Positions 1 to 64,000 of a DNA stretch of 64,000 nt are shown one piece after another (positions within the stretch are counted from its first letter, which is position 1; each line of letters begins with the position of its first letter). Source of the stretch: Aquiluna sp. GTDB lineage: Bacteria > Actinomycetota > Actinomycetes > Actinomycetales > Microbacteriaceae. The stretch covers positions 1 to 64,000 of the forward strand of contig JAPKCK010000004.1 of assembly GCA_028822985.1 (NCBI GenBank), read 5' to 3'. A program made the translations under genes and the position numbers. The notes beneath the pieces are model-generated. The model had not been told where the DNA came from, ran no database searches, and saw only the letters and a program-made list of their open reading frames with translations.

Positions 1-1
1 G

Positions 2-74
2 TGCGCTTGGAGGGACTCGAACCCCCAACCTTCTGATCCGTAGTCAGATGCTCTATCCGTTGAGCCACAAGCGC
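2..74 (-). tRNA. tRNA-Arg(ACG)
   Basis: Read on the minus strand it folds as a full cloverleaf: acceptor GCGCTTG pairs with CAAGCGC, D stem GCTC/GAGC, anticodon stem TCTGA/TCAGA around loop CTACGGA, and a GGGTTCGAGTCCC-type T arm. Anticodon ACG decodes CGN arginine codons after conversion of A34 to inosine. Discriminator base is A. The window edge cuts off the 3' flank, so whether CCA is encoded cannot be seen. Confidence 0.96.
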
Positions 75-206
75 TGGTAAGTTCCAAAGTCTAACTTATT
101 TTGGGGAAGAAAAACATAGGCGTCTGAGTTCCATCGTTGATAGACGTAGAAGTAATAGCCCCACCTTTCTAACTTTGTCACCCTTACATAAGGAGCCACT
201 GGTTCT

Positions 207-797
207 ATGAAATTTCTTGGATTACTGCTAGTTGCTGGCCTTCTAACTGGCTGTGCATCCGTCGACGCACGCGACTCTAATGCGAGCAACCAAAGCCAAC
301 CAGTCGAGGTTGCTACTGAGTCACCGTCTGAGGTTCCGGAAGAGTCAGCGACTGAGCTCGATGGCGAAGAAGCCGACGCTTCAATGGTGGAACCAGAAAA
401 TGAGCCGGAGGAAAGCGCTTCGGCTACCACTCAGTCTGTGAAGCCATCCGCGACCAAAGCTCCGCCGGCATCCCAAAAAGCTGAGCCGGTTGACCCTCAA
501 GCCCCAAAACAAACCCAAGAACCGGCCCCTAGCCCAGAGCCGGAGCCGGAGCCAGTCGAATCCAAGTATTCAATGGCGAACATAGCAAAGAACGACTCGA
601 CCTCAAGTTGCTGGGCTGCTATTTCGGGCAAGGCTTATAACCTAACCGATTGGATCTCAAAGCATCCTGGCGGTGCTGGGGCAATTGTGAGCATTTGCGG
701 TACGGATGCCACATCCGTTTTTCAGGGTAAGCATGGGGGGCAGTCAGGTCCTGCCTCGTCACTTTCTGCCTATCTACTGGGCGATATCGACAGCTAA
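207..797 (+). CDS. Lipoprotein with C-terminal cytochrome b5-like heme domain
   Basis: A 196-residue exported lipoprotein: signal peptide with lipobox LTGC at residues 13-16, then an acidic Glu/Ser/Pro-rich linker (about 20-120) ending in repeated PEPEPEP, then a cytochrome b5 fold (about 122-196). The domain has the heme-ligand motif HPGG (His about 153) and a second histidine in KHGG (about 176), so both axial ligands seem present. By family knowledge it should bind heme b and carry single electrons; the lipid anchor and linker place it on the outside of the membrane. No reductase or partner lies next to it. It stands alone between tRNA-Arg and tRNA-Ser. The ORF on the opposite strand (53-430) is a shadow. 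Confidence 0.85.
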   Translation: MKFLGLLLVAGLLTGCASVDARDSNASNQSQPVEVATESPSEVPEESATELDGEEADASMVEPENEPEESASATTQSVKPSATKAPPASQKAEPVDPQAPKQTQEPAPSPEPEPEPVESKYSMANIAKNDSTSSCWAAISGKAYNLTDWISKHPGGAGAIVSICGTDATSVFQGKHGGQSGPASSLSAYLLGDIDS

Positions 798-871
798 TTC
801 GTCTGTTGATTAGATAACCGCGCCAAGAATTACTTCAGGATTCGCCCCGCACAGTTTTTGTCAGGGCATGC

Positions 872-903
872 AGAAAGCCCCGATGTAAACACCGGGGCTT
901 TCT
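872..903. terminator. Bidirectional hairpin terminator
   Basis: Stem AGAAAGCCCC pairs with GGGGCTTTCT around a 12-nt loop. It can serve the lipoprotein gene on the plus strand and lies 12 nt past the stop of the minus-strand reading frame remnant at 915-1020. Confidence 0.7.
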
Positions 904-914
904 GGTCTAGCAAC

Positions 915-1020
915 CTATAGAAGGTTCGGTACTGTCTCGGCTACGGCTGTTGGTGAGAAGCCCCACTTTTCAGCAATTTCGCCAATAGCTTGAAGGCCTG
1001 ACTTGGCGCCAGCACGATGC
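915..1020 (-). pseudogene. Possible 3' remnant of a lost gene
   Basis: On the minus strand an open frame of about 34 codons reads smoothly as protein (AIGEIAEKWGFSPTAVAE is part of it), ends in a stop and is followed at once by the hairpin at 872-903, like a normal gene end. It has no usable start: upstream it runs straight into the terminator of tRNA-Ser and then the tRNA itself. The 72-aa ORF in the track is this frame extended through the tRNA. I do not recognise the family. It could also be a chance open frame. Confidence 0.35.
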
Positions 1021-1030
1021 CAAAAGTAAA

Positions 1031-1062
1031 AACCCACAACCCAGCGAACTGGGTTGTGGGTT
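1031..1062 (-). terminator. Terminator of tRNA-Ser(GCT)
   Basis: Perfect 13-bp stem AACCCACAACCCA / TGGGTTGTGGGTT with a 6-nt loop. On the minus strand it is followed by a T run, directly downstream of the tRNA-Ser gene. Confidence 0.85.
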
Positions 1063-1066
1063 AGAG

Positions 1067-1157
1067 CGGAGACGGAGGGATTCGAACCCTCGAGGGGATT
1101 TTGGTCCCCTACCCACTTAGCAGGCGGGCGCACTAGACCGGGCTATGCGACGTCTCC
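1067..1157 (-). tRNA. tRNA-Ser(GCT)
   Basis: Minus-strand class II tRNA: acceptor GGAGACG/CGTCTCC with an intervening D arm, anticodon stem CCCGC/GTGGG around CTGCTAA giving anticodon GCT (AGC/AGU codons), a long variable arm (AGGGGA...TCCCCT) and a T arm with GGTTCGAATCC. Discriminator G, as usual for serine tRNAs. It has its own hairpin terminator immediately downstream. Confidence 0.95.
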
Positions 1158-1211
1158 ATTTGCTAGCAAAGCCTACAAGATACTGGTCACTATCCCAAAC
1201 TTGAGGTCGGG

Positions 1212-2459
1212 CTAGTTAGAGCAGCTAGTTGTTGCGGCGTTGGTTCCCTTTACCCAGCTTGGTAGATCAGCAGTTGCTGTTTCATCAACTGGCTGCTCGG
1301 TGCCGTCCGGGTTCGTGGTCGGAGTTGGGTTTTGAGTTGCAGATGGAGTTGCAGTGGCCGTTGCCGAACCTTCAGCAATCACTGCACCAGTGCCTGGATT
1401 GGCCTCTGCTAATACAAGTGGTTTATCGCTTGCTATTAGGTCAAAGAGCTCCTGAGCGCGCTCGGGAGATGCTGCAACCCTGCCTGCATATTCGCCTTCT
1501 AGGTCATAGACCGGAAGCTGAATAAAAGTAATTTTGTCTAGGTCGACGTTGTTGACCTGCCTGGCAAGCCCGTAGATCACTCCAAGGTCAGTCAAGCTAT
1601 TGGAGAGCGTCATATTGGAAAGAGCGGCTGTTCCAAGCTGAAACATTTTAAACGGGTTAACCAGTGCGCCTTCGTCTTTCAGTTTTCTCATCAGTGAGGT
1701 CAGAAAAACCTGCTGGTTTGAAATCCGGGATAAATCAGAACCATCACCGACACCGTGACGGGTTCGAAGGAAAGCTAGGGCCTCATCACCGATCAGCGTG
1801 TGATCGCCTGCCTCTAGATAAAGATCCGTATAGCTGTCATCGATTGTGTTCGCGACGCAAACATCAACCCCACCAATTGCTTGGCTCATTGCAATTACAC
1901 CCTTGAAATCAATCATGGCCAAGTAGGGAATCGCGACCCCGGTTAGCTCCTGCACAGCAAGAAGTGTGCAGGCAGGGCCCCCTTTAGTCATGGTGGCATT
2001 TATCTGAGTAAAGTCCTTGGCCGGGAAAACTTCTCCGCTTTTTGGATCTGGGCACTCTGGAACCGAGACCATTAGGTCTCTCGGGATACTCATGGCAACA
2101 GCGTTTTTACGGTCTTGGGAAATGTGAACCAAAATTATGACGTCCGCGAGCGCCGATCCAACTGGCCCGTAGGAAGTTGAGCCCTGATCGACCCTGGTAT
2201 CAGAGCCAATCACAAGCATATTGATCGGACCGTTTATGTCCGCTGGAGTTGGAAGATCGAAGCTACTGCCATCTGTTGAATAAACCTCAATGCCCGAAGC
2301 ACTTAGTTGACCGGTTATGTAGAAATAACCGCCAGCTACCGTTGCCACTGTTCCCGAAAGCAGGGCAATCAATACCCAGACAATAGCCTTTAGCCAGCCA
2401 CGGCGTTTAGGTGTTGAGTCTTCTAGGAACTCGTATTCGGAATCAGTCACTTGGGTCAT
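1212..2459 (-). CDS. LytR-CpsA-Psr (LCP) family glycopolymer ligase
   Basis: 415 residues: a short cytoplasmic N-terminus, one membrane anchor (about 23-48), an LCP catalytic domain (about 78-330) with MLVIGSDTR, the SIPRDLMV segment and RTRHGVGDGSDLSR, then an Ala/Thr/Pro-rich tail (about 350-415). LCP enzymes transfer glycopolymers from polyprenyl-phosphate carriers to peptidoglycan on the outer membrane face; the conserved Asp and Arg residues that hold the lipid pyrophosphate are visible. In actinobacteria without teichoic acid the substrate may be arabinogalactan-like or another wall polysaccharide, which cannot be read here. It is a single gene between two tRNA-Ser genes. Confidence 0.9.
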   Translation of the reverse strand: MTQVTDSEYEFLEDSTPKRRGWLKAIVWVLIALLSGTVATVAGGYFYITGQLSASGIEVYSTDGSSFDLPTPADINGPINMLVIGSDTRVDQGSTSYGPVGSALADVIILVHISQDRKNAVAMSIPRDLMVSVPECPDPKSGEVFPAKDFTQINATMTKGGPACTLLAVQELTGVAIPYLAMIDFKGVIAMSQAIGGVDVCVANTIDDSYTDLYLEAGDHTLIGDEALAFLRTRHGVGDGSDLSRISNQQVFLTSLMRKLKDEGALVNPFKMFQLGTAALSNMTLSNSLTDLGVIYGLARQVNNVDLDKITFIQLPVYDLEGEYAGRVAASPERAQELFDLIASDKPLVLAEANPGTGAVIAEGSATATATPSATQNPTPTTNPDGTEQPVDETATADLPSWVKGTNAATTSCSN

Positions 2460-2582
2460 TTCCAGAGGGTCTTATTTACAGTTTAGAGAATACTCGCATC
2501 GGGGTGATGCTCGCCGGGATTCCAATCAAATTCACATCTCGCCTCCTGTCCGGTTACCCTCTGATTGCCGGGGGAAACAAAA

Positions 2583-2616
2583 AAGCCAGCTTCAACAAGA
2601 GTTGAGACTGGCTTCT
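2583..2616 (-). terminator. Terminator of tRNA-Ser(TGA)
   Basis: Long imperfect stem AAGCCAG...CTGGCTT extended by TTCAAC/GTTGAG, followed on the minus strand by a run of T residues. It lies just downstream of the tRNA-Ser gene. Confidence 0.75.
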
Positions 2617-2628
2617 AAGCTTCGATGG

Positions 2629-2713
2629 CGGAGGCCGTGGGATTCGAACCCACGAGACATTTCTGCCCACTGGTTTTCAAGACCAGCTCCATCGGCCGCT
2701 CGGACAGGCCTCC
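2629..2713 (-). tRNA. tRNA-Ser(TGA)
   Basis: Minus-strand class II tRNA: acceptor GGAGGCC/GGCCTCC, anticodon stem CTGGT/ACCAG around CTTGAAA giving anticodon TGA (UCN codons), a variable arm of about 15 nt and a T arm GTGGGTTCGAATCCCAC. Discriminator G. Confidence 0.95.
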
Positions 2714-2730
2714 GCGGAAAAGTTTAGCGG

Positions 2731-3561
2731 TTATTGAATAAACTCAAGTCCCTCAAGTGACATCAGCACCTGAGCGACACCGTCTTCAGTAACGGAGGCG
2801 GTAACGGCACTGGCTGCAAGTTTTACCTCTTCCGGCGCCTGACCCATTGCAAAAGCATGGCCGCCGAGACTCTGAGCCCACTGGAACATTTCAATGTCGT
2901 TCCTGCCATCGCCAATAACAGCTACGCGATTAGAGGTGTGGTTGTAGTGATCTCTTAGTTGGTTTAGGGCGTGACCTTTGTCAATACCCTTTGGGGCAAT
3001 GTCTAGCCAAGCCGTGTAGCCAATGGCGTAGCTCACAGACTGCAAACCAACCTCATCCATGATTTTTAGAAACTGATCAACATCGTGATCCGGTGACAAT
3101 ACAACGACTCGGCTCACTGGGTGGTGAAGTAGCTCCTCTAGGGGCGTTTCGACGTTCTGGTCTCCAAGCGCATAGCTTGGGAAGGGTTTATTAAACCGAT
3201 AACCACCGTCTAGGTCCTCAACAGCAAAGTGCGCATTAGGAACAGTTTCGATGAGCCTTGCAAGCACGTCTGCCGGGTCAAAGGTCTTTATGTCATGAAT
3301 TGAAAAGCCCTTGGGGTGAGCACCGTCCAGCTTGATAGTCACTGCGCCGTTCGAACAAACCGCGTGCCCTGTGTCGATACCAAGTTGCCTGATAACCGGG
3401 TAGGCGTTTGATGCGGCTCTGCCGGTTGCAACAAAAACGTGGTGACCCAAATCACGAACTCGGTTTATTTGAGCAAGCACGTTCTCGGAGAGGTGGCCAT
3501 CGTCGTGAACCAAGGTGCCGTCTATGTCGATGCCGATCAACCATTTGTTATCTTCAAACAT
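2731..3561 (-). CDS. HAD-superfamily phosphatase, Cof/YidA subgroup
   Basis: 276 residues. Motif I IDIDGT (nucleophile Asp12, acid/base Asp14) near the start and motif IV GDGRNDIEM near residue 217 mark a Cof-type HAD hydrolase; the large central insertion (about 85-190) is the C2 cap seen in sugar-phosphate and flavin phosphatases. The substrate cannot be told from sequence. The start codon abuts the stop of serS (1-nt step), so the two are almost certainly cotranscribed and translationally coupled. The same serS-HAD pairing is common in actinobacteria. Confidence 0.88.
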   Translation of the reverse strand: MFEDNKWLIGIDIDGTLVHDDGHLSENVLAQINRVRDLGHHVFVATGRAASNAYPVIRQLGIDTGHAVCSNGAVTIKLDGAHPKGFSIHDIKTFDPADVLARLIETVPNAHFAVEDLDGGYRFNKPFPSYALGDQNVETPLEELLHHPVSRVVVLSPDHDVDQFLKIMDEVGLQSVSYAIGYTAWLDIAPKGIDKGHALNQLRDHYNHTSNRVAVIGDGRNDIEMFQWAQSLGGHAFAMGQAPEEVKLAASAVTASVTEDGVAQVLMSLEGLEFIQ

Positions 3562-4827
3562 TTAGTTCTTTAGCCCAATCTTGTCGACGCCACCGAGGTA
3601 CCCACGAAGCGCAGCTGGTATCAAAACTGATCCATCCGCCTGCTGGTGGTTCTCCAGAATTGCAACCAGCCATCTGGTGGTTGCAAGGGTGCCGTTTAGG
3701 GTAGCTGCGACAGCCGGTTTGCCATCTTGATCGCGGTAGCGAGTGTTTAGTCTTCTGGCTTGATAGGTCGTGCAGTTCGAGGTTGAAGTCAATTCACGGT
3801 AACCGCCTTGGGTTGGAACCCATGCCTCGATGTCGTACTTCCTTGCTGCACTTGAACCGAGATCTCCGGCTGCCACGTCAATAATCCGATAGGGCAATTC
3901 ACACTTCTGAAGCATCTGCTCTTGCCACTCAAGTAACTTGGCATGCTCGGCTTCAGCATCCTCGGGTCTGCAGTATGAGAACATTTCAAGCTTGTTGAAC
4001 TGGTGAACCCGAAGAATGCCTCGGGTGTCCTTGCCGTGGCTGCCGGCTTCCCTGCGATAGCAGGTTGACCAACCGGCATAGCGCATTGGGGTTGTTAGAT
4101 CATCAAGGATCTCTCCGCTGTGATAACCGGCGAGTGCGACCTCGCTCGTGCCGGTTAGATACAAATCATCGGCGGGAAGGTAATAAACCTCGGCGGAATG
4201 CTCCCCCAAAAAGCCAGTGCCCTGCATGATCTCGGGCTTTACCAGAGTCGGAGTTATCAAAGCGGTGAAGCCAGCTTCGCTGGCTTGATCAAGCGCGAGT
4301 TGCATGAGAGCAAGTTCTAGCCTTGCTCCAAGGCCTTTCAGAAAATAGAACCTAGAGCCAGAAACCTTGGCGCCGCGCTCGATGTCTATGACATCTAATG
4401 ATTCACCCAGAAAAACGTGGTCCTTAGGTTCAAAAGAAAACTCAGGCTTCTTACCGACCTCTTTGAGAACCACAAAGTTTTCTTCGGATCCGGCTGGTAC
4501 TCCCTCAAGAACGACATTCTCGATTTTGTGAAGAACTGCCATCAGCTCTTGGTCGGCAAGGTTCGCCTCACCCTCAAGTCTTTTTACATCGCTAGACATC
4601 TCTTGAGCCTGAGCAACTAGCTCTGCCTTTTCTTCCTTGGGGGCCTGAGCAACCAGCTTGCCGTGGACATTCTGCTTTGCTCTCATAGTTTCGAACTGCT
4701 GAAGTGCAATTTTTTTCTGTTCCGCAAGTTTCACAGCCAAATCAACGAGTGCCTCGTCCGCGCCGCGGGCAGCCTGAGAGTCCCTAATTGCCTGAGGGTT
4801 TTCTCGAAGTAAGTTGATCTCAATCAC
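3562..4827 (-). CDS. serS: Seryl-tRNA synthetase
   Basis: 421 residues, the usual length. An N-terminal antiparallel coiled coil (about 1-105) that grips the long variable arm of tRNA-Ser is followed by the class II catalytic core with motif 2 ([15 protein letters not shown]) and motif 3 ([19 protein letters not shown], including the ATP-binding arginine). It charges tRNA-Ser, two genes of which lie within 4 kb. The start is GTG at 4827, with TAGGCT seven nt upstream and no Shine-Dalgarno, which points to a leaderless mRNA. Confidence 0.97.
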
Positions 4828-4865
4828 GGGGTCAAGCCTACCTGCTAGCTAAGCGTTGCTTGGGA

Positions 4866-5795
4866 TTAGCGGCTGTCCCGAAGCTTTTGGAGCCAGGTTT
4901 GGGCCGACTGGTAGTCCGGGTTTGCATTATTACCGAGGTGAACAGAGTCAGAGTGGTCCGCTCTTGGATAAGAACCTAAAAAAACAACCTTGGGGCTAAA
5001 CCTATGTAGGCCCATCAAGGCCTCACCGATTGCCTCGTCATCCAAGTGACCCTCAACATCGATGTTGAAGCGATACCTGCCGAAGCGATCGCCAACTGGC
5101 CGGGACTCAATTCTTGAAAGGTTAATGCCCCTAGCCGCGAACTGCTCAAGCATTTCCAGTAGCCCACCGGGACGATCATCCGGCAGCTCAACCACGACGC
5201 TGGTTTTGTCCTGGCCGGTCTTTGCTGGAGGCGTTCCAGCTTTACCGATTTCGTAGAACCTGGTCTGAGCGTCTTGGTTCTCGCCGATGTCGCTCGCGAC
5301 AATCACCAGGCCGTAAATTTCCGCAGCACCAGTGGCTGCAATTACGGCGTGAGCCATCGAGCCGTTTGCCAGCGACCTAGCGGCAGCTGCGGTTGATGCT
5401 GCAGGTATGTGGGTGTGAGACTCGAGGTTTTTACTTAGCCACTTCCTGGACTGGGCGTAGGCAACCGGGTGGGTAAGTATCTCTTGAATGTCTGCGATTA
5501 CGGTTCCCGGCCTAGCCATAAGGTCAAATTTCACAGGTACCAGATATTCACCGTAGATCTGAGCGCCCGCAATTGTTGCAAGAGCATCGCTGGTGGCACT
5601 GACGCCTCCCTCTAGTGAGTTCTCAATTGGCGCTACTGCTCGATCCGCTAATCCAGACAAAACAGCGTCAATCGCCTCGGTAACACTCGCCATCGGAACC
5701 AGTTCAGCACTGGCTGCCCCAGGCAGCATCTTTGCCGCCATCTCGGTGAATGTTCCGGCTGGTCCCAGGTATGCAATCTTGTTGTCTTTAGACAT
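4866..5795 (-). CDS. pheA: Prephenate dehydratase
   Basis: 309 residues. The N-terminal PDT domain (about 1-185) opens with YLGPAGTFTEMAA and carries the catalytic TRF motif in QDAQTRFYEIG; a C-terminal ACT domain (about 200-280) holds the ESRP phenylalanine-binding motif. It turns prephenate into phenylpyruvate in phenylalanine synthesis and is expected to be inhibited by phenylalanine through the ACT domain. It is monofunctional: no chorismate mutase domain is fused. TAATCT lies six nt before the ATG with no ribosome-binding site, suggesting leaderless transcription. Confidence 0.95.
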   Translation of the reverse strand: MSKDNKIAYLGPAGTFTEMAAKMLPGAASAELVPMASVTEAIDAVLSGLADRAVAPIENSLEGGVSATSDALATIAGAQIYGEYLVPVKFDLMARPGTVIADIQEILTHPVAYAQSRKWLSKNLESHTHIPAASTAAAARSLANGSMAHAVIAATGAAEIYGLVIVASDIGENQDAQTRFYEIGKAGTPPAKTGQDKTSVVVELPDDRPGGLLEMLEQFAARGINLSRIESRPVGDRFGRYRFNIDVEGHLDDEAIGEALMGLHRFSPKVVFLGSYPRADHSDSVHLGNNANPDYQSAQTWLQKLRDSR

Positions 5796-5846
5796 GCTTC
5801 AAGATTAGGGCAGGCGAGAAACCCCGGATGGCAATACGATGCGTTT

Positions 5847-6245
5847 ATGCATAAAAGAGGAGATGTCCAAAGACTGCGCGGCGTGCTGCGATTGGGCGCC
5901 TTAGTCTTTGCAATTAGTTCGCTGGTGCTGTTCATTGCACCGCGTGTATTCACCGATCTTCTTGGAATGCCCGGTTCTTTGAACCTCGATTGGTCGATGC
6001 AGCTATCTGGTGTGACAATACTCACCCTCGGGGGTTTGATGTTTGTGATCGCTCAGGCAGGAAGCACCAATGGTGTCTTATGGGCTGCCAGGGTCATGAT
6101 GGTTGGTGCTTTTGGATTAGGCGTCATGACGCTACTGATTCCTACCGGCGTTACTTGGTTCGTAATTCTCTACGCGCTAATAGGTTTTGGTTTTTCAGCT
6201 GCCTACCTGGTGTTCCTAACAAGGCGTAACCCCCAGATTGATTGA
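5847..6245 (+). CDS. Small four-helix membrane protein, unknown
   Basis: 132 residues, mostly hydrophobic: four membrane segments at roughly 14-36, 49-68, 76-96 and 102-122, with short charged ends (HKRGD at the start, TRRNPQID at the end). I do not recognise the family. It is divergent from pheA across about 50 bp and convergent with the VanY-like gene (3-bp gap). TACGAT sits six nt before the ATG, in keeping with a leaderless start. Confidence 0.7.
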   Translation: MHKRGDVQRLRGVLRLGALVFAISSLVLFIAPRVFTDLLGMPGSLNLDWSMQLSGVTILTLGGLMFVIAQAGSTNGVLWAARVMMVGAFGLGVMTLLIPTGVTWFVILYALIGFGFSAAYLVFLTRRNPQID

Positions 6246-6248
6246 GCT

Positions 6249-7088
6249 TCAATCGATCTTGGATTCAACAACTTCCTCAAGGTAAAATTCAGCAGCTGGC
6301 AAAGACCAGAACTCTTCGAGTGTATGTATTCCGTTTTTGGAATACTCAGCCGCTAACTCTTCGCCCACGAATCGCAGGTGCCAAGGTTCGTAGCTGTAGC
6401 CGGTGATAGCTGTAGTTTCTTCTTCATAGCGAACAATGAAACCGAAGCGCCAGGAGTTGGCGGCTACCCACTTACCTCCAGCGGTTTCACCAAAGCAGGT
6501 CATTATTGCGCAGCCTTGAGCCGGTACAGAAACATCTACAGCCAGGCCAGTTTGGTGTTCCGAGTGACCGGCCTTTGCGCTCCTCACAAGAGCACCCGCC
6601 AAACCGTACTGACGAGTCTTTGATTCAAAGAGTTCAACTTGATAGTCATAGGTTCGATAGGCAGAGTTCACAAACAACTGACCGTAGCCCTCGGCATGCA
6701 TTTGCTTCGCCATCAAAACAAGCGCATTGGCAGCCGAAGGCGCCAATACTAACTGTCTCGAGTTGTCCAAGGACTTACTCGAAGGCATGACAGTAAGACT
6801 CGAAGGTGCGAAGTCGATCGGGTCTAGTGCCCGCAGTTTATTCACAACCACCAAAGGCTGGTTAGCCGAGCCAATGGTGAGCCGCGGATAGATGTAATCG
6901 GCTAGCCCTGGAGTTGGGGGCACAAGGCCCTGGGCAGTATTAATTGTGATTTGTTCGTTAACCATTTCAAGCCCTGGGCTTGCAGTGCTGACCGACTGAA
7001 CCAGTAAGCCAACGCCCAGAATTGATAAAAGAACCGGAGGCCCAAAAATAAATAGAGGGCTCCGTTTCAGAGGCGTAGACTTAAACAT
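6249..7088 (-). CDS. D-alanyl-D-alanine carboxypeptidase, VanY/M15B family
   Basis: 279 residues with an uncleaved N-terminal membrane anchor (about 12-34) and a C-terminal M15 peptidase domain (about 110-270). The zinc and catalytic signature is intact: SEHQTGLAVDVS supplies the SxHxxGxAxD motif and EPWHLRF the ExWH motif. It should trim the terminal D-Ala from peptidoglycan stems outside the membrane, controlling cross-link sites. No VanA/VanX-type resistance genes are nearby, so a housekeeping wall role is more likely. The divergent MFS gene starts 27 bp away. Confidence 0.9.
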   Translation of the reverse strand: MFKSTPLKRSPLFIFGPPVLLSILGVGLLVQSVSTASPGLEMVNEQITINTAQGLVPPTPGLADYIYPRLTIGSANQPLVVVNKLRALDPIDFAPSSLTVMPSSKSLDNSRQLVLAPSAANALVLMAKQMHAEGYGQLFVNSAYRTYDYQVELFESKTRQYGLAGALVRSAKAGHSEHQTGLAVDVSVPAQGCAIMTCFGETAGGKWVAANSWRFGFIVRYEEETTAITGYSYEPWHLRFVGEELAAEYSKNGIHTLEEFWSLPAAEFYLEEVVESKID

Positions 7089-7115
7089 CTCTAAACCCTA
7101 AATCCAGGAGACTAA

Positions 7116-8798
7116 TTGGCCACGAACACCTCTCGGGATGCCGCAAAAAAGGCAGCTCAAGCTGGCACCATGACTCCTAAGCAAATTTGGATAGTTCTCA
7201 TCGGGCTCATGTCCGGAATGTTTCTGGCAGCCCTTGACCAATCTGTGGTCGGAGCCGCTATGCGGACGATCGCCGATGACCTCTCCGGTCTTTCGCTTCA
7301 AGCTTGGGCAACCACGGCCTACCTAATAACCGCAACTGTCTCGACCCCTATCTACGGCAAACTCGGAGACATCTTTGGTCGAAGGCCCCTGTTCATGATT
7401 GCGATCGTAATCTTCATAGTTGGTTCGGTGACCTCGGGCTTTGCAACCTCCATGGCTGAACTGGCTGCTTTCCGAGCGCTGCAAGGCATGGGTGCTGGAG
7501 GGCTGTTCTCACTGGCCTTCACAATTGTTGCCGACATTGTTCCTCCGAAGGAAAGAGCGAAATACCAGGGCTTGTTCCTGGCGGTCTTCGGCACTTCGTC
7601 TGTAATGGGCCCGGTTGTCGGTGGCGCACTAGCAGGAGCCGGTGAGATTCTATTTATTGATGGCTGGCGCTGGATTTTCCTGATGAACATTCCAATTGGT
7701 GCAGTCTCGCTATTTATGGTGGTTACGTTTCTACACATCCCGAATAACCCAAGACCTCAAAAAATTGACTGGTGGGGTGCAGTGACCATCGTGTTGGCCG
7801 TCGTCCCGTTCTTGCTGATCGCAGAGCAGGGTCGCGAGTGGGGTTGGTCCAGCCCAATGGCTATAGCAATGTATGTCACCGGAGTGTTTGGAATTGTCAG
7901 CTTCATAATGATCGAAAAAAAGATGGGTTCTGCCGCACTAATCCCTCTTTCTCTATTCAAAGAACCAACCTTCGCAAGAACCCAGATTCTCGGTTTCATT
8001 CTTGGTGTCGGGATGTTTGGCGGAATGATTGTGCTGCCCTTGATAATTCAGGTTGTCTACGGGGCCAGCCCAACCGAGGCCGGCTTTTTGATGCTGCCAA
8101 TGGTTGCCGGAATGATGACCGCAACTATTACCTCCGGGCGCATTACCTCTAAAACCGGTAAGTATCGAATCTTCTTCAACACCGGAACCGGTGTGTTGTT
8201 CTTGGGGTACCTATTCATGCTTTTGATGATGGATGCTTCAACCCCAATTTGGGTCATCTCAATCGGAATGGTGATGATCGGGCTCGGCTTCGGCCAGCTA
8301 ATGCAGACCACAATGATTGCGAGCCAGAATTCAGTTGCTGCAAGAGACATTGGTGTCGCTACTAGTTCCGCCACTTTCTTCAGGCAGATGGGTGGCACCT
8401 TCGGTGTTGCGGTGTTTATGTCGATCCTGTTTGGTCAGGTAGGAGACAAAATAACCACTGCCTTCCGGCGCACAGACGTTCGTGAGGGAATCGCTAGTGC
8501 CACTAGTGACCCACGGGTATTAGCCGACCCAGACAACGATGCGATTATCGAAATACTCCAGAGTGGACCATCGGGTGCAAGTGAGATAACGCTCGATTCC
8601 TCCTTCTTGATTGGCGCGGATGACAGGCTGACACTGCCCTTCAGAATCGGCTTTGTTGAGTCATCGCTAACCGTATTTTTGGTTGCGATCTTCTTCGTCG
8701 GAGCAGCCTTTGTAATTAGCTGGTTTATCAAGGAGATACCACTCCGAGAAAAAAGTGCCTCGCAAGAAGTTGCAGATGCGGCGAACTCCGCCAAGTAG
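7116..8798 (+). CDS. MFS multidrug-type exporter, DHA2 (14-TM) family
   Basis: 560 residues with about 14 membrane helices. The DHA2 signatures are present: LDQSVVGAAMRTIADDL in helix 1, GDIFGRRPLF (motif A) after helix 2, and the antiporter-like GPVVGGALAG segment in helix 5. Such proteins export drugs, dyes or metabolites by proton antiport; the substrate is not readable. The start is TTG, chosen because an AGGAG box sits seven nt upstream. The C-terminus (about 545-560) is a charged cytoplasmic tail. It stands upstream of the thiamine riboswitch but is not part of that transcript. Confidence 0.9.
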   Translation: MATNTSRDAAKKAAQAGTMTPKQIWIVLIGLMSGMFLAALDQSVVGAAMRTIADDLSGLSLQAWATTAYLITATVSTPIYGKLGDIFGRRPLFMIAIVIFIVGSVTSGFATSMAELAAFRALQGMGAGGLFSLAFTIVADIVPPKERAKYQGLFLAVFGTSSVMGPVVGGALAGAGEILFIDGWRWIFLMNIPIGAVSLFMVVTFLHIPNNPRPQKIDWWGAVTIVLAVVPFLLIAEQGREWGWSSPMAIAMYVTGVFGIVSFIMIEKKMGSAALIPLSLFKEPTFARTQILGFILGVGMFGGMIVLPLIIQVVYGASPTEAGFLMLPMVAGMMTATITSGRITSKTGKYRIFFNTGTGVLFLGYLFMLLMMDASTPIWVISIGMVMIGLGFGQLMQTTMIASQNSVAARDIGVATSSATFFRQMGGTFGVAVFMSILFGQVGDKITTAFRRTDVREGIASATSDPRVLADPDNDAIIEILQSGPSGASEITLDSSFLIGADDRLTLPFRIGFVESSLTVFLVAIFFVGAAFVISWFIKEIPLREKSASQEVADAANSAK

Positions 8799-8823
8799 TT
8801 TTATCGGTTAGGCTTTTCTTGCA

Positions 8824-8920
8824 ACACCACGGGAGTTCGGTAAACCGGACTGAGAGGAAGACTAGAAATAGAGTCTTCGACCGTCAAACCTGATCTGGGT
8901 AATGCCAGCGTAGGTAGAGA
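8824..8920 (+). promoter_or_regulatory. TPP (THI-box) riboswitch
   Basis: The conserved aptamer blocks are present in order: CGGGAG, ACTGAGAGGA, a variable hairpin (AAGACT...AGTCTT), then ACCTGATCTGGGTAATGCCA and GCGTAGG. It precedes the thiamine transporter gene thiB and should shut it down when thiamine pyrophosphate is plentiful. Confidence 0.95.
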
Positions 8921-8927
8921 CCTCTAA

Positions 8928-8956
8928 CCCGTGCCTACTCATAACCAAAAGGCACG
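8928..8956 (+). promoter_or_regulatory. Riboswitch expression platform: start-site sequestering hairpin
   Basis: CGTGCCT (8930-8936) pairs perfectly with AGGCACG (8950-8956), burying the AAAAGG ribosome-binding site four nt before the thiB ATG. CCCGTG (8928-8933), which overlaps the left arm, is complementary to CACGGG (8828-8833) at the 5' edge of the aptamer, so the two pairings exclude each other. This fits translational rather than transcriptional control. Confidence 0.65.
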
Positions 8957-8959
8957 AAA

Positions 8960-9913
8960 ATGAAAAAACTAGCAATATTGGCAATCAGCGCTTTGGCCCT
9001 AACCGGTTGTAGCGCTCAAGACATAACACTGGTTCGCCTAGCAGCCCACGACTCTTTTGTCATTAGCGACGAACTTGTGGCCGAGTTCGAAAGCGAAACC
9101 GGATACGAACTAGAGATAATCAGGCTCGGTGACACCGGGTCACTAACAAACCAACTAGTGCTAACTACCAACGCGCCTGTTGCAGACGCGTTCTTCGGCA
9201 TTGATAACACCTTCGCTGGAGTGGCTACCGACAACAACATTGTTGACGGTGAAATGCAAGCAATCGACTACTCGGATGTTTGCTTCAACTATGACCTTGA
9301 CTGGTTTGCCGAGAGTTCAATTGCCCCTCCGACTTCCTGGCGTGAACTAGGTCAAGAGCAATACAAAAGTCTTGTCGTTGTGACCAACCCAAACTTCTCT
9401 TCTCCAGGGCTAGCATTTCTGGCAACCACACACGCCGGCTTTGACACCAGCGCTGAGGTCTTTGCCTACTGGCGCTCACTAAGAGACAACGATCTCAAGG
9501 TGGCTGGTAGCTGGGAAGATGCTTACTTCGTTGACTTCACCAGATACGGCGGTGACCGCCCTATTGTCCTGAGCTACGCATCATCACCCTCGGCCGAAGT
9601 AAAGGAAGACGGCACCCCGGGGTCAGCTGCACTTAGAACCGAATGCTTCAGGCAGATTGAATACGCCGGTGTCCTAAACAATGCCGACAACAACCCTGGC
9701 GCCAAGGCAATTGTCGATTTCCTGCTTGGCGATAGCTTCCAGGCTTCGGTTCCGGAAAACATGTATGTCTATCCAATTAACGAAGCCATCGAGGTTCCAG
9801 AGGCTTGGGCAAAGTTTGCTCAGCCTGCAGATAGCTTGCTGGGTGAAGGCTTAGACATAAATGCAAATCGTGACCAGTGGTTGACCGATTGGTCGGACGT
9901 ATTTGACAACTAA
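8960..9913 (+). CDS. thiB: Thiamine ABC transporter, substrate-binding lipoprotein
   Basis: 317 residues: signal peptide with lipobox LTGC (about 13-16), then a periplasmic-binding-protein fold of the ThiB/TbpA type, including SDVCFNYDLDWFA, PTSWRELG and YGGDRPIVLSYASSP. It should capture thiamine or its phosphates outside the membrane and hand them to ThiP. The upstream TPP riboswitch supports the assignment strongly. Its stop codon overlaps the thiP start by 11 nt. Confidence 0.93.
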   Translation: MKKLAILAISALALTGCSAQDITLVRLAAHDSFVISDELVAEFESETGYELEIIRLGDTGSLTNQLVLTTNAPVADAFFGIDNTFAGVATDNNIVDGEMQAIDYSDVCFNYDLDWFAESSIAPPTSWRELGQEQYKSLVVVTNPNFSSPGLAFLATTHAGFDTSAEVFAYWRSLRDNDLKVAGSWEDAYFVDFTRYGGDRPIVLSYASSPSAEVKEDGTPGSAALRTECFRQIEYAGVLNNADNNPGAKAIVDFLLGDSFQASVPENMYVYPINEAIEVPEAWAKFAQPADSLLGEGLDINANRDQWLTDWSDVFDN

Positions 9914-11309
9914 CTTGGAACTGTTTGCAACCACCGCACTGATTGCACTATTCAGTTCGGTGGTTGCAGCAATCCTGGGTTATCCAATCGGGAACTGGCT
10001 AGCAGGCACGGACCGCAGGACAAGGCAACTTGTTTCATCGTTTTTGCTCGTTCCATTTTTGCTGCCGCCGTTTCTAATTGGCATCACACTTCTACCCCTT
10101 CAGCCCAATGCCTTCAATTCCATTACTGGAATACTTTGGATCATTGGAGCTCATGTTTTGATGAACGCCGGATTCATGGCAAGGGTTGTTTCGGCGAATC
10201 AAGTACCCGCCGACCAACTCGAGGCAGCGTCGCTTGATGGGGCGAGTGGACTTAGAAAGCGCTTTGCAATCGAACTTCCGCAGCAACTTGCCGGGATGCT
10301 ATCCGCGGGTTTGTTGGTCGCCCTCTACAGCGCAACTAGCTACGGGCTTGTGCTGACGCTGGGCGCAGGCAAAGTCGACACCCTGGAAACCGAAATAGCA
10401 ACGGCGGCGCTCAGGGACCTAGACCTGAACTTTGCACTCACTCTTGCGCTATTACAAACAGCACTGACTCTTTGCTTCTTCTATCTAGCAAGATCAATCG
10501 GTGCCGAGCCGGCTCCGTTATTCGGTGAGCAAGAAACAGCCTCGAGCGGATCCAAACTGGGTGGGGTGTTGTCGGCGGTGTTGCTAGCCGCGATAGTGAT
10601 TGTTTTTGCAGGGGTGTTTGTAAGAGCTATAACTTACGGTCCGGGTCTATTCGAGAATTTTGCAAACCTTGCCGGTCGAGGCAGCAGGGAGCTTTTGAAT
10701 ATTTCGGTTGCCGAGGCTGCGCTGAACAGTCTTCGAAACTTGATAGTTGCGGCATTGATTGCGCTACCAGTTGCTTGGCTTGCCGCTGGTAGGAAGCGAA
10801 CCAGTTACTTGGTTTTGCTGCCGATCGGTATTTCACCCGTCGTTTTTGGTTTGGTTTTTTTGATTCTGAGCGGTTACCTACCCTCCGCACTAAGTGGCAC
10901 TTGGCTACTGGTACCCATTGTTCAAAGCCTGTTCCTAATTCCGCTTAGTTATCAGGTACTAAGACCGGCGAGGCAATCAGTCTCCATGGAGATTAGGGAT
11001 GCTGCCCAACTGGACGGAGCCTTTGGTTGGAGGATGTTCTCTGAAGTCGAGGGGCCACTTGTTCGAAAGCCACTCAGTGTTGCTGCAGCTTTTGTTGCCC
11101 TGGGCTCGCTCGGTGAATTTGGGGCGGCGAGCTTTCTTGCCTACGGCTCACAGGCCACATTGCCGCTTGTGATGTTCAGATTGATTTCAAGGCCGGGACC
11201 AGAAAACTTAGGAATGGCGATGGCTGCGGCGAGCCTATTTATTGTTGTCGCTCTGGCAGTCGTCTGGCTTATTTCACTTGAAGCACGTACTCAACGCCAA
11301 GAGCGTTGA
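9903..11309 (+). CDS. thiP: Thiamine ABC transporter, two-domain permease
   Basis: 468 residues with about 12 membrane helices arranged as two fused permease halves, as in ThiP. Each half carries an EAA-type loop for the ATPase: DQLEAASLDGASGLRKR and MEIRDAAQLDGAFGWRM. The start is TTG inside the end of thiB, so translation is coupled. The expected third gene, the ATPase thiQ, is missing: the operon ends by running 41 bp into the convergent methyltransferase gene. An ATPase encoded elsewhere must energise it, or the gene was lost. Confidence 0.9.
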   Translation: MTTNLELFATTALIALFSSVVAAILGYPIGNWLAGTDRRTRQLVSSFLLVPFLLPPFLIGITLLPLQPNAFNSITGILWIIGAHVLMNAGFMARVVSANQVPADQLEAASLDGASGLRKRFAIELPQQLAGMLSAGLLVALYSATSYGLVLTLGAGKVDTLETEIATAALRDLDLNFALTLALLQTALTLCFFYLARSIGAEPAPLFGEQETASSGSKLGGVLSAVLLAAIVIVFAGVFVRAITYGPGLFENFANLAGRGSRELLNISVAEAALNSLRNLIVAALIALPVAWLAAGRKRTSYLVLLPIGISPVVFGLVFLILSGYLPSALSGTWLLVPIVQSLFLIPLSYQVLRPARQSVSMEIRDAAQLDGAFGWRMFSEVEGPLVRKPLSVAAAFVALGSLGEFGAASFLAYGSQATLPLVMFRLISRPGPENLGMAMAAASLFIVVALAVVWLISLEARTQRQER

Positions 11310-12108
11310 GACGATTTGTGATTACTTCAATTGACTCTGGGTTTTGATCTACAACAACAAATTCTCTCTGTAATTCGAAGGCCGCTTGAGCGGTAGTTCC
11401 AGAGCCTGCAAAAAAGTCAAGCACTCGGTCACCCGGTCTTGAGCTGGCACTAATTATTCGTCTAAGAATGCCGAGGGGCTTTTGGGTTGGGTATCCAGTT
11501 TTCTCTTTTCCCGTTGGCGAAACTATTGTGTGCCACCAGACATCGGTGGGGAGCTTGCCGCGAGCAACCTTCTCCGGAGTTACTAGACCGGGTGCCATGT
11601 ATGGCTCACGGTCGACGGTAGCGCTATCAAAAAAGTACTTAGCGGGGTTTTTCACGTAAACCAAGATGGTGTCGTGTTTCGCTGGCCAGCGACTTTTTGA
11701 CTTTCCGCCGTAGTCGTAGGCCCAGATTATTTCATTTAGAAAACACTCTCTGCCAAACAGTGCATCCATCAAAACTTTTGCGTAGTGGGCCTCTCGATAA
11801 TCGAGATGCAGATAGATCGTCCCGGTTTCATTCAGTAGCCGATAAGCCTCGATGAGTCGAGGTTCTAAAAAGGCCCAATAATCGGCGAAGTCATCATCGT
11901 AAGACAAAACCGATTTGACTACCTGCTCGTATCTCTTGCCCTGAAACCCTAGGTTCCCCGTCTCACTCGAAACAGAGCTCCGGTTTGTTCTTACCTGAGG
12001 GCGCCCCGTGTTGAAGGGCGGGTCGATGTAAATAAGCTGAAAAGACTCGTCGTGCATAGATTTAAGTGCGGCGAGGTTCTCCCCGTTGATAACCTCGTTA
12101 GTAGCCAT
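11269..12108 (-). CDS. Orphan DNA adenine/cytosine-N methyltransferase, beta class
   Basis: 279 residues from the chosen ATG at 12108 (the track start at 12135 adds a hydrophobic MLMMLIFLL piece that looks artefactual). The catalytic motif IV DPPFNTG (about 29-35) precedes the SAM-binding motif I FFAGSGTT (about 243-250), the beta-class order of amino-methyltransferases. YPTQKP (motif X) is also there. Target sequence unknown. No restriction enzyme lies nearby, so it is an orphan, perhaps epigenetic or anti-restriction. Its 3' end overlaps thiP by 41 bp on the other strand. It is divergent from the GNAT gene with only 19 bp between starts. Confidence 0.85.
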   Translation of the reverse strand: MATNEVINGENLAALKSMHDESFQLIYIDPPFNTGRPQVRTNRSSVSSETGNLGFQGKRYEQVVKSVLSYDDDFADYWAFLEPRLIEAYRLLNETGTIYLHLDYREAHYAKVLMDALFGRECFLNEIIWAYDYGGKSKSRWPAKHDTILVYVKNPAKYFFDSATVDREPYMAPGLVTPEKVARGKLPTDVWWHTIVSPTGKEKTGYPTQKPLGILRRIISASSRPGDRVLDFFAGSGTTAQAAFELQREFVVVDQNPESIEVITNRLNALGVEYVLQVK

Positions 12109-12127
12109 AAGAAGAAAGATTAACATC

Positions 12128-12457
12128 ATGAGCACACAGGTAGTGCACGATAGCGATAACCACCGCTTTGAAATTTTCTTGGATTCTTCTCGCGTCGGGC
12201 TGATGGACTACGTAATCAATGACGACGAAATTCACCTGGTCCACACCGAGGTGAACCTCGAGCATCAAGGCAAAAACCTAGCGGCGATTCTGGTTCGCGA
12301 ATCACTTCAGGAAATTAGAGACGGCGGAGACAAAAAAGTTGTTCCGGTCTGCTCCTACGTGGTCAGATACATGGAAAAACATCCTGAGACCCACGACCTA
12401 CTAAAGGGAAGCATCGAGGAAGCTGTTGCTTCTTGCAGGTGGCCGGGAGCCAACTAG
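12128..12457 (+). CDS. Small GNAT-type N-acetyltransferase (COG2388-like)
   Basis: 109 residues from the ATG at 12128; the longer ORF of the track begins inside the divergent methyltransferase. The sequence follows the short YidJ/COG2388 pattern: an N-terminal beta sheet, the acetyl-CoA loop region EHQGKNLAAILVRESLQEIRD, and VVPVCSYVVRYMEKHPE near the end. The substrate is not known for this group. It ends by overlapping the thioesterase stop codon (convergent, 4 bp). Confidence 0.85.
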   Translation: MSTQVVHDSDNHRFEIFLDSSRVGLMDYVINDDEIHLVHTEVNLEHQGKNLAAILVRESLQEIRDGGDKKVVPVCSYVVRYMEKHPETHDLLKGSIEEAVASCRWPGAN

Positions 12458-13005
12458 TCCCAAGTGCTGGGGGCCGGTTCTTTTCCTTTTGGTAAAGCGG
12501 TGTCTTTTGCCCATCTGGTAATCCACTTTGGTAACTCGGGTCGTTCTCCGGGCCAGCCGCCGGAACCATCCATGACTTCCTGCGGGGTTAGGGTTCCCCA
12601 AGCGCGCTTCAGGAACCGTCCGCGCATAATCGCCTTGGCATAGATCTCGCCATTTCGAACAAATCGCTGTTCGATGTAAACGGCGATGTCGTCCCAGCCG
12701 ACCACCTTGGTTTCTAGATCGAACTTCTGCCAGGGCTCAAGGGACTTGCGATAACTGATCGTTGAGTTGACAACTATCGGGTACCAGCCTTTTTTGTTCC
12801 AAATTTGCCAGATACCTGTTCTTAGGCCCTGGTCGTATCGACCAAGGTCCATAAGCGTCAAAAATACGCCGTTGTTCATGTGGTTGTAGACGTCTAAGTC
12901 GCTTGGCATCACGCGGAGGGTCACCGATGAAACTTGGTCGATGGTCACCTTTGCTCTGCGACGCCAAGTCAGCTTGATGAAAAGGATTCGAAACCAGAGC
13001 TTCAC
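12454..13005 (-). CDS. Acyl-CoA thioesterase-like protein (hot-dog fold)
   Basis: 183 residues from GTG at 13005. That start overlaps the stop of the M13 peptidase as GTGA, which is why I prefer it to the track start at 13038. The hot-dog fold signature PSDLDVYNHMNNGVFLTLMD matches 4-hydroxybenzoyl-CoA thioesterase-like proteins, with the conserved Asp/Asn active-site region. It should hydrolyse an acyl thioester, substrate unknown. Translationally coupled to the upstream peptidase gene. Confidence 0.85.
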   Translation of the reverse strand: MKLWFRILFIKLTWRRRAKVTIDQVSSVTLRVMPSDLDVYNHMNNGVFLTLMDLGRYDQGLRTGIWQIWNKKGWYPIVVNSTISYRKSLEPWQKFDLETKVVGWDDIAVYIEQRFVRNGEIYAKAIMRGRFLKRAWGTLTPQEVMDGSGGWPGERPELPKWITRWAKDTALPKGKEPAPSTWD

Positions 13006-14966
13006 CAGATAACCACGCGGTCTTCTGGTGCAAGCCACATTGGGTCTGTTTCAGTGGTCTGGAATGTCTCATGGAAGATGTCCAAGTTTTTCACAACCTG
13101 GTTGCACCTGAATTCGGCCGGGGAGTGTGGGTCGGTGGCCAGACGCTGAATAGCAATTTCATCCCGGCTGATACCGCGCCAGCACTGAGCCCATGAGAAC
13201 AAGAACCTCTCGGCAGCAGTCACTCCGTCTATGGTCGGTGGCTCCTTGCCGTCAAGTGAGATCAGGTAAGCCTTCCAGGCAATACCGAGACCTCCAAGGT
13301 CACCGATGTTCTCACCGATGGTGAGCTCGCCGTTTACCTTGTTGCTGTCATCAAGCTGAATCGGACTCAGCTCGTTGTATTGATCGATAAGAGATTTTGT
13401 TCGCTGCTCGAACGCTTTTAGGTCTGCCTCGGTCCACCAGGACACCAACTTGCCGTCTCCGTCGTACTTCGCACCTTGGTCATCAAAGCCGTGCCCGATT
13501 TCGTGACCGATTACGGCCCCGATTCCGCCGAAGTTCATGGCGTCATCGGTCTTTTCAGAGAAAAATGGTGGCTGCAAAATTGCCGCCGGAAAGACGATTT
13601 CATTCAGGCCAGGGTTGTAATAAGCGTTCACGGTCTGAGGTGTCATGTGCCACTCGTCGCGATCGATTGATGATCCGATTTTCTTTACCTGAAAATCAAA
13701 CTCCCACGCGGAAACATTTTGGATGTTTTGCAAGAGGTCTTCACGCGAGATAACGATGCTCGAGTAGTCGTGCCACTTGACCGGGTAGCCAATCTTTGGA
13801 GTGAACTTCGACAGCTTCTCTTGAGCCCTTCCCTTGGTGGCTTCAGTCATCCACTCGAGCTTGTCGATACTTTGGCGATAGGCCTCAATGAGGTGAGCCA
13901 CCAGGGTGTCCATTTGAGACTTGGAGCTTGCTGGAAAGTGCTTGTCAACATAAATCTGACCGACAGCTTCGCCAAGGCTTCCTTCAACCAAGCTAACGGC
14001 GCGCTTCCATCGTGAACGATTGACCGGCTGGCCAGTCAACTTCGTCCCATAGAAACTGAAGCGCTCAGCTACAAAATTGCCGGAAAGATAAGGCGCGTGA
14101 GCTCTAATGTAAACCCAGCTCAGCCATGCCTTTAGAGCGTCTAGGTTTTCAGCTGTCAACACGTCAACGAGCCCCTCGAAGAAGGAAGGCATCATAACTA
14201 CATTCCATTCCAGGAATGAATCGGTCAGACCTAGGCCCGAAAGGTATTCGTCCCAGAGAATGCTCGGTGCGAGAGTTTTTAGTTCTGCAAAGGTTTTGAG
14301 GTTGTAAGTCTTTTCAGCGTCTCTTGATTCGACTCTGCTCCAGTGCTTGGAAGCAATTTTGGTCTCGAGCTTCAAGATTTGCTCCGATTTGGATTCAGCC
14401 TCTGCCGCACTCAAGCCAGCCAAAACCAACATGCGGGAAATGTGCTTTGGATATTCTTCGCGAATATCCTTGTACTTCTCGTCGGTGTAGTAATCCTTAT
14501 CCGGCAGGCCTAGGCCTCCGTTGTAAAAATGAACCAGGTACCGCTCTGGGTTACCGGCGTCATTATCGATGTAACTGCCCCATAGCCCGCCCACGCCCAT
14601 GCGCTCGAGGTGGCCCATCAGACTGTGCAGCTCCTTGAGGTCAGAAACCGCTGCGATTTTAGATAACCCCTCAGCAAGTGGAGTAGCTCCAAGTTTCTCA
14701 GCTCGATCTTCGTCCAGGAACGATGCGTAGAGATCTCCAATTTGTTGGCTAACACCTGGTAGTGGGTTGTTGGATGCCTCTTCCAGGATTTCCTTGACGG
14801 CGAGTTCCGAATCATCGGCCAGCATATGGAAGCTTCCGAATACTGCTTTGTCCTCGGGTATCTCCGTTGAATCCAACCAGCTTCCATTCACGTGGCGGAA
14901 CAGGTCCTGGGTCGGTTTGGTGGTTTGACTTAGTTCGGCTTTATCTAGCCCTGGTTTCATTGACAT
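13002..14966 (-). CDS. pepO: M13-family zinc metallopeptidase (neprilysin/PepO-like)
   Basis: 654 residues, full length for the family, without signal peptide. The catalytic HEIGH motif (about 490) sits in VIGHEIGHGFDDQG; the third zinc ligand is in ENIGDLGGL and the substrate-binding NAYYNP segment lies about 40 residues before HEIGH. M13 enzymes cut oligopeptides in the cytoplasm or outside. The start is ATG at 14966 with TAGACT seven nt upstream. It is divergent from trhO with about 45 bp between. Confidence 0.95.
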   Translation of the reverse strand: MSMKPGLDKAELSQTTKPTQDLFRHVNGSWLDSTEIPEDKAVFGSFHMLADDSELAVKEILEEASNNPLPGVSQQIGDLYASFLDEDRAEKLGATPLAEGLSKIAAVSDLKELHSLMGHLERMGVGGLWGSYIDNDAGNPERYLVHFYNGGLGLPDKDYYTDEKYKDIREEYPKHISRMLVLAGLSAAEAESKSEQILKLETKIASKHWSRVESRDAEKTYNLKTFAELKTLAPSILWDEYLSGLGLTDSFLEWNVVMMPSFFEGLVDVLTAENLDALKAWLSWVYIRAHAPYLSGNFVAERFSFYGTKLTGQPVNRSRWKRAVSLVEGSLGEAVGQIYVDKHFPASSKSQMDTLVAHLIEAYRQSIDKLEWMTEATKGRAQEKLSKFTPKIGYPVKWHDYSSIVISREDLLQNIQNVSAWEFDFQVKKIGSSIDRDEWHMTPQTVNAYYNPGLNEIVFPAAILQPPFFSEKTDDAMNFGGIGAVIGHEIGHGFDDQGAKYDGDGKLVSWWTEADLKAFEQRTKSLIDQYNELSPIQLDDSNKVNGELTIGENIGDLGGLGIAWKAYLISLDGKEPPTIDGVTAAERFLFSWAQCWRGISRDEIAIQRLATDPHSPAEFRCNQVVKNLDIFHETFQTTETDPMWLAPEDRVVIW

Positions 14967-15010
14967 GACCCCTAGTCTAAGTCAGCGCGTTGTCACTAGG
15001 CTGACAGCTA

Positions 15011-15922
15011 ATGCCTCTCAATAAGATCATTCTTTATTACGGGTTCGCGCCGATTGCGGATCCGCACGCAGTCATGCTCTGGCAGCGGACCTTATGCGAG
15101 GCCCTCGGGCTAAAGGGCCGGATTCTTATCTCCCCCCACGGCATAAATGGGACTCTCGGTGGCAAGATGGAAAGTCTAAAAAAATACGCCCACGCCACAA
15201 AAGAGTTCAAGGGTTTCTCCAAAATTGACTTCAAGTGGTCTGCCGGCACGGGCAATGAATTTTCAAAACTCATGGTGAAAGTGCGAAAAGAGCTGGTGTC
15301 CTTCAATACCCCGGACGAAGTGCAAGTTGACATCACAGGCGTGGTCAATGGGGGTAAGCACCTAAAGCCCCAGCAGGTCAACGAACTAGTTGAAAAGCGC
15401 GGCGATGATGTTGTCTTTTTTGATGGCAGGAACGCCTTTGAGGCCGAAATTGGCAGATTCAAGAATGCGGTTGTTCCAGACATCCAGACCACTCACGATT
15501 TCGTTGCCGAAATCGAATCTGGTAAGTATGACCACCTTAAAGACAAGCCAATTGTCACGTACTGCACCGGTGGCATCAGATGTGAGATTTTGAGCGCGGT
15601 AATGCTAAATCGCGGATTCAAAGAGGTCTACCAAATCGAGGGCGGCATCGCGCGCTACGGACAAAAATACCGGGACGCAGGACTCTGGGAAGGCGCCCTC
15701 TACGTATTCGATAACCGCATGGCCGTTAGTTTTTCGGAAGACGCGTTGACCCTGGGCACTTGCGTGAACTGCCCGGAAAAGACTTCGCAGTTCCGCGATT
15801 GCGAAGGACCAGGGTGCAAGGATTTAGTGTTGCTATGCGACGAGTGTTTCACCGACCCGAAGAACCTGAGGTGTGACGAAAGTCACGTCCGGGGAAGAAA
15901 AAAGCTTGAACAAATAGGTTAA
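15011..15922 (+). CDS. trhO: tRNA uridine(34) hydroxylase, rhodanese family
   Basis: 303 residues: an N-terminal acylphosphatase-like domain (about 1-100), a rhodanese domain (about 115-220) with the active cysteine in YCTGGIRCE, and a Cys-rich C-terminus ([20 protein letters not shown]) that probably binds zinc. This is the YceA/TrhO architecture, which forms 5-hydroxyuridine at the wobble base of tRNA using oxygen. The start is ATG eight nt after TAGGCT. A strong terminator follows the stop. Confidence 0.93.
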
Positions 15923-15926
15923 AGAA

Positions 15927-15956
15927 AAAACCCTCGGGTTCTTGCCCGAGGGTTTT
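15927..15956 (+). terminator. Terminator after trhO
   Basis: AAAACCCTCGGG / CCCGAGGGTTTT, a perfect 12-bp stem with a 6-nt loop and flanking A and T runs. Confidence 0.9.
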
Positions 15957-16079
15957 CCTATTAGGAGGGTATGCAATCTATGAGAATCACATACCTAAAA
16001 CAATAAAAGCCGAGCGTTGCCGACCGAGTAAAAGTCAGGGTTTCAACATCAAGCTCTCAGTACTTTCTCAGCTTGGAAA

Positions 16080-16451
16080 CTACTGTGTCTGGGTCGACAG
16101 TATCTTCTTGCTCTTGATCTCTGCCACGGCTTCCTTCTTCTTTGCCATGTGTTCCTTCTTAGCCGCGCTCAGGGCGCTTTTCTCTGCAGCGGTCAAAGGG
16201 TGGGCTGGCTTCGTGCTCGAAGCTGTGCCTGGCGCCTTTGCCATCACTTCCGGCTTACCACCAAGCTTGCGCGGCTTTTCATGGTTGGCTCCCTCGCCCT
16301 TAGCCTTGTCACCATACATGCCGGCCTCAACGCCGGGCTTTGTGGCAGCTGCTCCCTCTTGCTCCTGGGCCAGCGAGGGTAGCGTAAGTGCCATGGCGCC
16401 GACTGCCAAGCCGGCAGTTGCGACGATTGAGATCTTTGATTTCATGCTCAT
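16080..16451 (-). CDS. Small secreted Lys/Ala-rich protein
   Basis: 123 residues from ATG at 16451, chosen because AAAGGA lies nine nt upstream; the longer track start lacks support. A clear signal peptide (KSKISIVATAGLAVGAMALTLPSLAQ) is followed by a low-complexity, highly charged mature part with KPGVEAGMYGDKAKGEG, HEKPRKLGGKPE and a basic helix (AAEKSALSAAKKEHMAKKKEAVAEIKSKK cut short here). No catalytic motif and no family that I recognise. It may bind wall polymers or nucleic acid, but that is only suggested by the charge. Confidence 0.7.
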   Translation of the reverse strand: MSMKSKISIVATAGLAVGAMALTLPSLAQEQEGAAATKPGVEAGMYGDKAKGEGANHEKPRKLGGKPEVMAKAPGTASSTKPAHPLTAAEKSALSAAKKEHMAKKKEAVAEIKSKKILSTQTQ

Positions 16452-16600
16452 TTTCAATTCCTTTCCCTTGATGCAGACAATTTTGTCTACGCGCAACAAG
16501 TGAGTAATCGGACTTGTGAAAATAGCCGAATTTCAGGGAATGCGGACGCTTCTGCCAGCTAGCTGCCAGATAAGGCGTGTTTCTGGCATTTAGCTGAAGG

Positions 16601-17224
16601 CTAGAGGTAGCGCCAGCGGAAAAGCTCGATTTTGAATCGAACCGCAATTAGCCTGATTGCAACCATCAAAATTGCGGCGATCGCGACGTCTAGGTATTCC
16701 GGGGTATTCAAATAGCCAAGCAGCACAAGAACCCAACCGCCAGCAAAGGCGATTGCGGCGTATGGCTGGTGGTCATGAAATGCCCTAGGGACTTCATTAA
16801 CTAGGACATCCCTCAGCACACCGCCGGCAACTGCAGTGATGACGCCCATCAGAACCGCAACCATGGGGCTCATGCCAGCAACCAAGGCGAGGTGAGTACC
16901 GCCGGCTGCAAATATTCCAAGGCCAACAGCGTCGGGGATCACAATCGCCTTTTCGGTCAAGTCAATGTGGGTGGCTCTAAAGAAAAACGGCAGAGCCAAA
17001 CCCACCAAAATAAGTGCCCAGACCCAGAACTCTTGCTCGACCCAAAAAAATGGCCTTCTGTCCAGAAGCACATCCCGAAGGGTCCCGCCGCCAAAAGCCG
17101 TGACCGCTCCGATCATCACAACGCCCACTAGGTCAAAATGCTTTCTAGCCGCCTCCATGATCCCGGACAGCGCAAACGCCAGCACTCCCAGTGCTTCCAG
17201 TGTGGTTAGAAATGTTTCTAGCAA
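16601..17224 (-). CDS. TRIC/UPF0126-family membrane protein
   Basis: 207 residues with seven predicted helices built as two related halves; each half has the glycine-rich motif GGGTLRDVLL or GGVLRDVLVNEVPR after an aligned AVTAFGG/ITAVAG turn. This is the UPF0126 (YicG) family, bacterial relatives of TRIC cation channels; some members are proposed to move glycine or potassium, which is not settled. The start is TTG with GGGAAG upstream. The last basic residues (RFKIELFRWRYL) are cytoplasmic. Confidence 0.88.
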   Translation of the reverse strand: MLETFLTTLEALGVLAFALSGIMEAARKHFDLVGVVMIGAVTAFGGGTLRDVLLDRRPFFWVEQEFWVWALILVGLALPFFFRATHIDLTEKAIVIPDAVGLGIFAAGGTHLALVAGMSPMVAVLMGVITAVAGGVLRDVLVNEVPRAFHDHQPYAAIAFAGGWVLVLLGYLNTPEYLDVAIAAILMVAIRLIAVRFKIELFRWRYL

Positions 17225-17353
17225 TTCGCTTCCCGATTTAGGTTCACAATAACCCTAATAAGGTGGCGCCCGGATTGGCAAAGATTGCCAGACGAAATAG
17301 CCACTCGGCGGTAGACTGACGTGACCTAAGAACCGCTCAGGGAAGCAGGTAAC

Positions 17354-18025
17354 GTGGGCTTTCTAGACAAGGCCGAGGCGCGCATTGAGAACATGGTTGT
17401 CTCAATGTTTTCCAAGCTATCCAAAAAGCAGTTGCAGCCGATTGAAATCTCTCAGGCTGTAAAAAACGCTATGGATGTCGCAGCGACCGCTCCTGGTAAG
17501 GATCGGAAGCTAGTTCCTCATCGCTACCTGATCAAACTTAGCCCTCAAGACAAAGACAACCTCTCGGATCAGCTGCTTCGAGCCATAAGTTCGGAGATCG
17601 CGAACTATGCCGGGCAGAAGAGCTATCAGCTAACAGGTGCACTTGAACTGAAGGTTTTAGCTGACCAGAAGGTTGCTAAGGGGCGAATTCAAGTTGGTTC
17701 TGCGGCAGTGGGCAGTTTAGTGAGCTGGAAACCAATAATTTCCTACGGTAGCGAGCGCCGAGAGCTGGCTAATGGAACTACTACTTTTGGCAGGGACGAT
17801 AGCGCCGACGTGGCGATAGACGATCGCGGCCTGAGCCGCATTCATTTCGAAATCGCTTTTAACGGTGACATTGCGGCAATCAGAGACTTGCAATCGACCA
17901 ACGGAACATTCGTAGATGGTTCGAGGGTGAACGAGGTGGTTCTTAGATCTGGCAGCAAGATAAATGCCGGTAGGACAGAATTCGATTTTGAGTTATTGGC
18001 CCTGACGGGAGGGCCCAGTGAGTGA
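17354..18025 (+). CDS. fhaA: FHA-domain protein with N-terminal DUF3662
   Basis: 223 residues: an N-terminal DUF3662 domain (about 1-115; FLDKAEARIENMV, PHRYLIKLS) and a C-terminal FHA domain (about 140-220; FGRDDSADVAIDDRGLSRIH and LQSTNGTFVDG). FHA binds phosphothreonine, so FhaA should read the output of PknA/PknB encoded 5 kb downstream and link it to peptidoglycan synthesis, as known for the mycobacterial homologue. Start GTG with GCAGG upstream. First gene of a seven-gene operon; its stop overlaps fhaB by 8 nt. Confidence 0.92.
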   Translation: MGFLDKAEARIENMVVSMFSKLSKKQLQPIEISQAVKNAMDVAATAPGKDRKLVPHRYLIKLSPQDKDNLSDQLLRAISSEIANYAGQKSYQLTGALELKVLADQKVAKGRIQVGSAAVGSLVSWKPIISYGSERRELANGTTTFGRDDSADVAIDDRGLSRIHFEIAFNGDIAAIRDLQSTNGTFVDGSRVNEVVLRSGSKINAGRTEFDFELLALTGGPSE

Positions 18026-18506
18026 ACTTGCCCTGTTTCTGATTCGTATTGGTTTTGTTGCGGTGCTCTGGGTCTTTATTCTGAGCCTGCTTTCCGTTAT
18101 CCGCGCTGACCTGTATGGCCGGCGAGTTATAAATCGCATCGCTAAGCAGAACGCTCCCCTGCTAACCGCAGGTTCGGCTGCGAGCCTTGGCATAGACGAT
18201 GGCGATAGTTTCAATCCAAGCGAAATCGCGGTGTTGACGGGCCGCACCGCCGGAACCAACATCCCGCTCGAGAACAAAAAGGAAGTGCTGATTGGCCGCG
18301 CTCCGAGTTCGGACATGGTGATCAGCGATGACTTTGCTTCCTCGATTCACGCAAAGCTTGTCCATGTTGGGGACGACTGGGTCTTACAGGACCTAAACTC
18401 CACCAACGGGACCAACTTAGACGGCAAGAAAATAACCACCCCAGTGACCATTAAGTCTGGGATGACGATTCGAATTGGCACCACGACCTTTGAGCTGAGG
18501 TCTTAG
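18018..18506 (+). CDS. fhaB: FHA-domain protein with N-terminal membrane helix
   Basis: 162 residues: one membrane helix (about 2-27), a linker, then an FHA domain (about 80-160) with IGRAPSSDMVISDD, SSIHAKLVH and LNSTNGTNLDG, so the phosphothreonine-binding Arg, Ser, His and Asn are in place. This is the FhaB/FipA protein of actinobacterial division operons, a known PknA/PknB target that helps FtsZ and FtsQ function. GTG start overlapping the end of fhaA. Confidence 0.92.
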   Translation: MSELALFLIRIGFVAVLWVFILSLLSVIRADLYGRRVINRIAKQNAPLLTAGSAASLGIDDGDSFNPSEIAVLTGRTAGTNIPLENKKEVLIGRAPSSDMVISDDFASSIHAKLVHVGDDWVLQDLNSTNGTNLDGKKITTPVTIKSGMTIRIGTTTFELRS

Positions 18507-18510
18507 TCAG

Positions 18511-19764
18511 TTGGCGATCAAGACCATTAGCTATGCGGCCAGCGACATCGGCAAGCACCGCAGTTCGAACCAGGATTCCGGTTATTCCGGTTATCAGCTG
18601 TTCTTCGTGGCGGACGGCATGGGCGGTCACGCCGGAGGGGACATTGCATCGGCGATCACCTCGCAGCGAGTTGCACTAACCGACAGCAAGTACGACACGG
18701 TTGAAGAAGCCATTGAAACACTGAAAGCCGGTGTTCTGGAGGCCAACTCCATGCTGACCGGGACAGTGGTTGAGCACCCGGAGCTTCAAGGAATGGGAAC
18801 CACGTTTTCAGGGCTTTTGGTCCACCGAAGTCAGATAATTACCGCTCACATCGGTGACTCCCGTATCTATCGAGTTCGTGCCGGTGAGGTCACTCAAATA
18901 ACCAAGGACCATTCGTTCGTTCAAAAGCTTGTAGATCTCGGCCGAATTACTGAAGCCGAAGCCCTTGTTCACCCGCGTCGATCGGTGCTAATGCGCGTGC
19001 TCGGCGATGTTCAAGGTGACCCTGAGCTAGACATTGCCCTGCACGACGCACTACCCGGTGACCGCTGGATGATCTGCAGCGACGGCCTAAGCGGCGTGGT
19101 CCCGGATGAGGTGATGGCCAAGATCCTGGCTTCAAACATTCCAACCGAAGAAGCCGCTGAACTTTTGGTGGGCGAAGCCCTTGAACATGGCGCACCAGAC
19201 AACGTAACGGTGGTTATCACCGACGTTGTTCGCCCAACCGTTAAGGCAGACTTTGAGCCCGGCGCTCACTTCGTTGGTTCGGCGGATCATGAAGTGGTCA
19301 TTGAAGAGCGCAAGGGTGGAAAGATTCTGCGCTTATTCAACCCATTGAGTTTGCTTGAGCTGCTGCAAAGCCCAGAAGACCCAGCTCAGTATGCACCTGA
19401 GTCCGAAGAGCTTCTCGAAAAGATTTTGGCCGAGACCAGACGAAAGCTGCGCTGGCGCGCGGTCAGAATAACTGCTCTTTGGCTGCTATTTGCTGGCGTA
19501 ATGGTCGGTGTCATCTTCGGTGCTTACCAATACACCCAGACCCGATACTTCGTCGATGTCTTTGATGGGCAGGTAACAGTCTTCCAGGGCATCAATGAGC
19601 AATTGGGGCCGCTGAATTTCTCTAGCCCATACCTGGTGTCGGATATAAATATCGAAGACCTCCCGCAGTTCCAGCAGACCCTGATTGAAAGATCCATCTC
19701 GGTTGAGTCGTTGGATGATGCCTTGCGCCTGATCGAACAGCTTCAGGACGGAATCAATGAGTAA
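18511..19764 (+). CDS. pstP: PP2C-family Ser/Thr protein phosphatase
   Basis: 417 residues: a PP2C catalytic domain (about 1-240) with the metal-binding sequences ADGMGGHAGGD, HIGDSRIYR, SDGLSG and APDNVTVV, a juxtamembrane stretch, one membrane helix (about 315-338) and an external C-terminus of about 75 residues. It reverses phosphorylation by PknA and PknB and acts on them and on wall-synthesis targets. TTG start four nt after the fhaB stop; its end overlaps rodA by 8 nt. Confidence 0.94.
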   Translation: MAIKTISYAASDIGKHRSSNQDSGYSGYQLFFVADGMGGHAGGDIASAITSQRVALTDSKYDTVEEAIETLKAGVLEANSMLTGTVVEHPELQGMGTTFSGLLVHRSQIITAHIGDSRIYRVRAGEVTQITKDHSFVQKLVDLGRITEAEALVHPRRSVLMRVLGDVQGDPELDIALHDALPGDRWMICSDGLSGVVPDEVMAKILASNIPTEEAAELLVGEALEHGAPDNVTVVITDVVRPTVKADFEPGAHFVGSADHEVVIEERKGGKILRLFNPLSLLELLQSPEDPAQYAPESEELLEKILAETRRKLRWRAVRITALWLLFAGVMVGVIFGAYQYTQTRYFVDVFDGQVTVFQGINEQLGPLNFSSPYLVSDINIEDLPQFQQTLIERSISVESLDDALRLIEQLQDGINE

Positions 19765-21121
19765 CGTCTCACTAACTCAAGCGATTCCAATGCTGCTGAA
19801 GGCGGTTCCGCGCTCCAGAAACTTTGAAGCAGTGTTGCTTTTCTGGGTTGCCGGTATTCACGCTTTCGCTTTGGCCCAAATTCAACTTGCAGTCAGTCAA
19901 CGGATGTCGTGGGACATGCTCTACTACTGGGCACCGCCAACGATAAGCGCGTGGATACTGCACTACGTGCTCAGGAAATACGTCCTGAACGCCGATGGCC
20001 TACTGCTGCCCCTGGCCTTTTTGCTAAACGGACTCGGCATCGCAATGATTTACCGACTTGACCTAGCCGAGATAACTCGGGGTGGTCAGGACTTGTTTGC
20101 CGAACGCCAGGTTTGGTTGAGCTGTTTTGCAATGTTGATTGCCGCAATCGTGGTTCGGCTGGTTCGGAACCCACTGGTCCTGAGACGTTTTCCCTATTTG
20201 GCAGGGGCGGCGGCCGTGGTCTTGCTGCTACTTCCTGCGGCACCGGTTATTGGCAGGACCCTCAATGGTGCGACATTGTGGATTGCCATTGGAGACCTGA
20301 GCTTTCAGCCAGGCGAAATAGCGAAAATTTTGTTGGCGATCTTCTTTGCGGGTTACTTAGTTTCCAGAAAGGGCCCGCTTTCTGAAATTGGGTCTCGAGT
20401 GTTGGGGATGAAGATCCCGAGCGCGAAGGACTTGGGTCCAATATTGTTGTTCTGGATCGCCTCAATAGCGGTGCTTGTAATTCAGCGCGATCTTGGCACT
20501 TCGATTCTGTATTTTGGTTTGTTTTTGGTCATGATCTACACCGCCACCGGTAGGGGCTTCTACGTTGGAATTGGATTGGTCATGATGGTTACCGGAGCCC
20601 TAGTGGCTTCAAGACTCTTTGGCTATGTCGGTGCTCGCTTCGATGCTTGGTTGGCCCCGTTTGCGACCGAAAACTACACCGCTCAAGGTGGTAGCTACCA
20701 GCTAGTGCAGGGTCTGTTTGGCATGGCTCACGGCGATGTGATTGGCGCGGGACTCGGTTCCGGTTTCCCGCAGTTGATCCCTCTTGCCGAAAGCGACTTT
20801 ATATTCGCAGCGCTCGGAGAAGAGCTTGGTCTAGCCGGAATTTTCGCTATTTTGGCTATTTATCTGCTGATTGTTTACCGAGGTCTGCGAATTGCAAACA
20901 CTCATCAAGACGATTTTTCAAAGCTGCTTGCTTTGGGGCTCTCATTTGTGCTTGGACTCCAGGTGTTTATTGTTGCCGGAGGCGTAATGGGGCTGTTGCC
21001 CTTGACTGGCCTAACAACACCGTTCTTGGCTGCCGGTGGCAGCGCCCTGCTGGCCAACTGGGCAATTATTGCGCTCCTGATGGTGCTGTCTGATTCGTCA
21101 CTTAGGCGGGTGAAGGAATGA
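19757..21121 (+). CDS. rodA: SEDS-family peptidoglycan glycosyltransferase (RodA/FtsW)
   Basis: 454 residues, about 11-12 membrane helices. SEDS features include LNGATLWIAIGDLSFQPGEIAKILLAIFF split over two helices, QRDLGTSILYFGLFLVMIY, and a large external loop ending in ESDFIFAALGEELGLAG. It polymerises lipid II into glycan strands with its partner transpeptidase PbpA, encoded next. RodA is preferred over FtsW because it is in the pbpA-pknA operon near oriC. It overlaps pbpA as ATGA. Confidence 0.93.
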   Translation: MSNVSLTQAIPMLLKAVPRSRNFEAVLLFWVAGIHAFALAQIQLAVSQRMSWDMLYYWAPPTISAWILHYVLRKYVLNADGLLLPLAFLLNGLGIAMIYRLDLAEITRGGQDLFAERQVWLSCFAMLIAAIVVRLVRNPLVLRRFPYLAGAAAVVLLLLPAAPVIGRTLNGATLWIAIGDLSFQPGEIAKILLAIFFAGYLVSRKGPLSEIGSRVLGMKIPSAKDLGPILLFWIASIAVLVIQRDLGTSILYFGLFLVMIYTATGRGFYVGIGLVMMVTGALVASRLFGYVGARFDAWLAPFATENYTAQGGSYQLVQGLFGMAHGDVIGAGLGSGFPQLIPLAESDFIFAALGEELGLAGIFAILAIYLLIVYRGLRIANTHQDDFSKLLALGLSFVLGLQVFIVAGGVMGLLPLTGLTTPFLAAGGSALLANWAIIALLMVLSDSSLRRVKE

Positions 21122-22569
21122 ATAGGCAGGTGAGACGAGTTGGCCTTGCGCTGACCGTGATGTTCATTGCTTTGTTCGCAATTGCCTCTTCGATACAGGT
21201 TGTTAGAACCGAATCTCTTTATCAGGATTCGAGAAACGTCCGCGCATCTTACGAAACCTATAAAACTCAGCGCGGTTCGATATTGGTTGGGGAAACTGAG
21301 GTTGTCACCAGCGTTGCGGTCAATGACCAGTACCGGTTCCTAAGAAGCTATGACTCTGTTCTTTATAGCGCTGTTGCCGGATACTTCAGCATTTTCACCG
21401 GTTCCTCTGGAATTGAGCGATCAATGAATTCTTTGCTCGCTGGCCAAAGCTCTGCACAGTTTTTTGAACAAATCAATGCACTTCTTGATGGCACGCCAGT
21501 AACCGGTGCTGCAATCGAACTAAGCCTAGATCCGGCTGTGCAGCGAGCTGCCTGGGATGCCCTCGGTGGGCGGAAGGGTGCCGTAGTTGCCCTGGACCCG
21601 ACAACCGGCCGCATTCTCGCGATGGTCTCGAAGCCAACCTTTGATGCCAACCTCATGGCTGGTCACGAGTACGACCCGGTGAACCAGGCCTACCGCGACT
21701 ACCTGGATGATCCGGACAAGCCACTTGTGAACCGGGCAATCGGTGGGGACCTATACCCCCCGGGTTCAGTGTTCAAACTTGTTGTTGCGGCAGCCGCTCT
21801 TGAATCAGGGCGCTACAGCACGACCACAACCTTCGAGAACCTGGATCGTTACCGACTCCCCGGGACCTCGACGATCATACAAAACTCTTCCAACAACACC
21901 TGCGGGGAGGGGGCGCTGGTCACCCTAGAACAGGCGCTGATTAGATCTTGCAACATTCCATTCGCGATGTTGGCGGTCGACCTTGGTCAGGATCGAATCC
22001 GAGCCATGGCAGAGCTCATGGGCTTTGGGGATCAAATTGCGATTCCCCTTTCAGTAACGCCGAGCGTTTATCCAATCGGCCTGGAGCTATCCCAGCTCGC
22101 CCTGACCGGATTTGGACAGTTTGACGTTCGAGTTTCGCCGCTGCAGATGGCCATGACCACCGCTGCAATAGCGAATCAGGGCGTGATCATGAAACCACAA
22201 CTGGTTGATCAGGTCGTCGCAAGCAACCTAAACGTCCTCAGCAAACCCGAGCCTGCAATTTTTTCCTCTCCGATGTCTAGAGAAACTGCCGGACTGCTGA
22301 CCCGCATGATGGTTGACTCAGTGGGCTACGGAGCAGCAACCAATGCTGCGATTCCACAGGTTGCCGTTGCCGGGAAAACCGGCACTGCCGAAAACGGACC
22401 CGATGACCCATTTACTCTCTGGTTCACCGGATTCGCACCGGCCGAATCTCCTCGAGTAGTTGTCACGGTAGTGGTTGAAGACGGCGGTGGCATTGGGCAA
22501 AACGGAACCGGTAACCAAATTGCCGCACCCATCGCTAAGGCAGTCATGAAGGCGGCGTTGAACCGATGA
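21118..22569 (+). CDS. pbpA: Class B penicillin-binding protein
   Basis: 483 residues: one N-terminal membrane helix (about 8-28), a short non-catalytic region and a transpeptidase domain (about 150-480) with SxxK in PPGSVFKLV (Ser about 222), SxN in [12 protein letters not shown] and KTGTAE (about 418). It cross-links peptidoglycan with the SEDS protein encoded just upstream. Short for a class B PBP, as is usual for actinobacterial PbpA. It ends by overlapping the pknA start as ATGA. Confidence 0.94.
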
Positions 22570-24032
22570 AGCCCGCAGTGGGACAACTTTATGGAGAACG
22601 ATACCGACTCCAACTGCGCATTGCCATTGGTGGCATGGGTGAGGTTTGGCAAGCCGAGGACGAGCTGATTTTGCGCCAAGTCGCAATCAAAATCCTCAAG
22701 GAGGAGTATCTTTCGGACCCGGCGTTTTTGGAAAGATTTAGAACCGAGGCACGCTCGGCAGCCCTTGTAGAGCACGTAGGAATTGCCAACATCTACGACT
22801 ACGGCGAGGACACTGGTTCCGCATTTCTTGTCATGGAGTTGGTTCCGGGTGAGTCAATGTCCCGGTTGCTCGAGCGAGACAAGCGACTGCCTGAGGCCCA
22901 AGTTCTAGATATTGTGGCTCAAACTTCCAGGGCACTGGCTGCTGCTCACGCCCGAGGTTTGGTTCACAGGGACATAAAACCAGGAAACCTACTAATCACC
23001 CCGGATGGCAAAGTCAAAATCACTGACTTTGGTATCGCACGAGTGGGAGACCAGGTTCCGCTTACCAAAACCGGGCAGGTTATGGGAACCGTTCAGTACC
23101 TGGCGCCTGAGCAGGCAACCGGGAAAACCTCAACCGGTGCGACGGACCTGTATTCACTTGGGGTTGTTGCATACGAAGCACTCGCGGGTAGACGCCCTTT
23201 CCGTGGTGAGAATCAAATGGCAATCGCGATGGCACACATAAACGAGATGCCGCCCGCCCTTCCAGACTCGATTGACCCAAGAGTTCAAAACCTGGTTCTT
23301 AGCTGCCTGGCCAAAAAGCCCAACCAGCGTCCAGAGTCAGGAACCTCGCTCGCAATTAGGGCGGAGGCTCTCCTTAGGGAAAAACGTAAAGGTGTCCCGA
23401 TTGCCTCCGAAGACCCAACCAATGACCCTGTGACCGAGTTGATATCAACGGACACCGCTCCATTACCAAGGGCGCCTATTGTCTGGCCCTGGCTTGCGAC
23501 CCTTGGGCTATTAGGGCTCACTACGATCGTCGTGATTGTTGCGATTCTTTCGGAGCCAAACGCTTCCGACATATCCCCAGTTACCACCCCGAATTCGACG
23601 CCCAACAGCACTCAAACAGTGGAGGAGGCCCCAGAGCCAGAAACCTACCTGGTCCTGGTATCCGATGTGGTGGGTAAAAACTTGAGCGAGGTGACCGCCT
23701 GGTTGACTGAGCGTGGTTTCGTTGTGAACGCCATACCCGGTGAACTCATTCCTGGCAGCTCACCCGAGGTTCGAGTAGTTTACGCAGCGTCTCCGACTGG
23801 AAACATAACAGTAGGCACTACCGTGAACGTTACCTATTACGTAGGCGATTATGAGGACATTCCGATTGAGATTCCAGAGGATGAGGCTACTTCTGAACCC
23901 GATCCGGAAGCGACAGACCCCGCGGATGGTGAGCCGGCACCATCGGAGACTCCTGTGGCCGACGTGCCGGCGATAGTGCCGGGAGACTCCTCTGGAGATG
24001 TAGTCACAGTAGATCCGGGGTCAACAGGGTAA
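22566..24032 (+). CDS. pknA: Ser/Thr protein kinase with one extracellular PASTA-like domain
   Basis: 488 residues: kinase domain (about 5-275) with VAIKILKEE (Lys of VAIK), [16 protein letters not shown] and [10 protein letters not shown]; one membrane helix (about 306-329); then an external part with one PASTA-like repeat (about 358-428, [19 protein letters not shown]) and an acidic Pro/Glu-rich tail. Position and operon make it PknA. The mycobacterial PknA has no PASTA domain, so an extracellular sensor here is notable. 74 bp separate it from pknB. Confidence 0.93.
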
Positions 24033-24105
24033 TAAGACTGTAACCGAGTCATGCGGGAAATAACCAAAACAAAAACTAGAATTCAATGGGTGGAAAAGAG
24101 CAGGT

Positions 24106-25932
24106 TTGAGTAAGAGCGAAAGACTGATTGCCGGTCGATACCGACTGGGTGAGCTTGTCGGTCGCGGTGGAATGGCCGAAGTATTCGAAGGCTACGACAC
24201 CAGACTTGGTCGCACCGTCGCGATCAAGCTTCTAAAGTCAGACCTCGCAAACGACGCCAACTTCGAAGCAAGCTTTCGTCAAGAGGCTCAAGCCAGCGCC
24301 CGCATGGCCCATCCAACGATTGTTCGGGTCTACGACGCCGGCGAAGAAGAAACCACCGATACAAACGGTCAGATCATAAAAACTCCGTTCATAATCATGG
24401 AGCTAGTACGCGGTAAGTTGCTCCGCGAAGTAGTTGCTGAAAAAAACGTTGCCATTGAGCGAACCGTTGGATATATCTCCGGAATCCTCACCGCTCTCGA
24501 GGTTTCCCACCGAGCCGGTGTGGTTCACCGAGACATAAAGCCAGCGAACGTGATGATCGGTGAAGGCGATTCGATCAAAGTTATGGACTTTGGCATTGCC
24601 AGGGCGGTAAATGATAACTCTGCCACCCAAGTTGCGACCTCCGGCATAGTTGGAACGGCTCAGTACTTCTCTCCCGAGCAAGCCCGTGGAGACGCTGTCG
24701 ATGCTAGAACAGATCTGTATTCAACCGGGGTAATTCTCTACGAATTGCTCGCTGGAAGGCCGCCATTTAAAGGCGAAAGCGCCGTTTCAGTGGCATATCA
24801 ACACGTTTCCGAACTTGCTACTCCACCTTCGGCCTTCAACTCAGATGTTTCACCGGAGTTGGATGCGGTAGTACTTCGGTCAATGACCAAAGATCGCGAC
24901 GAGCGCTTCCAGACCGCTGACGAATTCCGAGAGCACCTGCTTGCGGCCCAGGCCGGGACAGCTCTGCCGATGACCAAAATGGCTCCTCTATCCAAAATGA
25001 CTCCGGTGGCCCTAGATGCCACCGAAGCAATTTCGACGACCGGAGGCGATGAGTTTCCGACCTCCTTACTTGAGGGCTTTGAAACGGCTCCAAGTAGGCA
25101 AATAACTACGACCAATACCAAAGTGGGGGCGGGTGTTCTATGGGGCCTGGGAACCGGAGTCGTCGTGATTTTGGTTGGCTTGTTGTTCTGGGTCATGAAC
25201 CTAGGTTCGGCTGGACCAGGAACAGCTCCGTCAAGTGGCGTCGAGGTGGCGAACGTTCAAGGATCTTTATATGAGGACGCCTACAGCACACTGAATTCAC
25301 AGGATCTTGTGGTGCTTCGGGTTTACGAGAAAAGCGAGCTCGTGCCAGAGGGCATCGTCATAAGACAAGTTCCAGAAGCCGGAACCATGGTTCTTTCAAG
25401 CACCGCCGTCACGCTTTATGTCTCCAGCGGTGCAACCGAAGTTACCGTTCCGAACTTGGTTGGTAAAAACGAAACGGATGCTGTGGCCCTGATTGAGGGG
25501 CAAGGTTTGACAGTCGGAAGCATCACGGTTGTCGGATCCCCTGTGGTGCCGGATGGCACCGTAATAGCATCTGATCCGGTAACTAACTCAAAGCTGCCCC
25601 TTGGCTCAGTGGTAAACATTATTTTGTCCGACGGCACGGTTCAGATCCCAGACATCAGGAACCTTGAGGTGCTGGAAGCTAGAAGCATTCTGACCGGCCC
25701 ATCAATTGGTTACACGGTTTCAGTCGAAGTTCTCGATTCCCAAACCTGTAATGGCACACCGGGAACAATAGTTCTGCAGCAATCAGTGCTACCCGGCGAA
25801 GCGCCTCAGCTACAGAACATAATCTTGTACGTCGAGTGTGTAGGTGGCCAAACCCCAACTCCAACCCCCACCCCGACCCCTTCGCCGTCGGAAAGTGGCG
25901 GCGGGTTAAATCTTTTCGATCCTGGGACTTAG
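24106..25932 (+). CDS. pknB: Ser/Thr protein kinase with three PASTA domains
   Basis: 608 residues: kinase domain (about 5-275; VAIKLLKSD, HRDIKPANVMIGE, DFGIARA), juxtamembrane region, one membrane helix (about 344-366), three PASTA repeats (about 375-440, 441-508, 509-580) and a PTPTPTPSPS tail. PASTA domains sense peptidoglycan fragments or lipid II outside, the kinase regulates growth and division inside. The start is TTG with AGCAGG upstream. The 3' end overlaps the convergent glutamine amidotransferase gene by 27 bp. Confidence 0.95.
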   Translation: MSKSERLIAGRYRLGELVGRGGMAEVFEGYDTRLGRTVAIKLLKSDLANDANFEASFRQEAQASARMAHPTIVRVYDAGEEETTDTNGQIIKTPFIIMELVRGKLLREVVAEKNVAIERTVGYISGILTALEVSHRAGVVHRDIKPANVMIGEGDSIKVMDFGIARAVNDNSATQVATSGIVGTAQYFSPEQARGDAVDARTDLYSTGVILYELLAGRPPFKGESAVSVAYQHVSELATPPSAFNSDVSPELDAVVLRSMTKDRDERFQTADEFREHLLAAQAGTALPMTKMAPLSKMTPVALDATEAISTTGGDEFPTSLLEGFETAPSRQITTTNTKVGAGVLWGLGTGVVVILVGLLFWVMNLGSAGPGTAPSSGVEVANVQGSLYEDAYSTLNSQDLVVLRVYEKSELVPEGIVIRQVPEAGTMVLSSTAVTLYVSSGATEVTVPNLVGKNETDAVALIEGQGLTVGSITVVGSPVVPDGTVIASDPVTNSKLPLGSVVNIILSDGTVQIPDIRNLEVLEARSILTGPSIGYTVSVEVLDSQTCNGTPGTIVLQQSVLPGEAPQLQNIILYVECVGGQTPTPTPTPTPSPSESGGGLNLFDPGT

Positions 25933-26544
25933 GGTTTTAGATTTTTCTAGAGCACCTTGGACCCCGAGGGTTTCAAGCCAGTTAGCTATCATCTGGTAGC
26001 CACCCTCGGTCATGACTGATTCCGGGTGGAACTGCACACCGTAGATGGGCTTGGTCCTGTGCTGAAGGCTCATTATGATTCCGCTATCAGTTTGGCCAGT
26101 GACCAGAAGTTGTTCCGGGACGCTTTCCGGGACAACAGCCAGTGAGTGATATCTGGTTGCCATAAAGCCTTGCGGCAGGCCGTTGAGAATCAAGCTGTCC
26201 TGGTGGTTCACTCTGGAAGTTTTGCCGTGCATGAGCTCAGGCGCACTTTCGACCCTGCCCCCCATTGCCTCTGCTATTGCCTGATGCCCCAGGCAGACTC
26301 CGAAGACTGGGTAATCAGTATCCAGTGCATATTTCACCGTCGGTATCGATAATCCGGCACTCGCTGGAGTCCCTGGACCCGGGGAGATCAGAACCGCATC
26401 AAACTTTTGCAAGAGTGCTGGGAGCTCGGCTTCGGTGATTGTGTCATTACGCATAACGGTGGTTTCGGCACCCAATTGCTGCAAATAGCCGTTCAAAGTG
26501 TAGACAAAGCTGTCGTAATTATCTAAAACGAGGATTTTAACCAT
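25906..26544 (-). CDS. Anthranilate/aminodeoxychorismate synthase glutamine amidotransferase
   Basis: 212 residues, a stand-alone class I glutamine amidotransferase: ISPGPGTP oxyanion loop, nucleophile Cys in GVCLGHQAIAEAMGG (about 82) and the His/Glu pair in QFHPESVMTEGG. It supplies ammonia from glutamine to a chorismate-using partner, TrpE or PabB. Which one cannot be told here because no partner is adjacent; this pknB-side copy is often shared by both in actinobacteria. No clear ribosome-binding site precedes the ATG. Confidence 0.9.
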   Translation of the reverse strand: MVKILVLDNYDSFVYTLNGYLQQLGAETTVMRNDTITEAELPALLQKFDAVLISPGPGTPASAGLSIPTVKYALDTDYPVFGVCLGHQAIAEAMGGRVESAPELMHGKTSRVNHQDSLILNGLPQGFMATRYHSLAVVPESVPEQLLVTGQTDSGIIMSLQHRTKPIYGVQFHPESVMTEGGYQMIANWLETLGVQGALEKSKTLSPRIEKI

Positions 26545-26602
26545 TGTGTTAATAGCCTAATCGGATGGCGGGTCTTTAGGTTCAGGCGTTAAGATACTAA
26601 GC

Positions 26603-26872
26603 ATGTCTGATTCAAAGAGAAGTAAGAAAAACGAGACCAAGCCACTAACCCCAAAGGTTATCGGCGAAGAGGAGCAGGACAACCCGACCTGGTACAAGGT
26701 GGTCATGTTTGGCTTTATGCTCTTCGGCCTAGCCTGGATACTCATTTTCTACATCTCAAGCGCCCGATACCCGCTCGGTGCAGCGACGCCCATTGATCTT
26801 TCCAACTGGAACATCCTGGTTGGCTTCGGCATCGCCATGATCGGCTTTGCAATGACAACTAAGTGGAAATAA
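26603..26872 (+). CDS. crgA: Cell division protein CrgA
   Basis: 89 residues: a basic cytoplasmic N-terminus (SDSKRSKKNETKP) and two membrane helices (about 34-52 and 69-86) joined by an external loop with SARYPLGAATPID. Size, topology and position beside pknB and the amidotransferase are those of CrgA, an actinobacterial septum regulator that binds FtsZ, FtsQ and PBPs. TAAGAT seven nt before the ATG suggests a leaderless mRNA. Confidence 0.92.
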   Translation: MSDSKRSKKNETKPLTPKVIGEEEQDNPTWYKVVMFGFMLFGLAWILIFYISSARYPLGAATPIDLSNWNILVGFGIAMIGFAMTTKWK

Positions 26873-27526
26873 CTACATCCAGCTAGAGATTTTTAGCATC
26901 GTTAGTCCGTAGAGGACTCCCCAAACCAGAAACACCCCAAAGATTTGTTGCACTCGTTTTTCGCTCTGCCTGGTCTGCGAATAGATTCCTGCAATTGCCA
27001 AGCCAGTTACCAGGCCACCTAGGTGGCCCTCCCAGGAAATTCCAGAAACAAAGAAGCCTAGGCCAAAATTTATCGCTATCAAGGTAAAGATTTGAGTTGA
27101 ATTGCCCCCGGTGGAGCGGACAACAATGAAATAAGCGCCCATAAGACCAAACAGTGCTCCCGATGCCCCCACAACCGGTACCTGGGGGTCTGACAGCCAC
27201 ATCACGGCTACTGAGCCGCCAATAATTGCGGTTAGATACATCACCAAGAATCGAACCGGACCCAGCAGTGGCTCGAGAATGCGACCGAAGATCCAAATGG
27301 CATAGGAGTTCAAGAGAATATGAAACGGTCCAGTCCAGTCGTGGACAAAGCCGGCCGTGAGCATTCGCCAAGGTTCAAAAGGCGCAAATAGTGGAGCAAA
27401 AAACATCTGGTTCGTAAAAAGATAGCCAACCGGGCTTATTTGTCCCAGCCAAATAACTACGTTAAGCAGCAACAGGCCCGAAGTTACCGGAACCTGTTGG
27501 AAGCTTTGAAGTCTTAAACGAGCCAC
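26873..27526 (-). CDS. Rhomboid-family intramembrane serine protease
   Basis: 217 residues with six predicted helices. The catalytic serine is in GASGALFGLMGAYF (about 123), the catalytic histidine in WEGHLGGLVTGL (about 177), and the HILLNSYAIWIFG segment is the usual helix 2 motif. It should cleave membrane-embedded substrates, unknown here. It directly follows the cyclophilin gene on the same strand (no gap), so they form an operon, and it is convergent with crgA with no spacing. Confidence 0.93.
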   Translation of the reverse strand: MARLRLQSFQQVPVTSGLLLLNVVIWLGQISPVGYLFTNQMFFAPLFAPFEPWRMLTAGFVHDWTGPFHILLNSYAIWIFGRILEPLLGPVRFLVMYLTAIIGGSVAVMWLSDPQVPVVGASGALFGLMGAYFIVVRSTGGNSTQIFTLIAINFGLGFFVSGISWEGHLGGLVTGLAIAGIYSQTRQSEKRVQQIFGVFLVWGVLYGLTMLKISSWM

Positions 27527-28057
27527 TTAGGCTTTTTCGATTGTGATGCTCTCAATAATTACATCGTCTACCGGCTTGTCATTTGCGCCTGTTGCAACCT
27601 GAGCAATTTGGTCAACCACCTTGCGGCTAACCTCATCTGCGACTTCGCCGAAGATGGTGTGGCGACCCTGCAACCAAGTGGTTGGGGCGATGGTGATGAA
27701 AAACTGCGATCCGTTGGTTCCAGGACCAGCGTTAGCCATCGCGAACATGTATGGCTCGTTGAAAGTTAGCTCCGAGTGGATTTCGTCACCGAACTGATAG
27801 CCGGGGCCACCCATTCCGGTTCCAGTTGGGTCTCCACCCTGAATCATAAAATCAGGGATGATGCGGTGGAAGATTACCCCGCTGTATAAAGGTGTGTTTG
27901 TCTGTGTCGAGTTAGTCTTAGGGTCTCGCCATTCGATGGCGCCAGTTGCTAGGCCCTCGAAGTTCTCGACAGTCTTTGGGGCGTGCAAACCAAATAGGTT
28001 TACCTTAATCGCGCCATGGTTGGTATGAAGGGTTGCTACTGAAGTAGGTGAGGTCAT
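27527..28057 (-). CDS. Cyclophilin-type peptidyl-prolyl isomerase
   Basis: 176 residues, single cyclophilin domain without signal peptide, so cytoplasmic. Visible active-site elements are FHRIIPDFMIQGGDPTGTG (catalytic Arg and the substrate Gln), NGSQFFI and LQGRHTIFGEV. It speeds cis-trans isomerisation of prolyl bonds. TGTAGGG precedes the ATG. Its stop abuts the rhomboid start. Confidence 0.95.
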   Translation of the reverse strand: MTSPTSVATLHTNHGAIKVNLFGLHAPKTVENFEGLATGAIEWRDPKTNSTQTNTPLYSGVIFHRIIPDFMIQGGDPTGTGMGGPGYQFGDEIHSELTFNEPYMFAMANAGPGTNGSQFFITIAPTTWLQGRHTIFGEVADEVSRKVVDQIAQVATGANDKPVDDVIIESITIEKA

Positions 28058-28140
28058 CCCTACATTCTGCCATGAGTTCTAGACTCGTGGCTATCCGAAC
28101 AATCGATTAGTCGACAGGGCCAACGAAATAAAGGAGAGAC

Positions 28141-28848
28141 ATGACGGCAGCTATTACCTTTACCAACCTGGTGAAGACCTACGGCAAACAACAAGCGGTA
28201 TCCGATCTCAGCATCGAAGTTCAAAAGGGTCGCATTACCGGATTTTTAGGTCCAAACGGCGCCGGTAAATCTACGACCCTAAGGTGCCTTGTTGGCCTAG
28301 CTAAGCCCACAAGCGGCTTGGCTACCATTCTTGGCGCCGGCTACCGGGACCTCCGCGATCCAATCAGACAGGTTGGCTGCGTGCTGGATTCTCAAGGTTT
28401 TCACAAGGCTCTCACTGGAAAACAGAACCTAAAGGTCATGGCCGCTGCCGGTGGCATTCCCGACTCAAGAGTCGATGAGGTCTTAGCACTGGTTGAACTA
28501 ACCGAGGCCGCCAACAAGCGAACCAAGAACTACTCGCTGGGCATGAAGCAGCGCCTGGCACTCGCGGGAGCCATCCTGGGAGACCCAGAGGTTCTTATTT
28601 TAGACGAGCCGGCGAACGGACTGGATCCGCTTGGAATTGCTTGGCTCAGAAAGTTTCTACGATCACTAGCCGGTTCCGGAAGAACAATCTTGGTCTCTTC
28701 GCACCAGCTAGCTGAGATGCAGAACACGGTTGATGACGTCATCATCATGCACAAGGGCAAACTAATCACTTCTGGAAGCATGAAGGAAATCATCAAGGAC
28801 GGAACCCTCGAAGAGGCCTTCCTCAAGCTAACCGAAGGAGTGAACTAA
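28141..28848 (+). CDS. ABC-2 transporter, ATPase subunit
   Basis: 235 residues: Walker A GPNGAGKST (about 37-45), Q loop, signature YSLGMKQRLALA, Walker B LILDEPANGLDP and switch His in SSHQLAEM. This is the DrrA/CcmA-like exporter type that pairs with a separate membrane subunit, encoded next with a 1-nt overlap. A ribosome-binding site AAAGGAGAG sits just before the ATG. Substrate unknown; exporters of this type move lipids, antibiotics or peptides. Confidence 0.92.
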   Translation: MTAAITFTNLVKTYGKQQAVSDLSIEVQKGRITGFLGPNGAGKSTTLRCLVGLAKPTSGLATILGAGYRDLRDPIRQVGCVLDSQGFHKALTGKQNLKVMAAAGGIPDSRVDEVLALVELTEAANKRTKNYSLGMKQRLALAGAILGDPEVLILDEPANGLDPLGIAWLRKFLRSLAGSGRTILVSSHQLAEMQNTVDDVIIMHKGKLITSGSMKEIIKDGTLEEAFLKLTEGVN

Positions 28849-29624
28849 TGTCACTTATCAAATCTGAACTTCGCAAAGTTTTGTATGTAAGAGCCAACTG
28901 GGGCATCCTGCTCGCGTCTGTGGTCATCTCAATAATTTCGGTTGTTATAACTCCGTTTATTTTCGAAGCCGGAAATGTCGGCGGCGGCCTAACCCTTGAT
29001 TCACCTCAAGCAATTGATGCAGTTTATGCAAATGCGATCTCGGGATATATCTTCGTGATCATCCTGGGAATCATGCTGATGGCCGGGGAATATCGTCACG
29101 GCACAGCCGTTGCAACCTTCCTTGCCCGTCCAAAGCGTGAGATCGTCTTGGCGGCCAAGCTGGGGATCGGCGCCATTGTGGGGGCCGTGTTCATGCTCAT
29201 CTCGGTTTGGGCCTCGCTCTTGGCTGGCATTATCGTTTTAGCAGGCTTCGAGAATGCTGCCGCCCCCTCGAGTGGCACCTTTCTGAATCTCACTATCGCC
29301 GGGCTAATTTCTGGGGCGATTCTTGCGATTATCGGTGTTGCTATCGGAGCTTTACTTAAGAGCCAGATGCTCGCCATCGTATTCTCGCTGGTTTACTTAT
29401 TTGTCATCGATCCCCTGCTGCTAGTGCTCTGGGTGGACATTGCAAAGTACCTGCCAGGCGGGCTGATTACAGCAATGACGGCAGTCGACATAGATGCCCC
29501 GGAGTTGGGGATTAACACCGCCAACTTCCTGGACCCTATTCAGGCGACATTGCTCCTACTCGGATACGGAGCGGTCTTTGCGCTCACCTCATTGGTAACA
29601 AGCATGAGGCGGGATGTCGAGTAG
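28848..29624 (+). CDS. ABC-2 transporter, permease subunit
   Basis: 258 residues with six membrane helices (first at about 17-38, last at about 230-250) and the ABC-2 style amphipathic stretch GEYRHGTAVATFLARPKR after helix 2. It overlaps the ATPase stop (TAATG). The pair makes a homodimeric exporter. A strong bidirectional terminator separates it from the convergent osmoprotectant operon. Confidence 0.88.
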   Translation: MSLIKSELRKVLYVRANWGILLASVVISIISVVITPFIFEAGNVGGGLTLDSPQAIDAVYANAISGYIFVIILGIMLMAGEYRHGTAVATFLARPKREIVLAAKLGIGAIVGAVFMLISVWASLLAGIIVLAGFENAAAPSSGTFLNLTIAGLISGAILAIIGVAIGALLKSQMLAIVFSLVYLFVIDPLLLVLWVDIAKYLPGGLITAMTAVDIDAPELGINTANFLDPIQATLLLLGYGAVFALTSLVTSMRRDVE

Positions 29625-29634
29625 CAACAAGACA

Positions 29635-29674
29635 TAAAAAACGTCGGCGTCCAGTTGGGACCCGACGTTTTTTT
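29635..29674. terminator. Bidirectional terminator between exporter and osmoprotectant operons
   Basis: ACGTCGG / CCGACGT stem flanked by AAAAAA and TTTTTTT, with an inner GTCC/GGAC pairing. It can end both convergent transcripts. Confidence 0.9.
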
Positions 29675-29685
29675 GCGTTCAGGGT

Positions 29686-30447
29686 TTATAGACCCCTTGG
29701 CTTCAAGTATTTCTGAGCAAGCGCGCTCAAGAAGTCAAACAACAGAGCCATGATCGCGACCATAACGGCGCCAATCAAAATAGCTGGTCCTCGATCTAGC
29801 TTTAGGCCGGAGTTGATTGTTTCACCAAGTCCACCACCACCAACCAAGAAAGCCAGTGCCGAGAATCCGACGTTGATTACTACGGCAGTTCTGATGCCAC
29901 CTAGAATTACTTCAACTGACAGCGGCAGCTCGATTTTTAGCAAAATTTGTCTCGCTGTTAGGCCCATGCCGCGTGCCGCGTCGATCACTGACTTATCGAC
30001 CTGCTCCAAACCGACAATTGTGTTTCTAAGAACCGGTAGCAACGAAAAAGTAGCCAGGGCAAGAATCACGGTGACGATTCCCGATCCCATAAACGAGAAG
30101 AAAATAACAATCAGTCCGTAGGCAGGTAGCGCCTGACCAAGGCCGAGGGTGCTAACCAGAAGATTCTTTAGACGCGGATAGCCCTTTCGGGTAACCAGGA
30201 TTCCCACCGGAACTGCAATTAGGACAACCAAGATCGAGGAGGTAAGTCCCAAAATCAGGGTTTCTCCGATTTGCCTTTGAACCTTGTCGGGCGACAATAT
30301 CGCGATCGTAATTTTGTCCAGGTCTGAATACGTCCAAACAGCAAAACCCAGGATCGCAAGGGCAGCAGCAAAAACAGGCGAGATGATTAGATCAAGCCGC
30401 TCGCTCAAAGGCGATCGGGTCTTAGCTGCTGAGTTAGTTGTGCTCAC
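29686..30447 (-). CDS. Osmoprotectant (glycine betaine/choline type) ABC permease
   Basis: 253 residues, six helices and the EAA-loop DAARGMGLTARQILLKIELPLS that docks to the ATPase. It belongs to the OpuCB/OpuCD (ProW/ProZ) group that works with GSKDF-type binding proteins. Last gene of a four-gene operon: binding protein, permease, ATPase, permease. The two permeases probably form a heterodimer. Confidence 0.9.
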   Translation of the reverse strand: MSTTNSAAKTRSPLSERLDLIISPVFAAALAILGFAVWTYSDLDKITIAILSPDKVQRQIGETLILGLTSSILVVLIAVPVGILVTRKGYPRLKNLLVSTLGLGQALPAYGLIVIFFSFMGSGIVTVILALATFSLLPVLRNTIVGLEQVDKSVIDAARGMGLTARQILLKIELPLSVEVILGGIRTAVVINVGFSALAFLVGGGGLGETINSGLKLDRGPAILIGAVMVAIMALLFDFLSALAQKYLKPRGL

Positions 30448-30456
30448 GAATACCTC

Positions 30457-31572
30457 CTAGCTGTCGCTCATGATCAACTTGGCAAGACTCTCGATTGTGG
30501 TGCAGCCAAGGTACTTGCCTTTTCGGTCCGTAACACAAGCCATTCCGACTGAGGACTGAAGCATGACTGTCAATGCATCCTGCAAGGTGTCCTCGGGCTG
30601 AAGGTCAACGGTTACTGGTCGGCCAGATTTCTCAATCGGCTGAGTAGTGCGGTTCAGAGCGCGCTCGTCGATCCATCTCAGTGGTCGACCCGAACCGTCA
30701 AGCAGAAGAGCAACTTGATCCGGGGATTCCTGAAGGGTCTTTAACGCTTCCTCACGCAAAACTGGCGAGGTAAGGGTTGGCACCTGGTGCAGGTCAATGT
30801 CGCTTACCTTCTTCAAGGTAAGTCCCTTCAAAATTGCGCCTGAGCCCAAGAAGCTCTCCACAAACTCATCAGCTGGGTGAGCCAAGATTGCCTCTGGTGT
30901 GTCCAGCTGGGCAATCTCAGAACCCTCGCGAAGAATCGCAATTCGATTACCCATCTTGATTGCCTCGTCGATGTCGTGTGTAACAAAAACAATCGTCTTT
31001 TTAACTTCTTGTTGAAGTCTCAAGAACTCGTTCTGAAGTCGGTCTCGGGTGATTGGGTCGATTGCACCAAAGGGCTCATCCATCAAAAGCACATCGGGGT
31101 CCGCGGCTAGCGCCCTGGCAACACCGATTCTTTGAGCCTGGCCACCAGAAAGTTCCTTCGGGTAACGATCCCGGTAAGTTTCTGGATCCATGGAAACAAG
31201 TTCCAACAGCTCATCGACTCGCGCACTTATTTTGTCCTTGCTCCAACCTAGAAGCTGTGGCACGGTTGCGATGTTCTCGGCAATGGTGCGGTGTGGGAAT
31301 AGACCGACCTGCTGAATTACGTAACCGATTTTCCTTCTCAGCTCAGACGGGTTTACTTCAGTTACATCCTCGCCGTCAATAAACATGCGGCCCGAGGTTG
31401 GCTCTATTAGGCGGTTTATCAACCTAAGAGTTGTGCTCTTACCGCAACCGGATGGTCCGACCAGCACAAGAACCTCGCCGCGCATGACCTCCAGAGTCAA
31501 GTTGCGCACCGCTGGATCGCCTGTGCCGTAAGACTTGCTTACGTTTTCTAAACGAATTAATACTTCACTCAT
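30457..31572 (-). CDS. Osmoprotectant ABC transporter ATPase with CBS domains
   Basis: 371 residues: an ABC domain (about 1-245) with Walker A GPSGCGKST, signature LSGGQAQRIGVARALA, Walker B VLLMDEPFGAID, and a C-terminal pair of CBS modules (about 250-370) ending TDRKGKYLGCTTIESLAKL. In OpuA-type ATPases the CBS pair senses ionic strength or cyclic-di-AMP. The start overlaps the end of the upstream permease by 4 nt. The same operon encodes both permeases and the binding protein. Confidence 0.93.
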   Translation of the reverse strand: MSEVLIRLENVSKSYGTGDPAVRNLTLEVMRGEVLVLVGPSGCGKSTTLRLINRLIEPTSGRMFIDGEDVTEVNPSELRRKIGYVIQQVGLFPHRTIAENIATVPQLLGWSKDKISARVDELLELVSMDPETYRDRYPKELSGGQAQRIGVARALAADPDVLLMDEPFGAIDPITRDRLQNEFLRLQQEVKKTIVFVTHDIDEAIKMGNRIAILREGSEIAQLDTPEAILAHPADEFVESFLGSGAILKGLTLKKVSDIDLHQVPTLTSPVLREEALKTLQESPDQVALLLDGSGRPLRWIDERALNRTTQPIEKSGRPVTVDLQPEDTLQDALTVMLQSSVGMACVTDRKGKYLGCTTIESLAKLIMSDS

Positions 31573-32225
31573 CGAATACCCTTCGAGATTGTGGCCGCTC
31601 GTAGGGCCTGGAGAACTACGTCAATAACTAGAGCTAGTACTAGACACAACAGCGTGCCCAGCCAGATGGACTCCAGAGAATTTGGTAGCGGCAGTCTTGC
31701 AAGGCCGCTCTTTATAAAGTCACCAAGTCCGCCACCGGCGACCAGAGTGGCGAGTGATGCAATTCCAACAGTCAACATCGATGAAACCCTTATGCCGGCC
31801 AATATCACGGGCCAAGCAAGAGGAAGTTCCACCTTGATTAGAACTTGAATGGGCGAAAGGCCCATTCCTTTTGCTGCGTCTAAGATCCCCGGGTCGATGC
31901 CGTCGAGCCCTGTAATCGTGTTACGCAAGATAGGCAACAGCGAGTAGAGGAACAGCGCGATGAAGGAAGGCGCGAAGCCAAGCCCTACCAGTGGAATGAA
32001 GATTACAAATAGTGCAAGGGCTGGGATGGTCAAGAAGACCGAAGCGATGGCTAAAGCCAGCTCCTTAGCCACAGTACTGCGCCTGGTTACGACGCCGGCG
32101 ACGATGGCAAAAAAGCCAGCCGTCACCAGCACCGTAATCACATACCAAGTGTGTTGCGCTAGACCTTCTAAAACTTGCTCTTGTCGAGAAAGCGCGAAGT
32201 CAATCAGTCTTAATAGAAAGTCCAT
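31569..32225 (-). CDS. Osmoprotectant ABC permease
   Basis: 218 residues, about six helices, with the ATPase-docking loop DAAKGMGLSPIQVLIKVELPLA, nearly the same as in the permease at the operon's end. Paralogous OpuCB/CD pair. It lies 7 bp after the binding-protein gene and overlaps the ATPase start. Confidence 0.9.
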   Translation of the reverse strand: MDFLLRLIDFALSRQEQVLEGLAQHTWYVITVLVTAGFFAIVAGVVTRRSTVAKELALAIASVFLTIPALALFVIFIPLVGLGFAPSFIALFLYSLLPILRNTITGLDGIDPGILDAAKGMGLSPIQVLIKVELPLAWPVILAGIRVSSMLTVGIASLATLVAGGGLGDFIKSGLARLPLPNSLESIWLGTLLCLVLALVIDVVLQALRAATISKGIR

Positions 32226-32232
32226 AGGGTTC

Positions 32233-33219
32233 TTAGTCGATCAAGCCTTCAGAAACCAGGTATTCCCTGGCTACAACGCCTGAGTCCTGACCTTCAGCCG
32301 AGACATAGCCGTTTAGCTCTGCCATGCGGACGTTGGTCAACGGAGCAAGGATTGCATTGATGATTGCATCAAAAGCATCTGGTGCTTCGTTGTACTTGTC
32401 CTGGCCCATGGTTCCGGAAACGTTGTAAAGGATGTTGACGCCTGGATCTTCAACAAGAGTCAGACCTAGGGCTGGGATACGACCGTCGGTAGCGTAAACC
32501 TCACCGAAGTCACAGTTATTAGCTGATGTCTCGGTGTAGATAATTCCAGTGTCAAGAATCCGCTGCTGGCTGTCAGGCAAAGTGATCCCTGAGTGGTTCT
32601 CAGTCAAGATCAGTCCGTCTGGACGGGATGGGAATTCAGACTCCATGCAAACAACTGCATCTGGGTTTGCCTGTGTGTACTCCATCATGCTGGTCAATGT
32701 GAATGCCCCACCATTTGCCTCAGTTACTGCTGGGCTGGATGCGAATCCATAAGTGTTATTGAACGGTGAACGTCCAACCCAAACAATGCCGTTCTCGGAA
32801 AGGTCAAGAGCTGCAACCTCAGGAGTCAGTACATCTGGGTCGAAGCTTGGGTCTTCCTGTCCTAGGTGGACAGCCCATCCGGTTCCGTTGTACTCCATGT
32901 ATATGTCTATGTCGCCAGACTCAAGTGCTGCACGGGCAACGCTAGTTCCACCAAGGTTTACCTTGTTGTCAACTGTTGCGCCGGCCTCTTCAAGAGCAGC
33001 AACTAGCATTTCGCCAAGAATCAGCTGCTCGTCGAAGTCTTTTGAACCAACCGTAATGTCAATACCGGAAAGGTCATAAGCACCGATTATCGAAGTTGCA
33101 GCTTCGGTTCCGGCTGTGGTCTCTGTCTCTGTCTCTGTCTCGGCTGCTGCACAGCCTGCAAGCACTAGGGCCGCTGTGGCGCCAACTGCCAACATTGAGA
33201 ATGTTTTGCTTTTAATCAT
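32233..33219 (-). CDS. Osmoprotectant-binding lipoprotein (ProX/OpuCC type)
   Basis: 328 residues from ATG at 33219, chosen because TAGGAG sits six nt upstream and the lipobox LAGC then falls at a normal distance; the track start 23 codons earlier runs through the promoter. A TETETETET linker follows the lipidated cysteine. The binding domain opens with the typical ITVGSKDFDEQLILGEM and contains MEYNGTGW. It should catch glycine betaine, choline or a related solute outside the cell. First gene of the operon, divergent from an IclR regulator. Confidence 0.93.
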   Translation of the reverse strand: MIKSKTFSMLAVGATAALVLAGCAAAETETETETTAGTEAATSIIGAYDLSGIDITVGSKDFDEQLILGEMLVAALEEAGATVDNKVNLGGTSVARAALESGDIDIYMEYNGTGWAVHLGQEDPSFDPDVLTPEVAALDLSENGIVWVGRSPFNNTYGFASSPAVTEANGGAFTLTSMMEYTQANPDAVVCMESEFPSRPDGLILTENHSGITLPDSQQRILDTGIIYTETSANNCDFGEVYATDGRIPALGLTLVEDPGVNILYNVSGTMGQDKYNEAPDAFDAIINAILAPLTNVRMAELNGYVSAEGQDSGVVAREYLVSEGLID

Positions 33220-33279
33220 AATTTCTCCTATGTAGGTTTCACACAAGGCTAGACAAGCCAATTGTCCTAGTCGAATAGT

Positions 33280-33309
33280 GTTGAGCATGCGTCAACTAGC
33301 GTGTATATT
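33280..33309 (+). promoter_or_regulatory. iclR leaderless promoter with overlapping operator
   Basis: TTGAGC (33281-33286), a 17-bp spacer and TATATT (33304-33309) place the start of transcription on the A of the ATG at 33316. An inverted repeat GTTGA-N7-TCAAC (33280-33296) covers the -35 and is a candidate binding site for the IclR protein, which could control itself and the divergent transporter operon. Confidence 0.65.
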
Positions 33310-33315
33310 AAGAGT

Positions 33316-34155
33316 ATGAGAACCCACACATCGGGCTTAGCCAGGGACCTTGAGGTCCTTGAGGTCCTCTCTTTTGCCGAGGCTTTTACCAACGGCGGTC
33401 TGGGCGTCAACCGAGTCGCGGAACTGACAGAGCGCGACAAGGGTCAAATTTCGAGGGTGCTAAAAACGCTCGCGTCAAGCGGTCTGGTTGATCGTGACGA
33501 TAAGACTCTGCGTTATTCACTTGGTCCAAGGCTTTACTCGATGGCCATGCGCACAAAGGAAGCACACCTGGCGCTTCTGTCCGAACCGAGGCTGTTTGAG
33601 TTGGTTGCCCAGACCCAAGAAACTGCGCACCTGAACGTATTGCGCGGTGGTCGCGTGCTAACCACTAAGACCGTCGTGGCTGCACAGGCTCTCCGACGTT
33701 CCGGCTGGGATGGCATCGTGAGTGCGGCCGGGAGCACTGCATCCGGCCGGGTTATGTTGGCAGGTCTCAGTGACGAGGAAATAGAGCTTTGGTGGATGGA
33801 GCACGCTCAGGATGATCCACTGCCAGCGCTCCAAACCGCCTTCACAAAACCGCTTGAGCCAATCAACCGCAAAGTAAAGCGGCAGTTACCGGCCAAGAAC
33901 ATTAAGGCATTCCTAAAAATACTGCATGGAGTAAGGGATCTTGGCTACGCGATAAGCGATGGCGAGTTTCAACCTGGAATCGTTGATGCAGCGGCTCCGG
34001 TCAGGGACTCAAGCAACATTATTGTGGCGGCGATAAGCACTGGTGTCCCGAAAGAGCGAATAGGCAATCAGTTTGATCCGCTCGGTCAGATGGTTTCTGG
34101 CGCAGCTCTTCGTTTTTCCACCGACCTTGGAGCACCAATTATTGGCCCCGCTTAG
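33316..34155 (+). CDS. IclR-family transcriptional regulator
   Basis: 279 residues from ATG at 33316. The track start GTG at 33301 lies inside the promoter. The N-terminal winged helix (about 12-75, GVNRVAELTERDKGQISRVLKTLASSGLV) binds DNA; the C-terminal domain (about 85-275) has the IclR effector fold with GLGYAISDGEF-like GVRDLGYAISDGEFQPG. The ligand is unknown. Divergent position makes it the likely regulator of the osmoprotectant importer, though IclR proteins more often answer to aromatic or carbon compounds. Confidence 0.9.
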   Translation: MRTHTSGLARDLEVLEVLSFAEAFTNGGLGVNRVAELTERDKGQISRVLKTLASSGLVDRDDKTLRYSLGPRLYSMAMRTKEAHLALLSEPRLFELVAQTQETAHLNVLRGGRVLTTKTVVAAQALRRSGWDGIVSAAGSTASGRVMLAGLSDEEIELWWMEHAQDDPLPALQTAFTKPLEPINRKVKRQLPAKNIKAFLKILHGVRDLGYAISDGEFQPGIVDAAAPVRDSSNIIVAAISTGVPKERIGNQFDPLGQMVSGAALRFSTDLGAPIIGPA

Positions 34156-34168
34156 TAAAATTGTAGAC

Positions 34169-34984
34169 ATGAGCAACGTTGCTATCATCACTGGCGCAGG
34201 ATCCGGCTTCGGCCTTGGCCTGGCTAAAAAGCTGTTGAGCGAAGACTGGATTGTCTATGGTGCAGACATTTCCCCCGGCGGTCTTGCTCTGCTGAAGTCA
34301 ATTGGAGCGCTCCCTCTAAAAGTGAATGTCACAAGTGACAGTCAGGTTGCCGCCGGAGTTAAGAAGGTAATCAAGGAACAGGGTCGTATCGACGTCTTGG
34401 TTGCGAATGCCGGTTACGGCTCCTTTTCTTCTGTCGAAGAAACCACCAGCGAGCAGGTCCGAGCGATTTTCGATGTAAATGTGTTTGGGGTTGAGCGCTT
34501 TGTGAAAGCAGTGCTGCCGCAAATGCGGAAGCAGGGTTCTGGCCGAATTATCGCAACAACTTCCGTTGTTGCTCACGTTTCTCTTGTTGGACTTGGTTGG
34601 TATTCCGGAACCAAGCACGCAGTCAGAGCCATGACCAATGCTCTGCGTCAAGAGGTGCGTCACCTAGGGATTCGAGTATCAACGGTCGAACCAGGAACCT
34701 CTAAAACCGGTTTCGGCGCTCTGGCATTCGAAACATTAGACAAGTCAAGATCGATAAGCGACTACGACGGGGTAATGCGAGGGCTAAACAAGTGGCTCGG
34801 TGGTCTCTATCGAGTTTCGCCCGGACCAAAGACGGTTATAAATAAACTTCATCGCGCTGCAACAGCCAAGAGGCCACGGGCCCACTACCCCGGGAGCTGG
34901 GACGTAGTTGCACTAAAGCTTGCCTTTTACCTATTGCCCAGAAAAACCTTGGATGCTCTGGTGCTATGGCTCGCCAAACACTGA
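34169..34984 (+). CDS. Short-chain dehydrogenase/reductase
   Basis: 271 residues from ATG at 34169 (MSNVAIITGAG). The Rossmann nucleotide site TGAGSGFGLGLA, NAGYGS and the catalytic YSGTKHA (YxxxK) are intact, with Ser in TTSVVAH upstream. A C-terminal extension of about 40 residues is hydrophobic and may touch the membrane. Substrate unknown. TAAAAT seven nt before the ATG suggests a leaderless start; the track's longer start reads through iclR. Confidence 0.9.
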   Translation: MSNVAIITGAGSGFGLGLAKKLLSEDWIVYGADISPGGLALLKSIGALPLKVNVTSDSQVAAGVKKVIKEQGRIDVLVANAGYGSFSSVEETTSEQVRAIFDVNVFGVERFVKAVLPQMRKQGSGRIIATTSVVAHVSLVGLGWYSGTKHAVRAMTNALRQEVRHLGIRVSTVEPGTSKTGFGALAFETLDKSRSISDYDGVMRGLNKWLGGLYRVSPGPKTVINKLHRAATAKRPRAHYPGSWDVVALKLAFYLLPRKTLDALVLWLAKH

Positions 34985-35340
34985 ATCAAGTCGGATCAAA
35001 GGTCGTCATTGGCGCCTTTTTGGTTTCCGGCGCCTTTCACTTGATTGCACCGTCCCAGTTCATGCCGCTGCTACCGGATTGGACGCCATACCCCTTGGTG
35101 TTGGTGTATTTATCCGGCATCGCTGAGCTATTGGCCGCTGTCGGCCTGATTGCAAAATTGCGTTGGGCACCAATTTTCACAGGCCTCGTGCTTCTGGCAG
35201 TGTGGCCGGCGAACTGGTGGGTAGCGATCGAAGCTACCAACGATGCCGAAATAGCGACTGCAGTGATTGCCTGGTTGCGATTACCTCTTCAATTGCCACT
35301 GATTTACTGGGCGCTAAAGTCCCCTGTGAAAAAAAGATAG
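34966..35340 (+). CDS. DoxX-like membrane protein
   Basis: 124 residues, four membrane helices. The order of elements (GAFLVSGAFHLIAP, LSGIAELLAAVGLI) follows the small DoxX/DoxD-like family, whose role in bacteria is mostly unproven. It overlaps the end of the SDR gene by 19 bp and so is cotranscribed. A weak hairpin follows. Confidence 0.82.
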   Translation: MARQTLNQVGSKVVIGAFLVSGAFHLIAPSQFMPLLPDWTPYPLVLVYLSGIAELLAAVGLIAKLRWAPIFTGLVLLAVWPANWWVAIEATNDAEIATAVIAWLRLPLQLPLIYWALKSPVKKR

Positions 35341-35361
35341 CCCTCTAAAAACCGGGCTTTT
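35339..35361 (+). terminator. Weak terminator after DoxX-like gene
   Basis: AGCCC (35339-35343) pairs with GGGCT (35354-35358), followed by TTTTAT. Short stem, so termination efficiency is uncertain. Confidence 0.45.
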
Positions 35362-35382
35362 ATGCAAATAACAAGCATTCGG

Positions 35383-35453
35383 AGCGAGCGACGGGAATCG
35401 AACCCGCACCACCAGCTTGGGAAGCTGGAGTTCTACCATTGAACTACGCTCGC
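35383..35453 (-). tRNA. tRNA-Gly(CCC)
   Basis: Minus strand: acceptor GCGAGCG/CGCTCGC, D arm GTTC/GAAC, anticodon stem CCAGC/GCTGG around TTCCCAA (anticodon CCC, codon GGG), T arm GCGGGTTCGATTCCCGT. All elements are in place. Confidence 0.95.
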
Positions 35454-35459
35454 GAGACT

Positions 35460-36761
35460 TTAGAGTCTAGCTCTTGGCCTGAGTCGGAAATTGCCGGCTA
35501 GACGGCTTCGCTTTCCAGTTCTACCTAGCGGCTCTAGTTCGGCAAACGGACCGGCACTTTTGGCCGCTAGCAACACCAGAAGCACCCAACCAGCCTCGAT
35601 TAGCAGCCTAGATTCTGAAATCGACTGGGCAGCAATAACCAAGAAAATAAACAACGGGAAGAGATAAAGCGGGTTCGTGTGACGAACGGCCACCGTCCAA
35701 AGCCTCACGAACGTAACAGCCAAAAGCCAAACCAAAAGACAAAGGCCCACGACTCCCAGCTGCATGAATATGTCCAAATAAGCATTGTGGGCCTGATACA
35801 TAGGGACCCCGTTCATGACAATTAGGCCCTCGTAAGGTGCCACTCCAGGAACCCAGTAACCGATCCAGCCCCAACCAAAACCTGGTTTCTGCCAGATCAA
35901 GGTCAAAACCTCGGACCAGATTAGGAACCTGCCGGAAGCATCTGGACTCTTACCCAAGAGGTCAAAGACTGCCGAAAGGTTAATCACTATCGAAGCCACC
36001 GCCAATCCTGCGATGGCACCGGCGCTCCAGTAGATCTGGTGTCTAATCTGCCGAGATCTTCCTTCAGCGAGAATTGCGATGATTGCCGCAAACCCAATGA
36101 TTACAACTGCGAGTGTCATGCTCGCACTTTGAGACAAGACCGCGAGCAAAACAGCTAGACCAAGAGAAATTACCGGGATCAGCCTTTTTCGGCTGGTCAC
36201 AATCGCTTCCACTAGAAACAGCAACGCACCTAACACCGCGGTGAAGGCAAGTAGGTTTGCGTTTCCAACAATGCCCTGTATCCGGCCCCCGTCAAACAGG
36301 TTTCCTTGGCTCCAGTAGTAGGCAGCGTATGGCACAGTGTCGCCCTCAAAGTTAGGAAATAGGGGGATTACCGGCCCTGTGATGCCGGCAAATAGCTCAA
36401 AAACTAGAGAAGTTCCGAGAATGAAGCGAATTAGGTTTGAAAGAATATTTAGTAGCTGCCGCCAACTAAATTGACTGGCTAAAAACAGGGCAAATAACGT
36501 TGCGCTTATCTGCAAGCCGGTCATCATAAAACTTGCACCAAGATACGAGGACCAGGTCAGGCTCAACATCATCCACCCGAGTAGTAACACCAAGGCAGTC
36601 GGCATTATCCGAATCAATTCCACCGGCTTAGATACTGAGAGCGCATAGATGCTGGCCAGAGTGACCATTACTACCACGACAGACCAGCCACCCCAACCAA
36701 TCGAATAACGAACGGCGTCACCGGCTAGGGCTAAAAATAAGCCCGGGTAGGCCAGCCACAC
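35460..36761 (-). CDS. O-antigen ligase/polymerase-like (Wzy_C) membrane protein
   Basis: 433 residues with about 11-12 helices and a large external loop (about 270-330) holding GRFLIWSEVLTLIWQKPGFGWGWIGYW and AHNAYLDIFMQLGVVGL; this RxxxW...G..G....HN.yl pattern marks the Wzy_C/WaaL superfamily. It probably joins or polymerises surface polysaccharide on the outer membrane face. It starts with GTG and stands alone, ending next to tRNA-Gly. In an organism with a single membrane the acceptor would be a wall glycan or lipid. Confidence 0.82.
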   Translation of the reverse strand: MWLAYPGLFLALAGDAVRYSIGWGGWSVVVVMVTLASIYALSVSKPVELIRIMPTALVLLLGWMMLSLTWSSYLGASFMMTGLQISATLFALFLASQFSWRQLLNILSNLIRFILGTSLVFELFAGITGPVIPLFPNFEGDTVPYAAYYWSQGNLFDGGRIQGIVGNANLLAFTAVLGALLFLVEAIVTSRKRLIPVISLGLAVLLAVLSQSASMTLAVVIIGFAAIIAILAEGRSRQIRHQIYWSAGAIAGLAVASIVINLSAVFDLLGKSPDASGRFLIWSEVLTLIWQKPGFGWGWIGYWVPGVAPYEGLIVMNGVPMYQAHNAYLDIFMQLGVVGLCLLVWLLAVTFVRLWTVAVRHTNPLYLFPLFIFLVIAAQSISESRLLIEAGWVLLVLLAAKSAGPFAELEPLGRTGKRSRLAGNFRLRPRARL

Positions 36762-36902
36762 CCCAGCTCGGTACTTTTGAGAGTGGGAGCCGACGGGGAT
36801 TCTGATCGGCTGAGTTATTGGAATCGAATTGGTAATTTAATGCTCACTTGGTGGCGGTTTTTTGTATCAGAGTGTCAAGAATACCGCCCTAAACTACAAA
36901 GC

Positions 36903-37922
36903 ATGAAACTACCTGAGCCAATTATTGTCGACCCGCAGTCCGTGCCGAGCCTGAGCTGGGGAATCATTGGACCGGGCCGGATCGCCGAGACGTTTGTAGC
37001 GGCCACTCAAAAGCACACTTCGCAGCGGTTTATTGGGGTCGCCTCAAGAACTTCGGGCCGAGCCCAGGAGTTCGCAACCAAATTCAATATCCCGAAGACC
37101 TTCGCAAACTACCAGGACCTTGTGGCTGATAAAGAGATCGATGCCGTTTACATATCAAGCCATATGTCCGATCACTTCGAGCACGCAATGCTCGCGATCA
37201 AAGCCGGAAAAAGCATTCTGGTTGAAAAGCCGATTACATACTTGCCTGAGGAGGCAGAGCAAATTTTCGCCGCAGCAAGACAGGCCAAGGTGCTCGCAAT
37301 GGAGGCCATGTGGACAAGGTATCTACCCCAGTCCACTATCTTGAGGCAGCTTCTAGCATCCGGCGACCTTGGAAAGCCGGAACTGCTAACAGCCAGCTTT
37401 TGCGCGGACAACCGGGCTGTTGAAAGACTCTGGAAACCAGGTGGCGGCGGAATAGTGTTCGACATGGGTATCTACCCGATCGCCCTTGCTCAGGAAATGC
37501 TTGGGGAGCCAAGCTCCATCGTCGCTACCGGCAGAGTTAGGCCCGACGGCATGGATGAGGAGAGTTACAGCCTTTTGAATTACGAATCTGGTGCCAGGGC
37601 GTCACTGACCATGTCAGGCGTTGCGACCCTCCCTATGCTTGCAAGCTGCTCCTTTGAAAACGCAGTGATTTCTTTGGGTGAACCGTTCTTCGTGCCATCA
37701 AGCATCAGCCTAAAAACCAAGGACTTTTATCCAGAACAGACCAACTGGGTCGATGAGTCTGGAATTGCCGGCCATGAGGGCCTCAGCTATCAGGCAACCT
37801 GGTTTGCTAAGTACCTGTCCGAAGGCAAATTCGAATCCGATGTCCATACCCACGCTCAGACAGTAGACAACATCAGAACGGCCTTTGAGATAACCAAGCA
37901 GATCGGCGCGAAGCCCTTCTAG
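36903..37922 (+). CDS. Gfo/Idh/MocA-family NAD(P)-dependent oxidoreductase
   Basis: 339 residues from ATG at 36903 (MKLPEPIIVDP), preferred over the track start 42 codons upstream because TAAACT lies seven nt before it and the extra piece is not protein-like. Rossmann motif WGIIGPGRIAETF, the EKP catalytic lysine in VEKPITYLPEEAEQ, and a C-terminal beta-sheet domain (MGIYPIALAQEMLG). It oxidises or reduces a sugar or polyol, unknown which. It is convergent with fadB with a 4-bp overlap. Confidence 0.9.
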   Translation: MKLPEPIIVDPQSVPSLSWGIIGPGRIAETFVAATQKHTSQRFIGVASRTSGRAQEFATKFNIPKTFANYQDLVADKEIDAVYISSHMSDHFEHAMLAIKAGKSILVEKPITYLPEEAEQIFAAARQAKVLAMEAMWTRYLPQSTILRQLLASGDLGKPELLTASFCADNRAVERLWKPGGGGIVFDMGIYPIALAQEMLGEPSSIVATGRVRPDGMDEESYSLLNYESGARASLTMSGVATLPMLASCSFENAVISLGEPFFVPSSISLKTKDFYPEQTNWVDESGIAGHEGLSYQATWFAKYLSEGKFESDVHTHAQTVDNIRTAFEITKQIGAKPF

Positions 37923-40039
37923 CCGCTAATCCCAACAATCATTGGGTCATGGAAGGTTCCGCCGAAAGCTCGCTCTGAGGCTCCAGTGCGATCAAGGTAA
38001 GGGGTAATTCCGCCAAGGTGGAATGGCCAAGCGGCACCCATGATCATGCCTAAGTCGATGTCCTGAGCCGACTGGACAACGCCCTCATCGAGCATCAGCT
38101 TCACTTCTTTGGCAAGACCTAGGTTTACGGATTCAAAGATTTCTTCGCTAGTGCGACCCTTACCTGCGCCATTGCCAACGATTTCCATTGCTTTTTTGTC
38201 GTAGCCCTTGATGTTTCCCTTTGCATCCCGGTCAAGTAGCTTGCCGTATTCGGCCAGCTTGTGAAGGTTCGCACTCGCGTAAAACCTGTCGCTGCTAAAA
38301 GCATGCATCGAATCGAGCACGTGGGCCCCAACCTTTAGGCCCACTAGTTCTAGCAAGTCGAAAGGATTCATTGGGAGACCAAGTGGCGCAATTGCTTCTG
38401 AGACCTGCTCGAAAGAGGCGCCCTCATCAACAGCCCGCATTGCTTCTCCGAGCAAATACCCAAGCAGCCTGTTCACGACAAACCCTGCCGAGTCAGAGGT
38501 GATTACGGCAGTCTTTCTTAGGTTTTTAGCAACATTCATGGCAGTTGCAACCGCTTGGTCCGAAGATTTAGGTGCTCTGACTACCTCAACCAGCGGCATT
38601 ACTGCGACCGGGTTGAAGAAATGAAAACCAACTACCCGCTCTGGGTGGACCAGCTTGGAACCGATTTCAGCGACCGATAGTGAGGAGGTGTTGGTTGCCA
38701 AAATGCAGTTTTCGCTGACGTGTTTTTCCAGCTCTGCAAACACTTCTTGCTTAATCTTGAGCTCCTCAAACACCGCCTCGATAACCCAGTCGCAATCGCT
38801 AAAGGCCGCGTAATCCAAAGATCCAGAAAGATTGCCGGCGTAGCGATTTCGATCATCGCCCGAAAGCCTGCCTTTTTCGACCAACTTGTCTAGCTCTCCG
38901 ATTATGTAGGACAGGCCTTTGTCGATTCGCTCCTGAGAGACATCGGTTATTACCACCGGTATTTCAAGTCTCCGCAAAAACAAAAGTGCGAACTGCGAAG
39001 CCATTAGACCGGCGCCAAGAACGCCAACCTTTGTTACCGGAACTGCCAAAGTCTTATCCGGAGCTCCCGAGGGCTTCTTCGCGTGCTTTTGAACCAGGTT
39101 AAAAGCGTAGATCGACGCGTGGAATTGGTCGGAGGCACTCAGGTCTTCAATGGCCTGGTCTTCCCTAGTGAAAGCATCTTTCTTGGTCCCAGATTTTGCC
39201 GCATCAATCAAATCAAGCGCCACGTATGGCGACAGCGGAACGGAACCGAGTTTTTGCCGAACGGTTTTTCTAGCGATTGCAACAGCCGGCGACCAAATGG
39301 TCGCCTTTTCAACCTTGCCCGGCTCGTTCTTGCGCTTTACCTTCTTGCCGCCCAACACATCGTCGGCCCAATCCAGTGACTGCTCCAAAAACCTCGGTGA
39401 ATCAAACATCACATCGGCAATGCCAAGCTCCAGGGCTTCGGCAGGCTTCAGCATCCGGTTTTGCTTTAAAGGATTTTCAATTATTACCTTCAGTGCATTT
39501 CTGATCCCAATTAGGTTAGGCAGCAAATATGCGCCTCCCCAACCCGGAATCAACCCGAGGAAAACCTCGGGTAGTGCAATTGCCGGCGCAGCTTGATTCA
39601 CGGTTCGATAATGCGCATTCAGGGCAACCTCGAGCCCGCCGCCAAGAGCAAGACCGTTGATGAACACGAAGCTCGGGACTCCTAAATCAGACAACTTATC
39701 CAGCGCCCAGTGACCCATTTCGCCTATTAGGCGCCCGGAGTGGCGGTCTTTTAGGCCTTGGACCTTGGTTAGATCAACCCCGGCGGCTAAGTAGTAAGGC
39801 TTTCCGGTAACTGCAACTGCATGAATCTCTTTGTTTGCGGCACGTTTTTTGAGCTCGTCAAGTGTTCCAGCAAACTCCAACAGCGTGTGTGGCCCGAGTG
39901 TATTCGGCCGGGTGTGGTCCTTGCCGTTATCCAGGGTTATGAGCGCAATCACACGACCTGAACGCAAAGTTACGTCAGAGACAAACGAATGGCTGATGAT
40001 TTCATCGGTGTCCGTAAGTAGCGGTGCGAAGTCCTGCAT
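37919..40039 (-). CDS. fadB: Multifunctional enoyl-CoA hydratase / 3-hydroxyacyl-CoA dehydrogenase
   Basis: 706 residues from ATG at 40039, chosen since GGAAGGG and AGAAAG lie before it and the track start is inside the thiolase gene. Crotonase domain (about 20-250) with oxyanion loops AAGVDL and NGLALGGGLEVA; NAD-binding hydroxyacyl-CoA dehydrogenase domain (about 320-500) with GVLGAGLMASQ, ATNTSSLSVAEI and GFHFFNPV; C-terminal 3HCDH domains. It does steps two and three of fatty-acid beta-oxidation. The dinucleotide loop reads GAGLMA where GAGxMG is common. Directly follows fadA. Confidence 0.94.
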   Translation of the reverse strand: MQDFAPLLTDTDEIISHSFVSDVTLRSGRVIALITLDNGKDHTRPNTLGPHTLLEFAGTLDELKKRAANKEIHAVAVTGKPYYLAAGVDLTKVQGLKDRHSGRLIGEMGHWALDKLSDLGVPSFVFINGLALGGGLEVALNAHYRTVNQAAPAIALPEVFLGLIPGWGGAYLLPNLIGIRNALKVIIENPLKQNRMLKPAEALELGIADVMFDSPRFLEQSLDWADDVLGGKKVKRKNEPGKVEKATIWSPAVAIARKTVRQKLGSVPLSPYVALDLIDAAKSGTKKDAFTREDQAIEDLSASDQFHASIYAFNLVQKHAKKPSGAPDKTLAVPVTKVGVLGAGLMASQFALLFLRRLEIPVVITDVSQERIDKGLSYIIGELDKLVEKGRLSGDDRNRYAGNLSGSLDYAAFSDCDWVIEAVFEELKIKQEVFAELEKHVSENCILATNTSSLSVAEIGSKLVHPERVVGFHFFNPVAVMPLVEVVRAPKSSDQAVATAMNVAKNLRKTAVITSDSAGFVVNRLLGYLLGEAMRAVDEGASFEQVSEAIAPLGLPMNPFDLLELVGLKVGAHVLDSMHAFSSDRFYASANLHKLAEYGKLLDRDAKGNIKGYDKKAMEIVGNGAGKGRTSEEIFESVNLGLAKEVKLMLDEGVVQSAQDIDLGMIMGAAWPFHLGGITPYLDRTGASERAFGGTFHDPMIVGISG

Positions 40040-40043
40040 CTTT

Positions 40044-41231
40044 CTAGCCCTTCCAATTACTGTTTTCCCAAACCACGCTGCCGCCCATACCGAGGCCGAT
40101 GCACATGGTGGTGAGGCCGAAGCGAACTTCTGGGTGCTCTTCAAACTGCTTAGCAAGTTGATTCATTAGCCGCACGCCGCTTGAGGCAAGCGGGTGGCCA
40201 AACGCGATTGCTCCGCCATATTTATTTACTCGTGCGTCGTCGTCTGCAATCCCGAAGTGGTCTAAAAATGACAGCACTTGGACCGCAAAGGCCTCGTTGA
40301 TTTCAAACAGACCGATGTCTTCGATTTTTAGCCCGGCTTTTTCAAGAGCTTTTTCGGTGGCTGGAATTGGGCCGATGCCCATGATCTCTGGCGCTACACC
40401 CGCAAAGCCAAAGGAAACGAGCTTCATTTTTGGCTTTAGACCGTGCTTAGCCAAAGCTCGCTCACCAGCCAAAAGCGCAACTGTCGCGCCATCGGTTAGT
40501 GGAGAAGCGTTGCCGGCGGTTACTTTTCCGTGAGCACGGAAAGGGGTTTTGAGCCCCTGCATGCCCTCGATCGTTGACTCCGGTCGCATGAGCTCATCTT
40601 GTGAAACTAGGGACCAACCGGCATCGCTGCCAGCCGAGACCGATATCAAATCCGGCTGAATTTTATTGTCCTTATAGGCTCTGGCCGCCTTTTGCTGAGA
40701 TGAGACCGCGAACGCGTCTGCTCTGTCTTTTGTCAGCGCTGGAAAACGATCGTGAATTTTCTCGGCTGTGCAACCCATGTTTAGGGCGTCTGGACTAACT
40801 AGCTTTTCAGACAGAAACCTAGGGTTTGGGTCTGCATCGAAGCCCATTGGGTGTCGACCCATGTGCTCAACACCACCGGCCAAGACAAGGTCATATGCGC
40901 CGATTCCGATTGAGCTTCCGGTCGTGGTTACAGCAGTCATTGCTCCGGCACACATCCGATCTATGGCAAAACCGGGAACGCTTTCTGGAAGACCAGCCAA
41001 GATGCTAGCCGTTCGGCCAATAGTTAGGCCTTGATCGCCCTGCTGGGTGGTGGCCGCGATTGCTACGTCGTCGATTGCTGCGCGGTCTAAGTCTGGGTGT
41101 CGCTCCAAAAGACCGATCATCGCCTTCACGATTAGGTCATCGGCTCGGGTGTTCCAGTAAACCCCCTTCTCGCCAGCTTTTCCGAATGGGGTTCTGACTC
41201 CGTCTACGAAGTAGACATCTTGAGGTTGCAT
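40044..41231 (-). CDS. fadA: Thiolase (acetyl-CoA C-acyltransferase)
   Basis: 395 residues. Nucleophile cysteine in DRMCAGAMTAV (about 88), GHPLASSG with the active His (about 350), and the second cysteine in TMCIGLGMGGS (about 382). It performs the last, thiolytic step of beta-oxidation and is the partner of FadB encoded 4 bp further on. Its start overlaps the stop of the acyl-CoA oxidase gene by 1 nt. Confidence 0.95.
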   Translation of the reverse strand: MQPQDVYFVDGVRTPFGKAGEKGVYWNTRADDLIVKAMIGLLERHPDLDRAAIDDVAIAATTQQGDQGLTIGRTASILAGLPESVPGFAIDRMCAGAMTAVTTTGSSIGIGAYDLVLAGGVEHMGRHPMGFDADPNPRFLSEKLVSPDALNMGCTAEKIHDRFPALTKDRADAFAVSSQQKAARAYKDNKIQPDLISVSAGSDAGWSLVSQDELMRPESTIEGMQGLKTPFRAHGKVTAGNASPLTDGATVALLAGERALAKHGLKPKMKLVSFGFAGVAPEIMGIGPIPATEKALEKAGLKIEDIGLFEINEAFAVQVLSFLDHFGIADDDARVNKYGGAIAFGHPLASSGVRLMNQLAKQFEEHPEVRFGLTTMCIGLGMGGSVVWENSNWKG

Positions 41232-43195
41232 TATTTCCTAACTAATTGCGAGCGTGTTGCTTGTCGTTCCTTCTCATCCGCGGCCAAAGTAGTGCGGACC
41301 AGACCTGGTGTTAGCAAGAATGCGTCAACCAGGCTCTCGGCGTGAGGCCTTAGTCTTGGCAACAGTCTGGTGTCGATATATTCAGTTATTGCCTCGGCTC
41401 GCGAGGAAGATAGTCGGCCGTTGATCAAGTACCAGGACAAGTTCTCTTCCAAAACACTGAAACCATAGAGGTCTCTTAGCCAAGTCAGAATTTGCTTGGA
41501 GTCTTCATCCTCAATTGTCTTTAGGGCTGACGTAAATGCCTCCCACAGGATTAGTTCGCCATGTGCTTTTGCCGCAAGAATCAGATCATTCTGATAGCGG
41601 TTAAACAGCTCAGCTTGCTTTTGAGCATTTTTGGGGCCAGAGTGCTTCAGGTTGTTTGCCAGCTTCGCAACCATGGTGTGGACTCGGTCGGTCAAAAGCT
41701 GTTGCTGGTGATCTTCTTCCTTCACGTAGCCAACTGAACGAGCGGTGGAGCCAAAGTCAACCATCTTCTGAGCGAGACCCCTTAGGCCGCCGCGATTAAT
41801 TGTCGCCTCTCCAACTTGGCCGGCAACATAGCTTGCAAGGGTTCCAAAATCAGGGGACTTGAAGGCTTTTGCGTAGTCGCCCAAGAGGCGCTTGGCCACA
41901 AGCTGAAGCATGACATTATTGTCGCCTTCAAAAGTGACATAAACATCGAGGTCTGCTCGAAGTCCCGTCAATCGGTGTTCGGCCATAAAGCCCTGACCAC
42001 CGCATGCCTCGCGGCATTCTTGAACGGTCTCTAGCGCATACCAAGAACTGAGTGCCTTGGAAGCTGCGGCTACGGTTTCAAGATCCTGTCTTGACTCATC
42101 GGTGTCGTTTTCACCGGTAAAGACAGCGTGGAATTGGTCAAGAAGTTCCTGGTGGGTAAAGACTTGGGCATAGGTTCTAGCCAAAAGCGGCAAAAGCCTG
42201 CGCTGGTGACGTCCATAATCCATGATGGTTTTTTCTTCACCATCTGGTCCTGGAAACTGTTTGCGCTCAAGCGAATATCTTATGGCAATGTCTAGGGCAA
42301 GCTTCTGAGCGTTGACAACGCCGCCGGTGAGAGAGACTCTCCCTTGAACCAAAGCGCCGAGCTGAGTAAAGAATCTTCTTCCGGACGATTCGATAACCGA
42401 GGTGTAAACACCGTCTTCGCTTACGTCTGCGTATCGGTTTAGAAGGTTTGTCCGTGGAACTCTGACGCTATCGAAATACAATCTTCCGTTGTCAATTCCG
42501 TTTAGACCGCCCTTTAAGCCGTCATCTTCACTGCCAACCCCGGGCAAGAGCTTGCCGCGCTTGCGAATCGGAACGTAGAAGGCATGGACACCGTGCTTTT
42601 CACCGCCGGTGTAAAGCTGTGCAAACACAACCGCAGCGTGACCGTGGAGTGCTGCGTTTCCCAAGTAATCCTTGTAGCTGTGTCGATCCGGTGTGTGGAT
42701 AACAAACTCTTTAGTGTCGGCGTCGTAGGTGGCAGTTGTTCCAATCGATGCCACGTCAGAGCCATGTCCAGTCTCGGTCATCGCGAAGGCCCCGGGAATC
42801 TCGGTACTAACGGCACTGCCTAAAAAGGTCTTGTGGTGATATTCGGTTCCTAGATACAAAATCGCAGAACTGAACAATCCGTACTGGACGCCGTATTTAA
42901 TCTGCAACGAAGGATCCGCAAAAACCAGCTCTTCGAAACTAGAAAGCGAGGCTCCAGGATTCATGGATCCACCAAACTCAGCCTGAAAACCGTGCTGCGT
43001 TGCTCCGGCATCAACCAGGGTTCGAAGCTGCTTCAGAACTGTCTCTCGATGCTCAGCCATGGGCTGGCCCTCTTGTTTGAAAAGCTTGTGTTCCTCTATC
43101 ACCGAGCGGGTGTGACGACGAACGTCCGCCCACCTGCCAAGGATTCTTTCCCCGGTTGCCTCGACGTCTAGTTGAATGTCCTCATTGATATTCAT
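41231..43195 (-). CDS. Acyl-CoA oxidase/dehydrogenase, long form
   Basis: 654 residues, longer than ordinary acyl-CoA dehydrogenases (about 380) and close to acyl-CoA oxidases: an N-terminal helical extension, the FAD-contact sequence AMTETGHGSDVASIGTTA, a middle beta domain (VPRTNLLNRYADVSEDG), CGGQGFMAEHRL near the catalytic region, and an extra C-terminal helical domain (about 470-654). It should introduce the first double bond into acyl-CoA with FAD; if a true oxidase it makes peroxide. First gene of the oxidase-fadA-fadB operon. Confidence 0.9.
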   Translation of the reverse strand: MNINEDIQLDVEATGERILGRWADVRRHTRSVIEEHKLFKQEGQPMAEHRETVLKQLRTLVDAGATQHGFQAEFGGSMNPGASLSSFEELVFADPSLQIKYGVQYGLFSSAILYLGTEYHHKTFLGSAVSTEIPGAFAMTETGHGSDVASIGTTATYDADTKEFVIHTPDRHSYKDYLGNAALHGHAAVVFAQLYTGGEKHGVHAFYVPIRKRGKLLPGVGSEDDGLKGGLNGIDNGRLYFDSVRVPRTNLLNRYADVSEDGVYTSVIESSGRRFFTQLGALVQGRVSLTGGVVNAQKLALDIAIRYSLERKQFPGPDGEEKTIMDYGRHQRRLLPLLARTYAQVFTHQELLDQFHAVFTGENDTDESRQDLETVAAASKALSSWYALETVQECREACGGQGFMAEHRLTGLRADLDVYVTFEGDNNVMLQLVAKRLLGDYAKAFKSPDFGTLASYVAGQVGEATINRGGLRGLAQKMVDFGSTARSVGYVKEEDHQQQLLTDRVHTMVAKLANNLKHSGPKNAQKQAELFNRYQNDLILAAKAHGELILWEAFTSALKTIEDEDSKQILTWLRDLYGFSVLEENLSWYLINGRLSSSRAEAITEYIDTRLLPRLRPHAESLVDAFLLTPGLVRTTLAADEKERQATRSQLVRK

Positions 43196-43352
43196 TTCTC
43201 ACCTCAGCCTCTAGTAAAGGACAGAATCACACTCTCGCCAAGAGGTGTTTAGAAACTTTGTGACTGCGCACAATCCGCGTCATTTGATGATTTGTTTATT
43301 TAGAGCTTTCCTACAAAAAGAGCATGCGCTTTTGCTTTATAACTAACAAGAA

Positions 43353-44132
43353 CTAATTACCCTCAAACTTGGCGGGCTGCTTGGTCATGAACGCCTCAAT
43401 GCCTCTTGCAACGTCTTTTGTCTGCATCAGGGAGGCTAGCCTCTGAAACACCTGCTTTTTTTCTTGCTCCGAATCGATTGCTCTTGCCGAGGCAAGTGTG
43501 GCCTGCACAGCAAGCGGTGCCTGGCTGGAAACTCGTTTGGCGATTTCCAGAGCTTTATTAAACTCTTCGCCGGGTTCGCAAACTTGAGTTACTAAGTTCA
43601 TGGCTAGCGCCTGCTGGGCATCAAAGCTGTCTCCGGTTAGTAAATAACGCATGGCATTTGCGTGTCCCGCGACTGCCGGAAACCTTATGGTTCCTCCGCC
43701 AAAAGGCATGATGCCCCGACTAACTTCTAGCTGAGCAAATCTTGAGTCGGTTGCCGCGACTACAACATCGCTTGCCAAAGCTAATTCCACTCCCAGGGTG
43801 AAGCAAGTCCCCCTAGTTGCCATAACCACTGGCTTTGAAACCTGTTTGGTTGTGATTCCCCAGGGGTCCAACCCGCCCTCCGGGACCATGTGAAGCTTGC
43901 CTGCGGCAAGCTTTGGCCCAACATCTTGCAAATCGAGACCAGCGGTGAAGTGGTCGCCGTGGGCGAAGACCAAACCAACTCTTAGATTGTGGTCGGTATC
44001 AAGCTTGCCGTAGGCAAGTGACAGTTCGCGAAGCATCTGCTCGTCCGCAGCGTTTAGCTTCTCGGGGCGATTCAGGCCAATAAGTAAAATGTGCCCTTGG
44101 GTTTCTAGAGTAATTCTGGTCATCGTCGACAT
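43353..44132 (-). CDS. Enoyl-CoA hydratase/isomerase family protein
   Basis: 259 residues, single crotonase domain: HFTAGLDLQDV and GTCFTLGVELALASDV are the two oxyanion-hole loops, followed by EVSRGIMPFGGG. The glutamate usual for hydratase activity in the second loop region is not obvious, so isomerase or another CoA activity is possible. It sits upstream of the beta-oxidation operon on the same strand with a 157-bp gap. TAATCT seven nt before the ATG points to a leaderless mRNA. Confidence 0.88.
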   Translation of the reverse strand: MSTMTRITLETQGHILLIGLNRPEKLNAADEQMLRELSLAYGKLDTDHNLRVGLVFAHGDHFTAGLDLQDVGPKLAAGKLHMVPEGGLDPWGITTKQVSKPVVMATRGTCFTLGVELALASDVVVAATDSRFAQLEVSRGIMPFGGGTIRFPAVAGHANAMRYLLTGDSFDAQQALAMNLVTQVCEPGEEFNKALEIAKRVSSQAPLAVQATLASARAIDSEQEKKQVFQRLASLMQTKDVARGIEAFMTKQPAKFEGN

Positions 44133-44249
44133 GGCTCAAAGATTAGACGCTGTTAGTCCAGTTGCGCCAATATCTGGTTCAAATACTGCAAAGGGATTTG
44201 GTGTTTGTCCGCCCTGAGTCCAGCCGTTTACATGCGTCGGACACGATAA

Positions 44250-44501
44250 CTAGCGGCGTTTTCCGTTTGGCAAAGTGAGGATTATCGAGCCGATAATTAG
44301 GCCCATTAGTGGAACTATGCCCAGGGCCCAGCTAATGCTTATGCCGAAGATGGCCGCGAACCCGGTGAAGGCATTAAAGACCATTGCTATCCAAGGCTTT
44401 AGCCTTTTGCGCCTCGATAAAACGGCCAGAAGTATGTTGATTACCGCCACGCCTCCCAATAGAACAAGGATGGTTGCAACTAGTGCCGCTAGATCTTCCA
44501 T
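44250..44501 (-). CDS. Small three-helix membrane protein
   Basis: 83 residues: helices at about 4-27, 33-56 and 58-77, ending in the basic tail PNGKRR. No family recognised. It follows another small membrane protein gene on the same strand with a 25-bp gap, so they may be cotranscribed. GATAAT lies five nt before the ATG. Confidence 0.62.
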   Translation of the reverse strand: MEDLAALVATILVLLGGVAVINILLAVLSRRKRLKPWIAMVFNAFTGFAAIFGISISWALGIVPLMGLIIGSIILTLPNGKRR

Positions 44502-44526
44502 AGCTAATTATCTCAAGTGATTGCGA

Positions 44527-44769
44527 CTAGAGGTTCGCGGATTTTTTCGCCTTCCGGCTGGACATCCAAAGCCAAAAAAACAAAATTAGGAGCCCCAATA
44601 AAGAGGAGCTCAGTCCAAAAGTAGCTAGGCCGAGCGCCCAGAACTCCTCGACCAGAAAGCCTTTGTCATCGACGTAATTTGGAGAGAGGTTGTAATAAAG
44701 AATCAGCAGAACAGACATCGACGTGGTCACACCGAGTGCCCTGAATAAAATCTTCTGTCCTGTATTCAT
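44527..44769 (-). CDS. Small two-helix membrane protein
   Basis: 80 residues: one helix at about 9-27, an external loop (NLSPNYVDDKGFLVE) and a second helix at about 44-68, ending with a strongly basic tail (SSRKAKKSANL). Unknown function. TAGGCT sits seven nt before the ATG, the same leaderless pattern as neighbours. Divergent from the nitroreductase. Confidence 0.65.
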   Translation of the reverse strand: MNTGQKILFRALGVTTSMSVLLILYYNLSPNYVDDKGFLVEEFWALGLATFGLSSSLLGLLILFFWLWMSSRKAKKSANL

Positions 44770-44830
44770 GATCGGAAGCCTAGCTGCGACAAAGTAAGCA
44801 ACTAATTCAGAACTCGCGTAACATTCAAGG

Positions 44831-45523
44831 ATGCTTAGCTATGAAAATTGGAAACAACTAACCCAGTCCAGACGATCCACCAGAGACTTCCTGGACTCAC
44901 CCATCGAACCAGGTGTTCTAACCGAAATTCTCTCCGACGGCCTCACTGCACCCAGCTGGTCGAACACGAGGCCCTTTGTAGTGGCGGTTGCCGAAGGTGA
45001 GCAGCGCGATCGAATAAGTAAACGTCTGATCGCTAGGTTGCGGGAATCGACTGAGCTTCCAAACCTAGGAGCCAAGCCGGACTTTACACACGAGATTCCC
45101 TATCCAAAGGGACTTGATGAGCGAAGCCAAGCCGTTGGAAAAGGCATCTACGACACCCTAGGCATTGACAGAAAAGACACGGCCGCAAGATTTAGCTTCT
45201 TAGAACGAAACTACGAGTTCTTTGGCGCACCAACAGCACTGTTCTTTTTCACACACCGCGGCCTAGACCAGTTCGGAACGCTCGATCTTGGACTGTTTAT
45301 GGAGAACGTGATGCTGGCGGCCAACGCAAAAGGGTTAGGGACTTGTGCCCAGGGCTACCTGGGTGGACACCCTGACATTATTCGCTCTGAATTTGAAGTT
45401 AGTGATGACTACGCGTTAGTTTGCGGGATGTCGATCGGATACCCATCCGAACACCCCATCAATGGCTGGCACGCGGAAAGACTCCCGATAACCGACTTGC
45501 TTCTCAGCCCCAAAAACCACTGA
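44831..45523 (+). CDS. Nitroreductase-family FMN oxidoreductase
   Basis: 230 residues: SRRSTRDFLDSPIE at the start (FMN phosphate-binding arginines), APSWSNTRPF, then LGTCAQGYLGGHPDIIR and the IGYPSEH end motif. It reduces nitro compounds, quinones or flavin-linked substrates with NAD(P)H. TAACAT six nt before the ATG suggests a leaderless start. No operon partner. Confidence 0.9.
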   Translation: MLSYENWKQLTQSRRSTRDFLDSPIEPGVLTEILSDGLTAPSWSNTRPFVVAVAEGEQRDRISKRLIARLRESTELPNLGAKPDFTHEIPYPKGLDERSQAVGKGIYDTLGIDRKDTAARFSFLERNYEFFGAPTALFFFTHRGLDQFGTLDLGLFMENVMLAANAKGLGTCAQGYLGGHPDIIRSEFEVSDDYALVCGMSIGYPSEHPINGWHAERLPITDLLLSPKNH

Positions 45524-45652
45524 CCGCATTTATGCGCCCAGTGTGAACATTGGCTAAACGCTGGAATGTAAGTCGTGGCTGTCGGTTGCAATGAATATAC
45601 GTCCCGAGACTTTCGTTCCGTATTCCATTCAGATCGAAACATTGAGGAAATC

Positions 45653-46093
45653 ATGACAGACAAGAACATAGTTGAAGTAGCAGTCGAAGCGGGAACTTTC
45701 ACCACTCTTGCAGCAGCACTGGGCGCAGCTGACCTAGTAGCAACCCTGCAGAGCGAAGGACCTTTCACAGTCTTCGCACCAACAGACGATGCCTTTGCGG
45801 CCCTTCCAGAGGGTCTAGTAGCAGCACTATTGCTACCAGAAAACGTAGACGCCCTAAAGTCAATCCTGACCTACCACGTAGTGTCCGGTCAGGTTCATGC
45901 CGCAGACGTCACCACCGGTGATGTTCCAACAGTCGAGGGCTCAACAATGGCCGTTGACACATCTGACGGCGTAGTTATCAACGGCACCGCCAAGGTAACT
46001 GCAACCGACATCGCAGCTTCAAACGGTGTTATCCACGTAATCGACGCAGTACTAGTTCCAGCAGGCGTCGACGCAGCAGCATTGCTTGCGTAA
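45653..46093 (+). CDS. Fasciclin-domain protein without signal peptide
   Basis: 146 residues from ATG at 45653, with TTGAGGAA upstream; the track start is 26 codons too early. It is a single FAS1 domain (about 5-145): H1 motif [25 protein letters not shown] and the H2 end [16 protein letters not shown]1 proteins act in adhesion outside cells, yet this one has no leader, unlike the paralogue next door. It is either kept inside, exported by another route, or a copy that lost its signal. About 80 percent identical by eye to the next gene over the domain. Confidence 0.88.
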
Positions 46094-46113
46094 TTCGTAA
46101 CTAAGTTACAACG

Positions 46114-46143
46114 GAAGAACCAGGGAGAGATCCCTGGTTCTTC
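46114..46143 (+). terminator. Terminator after first fasciclin gene
   Basis: Perfect 13-bp stem GAAGAACCAGGGA / TCCCTGGTTCTTC with tetraloop GAGA, then TATTT. The sister gene has the same loop with a covarying stem. Confidence 0.9.
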
Positions 46144-46382
46144 TATTTAACCGGGCTTGCGAGACAAGAAACCCCCGCCAGACAGATTCGCCTTTCTGTC
46201 CTCCTTACCACAGCCCTTCCCCTGGAATTTACTGAGACTGCATTGCCAGTCTTCTCCTAGAAATAACTCAGTCAATTGCCACCGCGCTACCACGGAACTC
46301 AAATTTTCGATTGTTAACCTTTGAGAGCGTTTCGGGACTTTCGAAGCGCTTTGACCCAACACCCGAGAAAAATCGAGGCACG

Positions 46383-46961
46383 ATGAGAAAAAACAGACTT
46401 ACCGCCCTAGCTGGAATCGCAGTCGCGGCCCTAGTGCTCACTGGATGCGCACCCGCAGATGAGGTTGCAGAGCCAACGGAGACCACCGAAGAAGCTCAGG
46501 TCGATGAGGCCATGACCGAAGAAACGCTGGGAAACATTGTTGAGGTAGCGGTTGGAGCCGGAACCTTTACAACTCTGGCCGCCGCACTTGGCGCAGCTGA
46601 CTTGGTAACGACACTTCAGGGTGAAGGTCCGTTCACTGTCTTTGCACCAACTGATGACGCCTTTGCGGCACTGCCAGCTGGTCTTCTCGACGCACTACTT
46701 CTACCTGAGAACCTAGCTGTCCTTCAGTCAATCCTGACCTACCACGTTGTGGCTGGTGAGGTTTACGCCGCTGATGTTACGACCGGTGACGTGACAACAG
46801 TTGAAGGCTCGACCTTCGCGGTTGACACATCTAATGGTGTTGTAATCAACGGCACTGCAAACGTCACGGCTACCGACATAATGGCCTCCAATGGAGTTAT
46901 CCATGTCATCGACGCAGTCATCCTCCCACCAGGAGTTGACGTAGAAGCGCTGCTTGGCTAA
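46383..46961 (+). CDS. Fasciclin-domain lipoprotein
   Basis: 192 residues from ATG at 46383, the start that gives a proper lipoprotein leader ([21 protein letters not shown]). An acidic linker (about 22-47) leads to one FAS1 domain (about 50-190) with [25 protein letters not shown] and [13 protein letters not shown]. It resembles the MPT83 type of surface fasciclin lipoprotein in mycobacteria. Probable role: adhesion or surface interaction. It arose by tandem duplication with the gene at 45653. Confidence 0.92.
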
Positions 46962-46980
46962 GAACCGAAAACGAACTGAA

Positions 46981-47010
46981 CTTCAGCCAGGGAGAGATCC
47001 CTGGCTGAAG
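46981..47010 (+). terminator. Terminator after second fasciclin gene
   Basis: Perfect 13-bp stem CTTCAGCCAGGGA / TCCCTGGCTGAAG with tetraloop GAGA. The inner seven pairs match the previous gene's terminator and the outer pairs differ in a compensated way. Confidence 0.9.
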
Positions 47011-47040
47011 TGTTTAACGAGTATTTTCTGACGACGAGGG

Positions 47041-47214
47041 CTAGCCCTTGTCCTTTTTGGACTGAACGGACCACAGCCAAGCACCAACTCCCAGCACGGT
47101 GAGAGTTACTCCGGCAAGAGCGACCAGATAGGTGTTATCCGCATAGGAGTCGTAGGTAGAAACGATTCCAAAGAACAGAGCGGCGTAGGCCAGCAGTATC
47201 CACTTATTACTCAT
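47041..47214 (-). CDS. 57-residue two-helix membrane protein (below ORF-track cutoff)
   Basis: Found by reading the minus strand between the fasciclin and DM13 genes: ATG at 47214, stop TAG at 47041. It encodes MSNKWILLAYAALFFG, a polar loop (YDSYADNTY), a second hydrophobic segment (LVALAGVTLTVLGVGAWLW) and a basic tail (QSKKDKG). The hairpin-like topology with positive tail is typical of small actinobacterial membrane proteins. No family recognised. Confidence 0.6.
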   Translation of the reverse strand: MSNKWILLAYAALFFGIVSTYDSYADNTYLVALAGVTLTVLGVGAWLWSVQSKKDKG

Positions 47215-47272
47215 GCGAAAAAGTCTAGCTGCCTGATTCTTGACTAGCGCTTTCCATTCGGAAACACCAGAG

Positions 47273-47836
47273 CTACGCGGTTGGAATCAACTCAGCCGCG
47301 CCGAACGAAACGCTAAAAGTCACGCACCATAACGAGATCGAAGAGACATCTGAAAGATTCAGGTCGAGGGGAATCTCGTAATTCTGATTCCCCTGGTTCC
47401 CTTTCATCGCCCCCAGGCTGGTGTACTTTCCATCATCAAACACCCGCCAACCCTCTTGGCCATCGAAGACGGGTGCATCAGTTAGCCAAACTTCGACCCT
47501 TGGCCCGTCACTGGTGTCTAGATTTTCAAGCCTAAGCACTCTGCTGCCATCTTCCAGCTGCAGAATCGTTACTTCCCCCGAGGTTTGATGCTCGTGAGAC
47601 ACCAAAACACCTTGCGAGAGAACGAGAGGATACTGAATCACCTCCGAAGGATCTTTGGTCTCCCGAGGCAGAGCGGTCGAGTTATCTGATGGGACTGCAG
47701 TGACCGTGGGGGCAGCTTCTTGAACTTCCGTGTCGATAAAGAGCTTCCATGGCTGAAAAAAATATGCGGCCACAGTTAGAAGCACAACTGCTAAAAGTGC
47801 AACGGGGACCAAGGCCTTGCCCTTTAAGAAATTCAT
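47273..47836 (-). CDS. DM13-domain membrane-anchored protein
   Basis: 187 residues from ATG at 47836 (MNFLKGKALV); the track start is 52 codons upstream in the att-like repeat. N-terminal signal anchor (about 7-27), a linker, then a DM13 domain (about 75-185) with SGEVTILQLEDGSRVLRLENL, GPRVEVWLTDA and the near-C-terminal LWCVTFSVSFGAAEL. DM13 domains have a conserved cysteine and are predicted to carry electrons or bind heme in surface redox systems. No partner is adjacent. Confidence 0.85.
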   Translation of the reverse strand: MNFLKGKALVPVALLAVVLLTVAAYFFQPWKLFIDTEVQEAAPTVTAVPSDNSTALPRETKDPSEVIQYPLVLSQGVLVSHEHQTSGEVTILQLEDGSRVLRLENLDTSDGPRVEVWLTDAPVFDGQEGWRVFDDGKYTSLGAMKGNQGNQNYEIPLDLNLSDVSSISLWCVTFSVSFGAAELIPTA

Positions 47837-47902
47837 ACGTAATTGTAAACAGGTGCAGGGGTGAGAAAAAAGAGCTGTCTCTGGTGGGTACTTCTGTTTT
47901 CC

Positions 47903-47979
47903 TGGGATAAGGGGAGTCTGTGTACCCCGCCAATTCAATGGTTCTAGACCTACGCTTTTGGAAATCAGACTATTTTTTC
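47903..47979 (+). repeat. Island end repeat A (decayed att site)
   Basis: Shares with repeat B (50671-50757) the blocks GTACCCCGCCAA, CAATGGTT, CCTA and AAATCAGACTATT in the same order and spacing, but the tRNA-Ala-like core is decayed (GGGATAAGGGGAGTCT). I read it as the outermost left end of the stacked islands. It overlaps the upstream extension of the DM13 ORF, which is why that extension is not coding. Confidence 0.7.
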
Positions 47980-48084
47980 TTGTGGACATCACCGTTTGTT
48001 TGCCCGCCGCTATGTCCAGCTAAACTTATTTGGTTGAGCAGAGCCGGACGTGGTACTGCCATAAAACCAGACAGTCGGGAATTC

Positions 48085-48666
48085 ATGACTAAATTTAGAC
48101 TAGCCACAGTGGTTTTAGTTGCCTCCTTCTCGCTGATTGCTCCAGTGGCTTCGTTCGCCCACGTGAACGCACCACATGAGGCAGACTCCGACAAAATCCC
48201 CACAGTCTCCCTCGCCGTCAACAAGGATGAGATGGGGGGCTTCAATGTTCAAATTACCACCGAGAACTTCACTTGGGCACCTGAGAACGCCTCTCAGGCT
48301 CACGTTCCCGGAGAGGGCCATGCCCACATTTACGTTGACGGAATCAAGGTCGGCAGAGTTTACTCAAGCTGGTTTCACTTGGACACAGCGACCCTGGGCA
48401 TAACCCCAGGAGTTCACTCAGTCGAAGTGGATCTCAACGGCAACGACCATGGATCATACGTTGTCGACGGGGAAAAGATTCAAGCCGCCGCCGAGATTTT
48501 GGTTGACGCTACCCCCATGAGTGCAATGCCCCATGGGGAAGAAATGGCGGAGGGAAACTTGGTGCAAACTGATGAGGTGGGCTTGTTGCCCGTCTTGGGC
48601 ATTTCCCTGCTTGGAGCATTTCTTGCTGGGGGAGGATACCTCCTGGGCAGAAGGTCCCGCAGTTGA
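48085..48666 (+). CDS. Exported His-rich protein with C-terminal membrane anchor
   Basis: 193 residues from ATG at 48085; the longer ORF of the track runs through repeat A. Signal peptide (about 1-26, ending SFAHVNAP), an all-beta-looking domain (about 30-140) with GEGHAHIYVDGIKVGRVYSS and GVHSVEVDLNGNDHG, an acidic Met/His stretch (MSAMPHGEEMAEG) and a C-terminal helix (about 165-187) before RRSRS. Many His and Met residues suggest metal binding, like CopC-type proteins, but this is not proven. It is the only cargo between repeats A and D. Confidence 0.75.
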   Translation: MTKFRLATVVLVASFSLIAPVASFAHVNAPHEADSDKIPTVSLAVNKDEMGGFNVQITTENFTWAPENASQAHVPGEGHAHIYVDGIKVGRVYSSWFHLDTATLGITPGVHSVEVDLNGNDHGSYVVDGEKIQAAAEILVDATPMSAMPHGEEMAEGNLVQTDEVGLLPVLGISLLGAFLAGGGYLLGRRSRS

Positions 48667-48687
48667 ATAGGTAAACCTCCATGGCAT

Positions 48688-48721
48688 AAAAAACTCCCCC
48701 TATTTCTAGGAGGAGTTTTTT
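48688..48721 (+). terminator. Terminator at island boundary D
   Basis: AAAAAACTCC / GGAGTTTTTT stem, ending a few nt before the tRNA-like core of repeat D. The same arrangement of hairpin then core occurs at repeat B and at tRNA-Ala itself. Confidence 0.85.
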
Positions 48722-48765
48722 ACTTCTTGGAGACTAGCTGGATCCACTCAGCCCCACATCGGCTT
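48721..48765 (+). repeat. Island end repeat D (tRNA-Ala 3'-end copy)
   Basis: TACTTCTTGGAGACTAG matches the tRNA-Ala terminus and its flank (TACTTGTGGAGACTAG) with one inserted base and one change. It continues GGATCCACTCAGCCCC, which aligns to repeat C (GGATCCATTTGCCCC). Candidate attachment site between two stacked islands. Confidence 0.7.
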
Positions 48766-48784
48766 GTTTGGGGGGCTGTTTTTT
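48749..48784 (+). terminator. Terminator-like hairpin inside repeat D
   Basis: CAGCCCC / GGGGCTG with a long loop, then TTTTTT. No gene lies just before it on the plus strand; it may shield the island from read-through. Confidence 0.6.
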
Positions 48785-48828
48785 GGAATTACAACTAAAA
48801 GATACAACTATTCTTCAGGCTGAAAAGA

Positions 48829-48914
48829 ACCCCCAACCCGTGAGCCTGATGGTTCTCACCACCTGGTTGTGGTCAAAGAAGTAGCGTCGGCCACGCTGCG
48901 TCCACAAAGGACGC
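48829..48914 (+). other. Structured non-coding segment ahead of a short ORF
   Basis: Several short perfect hairpins in a row: GAACC/GGTTC, ACCAC/GTGGT and GCGTCC-ACAAA-GGACGC. An alternative pairing CCAACC with GGTTG is possible. It precedes a 37-codon ORF with AAGGAAA before its ATG, so it could be an mRNA leader. Region 48667-49176 holds otherwise only repeat D and two terminators. Confidence 0.35.
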
Positions 48915-48935
48915 GTCGAAAAGGAAATCGCGACC

Positions 48936-49049
48936 ATGATGTGCTGCACGTTCATCACCGCGGCCTATATCTTTGGCGACCGCGAGGCTATCGCCAGCCT
49001 GGCGTCCTCTCCCAATCACCTCACGGCGAAATCAAAACATGCCAAGTGA
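48936..49049 (+). CDS. Possible 37-residue peptide
   Basis: ATG at 48936 with AAGGAAA 7-8 nt upstream opens a frame that begins MMCCTFITAAYIFG and ends in a basic tail (KSKHAK). Two adjacent cysteines and a short hydrophobic stretch are the only features. It is too short to judge, and the 62-aa overlapping frame at 48869 is less convincing. Treat as tentative. Confidence 0.25.
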   Translation: MMCCTFITAAYIFGDREAIASLASSPNHLTAKSKHAK

Positions 49050-49131
49050 TGTCGTAGCTACCGGGTTGATGTGATGGAGGTCGCCGGTAGTTATGGCAGC
49101 TCACCGCCACCCGATCTGTGAACGCACGAAA

Positions 49132-49167
49132 AACCGGATAGCTATTTCGTTCCATAGCTACCCGGTT
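49132..49167 (-). terminator. Terminator of DoxX-like island gene
   Basis: AACCGG-ATAGCTAT pairs with ATAGCTA-CCGGTT (14 pairs, one mismatch) and is followed by TTTT on the minus strand, just past the stop of the gene at 49177. Confidence 0.8.
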
Positions 49168-49176
49168 CGTTTGCTT

Positions 49177-49596
49177 CTAGCCAATTAGTGGCACGTCGAC
49201 CAGGGAGAGTAGGACCGCGGCAATCACCGACGCGGCAAAGAGTGACGTGTTCATTTTCCAGGTGTACTTGAATTCACCCCGCGCAATGTGAACGATTGCG
49301 GCAACAAGCATCGTCGAGGCCAGTCCAGCTGCTGCCGCCACCCCGACCAGGATGGCCCAGCCAAAGCCTGGGACGAAGTAGGCCGCGAGTGGGGCTAGAA
49401 CGATTCCGATGGCGCCAAGCAGTTCGAGCCACGCAATCAGTCGCACGACGCCGATAGGAAGGGGCTCAATCCAGCCAAACCCTGCGCCGAGCAGTGTGTC
49501 ACGAGAAGCTGTTGCCTTGAAGGACCCAGCCTTCCAGAAAGAAAATGCTGCGAATGCGGAGACTGCCAGCGCAGCAATAGCCAAAGCGACGTTCAT
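49177..49596 (-). CDS. DoxX-like four-helix membrane protein (island cargo)
   Basis: 139 residues from ATG at 49596, 11 nt after GAAAGG; the TTG at 49605 is too close to that site. Four membrane helices (about 3-22, 45-67, 72-101, 117-135) with the DoxX-like elements FSFWKAGSFK and IAWLELLGAIGIVL. Function unknown; DoxX-like proteins are often linked to redox or solvent stress. It is divergent from the HicB-like HTH gene, and the intervening region holds two palindromic operators. Confidence 0.8.
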   Translation of the reverse strand: MNVALAIAALAVSAFAAFSFWKAGSFKATASRDTLLGAGFGWIEPLPIGVVRLIAWLELLGAIGIVLAPLAAYFVPGFGWAILVGVAAAAGLASTMLVAAIVHIARGEFKYTWKMNTSLFAASVIAAVLLSLVDVPLIG

Positions 49597-49653
49597 AGAA
49601 ATCAATACCTTTCAAAAAGTGTGTAGAGGCGACGCAAGAGCGCGACCTGATAA

Positions 49654-49694
49654 GTCAAGTGCCTCTTGACTAGTTTTGTCAAGTTATACTTGAC
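49654..49694. promoter_or_regulatory. Two identical-half-site operators between divergent island genes
   Basis: GTCAAG-TGCCT-CTTGAC (49654-49670) and GTCAAG-TTATA-CTTGAC (49678-49694) are both perfect 6-bp inverted repeats with 5-bp spacers, centres 24 bp apart. A TATACT that could be a -10 box lies inside the second. Likely bound by the HTH protein encoded at 49700, controlling both directions. Confidence 0.75.
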
Positions 49695-49699
49695 ATGTT

Positions 49700-50110
49700 A
49701 TGACAAAAGTTGAATTTACCGTCGACTGCGAAGAGGAGCAGTCCGGTGGTTGGCGCGCCCGCGTCTCGAATCCAGAGTGCGAGGCCCACGCCCGCCGGCT
49801 CGACAAACTCAAAAAAGGCATCGCGCAATCAATTCACCAAGAAACCGGTGTGGAACTGTGTGAAATCGTGGTTCGACTCCAAGGGGTCTTCCCTGAGGCC
49901 GTCTCCTCGTTTGAATCCGCTCACGTAAAAATCGAACAGGCGAACCAGCTCCGCGACAAGGCTGCGCAAGAAATACGACAGATTGTCGCGTCTTTGCGGG
50001 CAGAGGGATTGACCATGAGAGATATCGCTGCCCTATTGGACATCAGCCCCCAACGAGTGGGGCAACTGGCCCAAAGCTCACAGACACCGTTGGAAGGAGA
50101 AGCGGGATAA
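49700..50110 (+). CDS. HicB-like protein with C-terminal helix-turn-helix
   Basis: 136 residues: an N-terminal HicB-like half RNase-H fold (about 1-62; SGGWRARVSNPECEAHARRLDKL), a helical linker, and a sigma-like HTH (about 105-128; GLTMRDIAALLDISPQRVGQL). No HicA toxin gene is present; the divergent neighbour is a membrane protein instead. Most likely a regulator that binds the two palindromes before it. The second operator ends five nt before the ATG, leaving no space for a ribosome-binding site. Confidence 0.78.
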   Translation: MTKVEFTVDCEEEQSGGWRARVSNPECEAHARRLDKLKKGIAQSIHQETGVELCEIVVRLQGVFPEAVSSFESAHVKIEQANQLRDKAAQEIRQIVASLRAEGLTMRDIAALLDISPQRVGQLAQSSQTPLEGEAG

Positions 50111-50118
50111 GAAAAGGG

Positions 50119-50207
50119 TTTGTGGAGCCTAGGGGGATCCATTTGCCCCTCCAAATCAATCAACTCGGACTGTTGTTTTTCTAAATCAGACTAAAAATCA
50201 GACTATT
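50119..50207 (+). repeat. Island end repeat C (tRNA-Ala 3'-end copy)
   Basis: TTTGTGGAGCCTAGGGGG copies the tRNA-Ala end with one change before the run of G. It is followed by GGATCCATTTGCCCCTCCAAATCAAT and by two direct repeats AAATCAGACTA (50183-50193 and 50196-50206). The repeats resemble arm-type integrase sites. No hairpin terminator directly precedes this copy. Confidence 0.75.
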
Positions 50208-50366
50208 GGAGGCGAGTCCTGGCAAGACGAGACAGGCCACCACGCTACATTTGCGGTTATCCTGAAATTCTGGTCTGTTAGCAAAAGGGGTTTTACGAAA
50301 TTTGTAATTGCTCTCATCCAAATATTTGACTCTGCGGTTCATATCTTCACCGGTCAAATAGAGCCT

Positions 50367-50597
50367 TTGAGGTTAGCAGCGAGCCTCTTGATACTTATTT
50401 GGCTATTTGCAATCAAGAATCAGAGATACGACTGGGGAATTGCCAGTCTTTATATTTTTGCAAACTCTTTATTCCTCTTTCAAAGTGGCGTGCTGAATGA
50501 TGGAAGTCCGAGGATATTTTTCCTAGCAGCGGTGATCTCGACTTCACTCCTATCTTGGAAGTTGATTTCTAATAGAAAGAAGACTCTCGGTTTTTGA
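50367..50597 (+). CDS. Island membrane protein, start uncertain
   Basis: 76 residues from the first usual start (TTG at 50367), with helices at about 2-16, 24-41 and 50-68 and a basic tail (SNRKKTLGF). The frame stays open upstream and reads KFVIALIQIFDSAVHIF in perfect style; at 50295 an ACG follows AAAAGGGG by four nt, exactly where an ATG would be expected. Either ACG starts a 100-residue protein or the start was lost by mutation. No family recognised. Sole cargo between repeats C and B. Confidence 0.6.
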   Translation: MRLAASLLILIWLFAIKNQRYDWGIASLYIFANSLFLFQSGVLNDGSPRIFFLAAVISTSLLSWKLISNRKKTLGF

Positions 50598-50642
50598 TTT
50601 TCGAGTGTCATCAAAGACAAGAGGATTCAGCAATCAAAAGAA

Positions 50643-50664
50643 AACCCCTCCCGAAGGAGGGGTT
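50643..50664 (+). terminator. Terminator at island boundary B
   Basis: AACCCCTCC / GGAGGGGTT around a CGAA loop, seven nt before the tRNA-like core of repeat B. No long T run. Confidence 0.65.
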
Positions 50665-50670
50665 CCACTT

Positions 50671-50757
50671 TGTGGAGACTAGGGGGGTCTATGTACCCCG
50701 CCAAACCAATGGTTTTAGGCCTATGTTTTTAGAAGTCAGACCATAAATCAGACTATT
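50671..50757 (+). repeat. Island end repeat B (best tRNA-Ala 3'-end copy)
   Basis: The first 19 bp (TGTGGAGACTAGGGGGGTC) are identical to the 3' end of tRNA-Ala plus two flanking bases at 55306-55324 region. It continues GTACCCCGCCAA, CCAATGGTT, CCTATG and two TCAGAC repeats ending AAATCAGACTATT, matching repeat A. Best preserved attachment-site copy in the window. Confidence 0.82.
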
Positions 50758-50791
50758 ATTTTTCTTTCAGGGATACGAATTGTCTAAATAA

Positions 50792-51217
50792 CTAGTCAGT
50801 TTTAGGTGCCCGCCAGGTCCATGAGTGGTGAATAACAAGTGCAAGCAACACGACTTCCACAGCACTGCCTAGAACGTAGTAGCTCCATTCACCAACGGCA
50901 CCTCCGACAATTGTGATGGCATAGAGCCCAGCCAAACTGATGCTCACAACGCGATTCAGCCTTCTGGGCATAACAAGGCTGAGGTAGATCATCAATGACG
51001 GGATAATCACGTAGATCGTTACACCCAGAAGGAATGGCTGCCCAACATCAAATACGAAAACCTTTCCTTGATCCAAGGCCGCGCGAAAGTCAGGACGAAA
51101 TAGGGAGAAAAGATCCACGTAGGCGAAAATCATCATGGTTGTAGCCCAAAGCGCGGCCATCCGAATGCGGACGTCTATAGGGGCCGAAGCCTCGAGTGTT
51201 TTCAATGAATAAGACAT
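50792..51217 (-). CDS. DUF6326-like four-helix membrane protein (island cargo)
   Basis: 141 residues: four membrane helices (about 21-42, 57-80, 87-105, 111-130), with VRIRMAALWATTMMIFAYVDLF at the start and IHHSWTWR at the end, matching small DUF6326-type proteins whose role is not known. AAAGGAAC precedes the ATG. It is divergent from a TetR regulator with a palindrome in between, so it is probably the regulated gene. Confidence 0.8.
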   Translation of the reverse strand: MSYSLKTLEASAPIDVRIRMAALWATTMMIFAYVDLFSLFRPDFRAALDQGKVFVFDVGQPFLLGVTIYVIIPSLMIYLSLVMPRRLNRVVSISLAGLYAITIVGGAVGEWSYYVLGSAVEVVLLALVIHHSWTWRAPKTD

Positions 51218-51233
51218 AAAGTTCCTTTCGATT

Positions 51234-51247
51234 CTTACAAGTGTAAG
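51234..51247. promoter_or_regulatory. Candidate TetR operator
   Basis: CTTACA-AG-TGTAAG is a perfect inverted repeat lying directly before the regulator start and about 17 bp from the divergent membrane-protein start. Confidence 0.65.
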
Positions 51248-51250
51248 GTG

Positions 51251-51931
51251 ATGATAGCATCAAGTCGTGGAAGCGCAAATACATTGTTGACTCAGAGGGC
51301 GATTATCGAAGCCGCGGCTGAGGTAGCTGATGCTGGCGGCGTGGCGGCGGTGACGATGAGAAGTGTCGCCAAGGTTTTGGGTGTTGAAGCAATGTCCTTG
51401 TACTACCACGTGGCTAACAAGGATGCCCTGCTGGATTCACTCGCCGATTGGGTTTTTGAACAAATTATTTTGCCCGATCTAGACGAGCATTGGCGACTGG
51501 GGATGATCGCACGAGCTCACTCCGCCAGATCAGTGTTGTCAAAACACTCGTGGGCCCTAGGGATGCTTGAGTCCAGACCAACACCTGGAGAAAAGCTTCT
51601 GCGACATCACGACCGTATTCTGGGCTGTTTGCTTCGTGGCGGTATGAGTCCAGTACTCGCAGCCCATGCGTTTTCAGCAATTGATTCCTACATCTATGGT
51701 TTCGTTCTTACTGAAGCAAGCATCTCTTCCTCTCCAGAAAACCTAGTGGAAGAAGGGTTCTCAGCCGAAGTTGCTAAGCAGGCTGAAAAGTATCCCAACA
51801 TGGCCTTGATAGCCATGGCAGCCGTAAATGACTACAATTTTACGTTTGAGGATGAGTTTGACTATGGCCTAAGCCTGATTTTGGATGGCTTTGATGAACG
51901 TCTGCAAAACCAAAACAAAAACACAGGCTAA
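51251..51931 (+). CDS. TetR/AcrR-family regulator with tetracycline-repressor-type C-terminus
   Basis: 226 residues from ATG at 51251 (or GTG one codon earlier). HTH at about 12-60 (AIIEAAAEVADAGGVAAVTMRSVAKVLGVEAMSLYYHV), then a TetR_C_1-like ligand domain (LLRHHDRILGCLLRGGMSPVLAAHAFSAIDSYIYGF, here described in parts). It should repress itself and the divergent DUF6326-like gene until a small ligand binds. A 36-nt stretch of its 3' part recurs at 54935. Confidence 0.88.
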   Translation: MIASSRGSANTLLTQRAIIEAAAEVADAGGVAAVTMRSVAKVLGVEAMSLYYHVANKDALLDSLADWVFEQIILPDLDEHWRLGMIARAHSARSVLSKHSWALGMLESRPTPGEKLLRHHDRILGCLLRGGMSPVLAAHAFSAIDSYIYGFVLTEASISSSPENLVEEGFSAEVAKQAEKYPNMALIAMAAVNDYNFTFEDEFDYGLSLILDGFDERLQNQNKNTG

Positions 51932-52006
51932 TGAAAAGCGTGTTCCAGTTTCCGGGATAATTTGGGTTTCCAAGAAAACACTTTGACTGATTTTCTGATT
52001 CTTAGT

Positions 52007-52054
52007 TTGACAATCTTGAGTGGATATGGTTAGTTAGTTACATAAGTAACTAAC
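52007..52054 (+). promoter_or_regulatory. GntR operon promoter and operator
   Basis: TTGACA (52007-52012) with a weak -10 about 17 bp on; a perfect 22-bp palindrome GTTAGTTAC-ATAA-GTAACTAAC (52033-52054) covers the likely transcription start. It is a typical site for a YtrA-type GntR regulator, encoded 22 bp downstream. Confidence 0.75.
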
Positions 52055-52075
52055 CAGCTAACCAAGGGGGCTTCA

Positions 52076-52432
52076 ATGGACGAGAGTGGTCGCCCAATTT
52101 TCTTGCAGTTGGCGGAGCAGCTGGAGAACCAGATTATCTCCGACCAATTCAAAGAAGAGTCGCAGGTTCCATCTATAAACGAGCTTGCGACCTTTCATAG
52201 GATCAACCCCGCGACTGCGCTGAAGGCAATCAATCAACTAGTCGACGATGCCACGCTCTACAAAAAGCGCGGCATCGGCATGTTTGTAAATGCCGGTGCT
52301 AAGCAGGCCTTGATTACAAAGCACAGCCAAAAATTCCGGGCTGAGTTTGTCGAGCCTCTAATCATTGAGGCACGGAAGCTAGGAATCACTAGCCAAGAAA
52401 TTATTCAGATGCTCGGAAAGGAGTCGTTCTAA
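52076..52432 (+). CDS. GntR-family regulator, YtrA subfamily
   Basis: 118 residues: a winged-helix domain (about 8-75; PIFLQLAEQLENQIISDQF, VPSINELATFHRINPATALKAINQL) and only a short C-terminal helix pair (about 85-118), as in YtrA regulators that control ABC transporters. AAGGGGGC precedes the ATG. It overlaps the ATPase start by 1 nt and should repress its own operon through the palindrome at 52033. Confidence 0.92.
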   Translation: MDESGRPIFLQLAEQLENQIISDQFKEESQVPSINELATFHRINPATALKAINQLVDDATLYKKRGIGMFVNAGAKQALITKHSQKFRAEFVEPLIIEARKLGITSQEIIQMLGKESF

Positions 52433-53322
52433 TGACCAAGGTAATTGAGGTTAACAACCTCACCAAAAGCTATCGAGGTGCGACCGCCGTGGACAGCGTC
52501 TCACTAGCTATAGAGGAAAACGGAATCTACGGCCTGCTTGGTCGCAACGGCGCTGGCAAAACCACCCTCATGAAGCTCGTGGCTGGTCACGAGCTTGCAA
52601 GCACAGGAGAAATAAGTGTCTATGGTGCCAGCCCGGTCGAGAACAGTGCCGTGCTTGCAAATATGGCATTCATAAGGGAGTCGCTCCGCTACTCAGAAAA
52701 CTACAAGATTGGGCACGTTTTGAAAGCGGCCAAGATTGCATTCGCCAACTGGGATGATGCGTTCGCACAGAGTCTGGTCGATAAATTCCAGATTCCACGC
52801 AAGCGATTGGTCAGAAAATTGTCTCGTGGGCAGTTATCTGCGGTCGGGGTGGTGGTCGGCTTAGCCGCCAGAGCTCCAATCACTATTTTGGATGAGCCGT
52901 ACATCGGAATGGATGCCGTCGCTAGAAAGCATTTCTACGACATTCTGCTTGCTGACTACATCAAACACCCCAGAACCATTGTTCTCTCAACTCACCTAAT
53001 AGACGAGGTGGCTGACCTGTTGGAGCACGTCTTTGTGATCGATCAAGGTCGAATCATTCTGGATGCAAACACCGAGGACTTGCGTGGGTCAGCAGCGGTA
53101 ATCGAGGGGTCGACGGAGTCAGTTGACGATGCTGTTGCCGGCTTTGTGATTTTGGAGTCACAGACCATAGGTACTCAAAAGCGAGTTGTCGCCCAAGGGC
53201 TCAAAGCTGAAGATGCTGCACGTCTGCAAAGTGCAGGTCTCGCAGTAAAACCAGCAACCCTTCAACAACTCATTATTAGCCAAACAAACATGGATTCATC
53301 CGAGAAAGTGGAGGTCGCCTAA
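52432..53322 (+). CDS. ABC transporter ATPase under GntR control
   Basis: 296 residues: Walker A GRNGAGKTT (about 37-45), Walker B ITILDEPYIGMDA, switch His in STHLIDEV. The signature motif reads LSRGQLSAVGV instead of LSGGQ, seen in YtrB/BcrA-like exporters. The C-terminal third (about 215-296) is an extra domain. It overlaps the permease start by 1 nt. Substrate unknown; such operons often answer wall-active antibiotics. Confidence 0.9.
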   Translation: MTKVIEVNNLTKSYRGATAVDSVSLAIEENGIYGLLGRNGAGKTTLMKLVAGHELASTGEISVYGASPVENSAVLANMAFIRESLRYSENYKIGHVLKAAKIAFANWDDAFAQSLVDKFQIPRKRLVRKLSRGQLSAVGVVVGLAARAPITILDEPYIGMDAVARKHFYDILLADYIKHPRTIVLSTHLIDEVADLLEHVFVIDQGRIILDANTEDLRGSAAVIEGSTESVDDAVAGFVILESQTIGTQKRVVAQGLKAEDAARLQSAGLAVKPATLQQLIISQTNMDSSEKVEVA

Positions 53323-54020
53323 TGACTACCTTGCCAATCCAGCAGCGAACACTAGTCCAAAGACTTTGGAAGGTAGTGGGAATAAACGTTGTTAGGCCTT
53401 GGGTTTTGGTCCTGCCACTTGTAATCATGACCGCCCTGTTTCTGGTGACCGGCATCCTTTCCTGGCTAACGATCGCCTTTGTTCCAGCGGATGGCCAGCT
53501 ACGGTTTTCCCCTGAGTTCTTCTTGATAATTTTCCTCTTTTTAACTGCAAACCAAACCATTTATCACGAATACGCCGTTTCACTGAGCTTTGGCATCTCA
53601 CGAAGCGACTTTTACTTCGGGTCGCTGCTGAACTTTGCCTTGCAATCTATTTGGTATGCGGTGGTCTGCCTGTCTATTGCCGCGGTCACTGGGTCCTTTT
53701 TCGGAAGTGAATTCTCAGGAGTGGGGGTCACTAACTTTGTGAGCCTTATTGTGCTGTTTATCGGCACACAAGCCCTTGCTGCAAGCACCACGGCCATCTA
53801 CCTGCGCTGGGGCAAGCCCGGGATGCTGACATTCTTCGGTGGCCTGGCGCTCGTGCTTGTTGCACTGCCAGTTTTAGCTGTGTCAGACCTCGGAAGCGAG
53901 CTACCAACACTCAACAGTGAAACCTTGACCATGCTAGAAACTAACGTTATTGGAAGTGCTGTTGCACTAATCCTGATAATCCTTGGCTACCTCATTATTC
54001 GCAAGGCGAGCGTGCGGTAA
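53322..54020 (+). CDS. ABC transporter permease under GntR control
   Basis: 232 residues, six membrane helices (about 27-52, 62-80, 95-118, 130-152, 160-180, 205-226). NQTIYHEYAVSLSFGISRSDFYFGS resembles the coupling segment of YtrC/ABC-2-like subunits. No enzymatic motif. Third and last gene of the GntR operon, followed by a terminator at 54090. Confidence 0.85.
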   Translation: MTTLPIQQRTLVQRLWKVVGINVVRPWVLVLPLVIMTALFLVTGILSWLTIAFVPADGQLRFSPEFFLIIFLFLTANQTIYHEYAVSLSFGISRSDFYFGSLLNFALQSIWYAVVCLSIAAVTGSFFGSEFSGVGVTNFVSLIVLFIGTQALAASTTAIYLRWGKPGMLTFFGGLALVLVALPVLAVSDLGSELPTLNSETLTMLETNVIGSAVALILIILGYLIIRKASVR

Positions 54021-54089
54021 TTCGCTAGTTGAAGGACTGTCTATTATCTGAACATTTGCAACGCAGGTTGTTGCAGGTTCTAGACAAGT

Positions 54090-54119
54090 AAAAACCCTCT
54101 CGGTTACGGGAGGGTTTTC
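54090..54119 (+). terminator. Terminator after the GntR-ABC operon
   Basis: AAAACCCTC / GAGGGTTTT stem with a short loop. It is followed after 20 nt by TTTGGGGGGATGAC, which may be a strongly decayed tRNA-like core. Confidence 0.8.
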
Positions 54120-54213
54120 AGTATCAGCACCAAACTTTGGGGGGATGACTGTCGTGATTCACGCCAGCGAGTATTGCACCGTTGACATTCCAAAATCTGA
54201 TCTCGGAGAATAA

Positions 54214-54254
54214 TGTAAAGCGCGCTTGACAAATTGTAAAGTGTGCTTTACATT
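54214..54254 (+). promoter_or_regulatory. Promoter with two palindromic operators before the membrane protein/XRE pair
   Basis: TTGACA (54226-54231), 17-bp spacer, TACATT (54249-54254). Two operators interleave with it: TGTAAAG-CGCG-CTTGACA (54214-54231, one mismatch) and TGTAAAG-TGTG-CTTTACA (54235-54252, perfect), centres 21 bp apart, two helical turns. AGGAGG follows before the ATG at 54272. Confidence 0.85.
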
Positions 54255-54271
54255 CCTCACAGGAGGTAACA

Positions 54272-54700
54272 ATGAACAAGAATCAGCGTGAAGCAAGTGT
54301 GCAACTGATTGCAATTCCGATCAGTGTTGTGGTGTTTTTTATTTTGATGTGGGGTGAATTTTCAAAACCGGCTTCTGACTACGAGTTCGTCTGGCCAATA
54401 CTGTGGGCTATCGTCGCTTCAGTTATGGCGTCAATCCTTGTAACCATTGGGTTCGCCATGATTTTTCCTAATTGGCTCGAAAACTCAATCAAGGACGAGC
54501 GAGACAGGCGCATCCACAGTCTCGGCAAGGACTACACCATGGGCTTTTATGTTTTGGGCAGTGTGCTGGCGTTGGTGTTCGCAAAGCTTGAACTGGATTA
54601 CTACTGGATAGCCCTGACGGTATTTATGTCTGCGTCAATGGCCAATTTTGCTCACTCTCTGGTCAAGCTATTGATGTACAGGTTTGGGACCTTCGAATGA
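54272..54700 (+). CDS. Four-helix membrane protein paired with XRE regulator
   Basis: 142 residues: helices at about 10-27, 40-66, 88-106 and 108-130, with the cytoplasmic loop KDERDRRIHSLGKDYT between helices 2 and 3. This layout occurs in DUF2178-like proteins that are often coded beside a small XRE repressor; exact function unknown. Strong AGGAGG ribosome-binding site. The stop overlaps the XRE start as ATGA. Confidence 0.85.
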   Translation: MNKNQREASVQLIAIPISVVVFFILMWGEFSKPASDYEFVWPILWAIVASVMASILVTIGFAMIFPNWLENSIKDERDRRIHSLGKDYTMGFYVLGSVLALVFAKLELDYYWIALTVFMSASMANFAHSLVKLLMYRFGTFE

Positions 54701-54909
54701 GTTCCGGGCTAAAAAATAAACTTCGCGAGATACGCGTGGCATCAAACTCAATGACCCAGCAGCAGCTTGCGACTCTGGTGGGCGTCTCGAGACAGACCAT
54801 CATCTCAATTGAGTCTGGTCGCTACTCGCCATCCTTAGAGTTGGCCATCAAGATATCTGAGGCTCTTGATTATGATCTACAGCAACTTTTTTGGCTCGCT
54901 AAGGATTGA
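54697..54909 (+). CDS. Small XRE-family regulator
   Basis: 70 residues, nearly all one HTH domain: NKLREIRVASNSMTQQQLATLVGVSRQTIISIESGRYSPSLELAIKISEAL (in parts), like YozG/SinR-type repressors. Likely binds the two TGTAAAG-N4-CTTTACA sites before its operon and represses it. It overlaps the membrane-protein gene by 4 nt. Confidence 0.92.
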   Translation: MSSGLKNKLREIRVASNSMTQQQLATLVGVSRQTIISIESGRYSPSLELAIKISEALDYDLQQLFWLAKD

Positions 54910-54910
54910 G

Positions 54911-54973
54911 ACCAACGAAGCTGAGCCAGAGCAGGAAGGGTTCTCAGCCGAGGTCGCTGAGCAGGCAGAGTGA
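54911..54973 (+). pseudogene. 3' fragment of a TetR-type regulator gene
   Basis: The frame reads EPEQEGFSAEVAEQAE then stop. EGFSAEVAxQAE repeats residues near the C-terminus of the TetR protein at 51251; the DNA 54935-54967 matches 51752-51784 with about five changes. No HTH part remains. It is a leftover of a second copy of the TetR module. Confidence 0.6.
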
Positions 54974-55072
54974 AAATAGGGGTTAGAAGAAACATCCCCG
55001 CCCCACCAGACACAGTAGTTGACTATCTTCCGCTTGGCTGGAAAGGTAAGGTCACTAGAAAAAGGAGCGAAA

Positions 55073-55267
55073 ATGGGCTGGTACTAGGTTGGATTTGCGA
55101 TCGGTATCTACATGACCTGGGGTGGTGCAACCAAGACCTCCGCAAAGCCTTATTTCTTTCTCCACGCTAAGGCGAGCCTGATCTGGAGGAAACACGCCCA
55201 CACTTTTCTTGTGATCTCCGGGCTTGCGGTGTCACAAGTGATGCTTGTTCTGGCATTGGCTCGTTAA
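55073..55267 (+). pseudogene. Small membrane protein gene with in-frame TAG at codon 5
   Basis: AAAGGAGCGAAAATG is an excellent start signal. The frame reads MGWY, TAG, then VGFAIGIYMTWGGATKTS and on for 64 codons to TAA, ending in a hydrophobic helix (FLVISGLAVSQVMLVLALAR). A later ATG at 55112 could still give 51 residues but lacks a ribosome-binding site. The stretch 54910-55307 holds otherwise only the TetR fragment and the terminator; the 66-aa frame at 54970 is not convincing. Confidence 0.5.
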
Positions 55268-55269
55268 AA

Positions 55270-55301
55270 GAAAAACCCTCCCATTTCTGGGAGGGTTTTC
55301 T
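55270..55301 (-). terminator. Terminator of tRNA-Ala
   Basis: AAAACCCTCCC / GGGAGGGTTTT with a 6-nt loop and flanking A and T runs. It serves the tRNA operon on the minus strand and the last island gene on the plus strand. Confidence 0.9.
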
Positions 55302-55307
55302 TACTTG

Positions 55308-55380
55308 TGGAGACTAGGGGGGTCGAACCCCTGACCCCCTGCTTGCAAAGCAGGTGCTCTACCAACTGAGCTAAGTCCCC
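55308..55380 (-). tRNA. tRNA-Ala(TGC), the island attachment target
   Basis: Minus strand: acceptor GGGGACT/AGTCTCC, D arm GCTC/GAGC, anticodon arm with TGC in CTTTGCAAG, T arm AGGGG-TTCGACC-CCCCT. Discriminator A. Its last 17 bp recur as partial copies at 48.73, 50.12 and 50.67 kb. It follows tRNA-Ile downstream of gyrA. Confidence 0.97.
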
Positions 55381-55414
55381 ATAGCGAGCATTCCCTGGCG
55401 GAAAGTGCTCACCG

Positions 55415-55488
55415 TGGGCCTAGGAGGACTTGAACCTCCGACCTCTTCATTATCAGTGAAGCGCTCTAACCACCTGAGCTATAGGCCC
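55415..55488 (-). tRNA. tRNA-Ile(GAT)
   Basis: Minus strand: acceptor GGGCCTA/TAGGCCC, D arm GCTC/GAGC, anticodon stem CTTCA/TGAAG around CTGATAA (anticodon GAT), T arm GGAGGTTCAAGTCCTCC. Discriminator A. Thirty-four bp before tRNA-Ala, so cotranscribed. Confidence 0.97.
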
Positions 55489-55541
55489 GTCGAGCAAGAT
55501 GATGCTACTAGAAAAAAACACCTGCCACAAACCCTAGATCT

Positions 55542-55970
55542 CTAGTTGTTGGTGAAAGTGAGCGCTAGCCCACCTACCAGCTTAGAAATTAGGTTAAAAA
55601 TTACTGCCCAAACCGCCCAGAGGGCAGTAGTTAGCACGACATTTAGCAGTGCGAGCGTCGTTGCCGTAGTCATGACATTAGAAAAAGAAAAATCATCCTC
55701 TAGGTTCACATTACTGCCGTCGCCAAGAACAGATCCAAGCAAGCTGCCGATTGACGAGAAAATCCCCGAATTGGCAAGCACAGACCAGATCAACCAAGCC
55801 CCAACAACCAGTGCGATTGAGCTCGCGATGGAGATAAGGAATCCGACCTTTACTGCCGACCAAACATCTACGCCTCGTAGCTTGAGACGGATTTGTTTCT
55901 TGGGTTCCTTAGGAGTCTTATTCCGGCTGAACAGCGATGTCAACGTCCGCTCCTTCAGTTTCTGGTTCAT
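55542..55970 (-). CDS. DUF3566-family membrane protein
   Basis: 142 residues: a basic N-terminus ([28 protein letters not shown] in parts), two membrane helices (about 41-66 and 104-130) and an acidic external loop ([15 protein letters not shown]). This family sits right after gyrA in most actinobacteria; its role is unknown. With the ATG at 55970 it overlaps the 3' end of gyrA by 53 bp, so a later start such as a TTG around 55946 may be the real one. Confidence 0.85.
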
Positions 55971-58431
55971 CGTTAGTTTCTAGGTTGCGCTCAGCATTTC
56001 TGGCAATCGACAGAACTGAGTCGCTCTCGTCAAACCTAGCAAAAACTACGCCCATAGTGTCGCGGCCCTTTGCCGGAACCTCGTTAGCCGAGCTCCTGAT
56101 TACCTTGCCGGAAGACAGTACCGCTAGAACCTCGTCGGTTTCGTCGACCATCAGTGCGCCGATTAGGTCGCCGCGCTTCTCGTCTAGCTTGGCAACCTTA
56201 ATTCCAATACCGCCGCGCTTCTGAACTCGGTACTGATCCGCAGCGGTGCGCTTGGCATAACCACCCTCGGTTACAACAAAGACAAAGCCAGACTCCCCAA
56301 TAACCGAAGCCGACAACAGCTGGTCGCCCTTTCTAAAGGCCATCCCGATGACACCGGAGGTGTCTCGACCCATTGGACGCATCGAGTCGTTAGCCGCTGA
56401 GAACCGTATGGACATCCCCTTGCGACTAACCAAAAGCACATCGTTCTCTTCGCTGACCAACATTGCGTTAATGAGCTCATCGCCCTCGCGGAGCTTGATA
56501 GCGATGATGCCGCCAGTTCTGGCGGTGTCATAGAGCTCCAGAGCCGTCTTTTTGACAAGCCCACTCTTGGTGGCCATGACCAAATACGGCTCCTGCTGAT
56601 AGTCCTTAAGATCCAGCACCTTCACAACATATTCCTCTGGTTGCAAGGCCAGGAGGTTTGCAACGTGCTGACCCTTCGAATCACGGCCAGACTCTTGGAC
56701 CTCGTAGACCTTGGAGCGATAAACCCGTCCGGTATTGGTGAAGAACATCAGCCAGTGGTGAGTAGTGGAAACAATAAAGTTCTGAACCACATCGTCGGCC
56801 CGAAGGCTTGCACCCTTAACGCCCCTACCACCGCGGTGTTGCACGCGATAGTTGTCGCTTCTGGTGCGCTTGATGTAGCCACCTTGAGTTAAGGTCACCA
56901 CCATTTCCTCTTCGGGAATTAGGTCTTCTATGCTGACGTCGCCGTCGTAACCAAGCATTATCTCTGAGCGACGCTCATCGCCATACTTGTTCGTAATTTC
57001 AGCTAACTCATTAGAGACGATGTCGCGTTGGGCTTTTTCGTCTCCGATGATGCGCTGAAACTCAGTTATCTGAATTTCGAGTTCCGCTGCCTCATCAATA
57101 ATTTTCTGGCGCTCGAGCGCCGCCAGTTGGCGCAATTGCATGTTCAAGATCGCGCGTGCTTGCAGTTCATCGATCTTCAATAATTTGATTAGTCCATCGC
57201 GTGCATCTTCCACGGTCGCACTCTTGCGAATCAACGCGATTACATCGTCGAGCGAGTCAAGTGCCTTCAGGTAACCGCGAAGGATGTGGGCTCGCTCTTC
57301 TGCCTTACGCAGCCTGAACTGAGTTCTTCTGACAATGATGTCGATCTGGTGAGTCACCCAATTGGTAATAAAGCCATCAATCGACAGCGTCCTAGGGATG
57401 CCATCAACAAGCGCAAGCATGTTGGCACCGAAGTTGTCTTGCAACTGGGTGTACTTATAAAGGTTATTCAGCACAACCCTTGCAACCGCGTCGCGCTTGA
57501 GGACAATTACGAGTCGCTGACCAGTTCTACCGGATGTTTCATCACGAATGTCTGCAATGCCGGTGAGCTTGCCTTCTTTGGTCAGCTCTGCGATCTTGAG
57601 TGCCAAGTTATCTGGGTTTACTTGATAAGGAAGTTCGGTGACAACAAGGCAGGTTCGGTTCTGAACCTCTTCGACGTTCACAACCGCACGCATTGTTATT
57701 GAGCCGCGGCCGGTTCTATAAGCTTCTTCAATGCCGCGGCGACCAAGAATCTGAGCGCCGGTTGGGAAATCTGGACCCTTAACAATCTTGATCAGCTCTT
57801 CAATTAGAGCTTCGCCCTCGATTTCAGGGTTAGCAAGGACAAACTGCGCTGCCTCTGATACTTCTCTGAGGTTGTGCGGCGGGATGTTTGTTGCCATACC
57901 AACCGCAATACCGATTGATCCATTAACCAAAAGGTTTGGGAACCTAGCAGGCAAAATAGTCGGCTCCTGGGTGCGGCCATCGTAGTTGTCTTGGAAGTCA
58001 ACAGTTTCTTCGTCGATGTCGCGTACCATCTCCATCGCCAACGGAGCCATCTTGCACTCTGTATATCTTGGCGCGGCGGCTGGGTCGTTTCCGGGGGAAC
58101 CGAAGTTGCCCTGCCCCGAAACAAGCGGGTAACGAAGGTTCCAGTCTTGGACCAAACGAACCAAGGTGTCGTAGATAGCTGTGTCGCCGTGAGGGTGATA
58201 TTGACCCATGACATCGCCCACTACACGCGAGCACTTTGAGAACTGCTTGTCTGGTCGGTAACCGCCGTCATACATCGCGTAGAGAACTCGACGATGAACC
58301 GGTTTTAGCCCGTCTCTCACGTCAGGAAGCGCTCGCCCGACGATAACGCTCATCGCATAGTCGAGATAGCTTCGTTGCATCTCGACCTTTAGGTCGATTT
58401 GCTCTATTTTGTCCATCTGGCCTTCTGACAT
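55918..58431 (-). CDS. gyrA: DNA gyrase subunit A
   Basis: 837 residues: N-terminal breakage-reunion domain with the catalytic Tyr in AAPRYTECK (about 125), the quinolone region [21 protein letters not shown] with Ser replaced by D-V-M-G-Q-Y context to check, and the C-terminal six-blade DNA-wrapping domain with the GyrA box near [10 protein letters not shown]. With GyrB it adds negative supercoils using ATP. GGAGAG precedes the ATG. Lies 13 bp after gyrB in the same operon. Confidence 0.97.
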
Positions 58432-58444
58432 TTTTCTCTCCTAC

Positions 58445-60388
<1,944 letters not shown>

Positions 60389-60502
60389 CTACTTCCCGTT
60401 TGAGTTGGCTCCACGTAAATGCGGTCTAGGACCGACTTAGATTCAGGTTTGCTAACCCCTCTAGTCTAGTCCAGAGGGCAGAAAAAGCAGTGCATATGGT
60501 TA

Positions 60503-61000
60503 TTAGCCATAGGTGTCGCGTGGACCCCGCCCAGGAACCGATCTAGGACCCTTTTTCCAGCTCGGTGCATTGGGACCGATAAACATTATTTCGTCTACGA
60601 CGAGTTTTGGATGAACATCGGCCAGCTTCTCCAACACATGACTCTCCAATAAGCGCATTTGAGTAGCCCAGGCGGTCGACTTGCAGCGAACAATTAGTTG
60701 AGTGCCCTTCAGCTCCTCGGGGAAAGAAGCATTTGCGCTTTCCGGGCCTACAACCTGATCCCAGTCAGCAAACAGTGAGGCCTTTTCAAGATCTGCAGTC
60801 CAGTTGAATTCCCCAAACAGCTGTTCTAGGCTCTGGCTTGCGGTAACCAGGTCGCGACCCGGGTCAAACGGCTGCGTGCCGCGAGTCCGGTTTTTCTCCC
60901 GCCGCTTCTGGTCCTTCGATTTCATTCCATGAGAGTTCGCAAGAAAGCTCTTAAAGAATCCGTCGGCGACTTCAAAAAAGATGTTAGGCACTGACAACAC
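60503..61000 (-). CDS. dciA: DciA-like (DUF721) replication protein
   Basis: 165 residues: a basic N-terminal part (KSKDQKRREKNRTRG) and a DUF721 domain (about 60-140; LEKASLFADWDQVVGPESANASFP, LIVRCKSTAWATQMRLLESHVLEKL in parts). DciA proteins help load the replicative helicase DnaB in bacteria without DnaC. It overlaps the recF end by 17 bp; position between recF and gyrB is the standard actinobacterial one. Confidence 0.9.
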   Translation of the reverse strand: MLSVPNIFFEVADGFFKSFLANSHGMKSKDQKRREKNRTRGTQPFDPGRDLVTASQSLEQLFGEFNWTADLEKASLFADWDQVVGPESANASFPEELKGTQLIVRCKSTAWATQMRLLESHVLEKLADVHPKLVVDEIMFIGPNAPSWKKGPRSVPGRGPRDTYG

Positions 61001-62117
61001 CCCCGGACACGCTCATTTTGCTGGACCAATCAAGACTTGGCGCCATGGTTTCATCCGCGGCGGTAATTATTACCTGCTCATAATCGGTGACGAATTCGAC
61101 CAGGCGTTCCCGTCTACCCTTGTCCAATACTGCGAAAACGTCATCTAGGAGCAAAATAGGGTCCCCGTTGTTGCTTGTCTTCCGTGAAACATCGCCAAGG
61201 GCGAGCTTTAGGCCCAGCGCCAATGACCAGGCTTCTCCTTGGGACGCGTGAGTTCGAGCGAGTAATCCCGCTTTATCTATCAACAACTCATCCCTGTGGG
61301 GTCCAGCTAAAGTGATGCCACGCTCAAGTTCCTTTTTTCGCAAGGAATCGAGGCGTTCGTAGAACAGCTGAGAGTAAAGCTTCGGATCACTTTCGATGTC
61401 CGTCCATCTTTCGCCATCATCACTTCCCACTGCAGAAACTATCCGCAGGCTGATTTGATCGTGTGAGTCACTAAGGGCAGTGTAGAAAGTCTGTAAAAGC
61501 GGTGAAAGCGCTGTTACTAGCTCAAGCCGCTCTGCCGCAAGCTCAGTACCTAGCGCGATGAGCTGATCGTCCCAAATTTCCAGAGTAGAAAGCTCGGGAT
61601 TCTTTACACCCCTTGCAGATTTCAACAGAGCATTTCTTTGCTTTAGAACACGTTCATAATCTGCTTTCACGCCGGACAGGCGGGGCTTCAGCTGAACGAG
61701 GGAGCTGTCGAGAAATTTTCTTCTGTCACCAGGATCGCGTCTTATCAGATCCAGATCCTCCGGAGAAAAGGAAACCGTTCTGACTAATCCGAGGATCTCT
61801 GAGGTTTTTTTTCTAGCAGAGCCGTTCAGGAAGTACCTGTTACTCGTCTCTCTGTTCAGCTCAATCCCGACCAGGAGCTCGCGTGAGTTATGGTTCACCT
61901 TCCCGGACAGCTGTGCTGTGGGATGGTCTTTTTGAATCAGAGATTGATAACCACTAACCCGATGTGACTCAAGAGCAGATAGATAGCTGACCGCCTCGAC
62001 GAGATTAGTTTTCCCCTCGCCGTTTTCGCCGTAAAGCAAAATCTGGCCCGCCGTGAAATCAACGCTTAGCTGCGGGTAGTTCCGAAAGTTAGCTAACTGC
62101 AGAGACTTGAGCCACAA
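60984..62117 (-). CDS. recF: DNA replication and repair protein RecF
   Basis: 377 residues: Walker A GENGEGKTN (about 30-38), signature region in LAGPHRDELLIDKAG..ASQGE and Walker B PILLLDDVFAVLD near 325. An SMC-like ATPase that helps load RecA at gaps with RecO and RecR. It lies 16 bp after dnaN. Confidence 0.95.
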   Translation of the reverse strand: MWLKSLQLANFRNYPQLSVDFTAGQILLYGENGEGKTNLVEAVSYLSALESHRVSGYQSLIQKDHPTAQLSGKVNHNSRELLVGIELNRETSNRYFLNGSARKKTSEILGLVRTVSFSPEDLDLIRRDPGDRRKFLDSSLVQLKPRLSGVKADYERVLKQRNALLKSARGVKNPELSTLEIWDDQLIALGTELAAERLELVTALSPLLQTFYTALSDSHDQISLRIVSAVGSDDGERWTDIESDPKLYSQLFYERLDSLRKKELERGITLAGPHRDELLIDKAGLLARTHASQGEAWSLALGLKLALGDVSRKTSNNGDPILLLDDVFAVLDKGRRERLVEFVTDYEQVIITAADETMAPSLDWSSKMSVSGGVVSA

Positions 62118-62133
62118 GTGCCGATTCCTTTGA

Positions 62134-63264
62134 CTAGGAAACTAGAAGATTTGGTTGCAAAAGGTACTTGAAGTCTTTGTCACCATCTTTTGGATCTACT
62201 GGGCTTATTAGTACCGGGCCGGGTTTATTTGGGTTGTTTGGGTTCACCGTAAATCCAATTTTTACATTTTCGACATCGAGGCCCGTCAAGGCGTCGGTCA
62301 AAAATTGAGGCCTTAGGGACACTAATGTTTCTTCGCCCTTCATCGAGCATGAAATCTGCTCCGACGCATCAGCCACGTCGGAACCTATTGATTCCAGTGA
62401 CAATTCACTTTCACTGAATTTGTAGCGCAGAGGTTTTTCTCTGTCTACCACTAAGGCGACTCGGCGTGTTGCATCTAATAGGTCTTGTCTGCTTAGAATC
62501 GCAAAGGTTGCGGTTTCCTCCGGAAGTAATTGCAGTACCGCAGGGTATTTACCCTTGATGGTGGCCGTCGAAACAGACTTGTTCCCACTTGAAAAGCCAA
62601 TCATGTCCTTTTCACCGTCACCAAAACCAAGCTCTAGCTCATTATCGTGGCTAAATGTTTTCGAGATCTCGCTTAGAACCCTCGCAGGAATCAAAACTTC
62701 GCGTTCCACGGACTTGCCATTCCAGGGAAGTACCTTTACGGCGACTCTAAATCTGTCGGTTGACACCATCGTCAACTCTTTGGCGCTCGCCGTTATCATT
62801 ACGGCGGTTAGGACAGGTGTTATCTCCTCACGGGACGCGGCCACCGCAACTTTGGAAACGCCATTAGTGAACTCGCTCGCCGATACTTTTCCAGTAGGCG
62901 TTGGGAATGGCGGAATATCCGGGTAGTCGGTTGTTGACATGGAGGATAGGGAAAACTTACTGGAGCCCGAGTTGACCTGGAGCCTAGATTCGTCGAGTTG
63001 TATAGCAACAGATGAGACGGGTAATTTACTCAGTATTTCGGAGAGCAACCTTGCTTGAACTAAGACTTTTCCCGGCAGATCGACGGCAGCTGCAATTTTC
63101 ACCCTGGCAGCAACCTCGTAATCAAAAATCGACAATTGAACTTCGTTACCAGTTGCTTCGATCATAACGCCCGACAGCTGGGGTAGCTGTGGCCTAGGCG
63201 ATAGAAGGCGTACAAGAAAGGAAACAGCATCACTTAGTACTTCGCGATCGGCCTGAAATTTCAT
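62134..63264 (-). CDS. dnaN: DNA polymerase III beta sliding clamp
   Basis: 376 residues forming three clamp domains (about 1-120, 125-250, 255-376), including LPQLSGVMIEA near the start, VMITASAKELTMVSTDRFRVAV in the middle and FLTDAL and YLLQPNLLVS at the C-terminus. The dimer encircles DNA and tethers polymerase. AGAAGG precedes the ATG. It follows oriC directly. Confidence 0.97.
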   Translation of the reverse strand: MKFQADREVLSDAVSFLVRLLSPRPQLPQLSGVMIEATGNEVQLSIFDYEVAARVKIAAAVDLPGKVLVQARLLSEILSKLPVSSVAIQLDESRLQVNSGSSKFSLSSMSTTDYPDIPPFPTPTGKVSASEFTNGVSKVAVAASREEITPVLTAVMITASAKELTMVSTDRFRVAVKVLPWNGKSVEREVLIPARVLSEISKTFSHDNELELGFGDGEKDMIGFSSGNKSVSTATIKGKYPAVLQLLPEETATFAILSRQDLLDATRRVALVVDREKPLRYKFSESELSLESIGSDVADASEQISCSMKGEETLVSLRPQFLTDALTGLDVENVKIGFTVNPNNPNKPGPVLISPVDPKDGDKDFKYLLQPNLLVS

Positions 63265-63591
63265 GGTTGCCTTCTAGTTGATTGGGTTTTATCTTGGCAC
63301 AAGACTTCGTCAGAGTCACAACCACGCCATAGGGGGTGGAATTATTAATTACTTAATATCTTTAATAATCACTAATAACCTGCTGTGTAAAAGTGCATAA
63401 GTCTCTGTAAGCCTGCTGTTGGTTGGGAACTACATCGTTGTAAGTTGTACACAGTTCTGTGGATAAGTCTGTGCATAAGTTGTTTCGCTGTGGATGGTTT
63501 TTGTTTTCTGAACACTTTTATGTTTTTTTATAGGGAAAAAATGCTACTTCTCCACGTTTTCTTCGGAGTTGTCCACAGGCTATTTTGAAAA
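63265..63591. other. Chromosomal replication origin region (oriC)
   Basis: The 327-bp gap between dnaN and dnaA has no gene. It contains DnaA-box-like 9-mers: TGTGGATAA (63458-63466, perfect consensus on the minus strand), TGTGCATAA (63470-63478), TTGTACACA (63445-63453), TTGTCCACA (63569-63577), TGTGGATGG (63489-63497) and AGTGCATAA (63392-63400). An AT-rich stretch at 63341-63379 on the dnaN side is a good candidate for the unwinding element. Confidence 0.88.
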
Positions 63592-64000
63592 CTATTTGTG
63601 GTTATCTTTTATTTTCTGAATTATTTCGGACACCTGATTGTAGATATAGCGTTTTTCGCGCATCTCAGAACTGATTTTTTTCGTTGCGTACATGACGGTC
63701 GTGTGATCACGGTTTCCGAAGTGTGTACCTATTTTTGGCAATGAGAGGTCGGTAAGTTCCCGGCAGATGTGCATGGCTATTTGTCTGGCAAGCGCAATTG
63801 CGGCTTGTCGTCCGGATCCCGTTAGTTGTTCTTGGGTGATTTTAAAATACGTTGAAGTAGCCGCAATGATTTCGAGGGGGCTTATTCGCGTGTCGTCTGA
63901 TACTGAATAGGTGTCTTTAAGAACAGTTTGTACCAAGTCCATGTCCAAGGGTTGCCGGTTTAGGTTGGCGAAGGCAGTAACCCTAATCAGCGTGCCTTCT
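63592..64000 (-). CDS. dnaA: Chromosomal replication initiator DnaA, C-terminal part
   Basis: Only the last 136 codons or so are in the window; the frame is open to the right edge (EGTLIRVTAFANLNRQPLD precedes the track's first Met). It covers the end of the AAA+ lid and the whole of domain IV, including the DnaA signature region with RQIAMHICRELTDLSLPKIGTHFGNRDHTTVMYA (in parts) that binds the boxes beside it. The gene is transcribed toward oriC. Confidence 0.96.
   Translation of the reverse strand, partial: EGTLIRVTAFANLNRQPLDMDLVQTVLKDTYSVSDDTRISPLEIIAATSTYFKITQEQLTGSGRQAAIALARQIAMHICRELTDLSLPKIGTHFGNRDHTTVMYATKKISSEMREKRYIYNQVSEIIQKIKDNHK

Follow-up and report, generated by a model that had tools for sequence, protein, structure and literature searches.

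The question that this locus raises is why the 3' end of a tRNA gene recurs several times in the DNA beside it and what the segments between these copies are. The window (the whole stretch of 64,000 nucleotides that was analysed) is part of a 120-kb contig from a 1.28 Mb genome, 98% complete, of Candidatus Aquiluna (Microbacteriaceae), and it carries a tRNA-Ala(UGC) gene that is adjoined by tRNA-Ile. Leftward of tRNA-Ala(UGC), copies of its 3' end, TTGTGGAGACTAGGGGGGTC, recur as a 20-bp core: the copy at 50670 is identical to the tRNA end, the one at 50120 has two mismatches, the one at 48725 has five, and the one at 47899 is degenerate. The distances from core start to core start are, from left to right, 826, 1395, 550, and 4635 bp. 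These copies, named A to D, are the left ends of four tandem elements without an integrase, of 0.83, 1.40, 0.55, and 4.64 kb, at the 3' end of tRNA-Ala(UGC). The tRNA gene and the left ends are as follows.

55307-55380, minus strand: tRNA-Ala(UGC), the attachment gene (attB), predicted by ARAGORN; its 3' end forms the core at 55305-55324
50670-50757, plus strand: left end B, with the core at 50670-50689, a spacer, and arm repeats at 50735-50744 and 50747-50756; TCAGAC family
50120-50207, plus strand: left end C, with a core and arm repeats at 50185-50194 and 50197-50206; TCAGAC family
48725-48814, plus strand: left end D, with a core and repeats at 48788-48797 and 48801-48810; ATTACAACTA family
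47899-47974, plus strand: left end A, with a degenerate core and a single repeat at 47964-47973; the orthologous site is present in genome G264

The motifs quoted in the preliminary description, including GGGG-N10-CCCC in B, were all found where it had placed them, as were the two TCAGAC repeats in B and in C, while A has one. It had also claimed that the copies share sequence to the right of the core that has no counterpart in the tRNA, and this was borne out by a shared block of about 70 bp in which A, B, and C are significant even without the core. A left-end profile, built from other genomes only and containing no window sequence, matched B with E = 8e-25, C with 1e-15, A with 5e-13, and D with 1e-5. 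Over the whole 64 kb window the profile matched nothing beyond A to D except the 20-bp core within the tRNA itself, and in the reversed window the best E value was about 0.006. The motif AATCAGACTATT alone, with up to two mismatches, gave 8 matches where 3.9 were expected, which is not significant. Scanning relatives with the profile had been set beforehand as a possible refutation of the signature, and no strong match was found away from tRNA-Ala: in the 23 genomes of the genus all matches of the full model down to E of about 0.04 sit at the tRNA-Ala array and the first one elsewhere, in G013, has E = 0.048.

The preliminary description had taken D to be a fourth copy of the same signature, and here it has to be corrected because D belongs to a second arm family that is found at tRNA-Ala in another genus. 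The repeats of D are ATTACAACTA and GATACAACTA at +63/+76, and its core is CTAGCTGGATCCAC. This second family, with the core CTAG[T/C]TGGATCCAC and ATTACAACTA repeats, is common in the genus of Pontimonas. A left end of the D type (CTAGTTGGATCCAC...ATTACAACTAAAAATTACAACTA) is present at tRNA-Ala in genus g30, in G030, G316, and G398 (one repeat), and also in G279 and G104 on contigs where no tRNA was seen. Once D proved to be of a second family, two earlier ideas, of D as a TCAGAC end in decay and of a steady increase in decay away from the tRNA, were both rejected. One further left end, in G255, has TTCAAACAG repeats and no visible integrase in the part of its contig that was covered. One tRNA gene is shared by at least four arm families, the arm specificities being TCAGACTATAAA, ATTACAACTA, TTCAAACAGAAA, and TTTACGACA.

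The segments that lie between the cores, which we call cassettes, and the hairpins at their borders are as follows.

47919-48744, plus strand: cassette A-D (826 bp), with one gene for a secreted or membrane protein at 48085-48666
48745-50139, plus strand: cassette D-C (1395 bp), with a DoxX_2 protein at 49177-49605 (minus strand) and an HTH protein at 49700-50110 (plus strand)
50140-50689, plus strand: cassette C-B (550 bp), with one small membrane-protein ORF at 50367-50597 (start uncertain)
50690-55324, plus strand: cassette B-tRNA (4635 bp), with DUF6326, TetR, GntR, ABC ATPase, permease, and XRE genes and a relic of the F43 gene
50645-50662, minus strand: terminator-like hairpin adjoining core B
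55271-55300, minus strand: terminator-like hairpin adjoining the tRNA

Both borders of the window cassettes carry the core of tRNA-Ala, and their right ends have no arms. No integrase or transfer genes were recognised in the four of them. Terminator-like hairpins are present at most cassette right ends. The 24 cassettes that could be delimited, here and in other genomes, range from 0.46 to 4.6 kb with a median of 1.2 kb.

Several other features were observed in and beside the array. The F43 relic at its right end (55019-55261) is a small membrane-protein gene with an in-frame TAG after MGWY, and over 81 residues it is 88% identical to a G260 protein. Part of the TetR gene, 42 bp long (51745-51786), recurs with 83% identity at 54928-54969, just past the XRE gene, and this second copy is the point at which similarity to the right end of a G260 cassette starts. 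Within the B-tRNA cassette there is an extra terminator-like hairpin (54090-54119) that is 83% like the one beside the tRNA; it could mark a lost cassette border, and the left-end profile has no match there. An inverted repeat at 54212-54254, AATGTAAAGCGCGCTTGACAA / TTGTAAAGTGTGCTTTACATT, lies upstream of the gene at 54272 and its XRE regulator and looks like a putative operator. Directly left of the array are two tandem, similar secreted-protein genes (F8; 45575-46093 and 46311-46961), each followed by a near-identical CCAGGGAGAGATCCCTGG hairpin.

The exact 22-bp arm pair was found on 11 contigs among 84,980 species genomes. All 11 come, judged from their titles or neighbourhood, from small-genome aquatic Microbacteriaceae with arrays at tRNA-Ala, and each of these contigs itself carries tRNA-Ala except L104; that contig holds the left end, and L107 from the same genome holds the right end and tRNA-Ala. 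L104 and L107 are titled Gulosibacter massiliensis but their neighbourhood is that of small-genome aquatic Microbacteriaceae, and this is probably a mislabelled MAG. Most of the genomes compared are fragmented MAGs. The arm pair was present in 6 of 400 genomes of the family, spread over four genera, and in 9 of the 23 genomes of the Aquiluna genus, being absent from several complete ones.

The arm repeats keep a fixed distance from the core. Repeats of the TCAGACTATAAA family lie at +64/65 and +76/77, and in nearly all left ends the TCAGACTAT repeats start 64-65 and 76-77 bp past the start of the core. The elements fall into two classes. In class I (G251, G251b, G267, L103, L106, L107, and L109, with a remnant in G257 and one repeat in G260) the right-hand core too is accompanied by a repeat pair, at about -73 and -61. 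Class II, with arms at the left only, comprises most cassettes, among them the four of the window. Among two-armed elements, minimal ones of 0.5-0.7 kb turn up repeatedly in several genera. The preliminary description had also spoken of inverted arms around the core; dyads there do exceed those of shuffled sequences (mean stem 4.7 versus 3.3), but the spacer length varies and the copies are related, so that this part of the claim has partial support.

Elements that do carry an integrase were found at the same tRNA gene. In G257 an element of 9.0 kb lies in tRNA-Ala and codes for a tyrosine integrase of 431 amino acids (PF00589), with TTCAAACAGA repeats at +65/+77 and -74/-62. In G208 an element of 6.6 kb, again in tRNA-Ala and with an integrase (PF00589), has TTTACGACA repeats at +55/+66/+78 and -74/-62; its cargo (L053, 2433-8365) is an EcoRI-like adenine methylase and a GmrSD/HNH type II restriction protein. 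Thus both of these, like class I and unlike the four window cassettes, have arms on both sides. Their geometry matches that of the TCAGAC ends, which supports the earlier reading of the locus as a tyrosine-recombinase attachment site with arm-type direct repeats. Because G257 and G208 share this geometry at both ends with different repeats, the TCAGAC repeats are very probably arm-type sites of an integrase. Like positions with unlike sequences at both ends are what should be seen if the arm sites were those of related integrases.

The preliminary description had predicted that an intact helper element with an integrase beside TCAGAC repeats would be found. It was not, and the sole trace of one is in G257, where an older TCAGAC right end lies left of the integrase element. 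Directly beside the repeats of this older end is a frame of 95 amino acids (L054, 10932-11249) that resembles the G257 integrase at its N-terminus, with E = 2e-14. In lambda-type integrases the N-terminus is the arm-binding region. Since this N-terminal fragment lies beside TCAGAC repeats, a TCAGAC integrase probably once existed at this locus. No TCAGAC-armed integrase was found among the PF00589 proteins of the 23 genus genomes and five other genomes, nor with the 95-amino-acid fragment in 400 genomes of the family; one extra match of the fragment, in G407, was rejected as an antisense frame of another gene. Searches with the full integrase in 395 genomes of the class, in phage records, and in viral contigs were negative or gave distant integrases only. 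No intact integrase with ATTACAAC arms turned up in these searches, and there were no TCAGAC arms near the non-Xer integrase loci that were fetched. Only two tyrosine recombinases (PF00589), of about 300-350 amino acids, are encoded in the window's genome, as would be expected for XerC and XerD.

Several cassettes are shared by genomes that are otherwise distant. The F44 cassette is 95% identical from att to att in G253 and G258, while neighbouring conserved genes are 71% identical; its left neighbours differ in these two genomes, and on the tRNA side it adjoins another cassette in G258 but the tRNA itself in G253. The F17 cassette of 0.5 kb is 90% identical from att to att in L103 and L109, where the backbones are 65-66% identical. 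In the window itself the right 400 bp of the array (54926-55324) have 91% identity to the right end of an internal G260 cassette, against 68-73% for the backbone. Because the cassettes are 90-95% identical where the backbone is 65-71% identical, comparison of the sequences indicates that the cassettes move. A GNAT acetyltransferase gene is found both in a ATTACAAC cassette of G030 and in a TCAGAC cassette of Rhodoluna (56% identity, 4e-70), and the small F43 gene is found in Aquiluna and in genus g30. Since the F44 cargo is 97-100% identical and its left end only about 60%, the histories of end and cargo are separate. Neither a circular form nor active excision was seen.

The most likely explanation, which we consider probable, is that A to D are attL-type ends whose elements, small, integrative, and non-autonomous, entered successively at the 3' end of tRNA-Ala by means of an integrase supplied in trans. 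The tandem copies of the core, the fixed arm geometry, the restriction to tRNA-Ala, the cassettes common to distant genomes, and their lack of integrase genes are observed. Each element would supply a left end made of part of the core, a spacer of about 45 bp, and two direct repeats with a 12-bp period, to which the N-terminal arm-binding domain of a lambda-type tyrosine integrase would bind. The rest of the element would be a single gene or a small number of them, in most cases a terminator, and a copy of the tRNA 3' end. We infer that a helper integrase acts in trans and that the cassette passes through a circular form: the integrase, coming from occasional helper elements of the G257 and G208 kind, would bind the arms and core of the excised cassette and insert it at the tRNA 3' end. 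With its copy of that end the cassette would restore the tRNA gene, and the terminator-like hairpin would terminate the tRNA transcript. The next element would then enter between that copy and the tRNA, and older cassettes would be pushed away from it. After entry, cassettes may be shuffled or lost, and recombination of arm repeats may have a part in this; between two left ends it could act through the direct-repeat arms and give hybrids of end and cargo and also the single repeat of copy A. What speaks against this explanation is that the searches gave no intact integrase with TCAGAC or ATTACAAC arms, that most cassettes are one-armed, at the left, whereas both integrase elements are two-armed, that end and cargo of F44 differ in their histories, that neither circles nor excision were seen, and that most of the genomes are fragmented. 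It is conceivable, though we doubt it, that the one-armed sites, each a core with left arms followed by a gene or a few, a terminator, and the next core, are themselves cut out as circles and put in at tRNA-Ala by integrases that always travel separately, giving a gene pool common to several genera of streamlined aquatic actinobacteria. Such a system would work as an integron does, with a visiting helper element and a tRNA gene in place of the integrase and attI.

If the cassettes are instead classical CIMEs, then full integrase-bearing islands lost their integrase and most of their genes in place, and the cassettes are fossils that were not moved in trans. The TCAGAC element in G257, with its integrase N-terminus and right end, is such a remnant, copy A is degenerate, most right ends have no arms, and the formation and accretion of CIMEs are well known (PMC5704250). 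However, cassettes of 0.5 to 1.2 kb without an integrase have the same borders in different genomes and are 90-95% identical against 65-71% for the backbone, and therefore they moved after the loss of the integrase or with a helper that has since been lost; the recurrence of the minimal two-armed elements in several genera also argues against decay in place. In a check for an ICE or IME origin no conjugation genes were recognised, and the one remnant with an integrase fragment is that in G257. Decay in place is a possible but rather unlikely account of the array.

A further account is that imported DNA recombined by homology at the conserved tRNA-Ala/tRNA-Ile locus and at the repeated left ends, and that the arrays were shuffled mostly in this way, with no need of an integrase. 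This would fit the different histories of left ends and cargo as well as the high identity across the tRNA pair, and the direct-repeat arms could act as short homologies. We regard it as improbable, since cores form the borders of the shared cassettes, even of F44 in G258 where another cassette sets it off from the tRNA, since core and arm geometry are the same in the integrase elements, and since it leaves the origin of the ends unexplained. An integron-like system, in which a dedicated integrase encoded elsewhere in the genome, or else XerC/XerD, acts on the att site of each cassette, is suggested by the cassette-sized units, the repeated sites, and a gene pool common to genera, but it is very improbable: the sites, at the 3' end of a tRNA, are made up of a core with direct repeats, these repeats match the arm-type sites of lambda-type integrases, and the genome has no third tyrosine recombinase. 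That the copies are not ends of mobile elements at all but merely duplicated tRNA 3' ends with terminators would agree with their adjoining terminator-like hairpins and with a 20-bp core that is tRNA sequence. This is refuted by the 60-70 bp past the core, which are conserved at the tRNA-Ala locus only, have no counterpart in the tRNA, and mark the borders of cassettes common to genera.

Streamlined aquatic actinobacteria are thought to have scant room for mobile DNA. Our results suggest that single genes may still circulate between their genera via the tRNA-Ala locus, with integrase-less units of as little as 0.5 kb docking at one tRNA gene and apparently dependent on rare helpers. They offer a minimal element that can be tested and a defined docking sequence with which more can be found, and the four natural arm specificities on one target should be useful for the study of how integrases diverge in arm recognition. 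For Pontimonas salivibrio CL-TW6T, phage genes and plasmids have been reported absent (PMC6106888).

A literature search found no published description of such arrays for this bacterial group, and they have to be compared with systems from elsewhere. In the ICESt1 family of Streptococcus, CIMEs and island accretion give integrase-less, att-bounded segments stacked at one target gene, and these descend from ICEs or IMEs (PMC5704250). The likeness lies in repeated insertion between an older element and the target gene. CIMEs usually span many kb, whereas the units here are of 0.46-4.6 kb, often with one gene, are near-identical in several genera, and belong to at least four arm families at one site. 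The ssrA islands of Dehalococcoides are likewise in tandem at the 3' end of an RNA gene with 20-bp repeats, and 15 of them, without an integration module, were proposed to be cis-mobilizable; they differ in using a serine recombinase (DsiB) and in commonly having their own integrase, and the available text of that report describes no paired arm repeats (PMC3146451). In the additive island fGI-2 of Ca. Methylopumilus, also a streamlined aquatic bacterium but of another phylum and with another tRNA, the last 20 nucleotides of tRNA-Lys recur and the variable content ranges from 330 bp to 42 kb; the account of it, in the portion accessible to us, contains no analysis of arm sites, end structure, or mobility cassette by cassette (PMC10872708). 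Tycheposons of Prochlorococcus and others, as far as they are covered in that same portion, are again cargo units at tRNA genes of small-genome aquatic bacteria, but they are transposons of 4-200 kb with a tyrosine recombinase (PMC10872708). The window cassettes have no recombinase and three of the four are under 1.5 kb, and most units here are far smaller than tycheposons. With the gene cassettes of integrons the arrays have in common single-gene units, a shared recombination site, and a gene pool common to lineages; they differ in that the window's genome apparently has no integron integrase, and in the anchoring at a tRNA gene and the arm-type direct repeats. The arrays therefore resemble CIMEs and additive tRNA islands and yet are of the size of integron cassettes and of several arm families. 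What is new in comparison with the known kinds is the cassette size, the arm geometry with four specificities, and the repeated transfer between genera of near-identical units that have no integrase.
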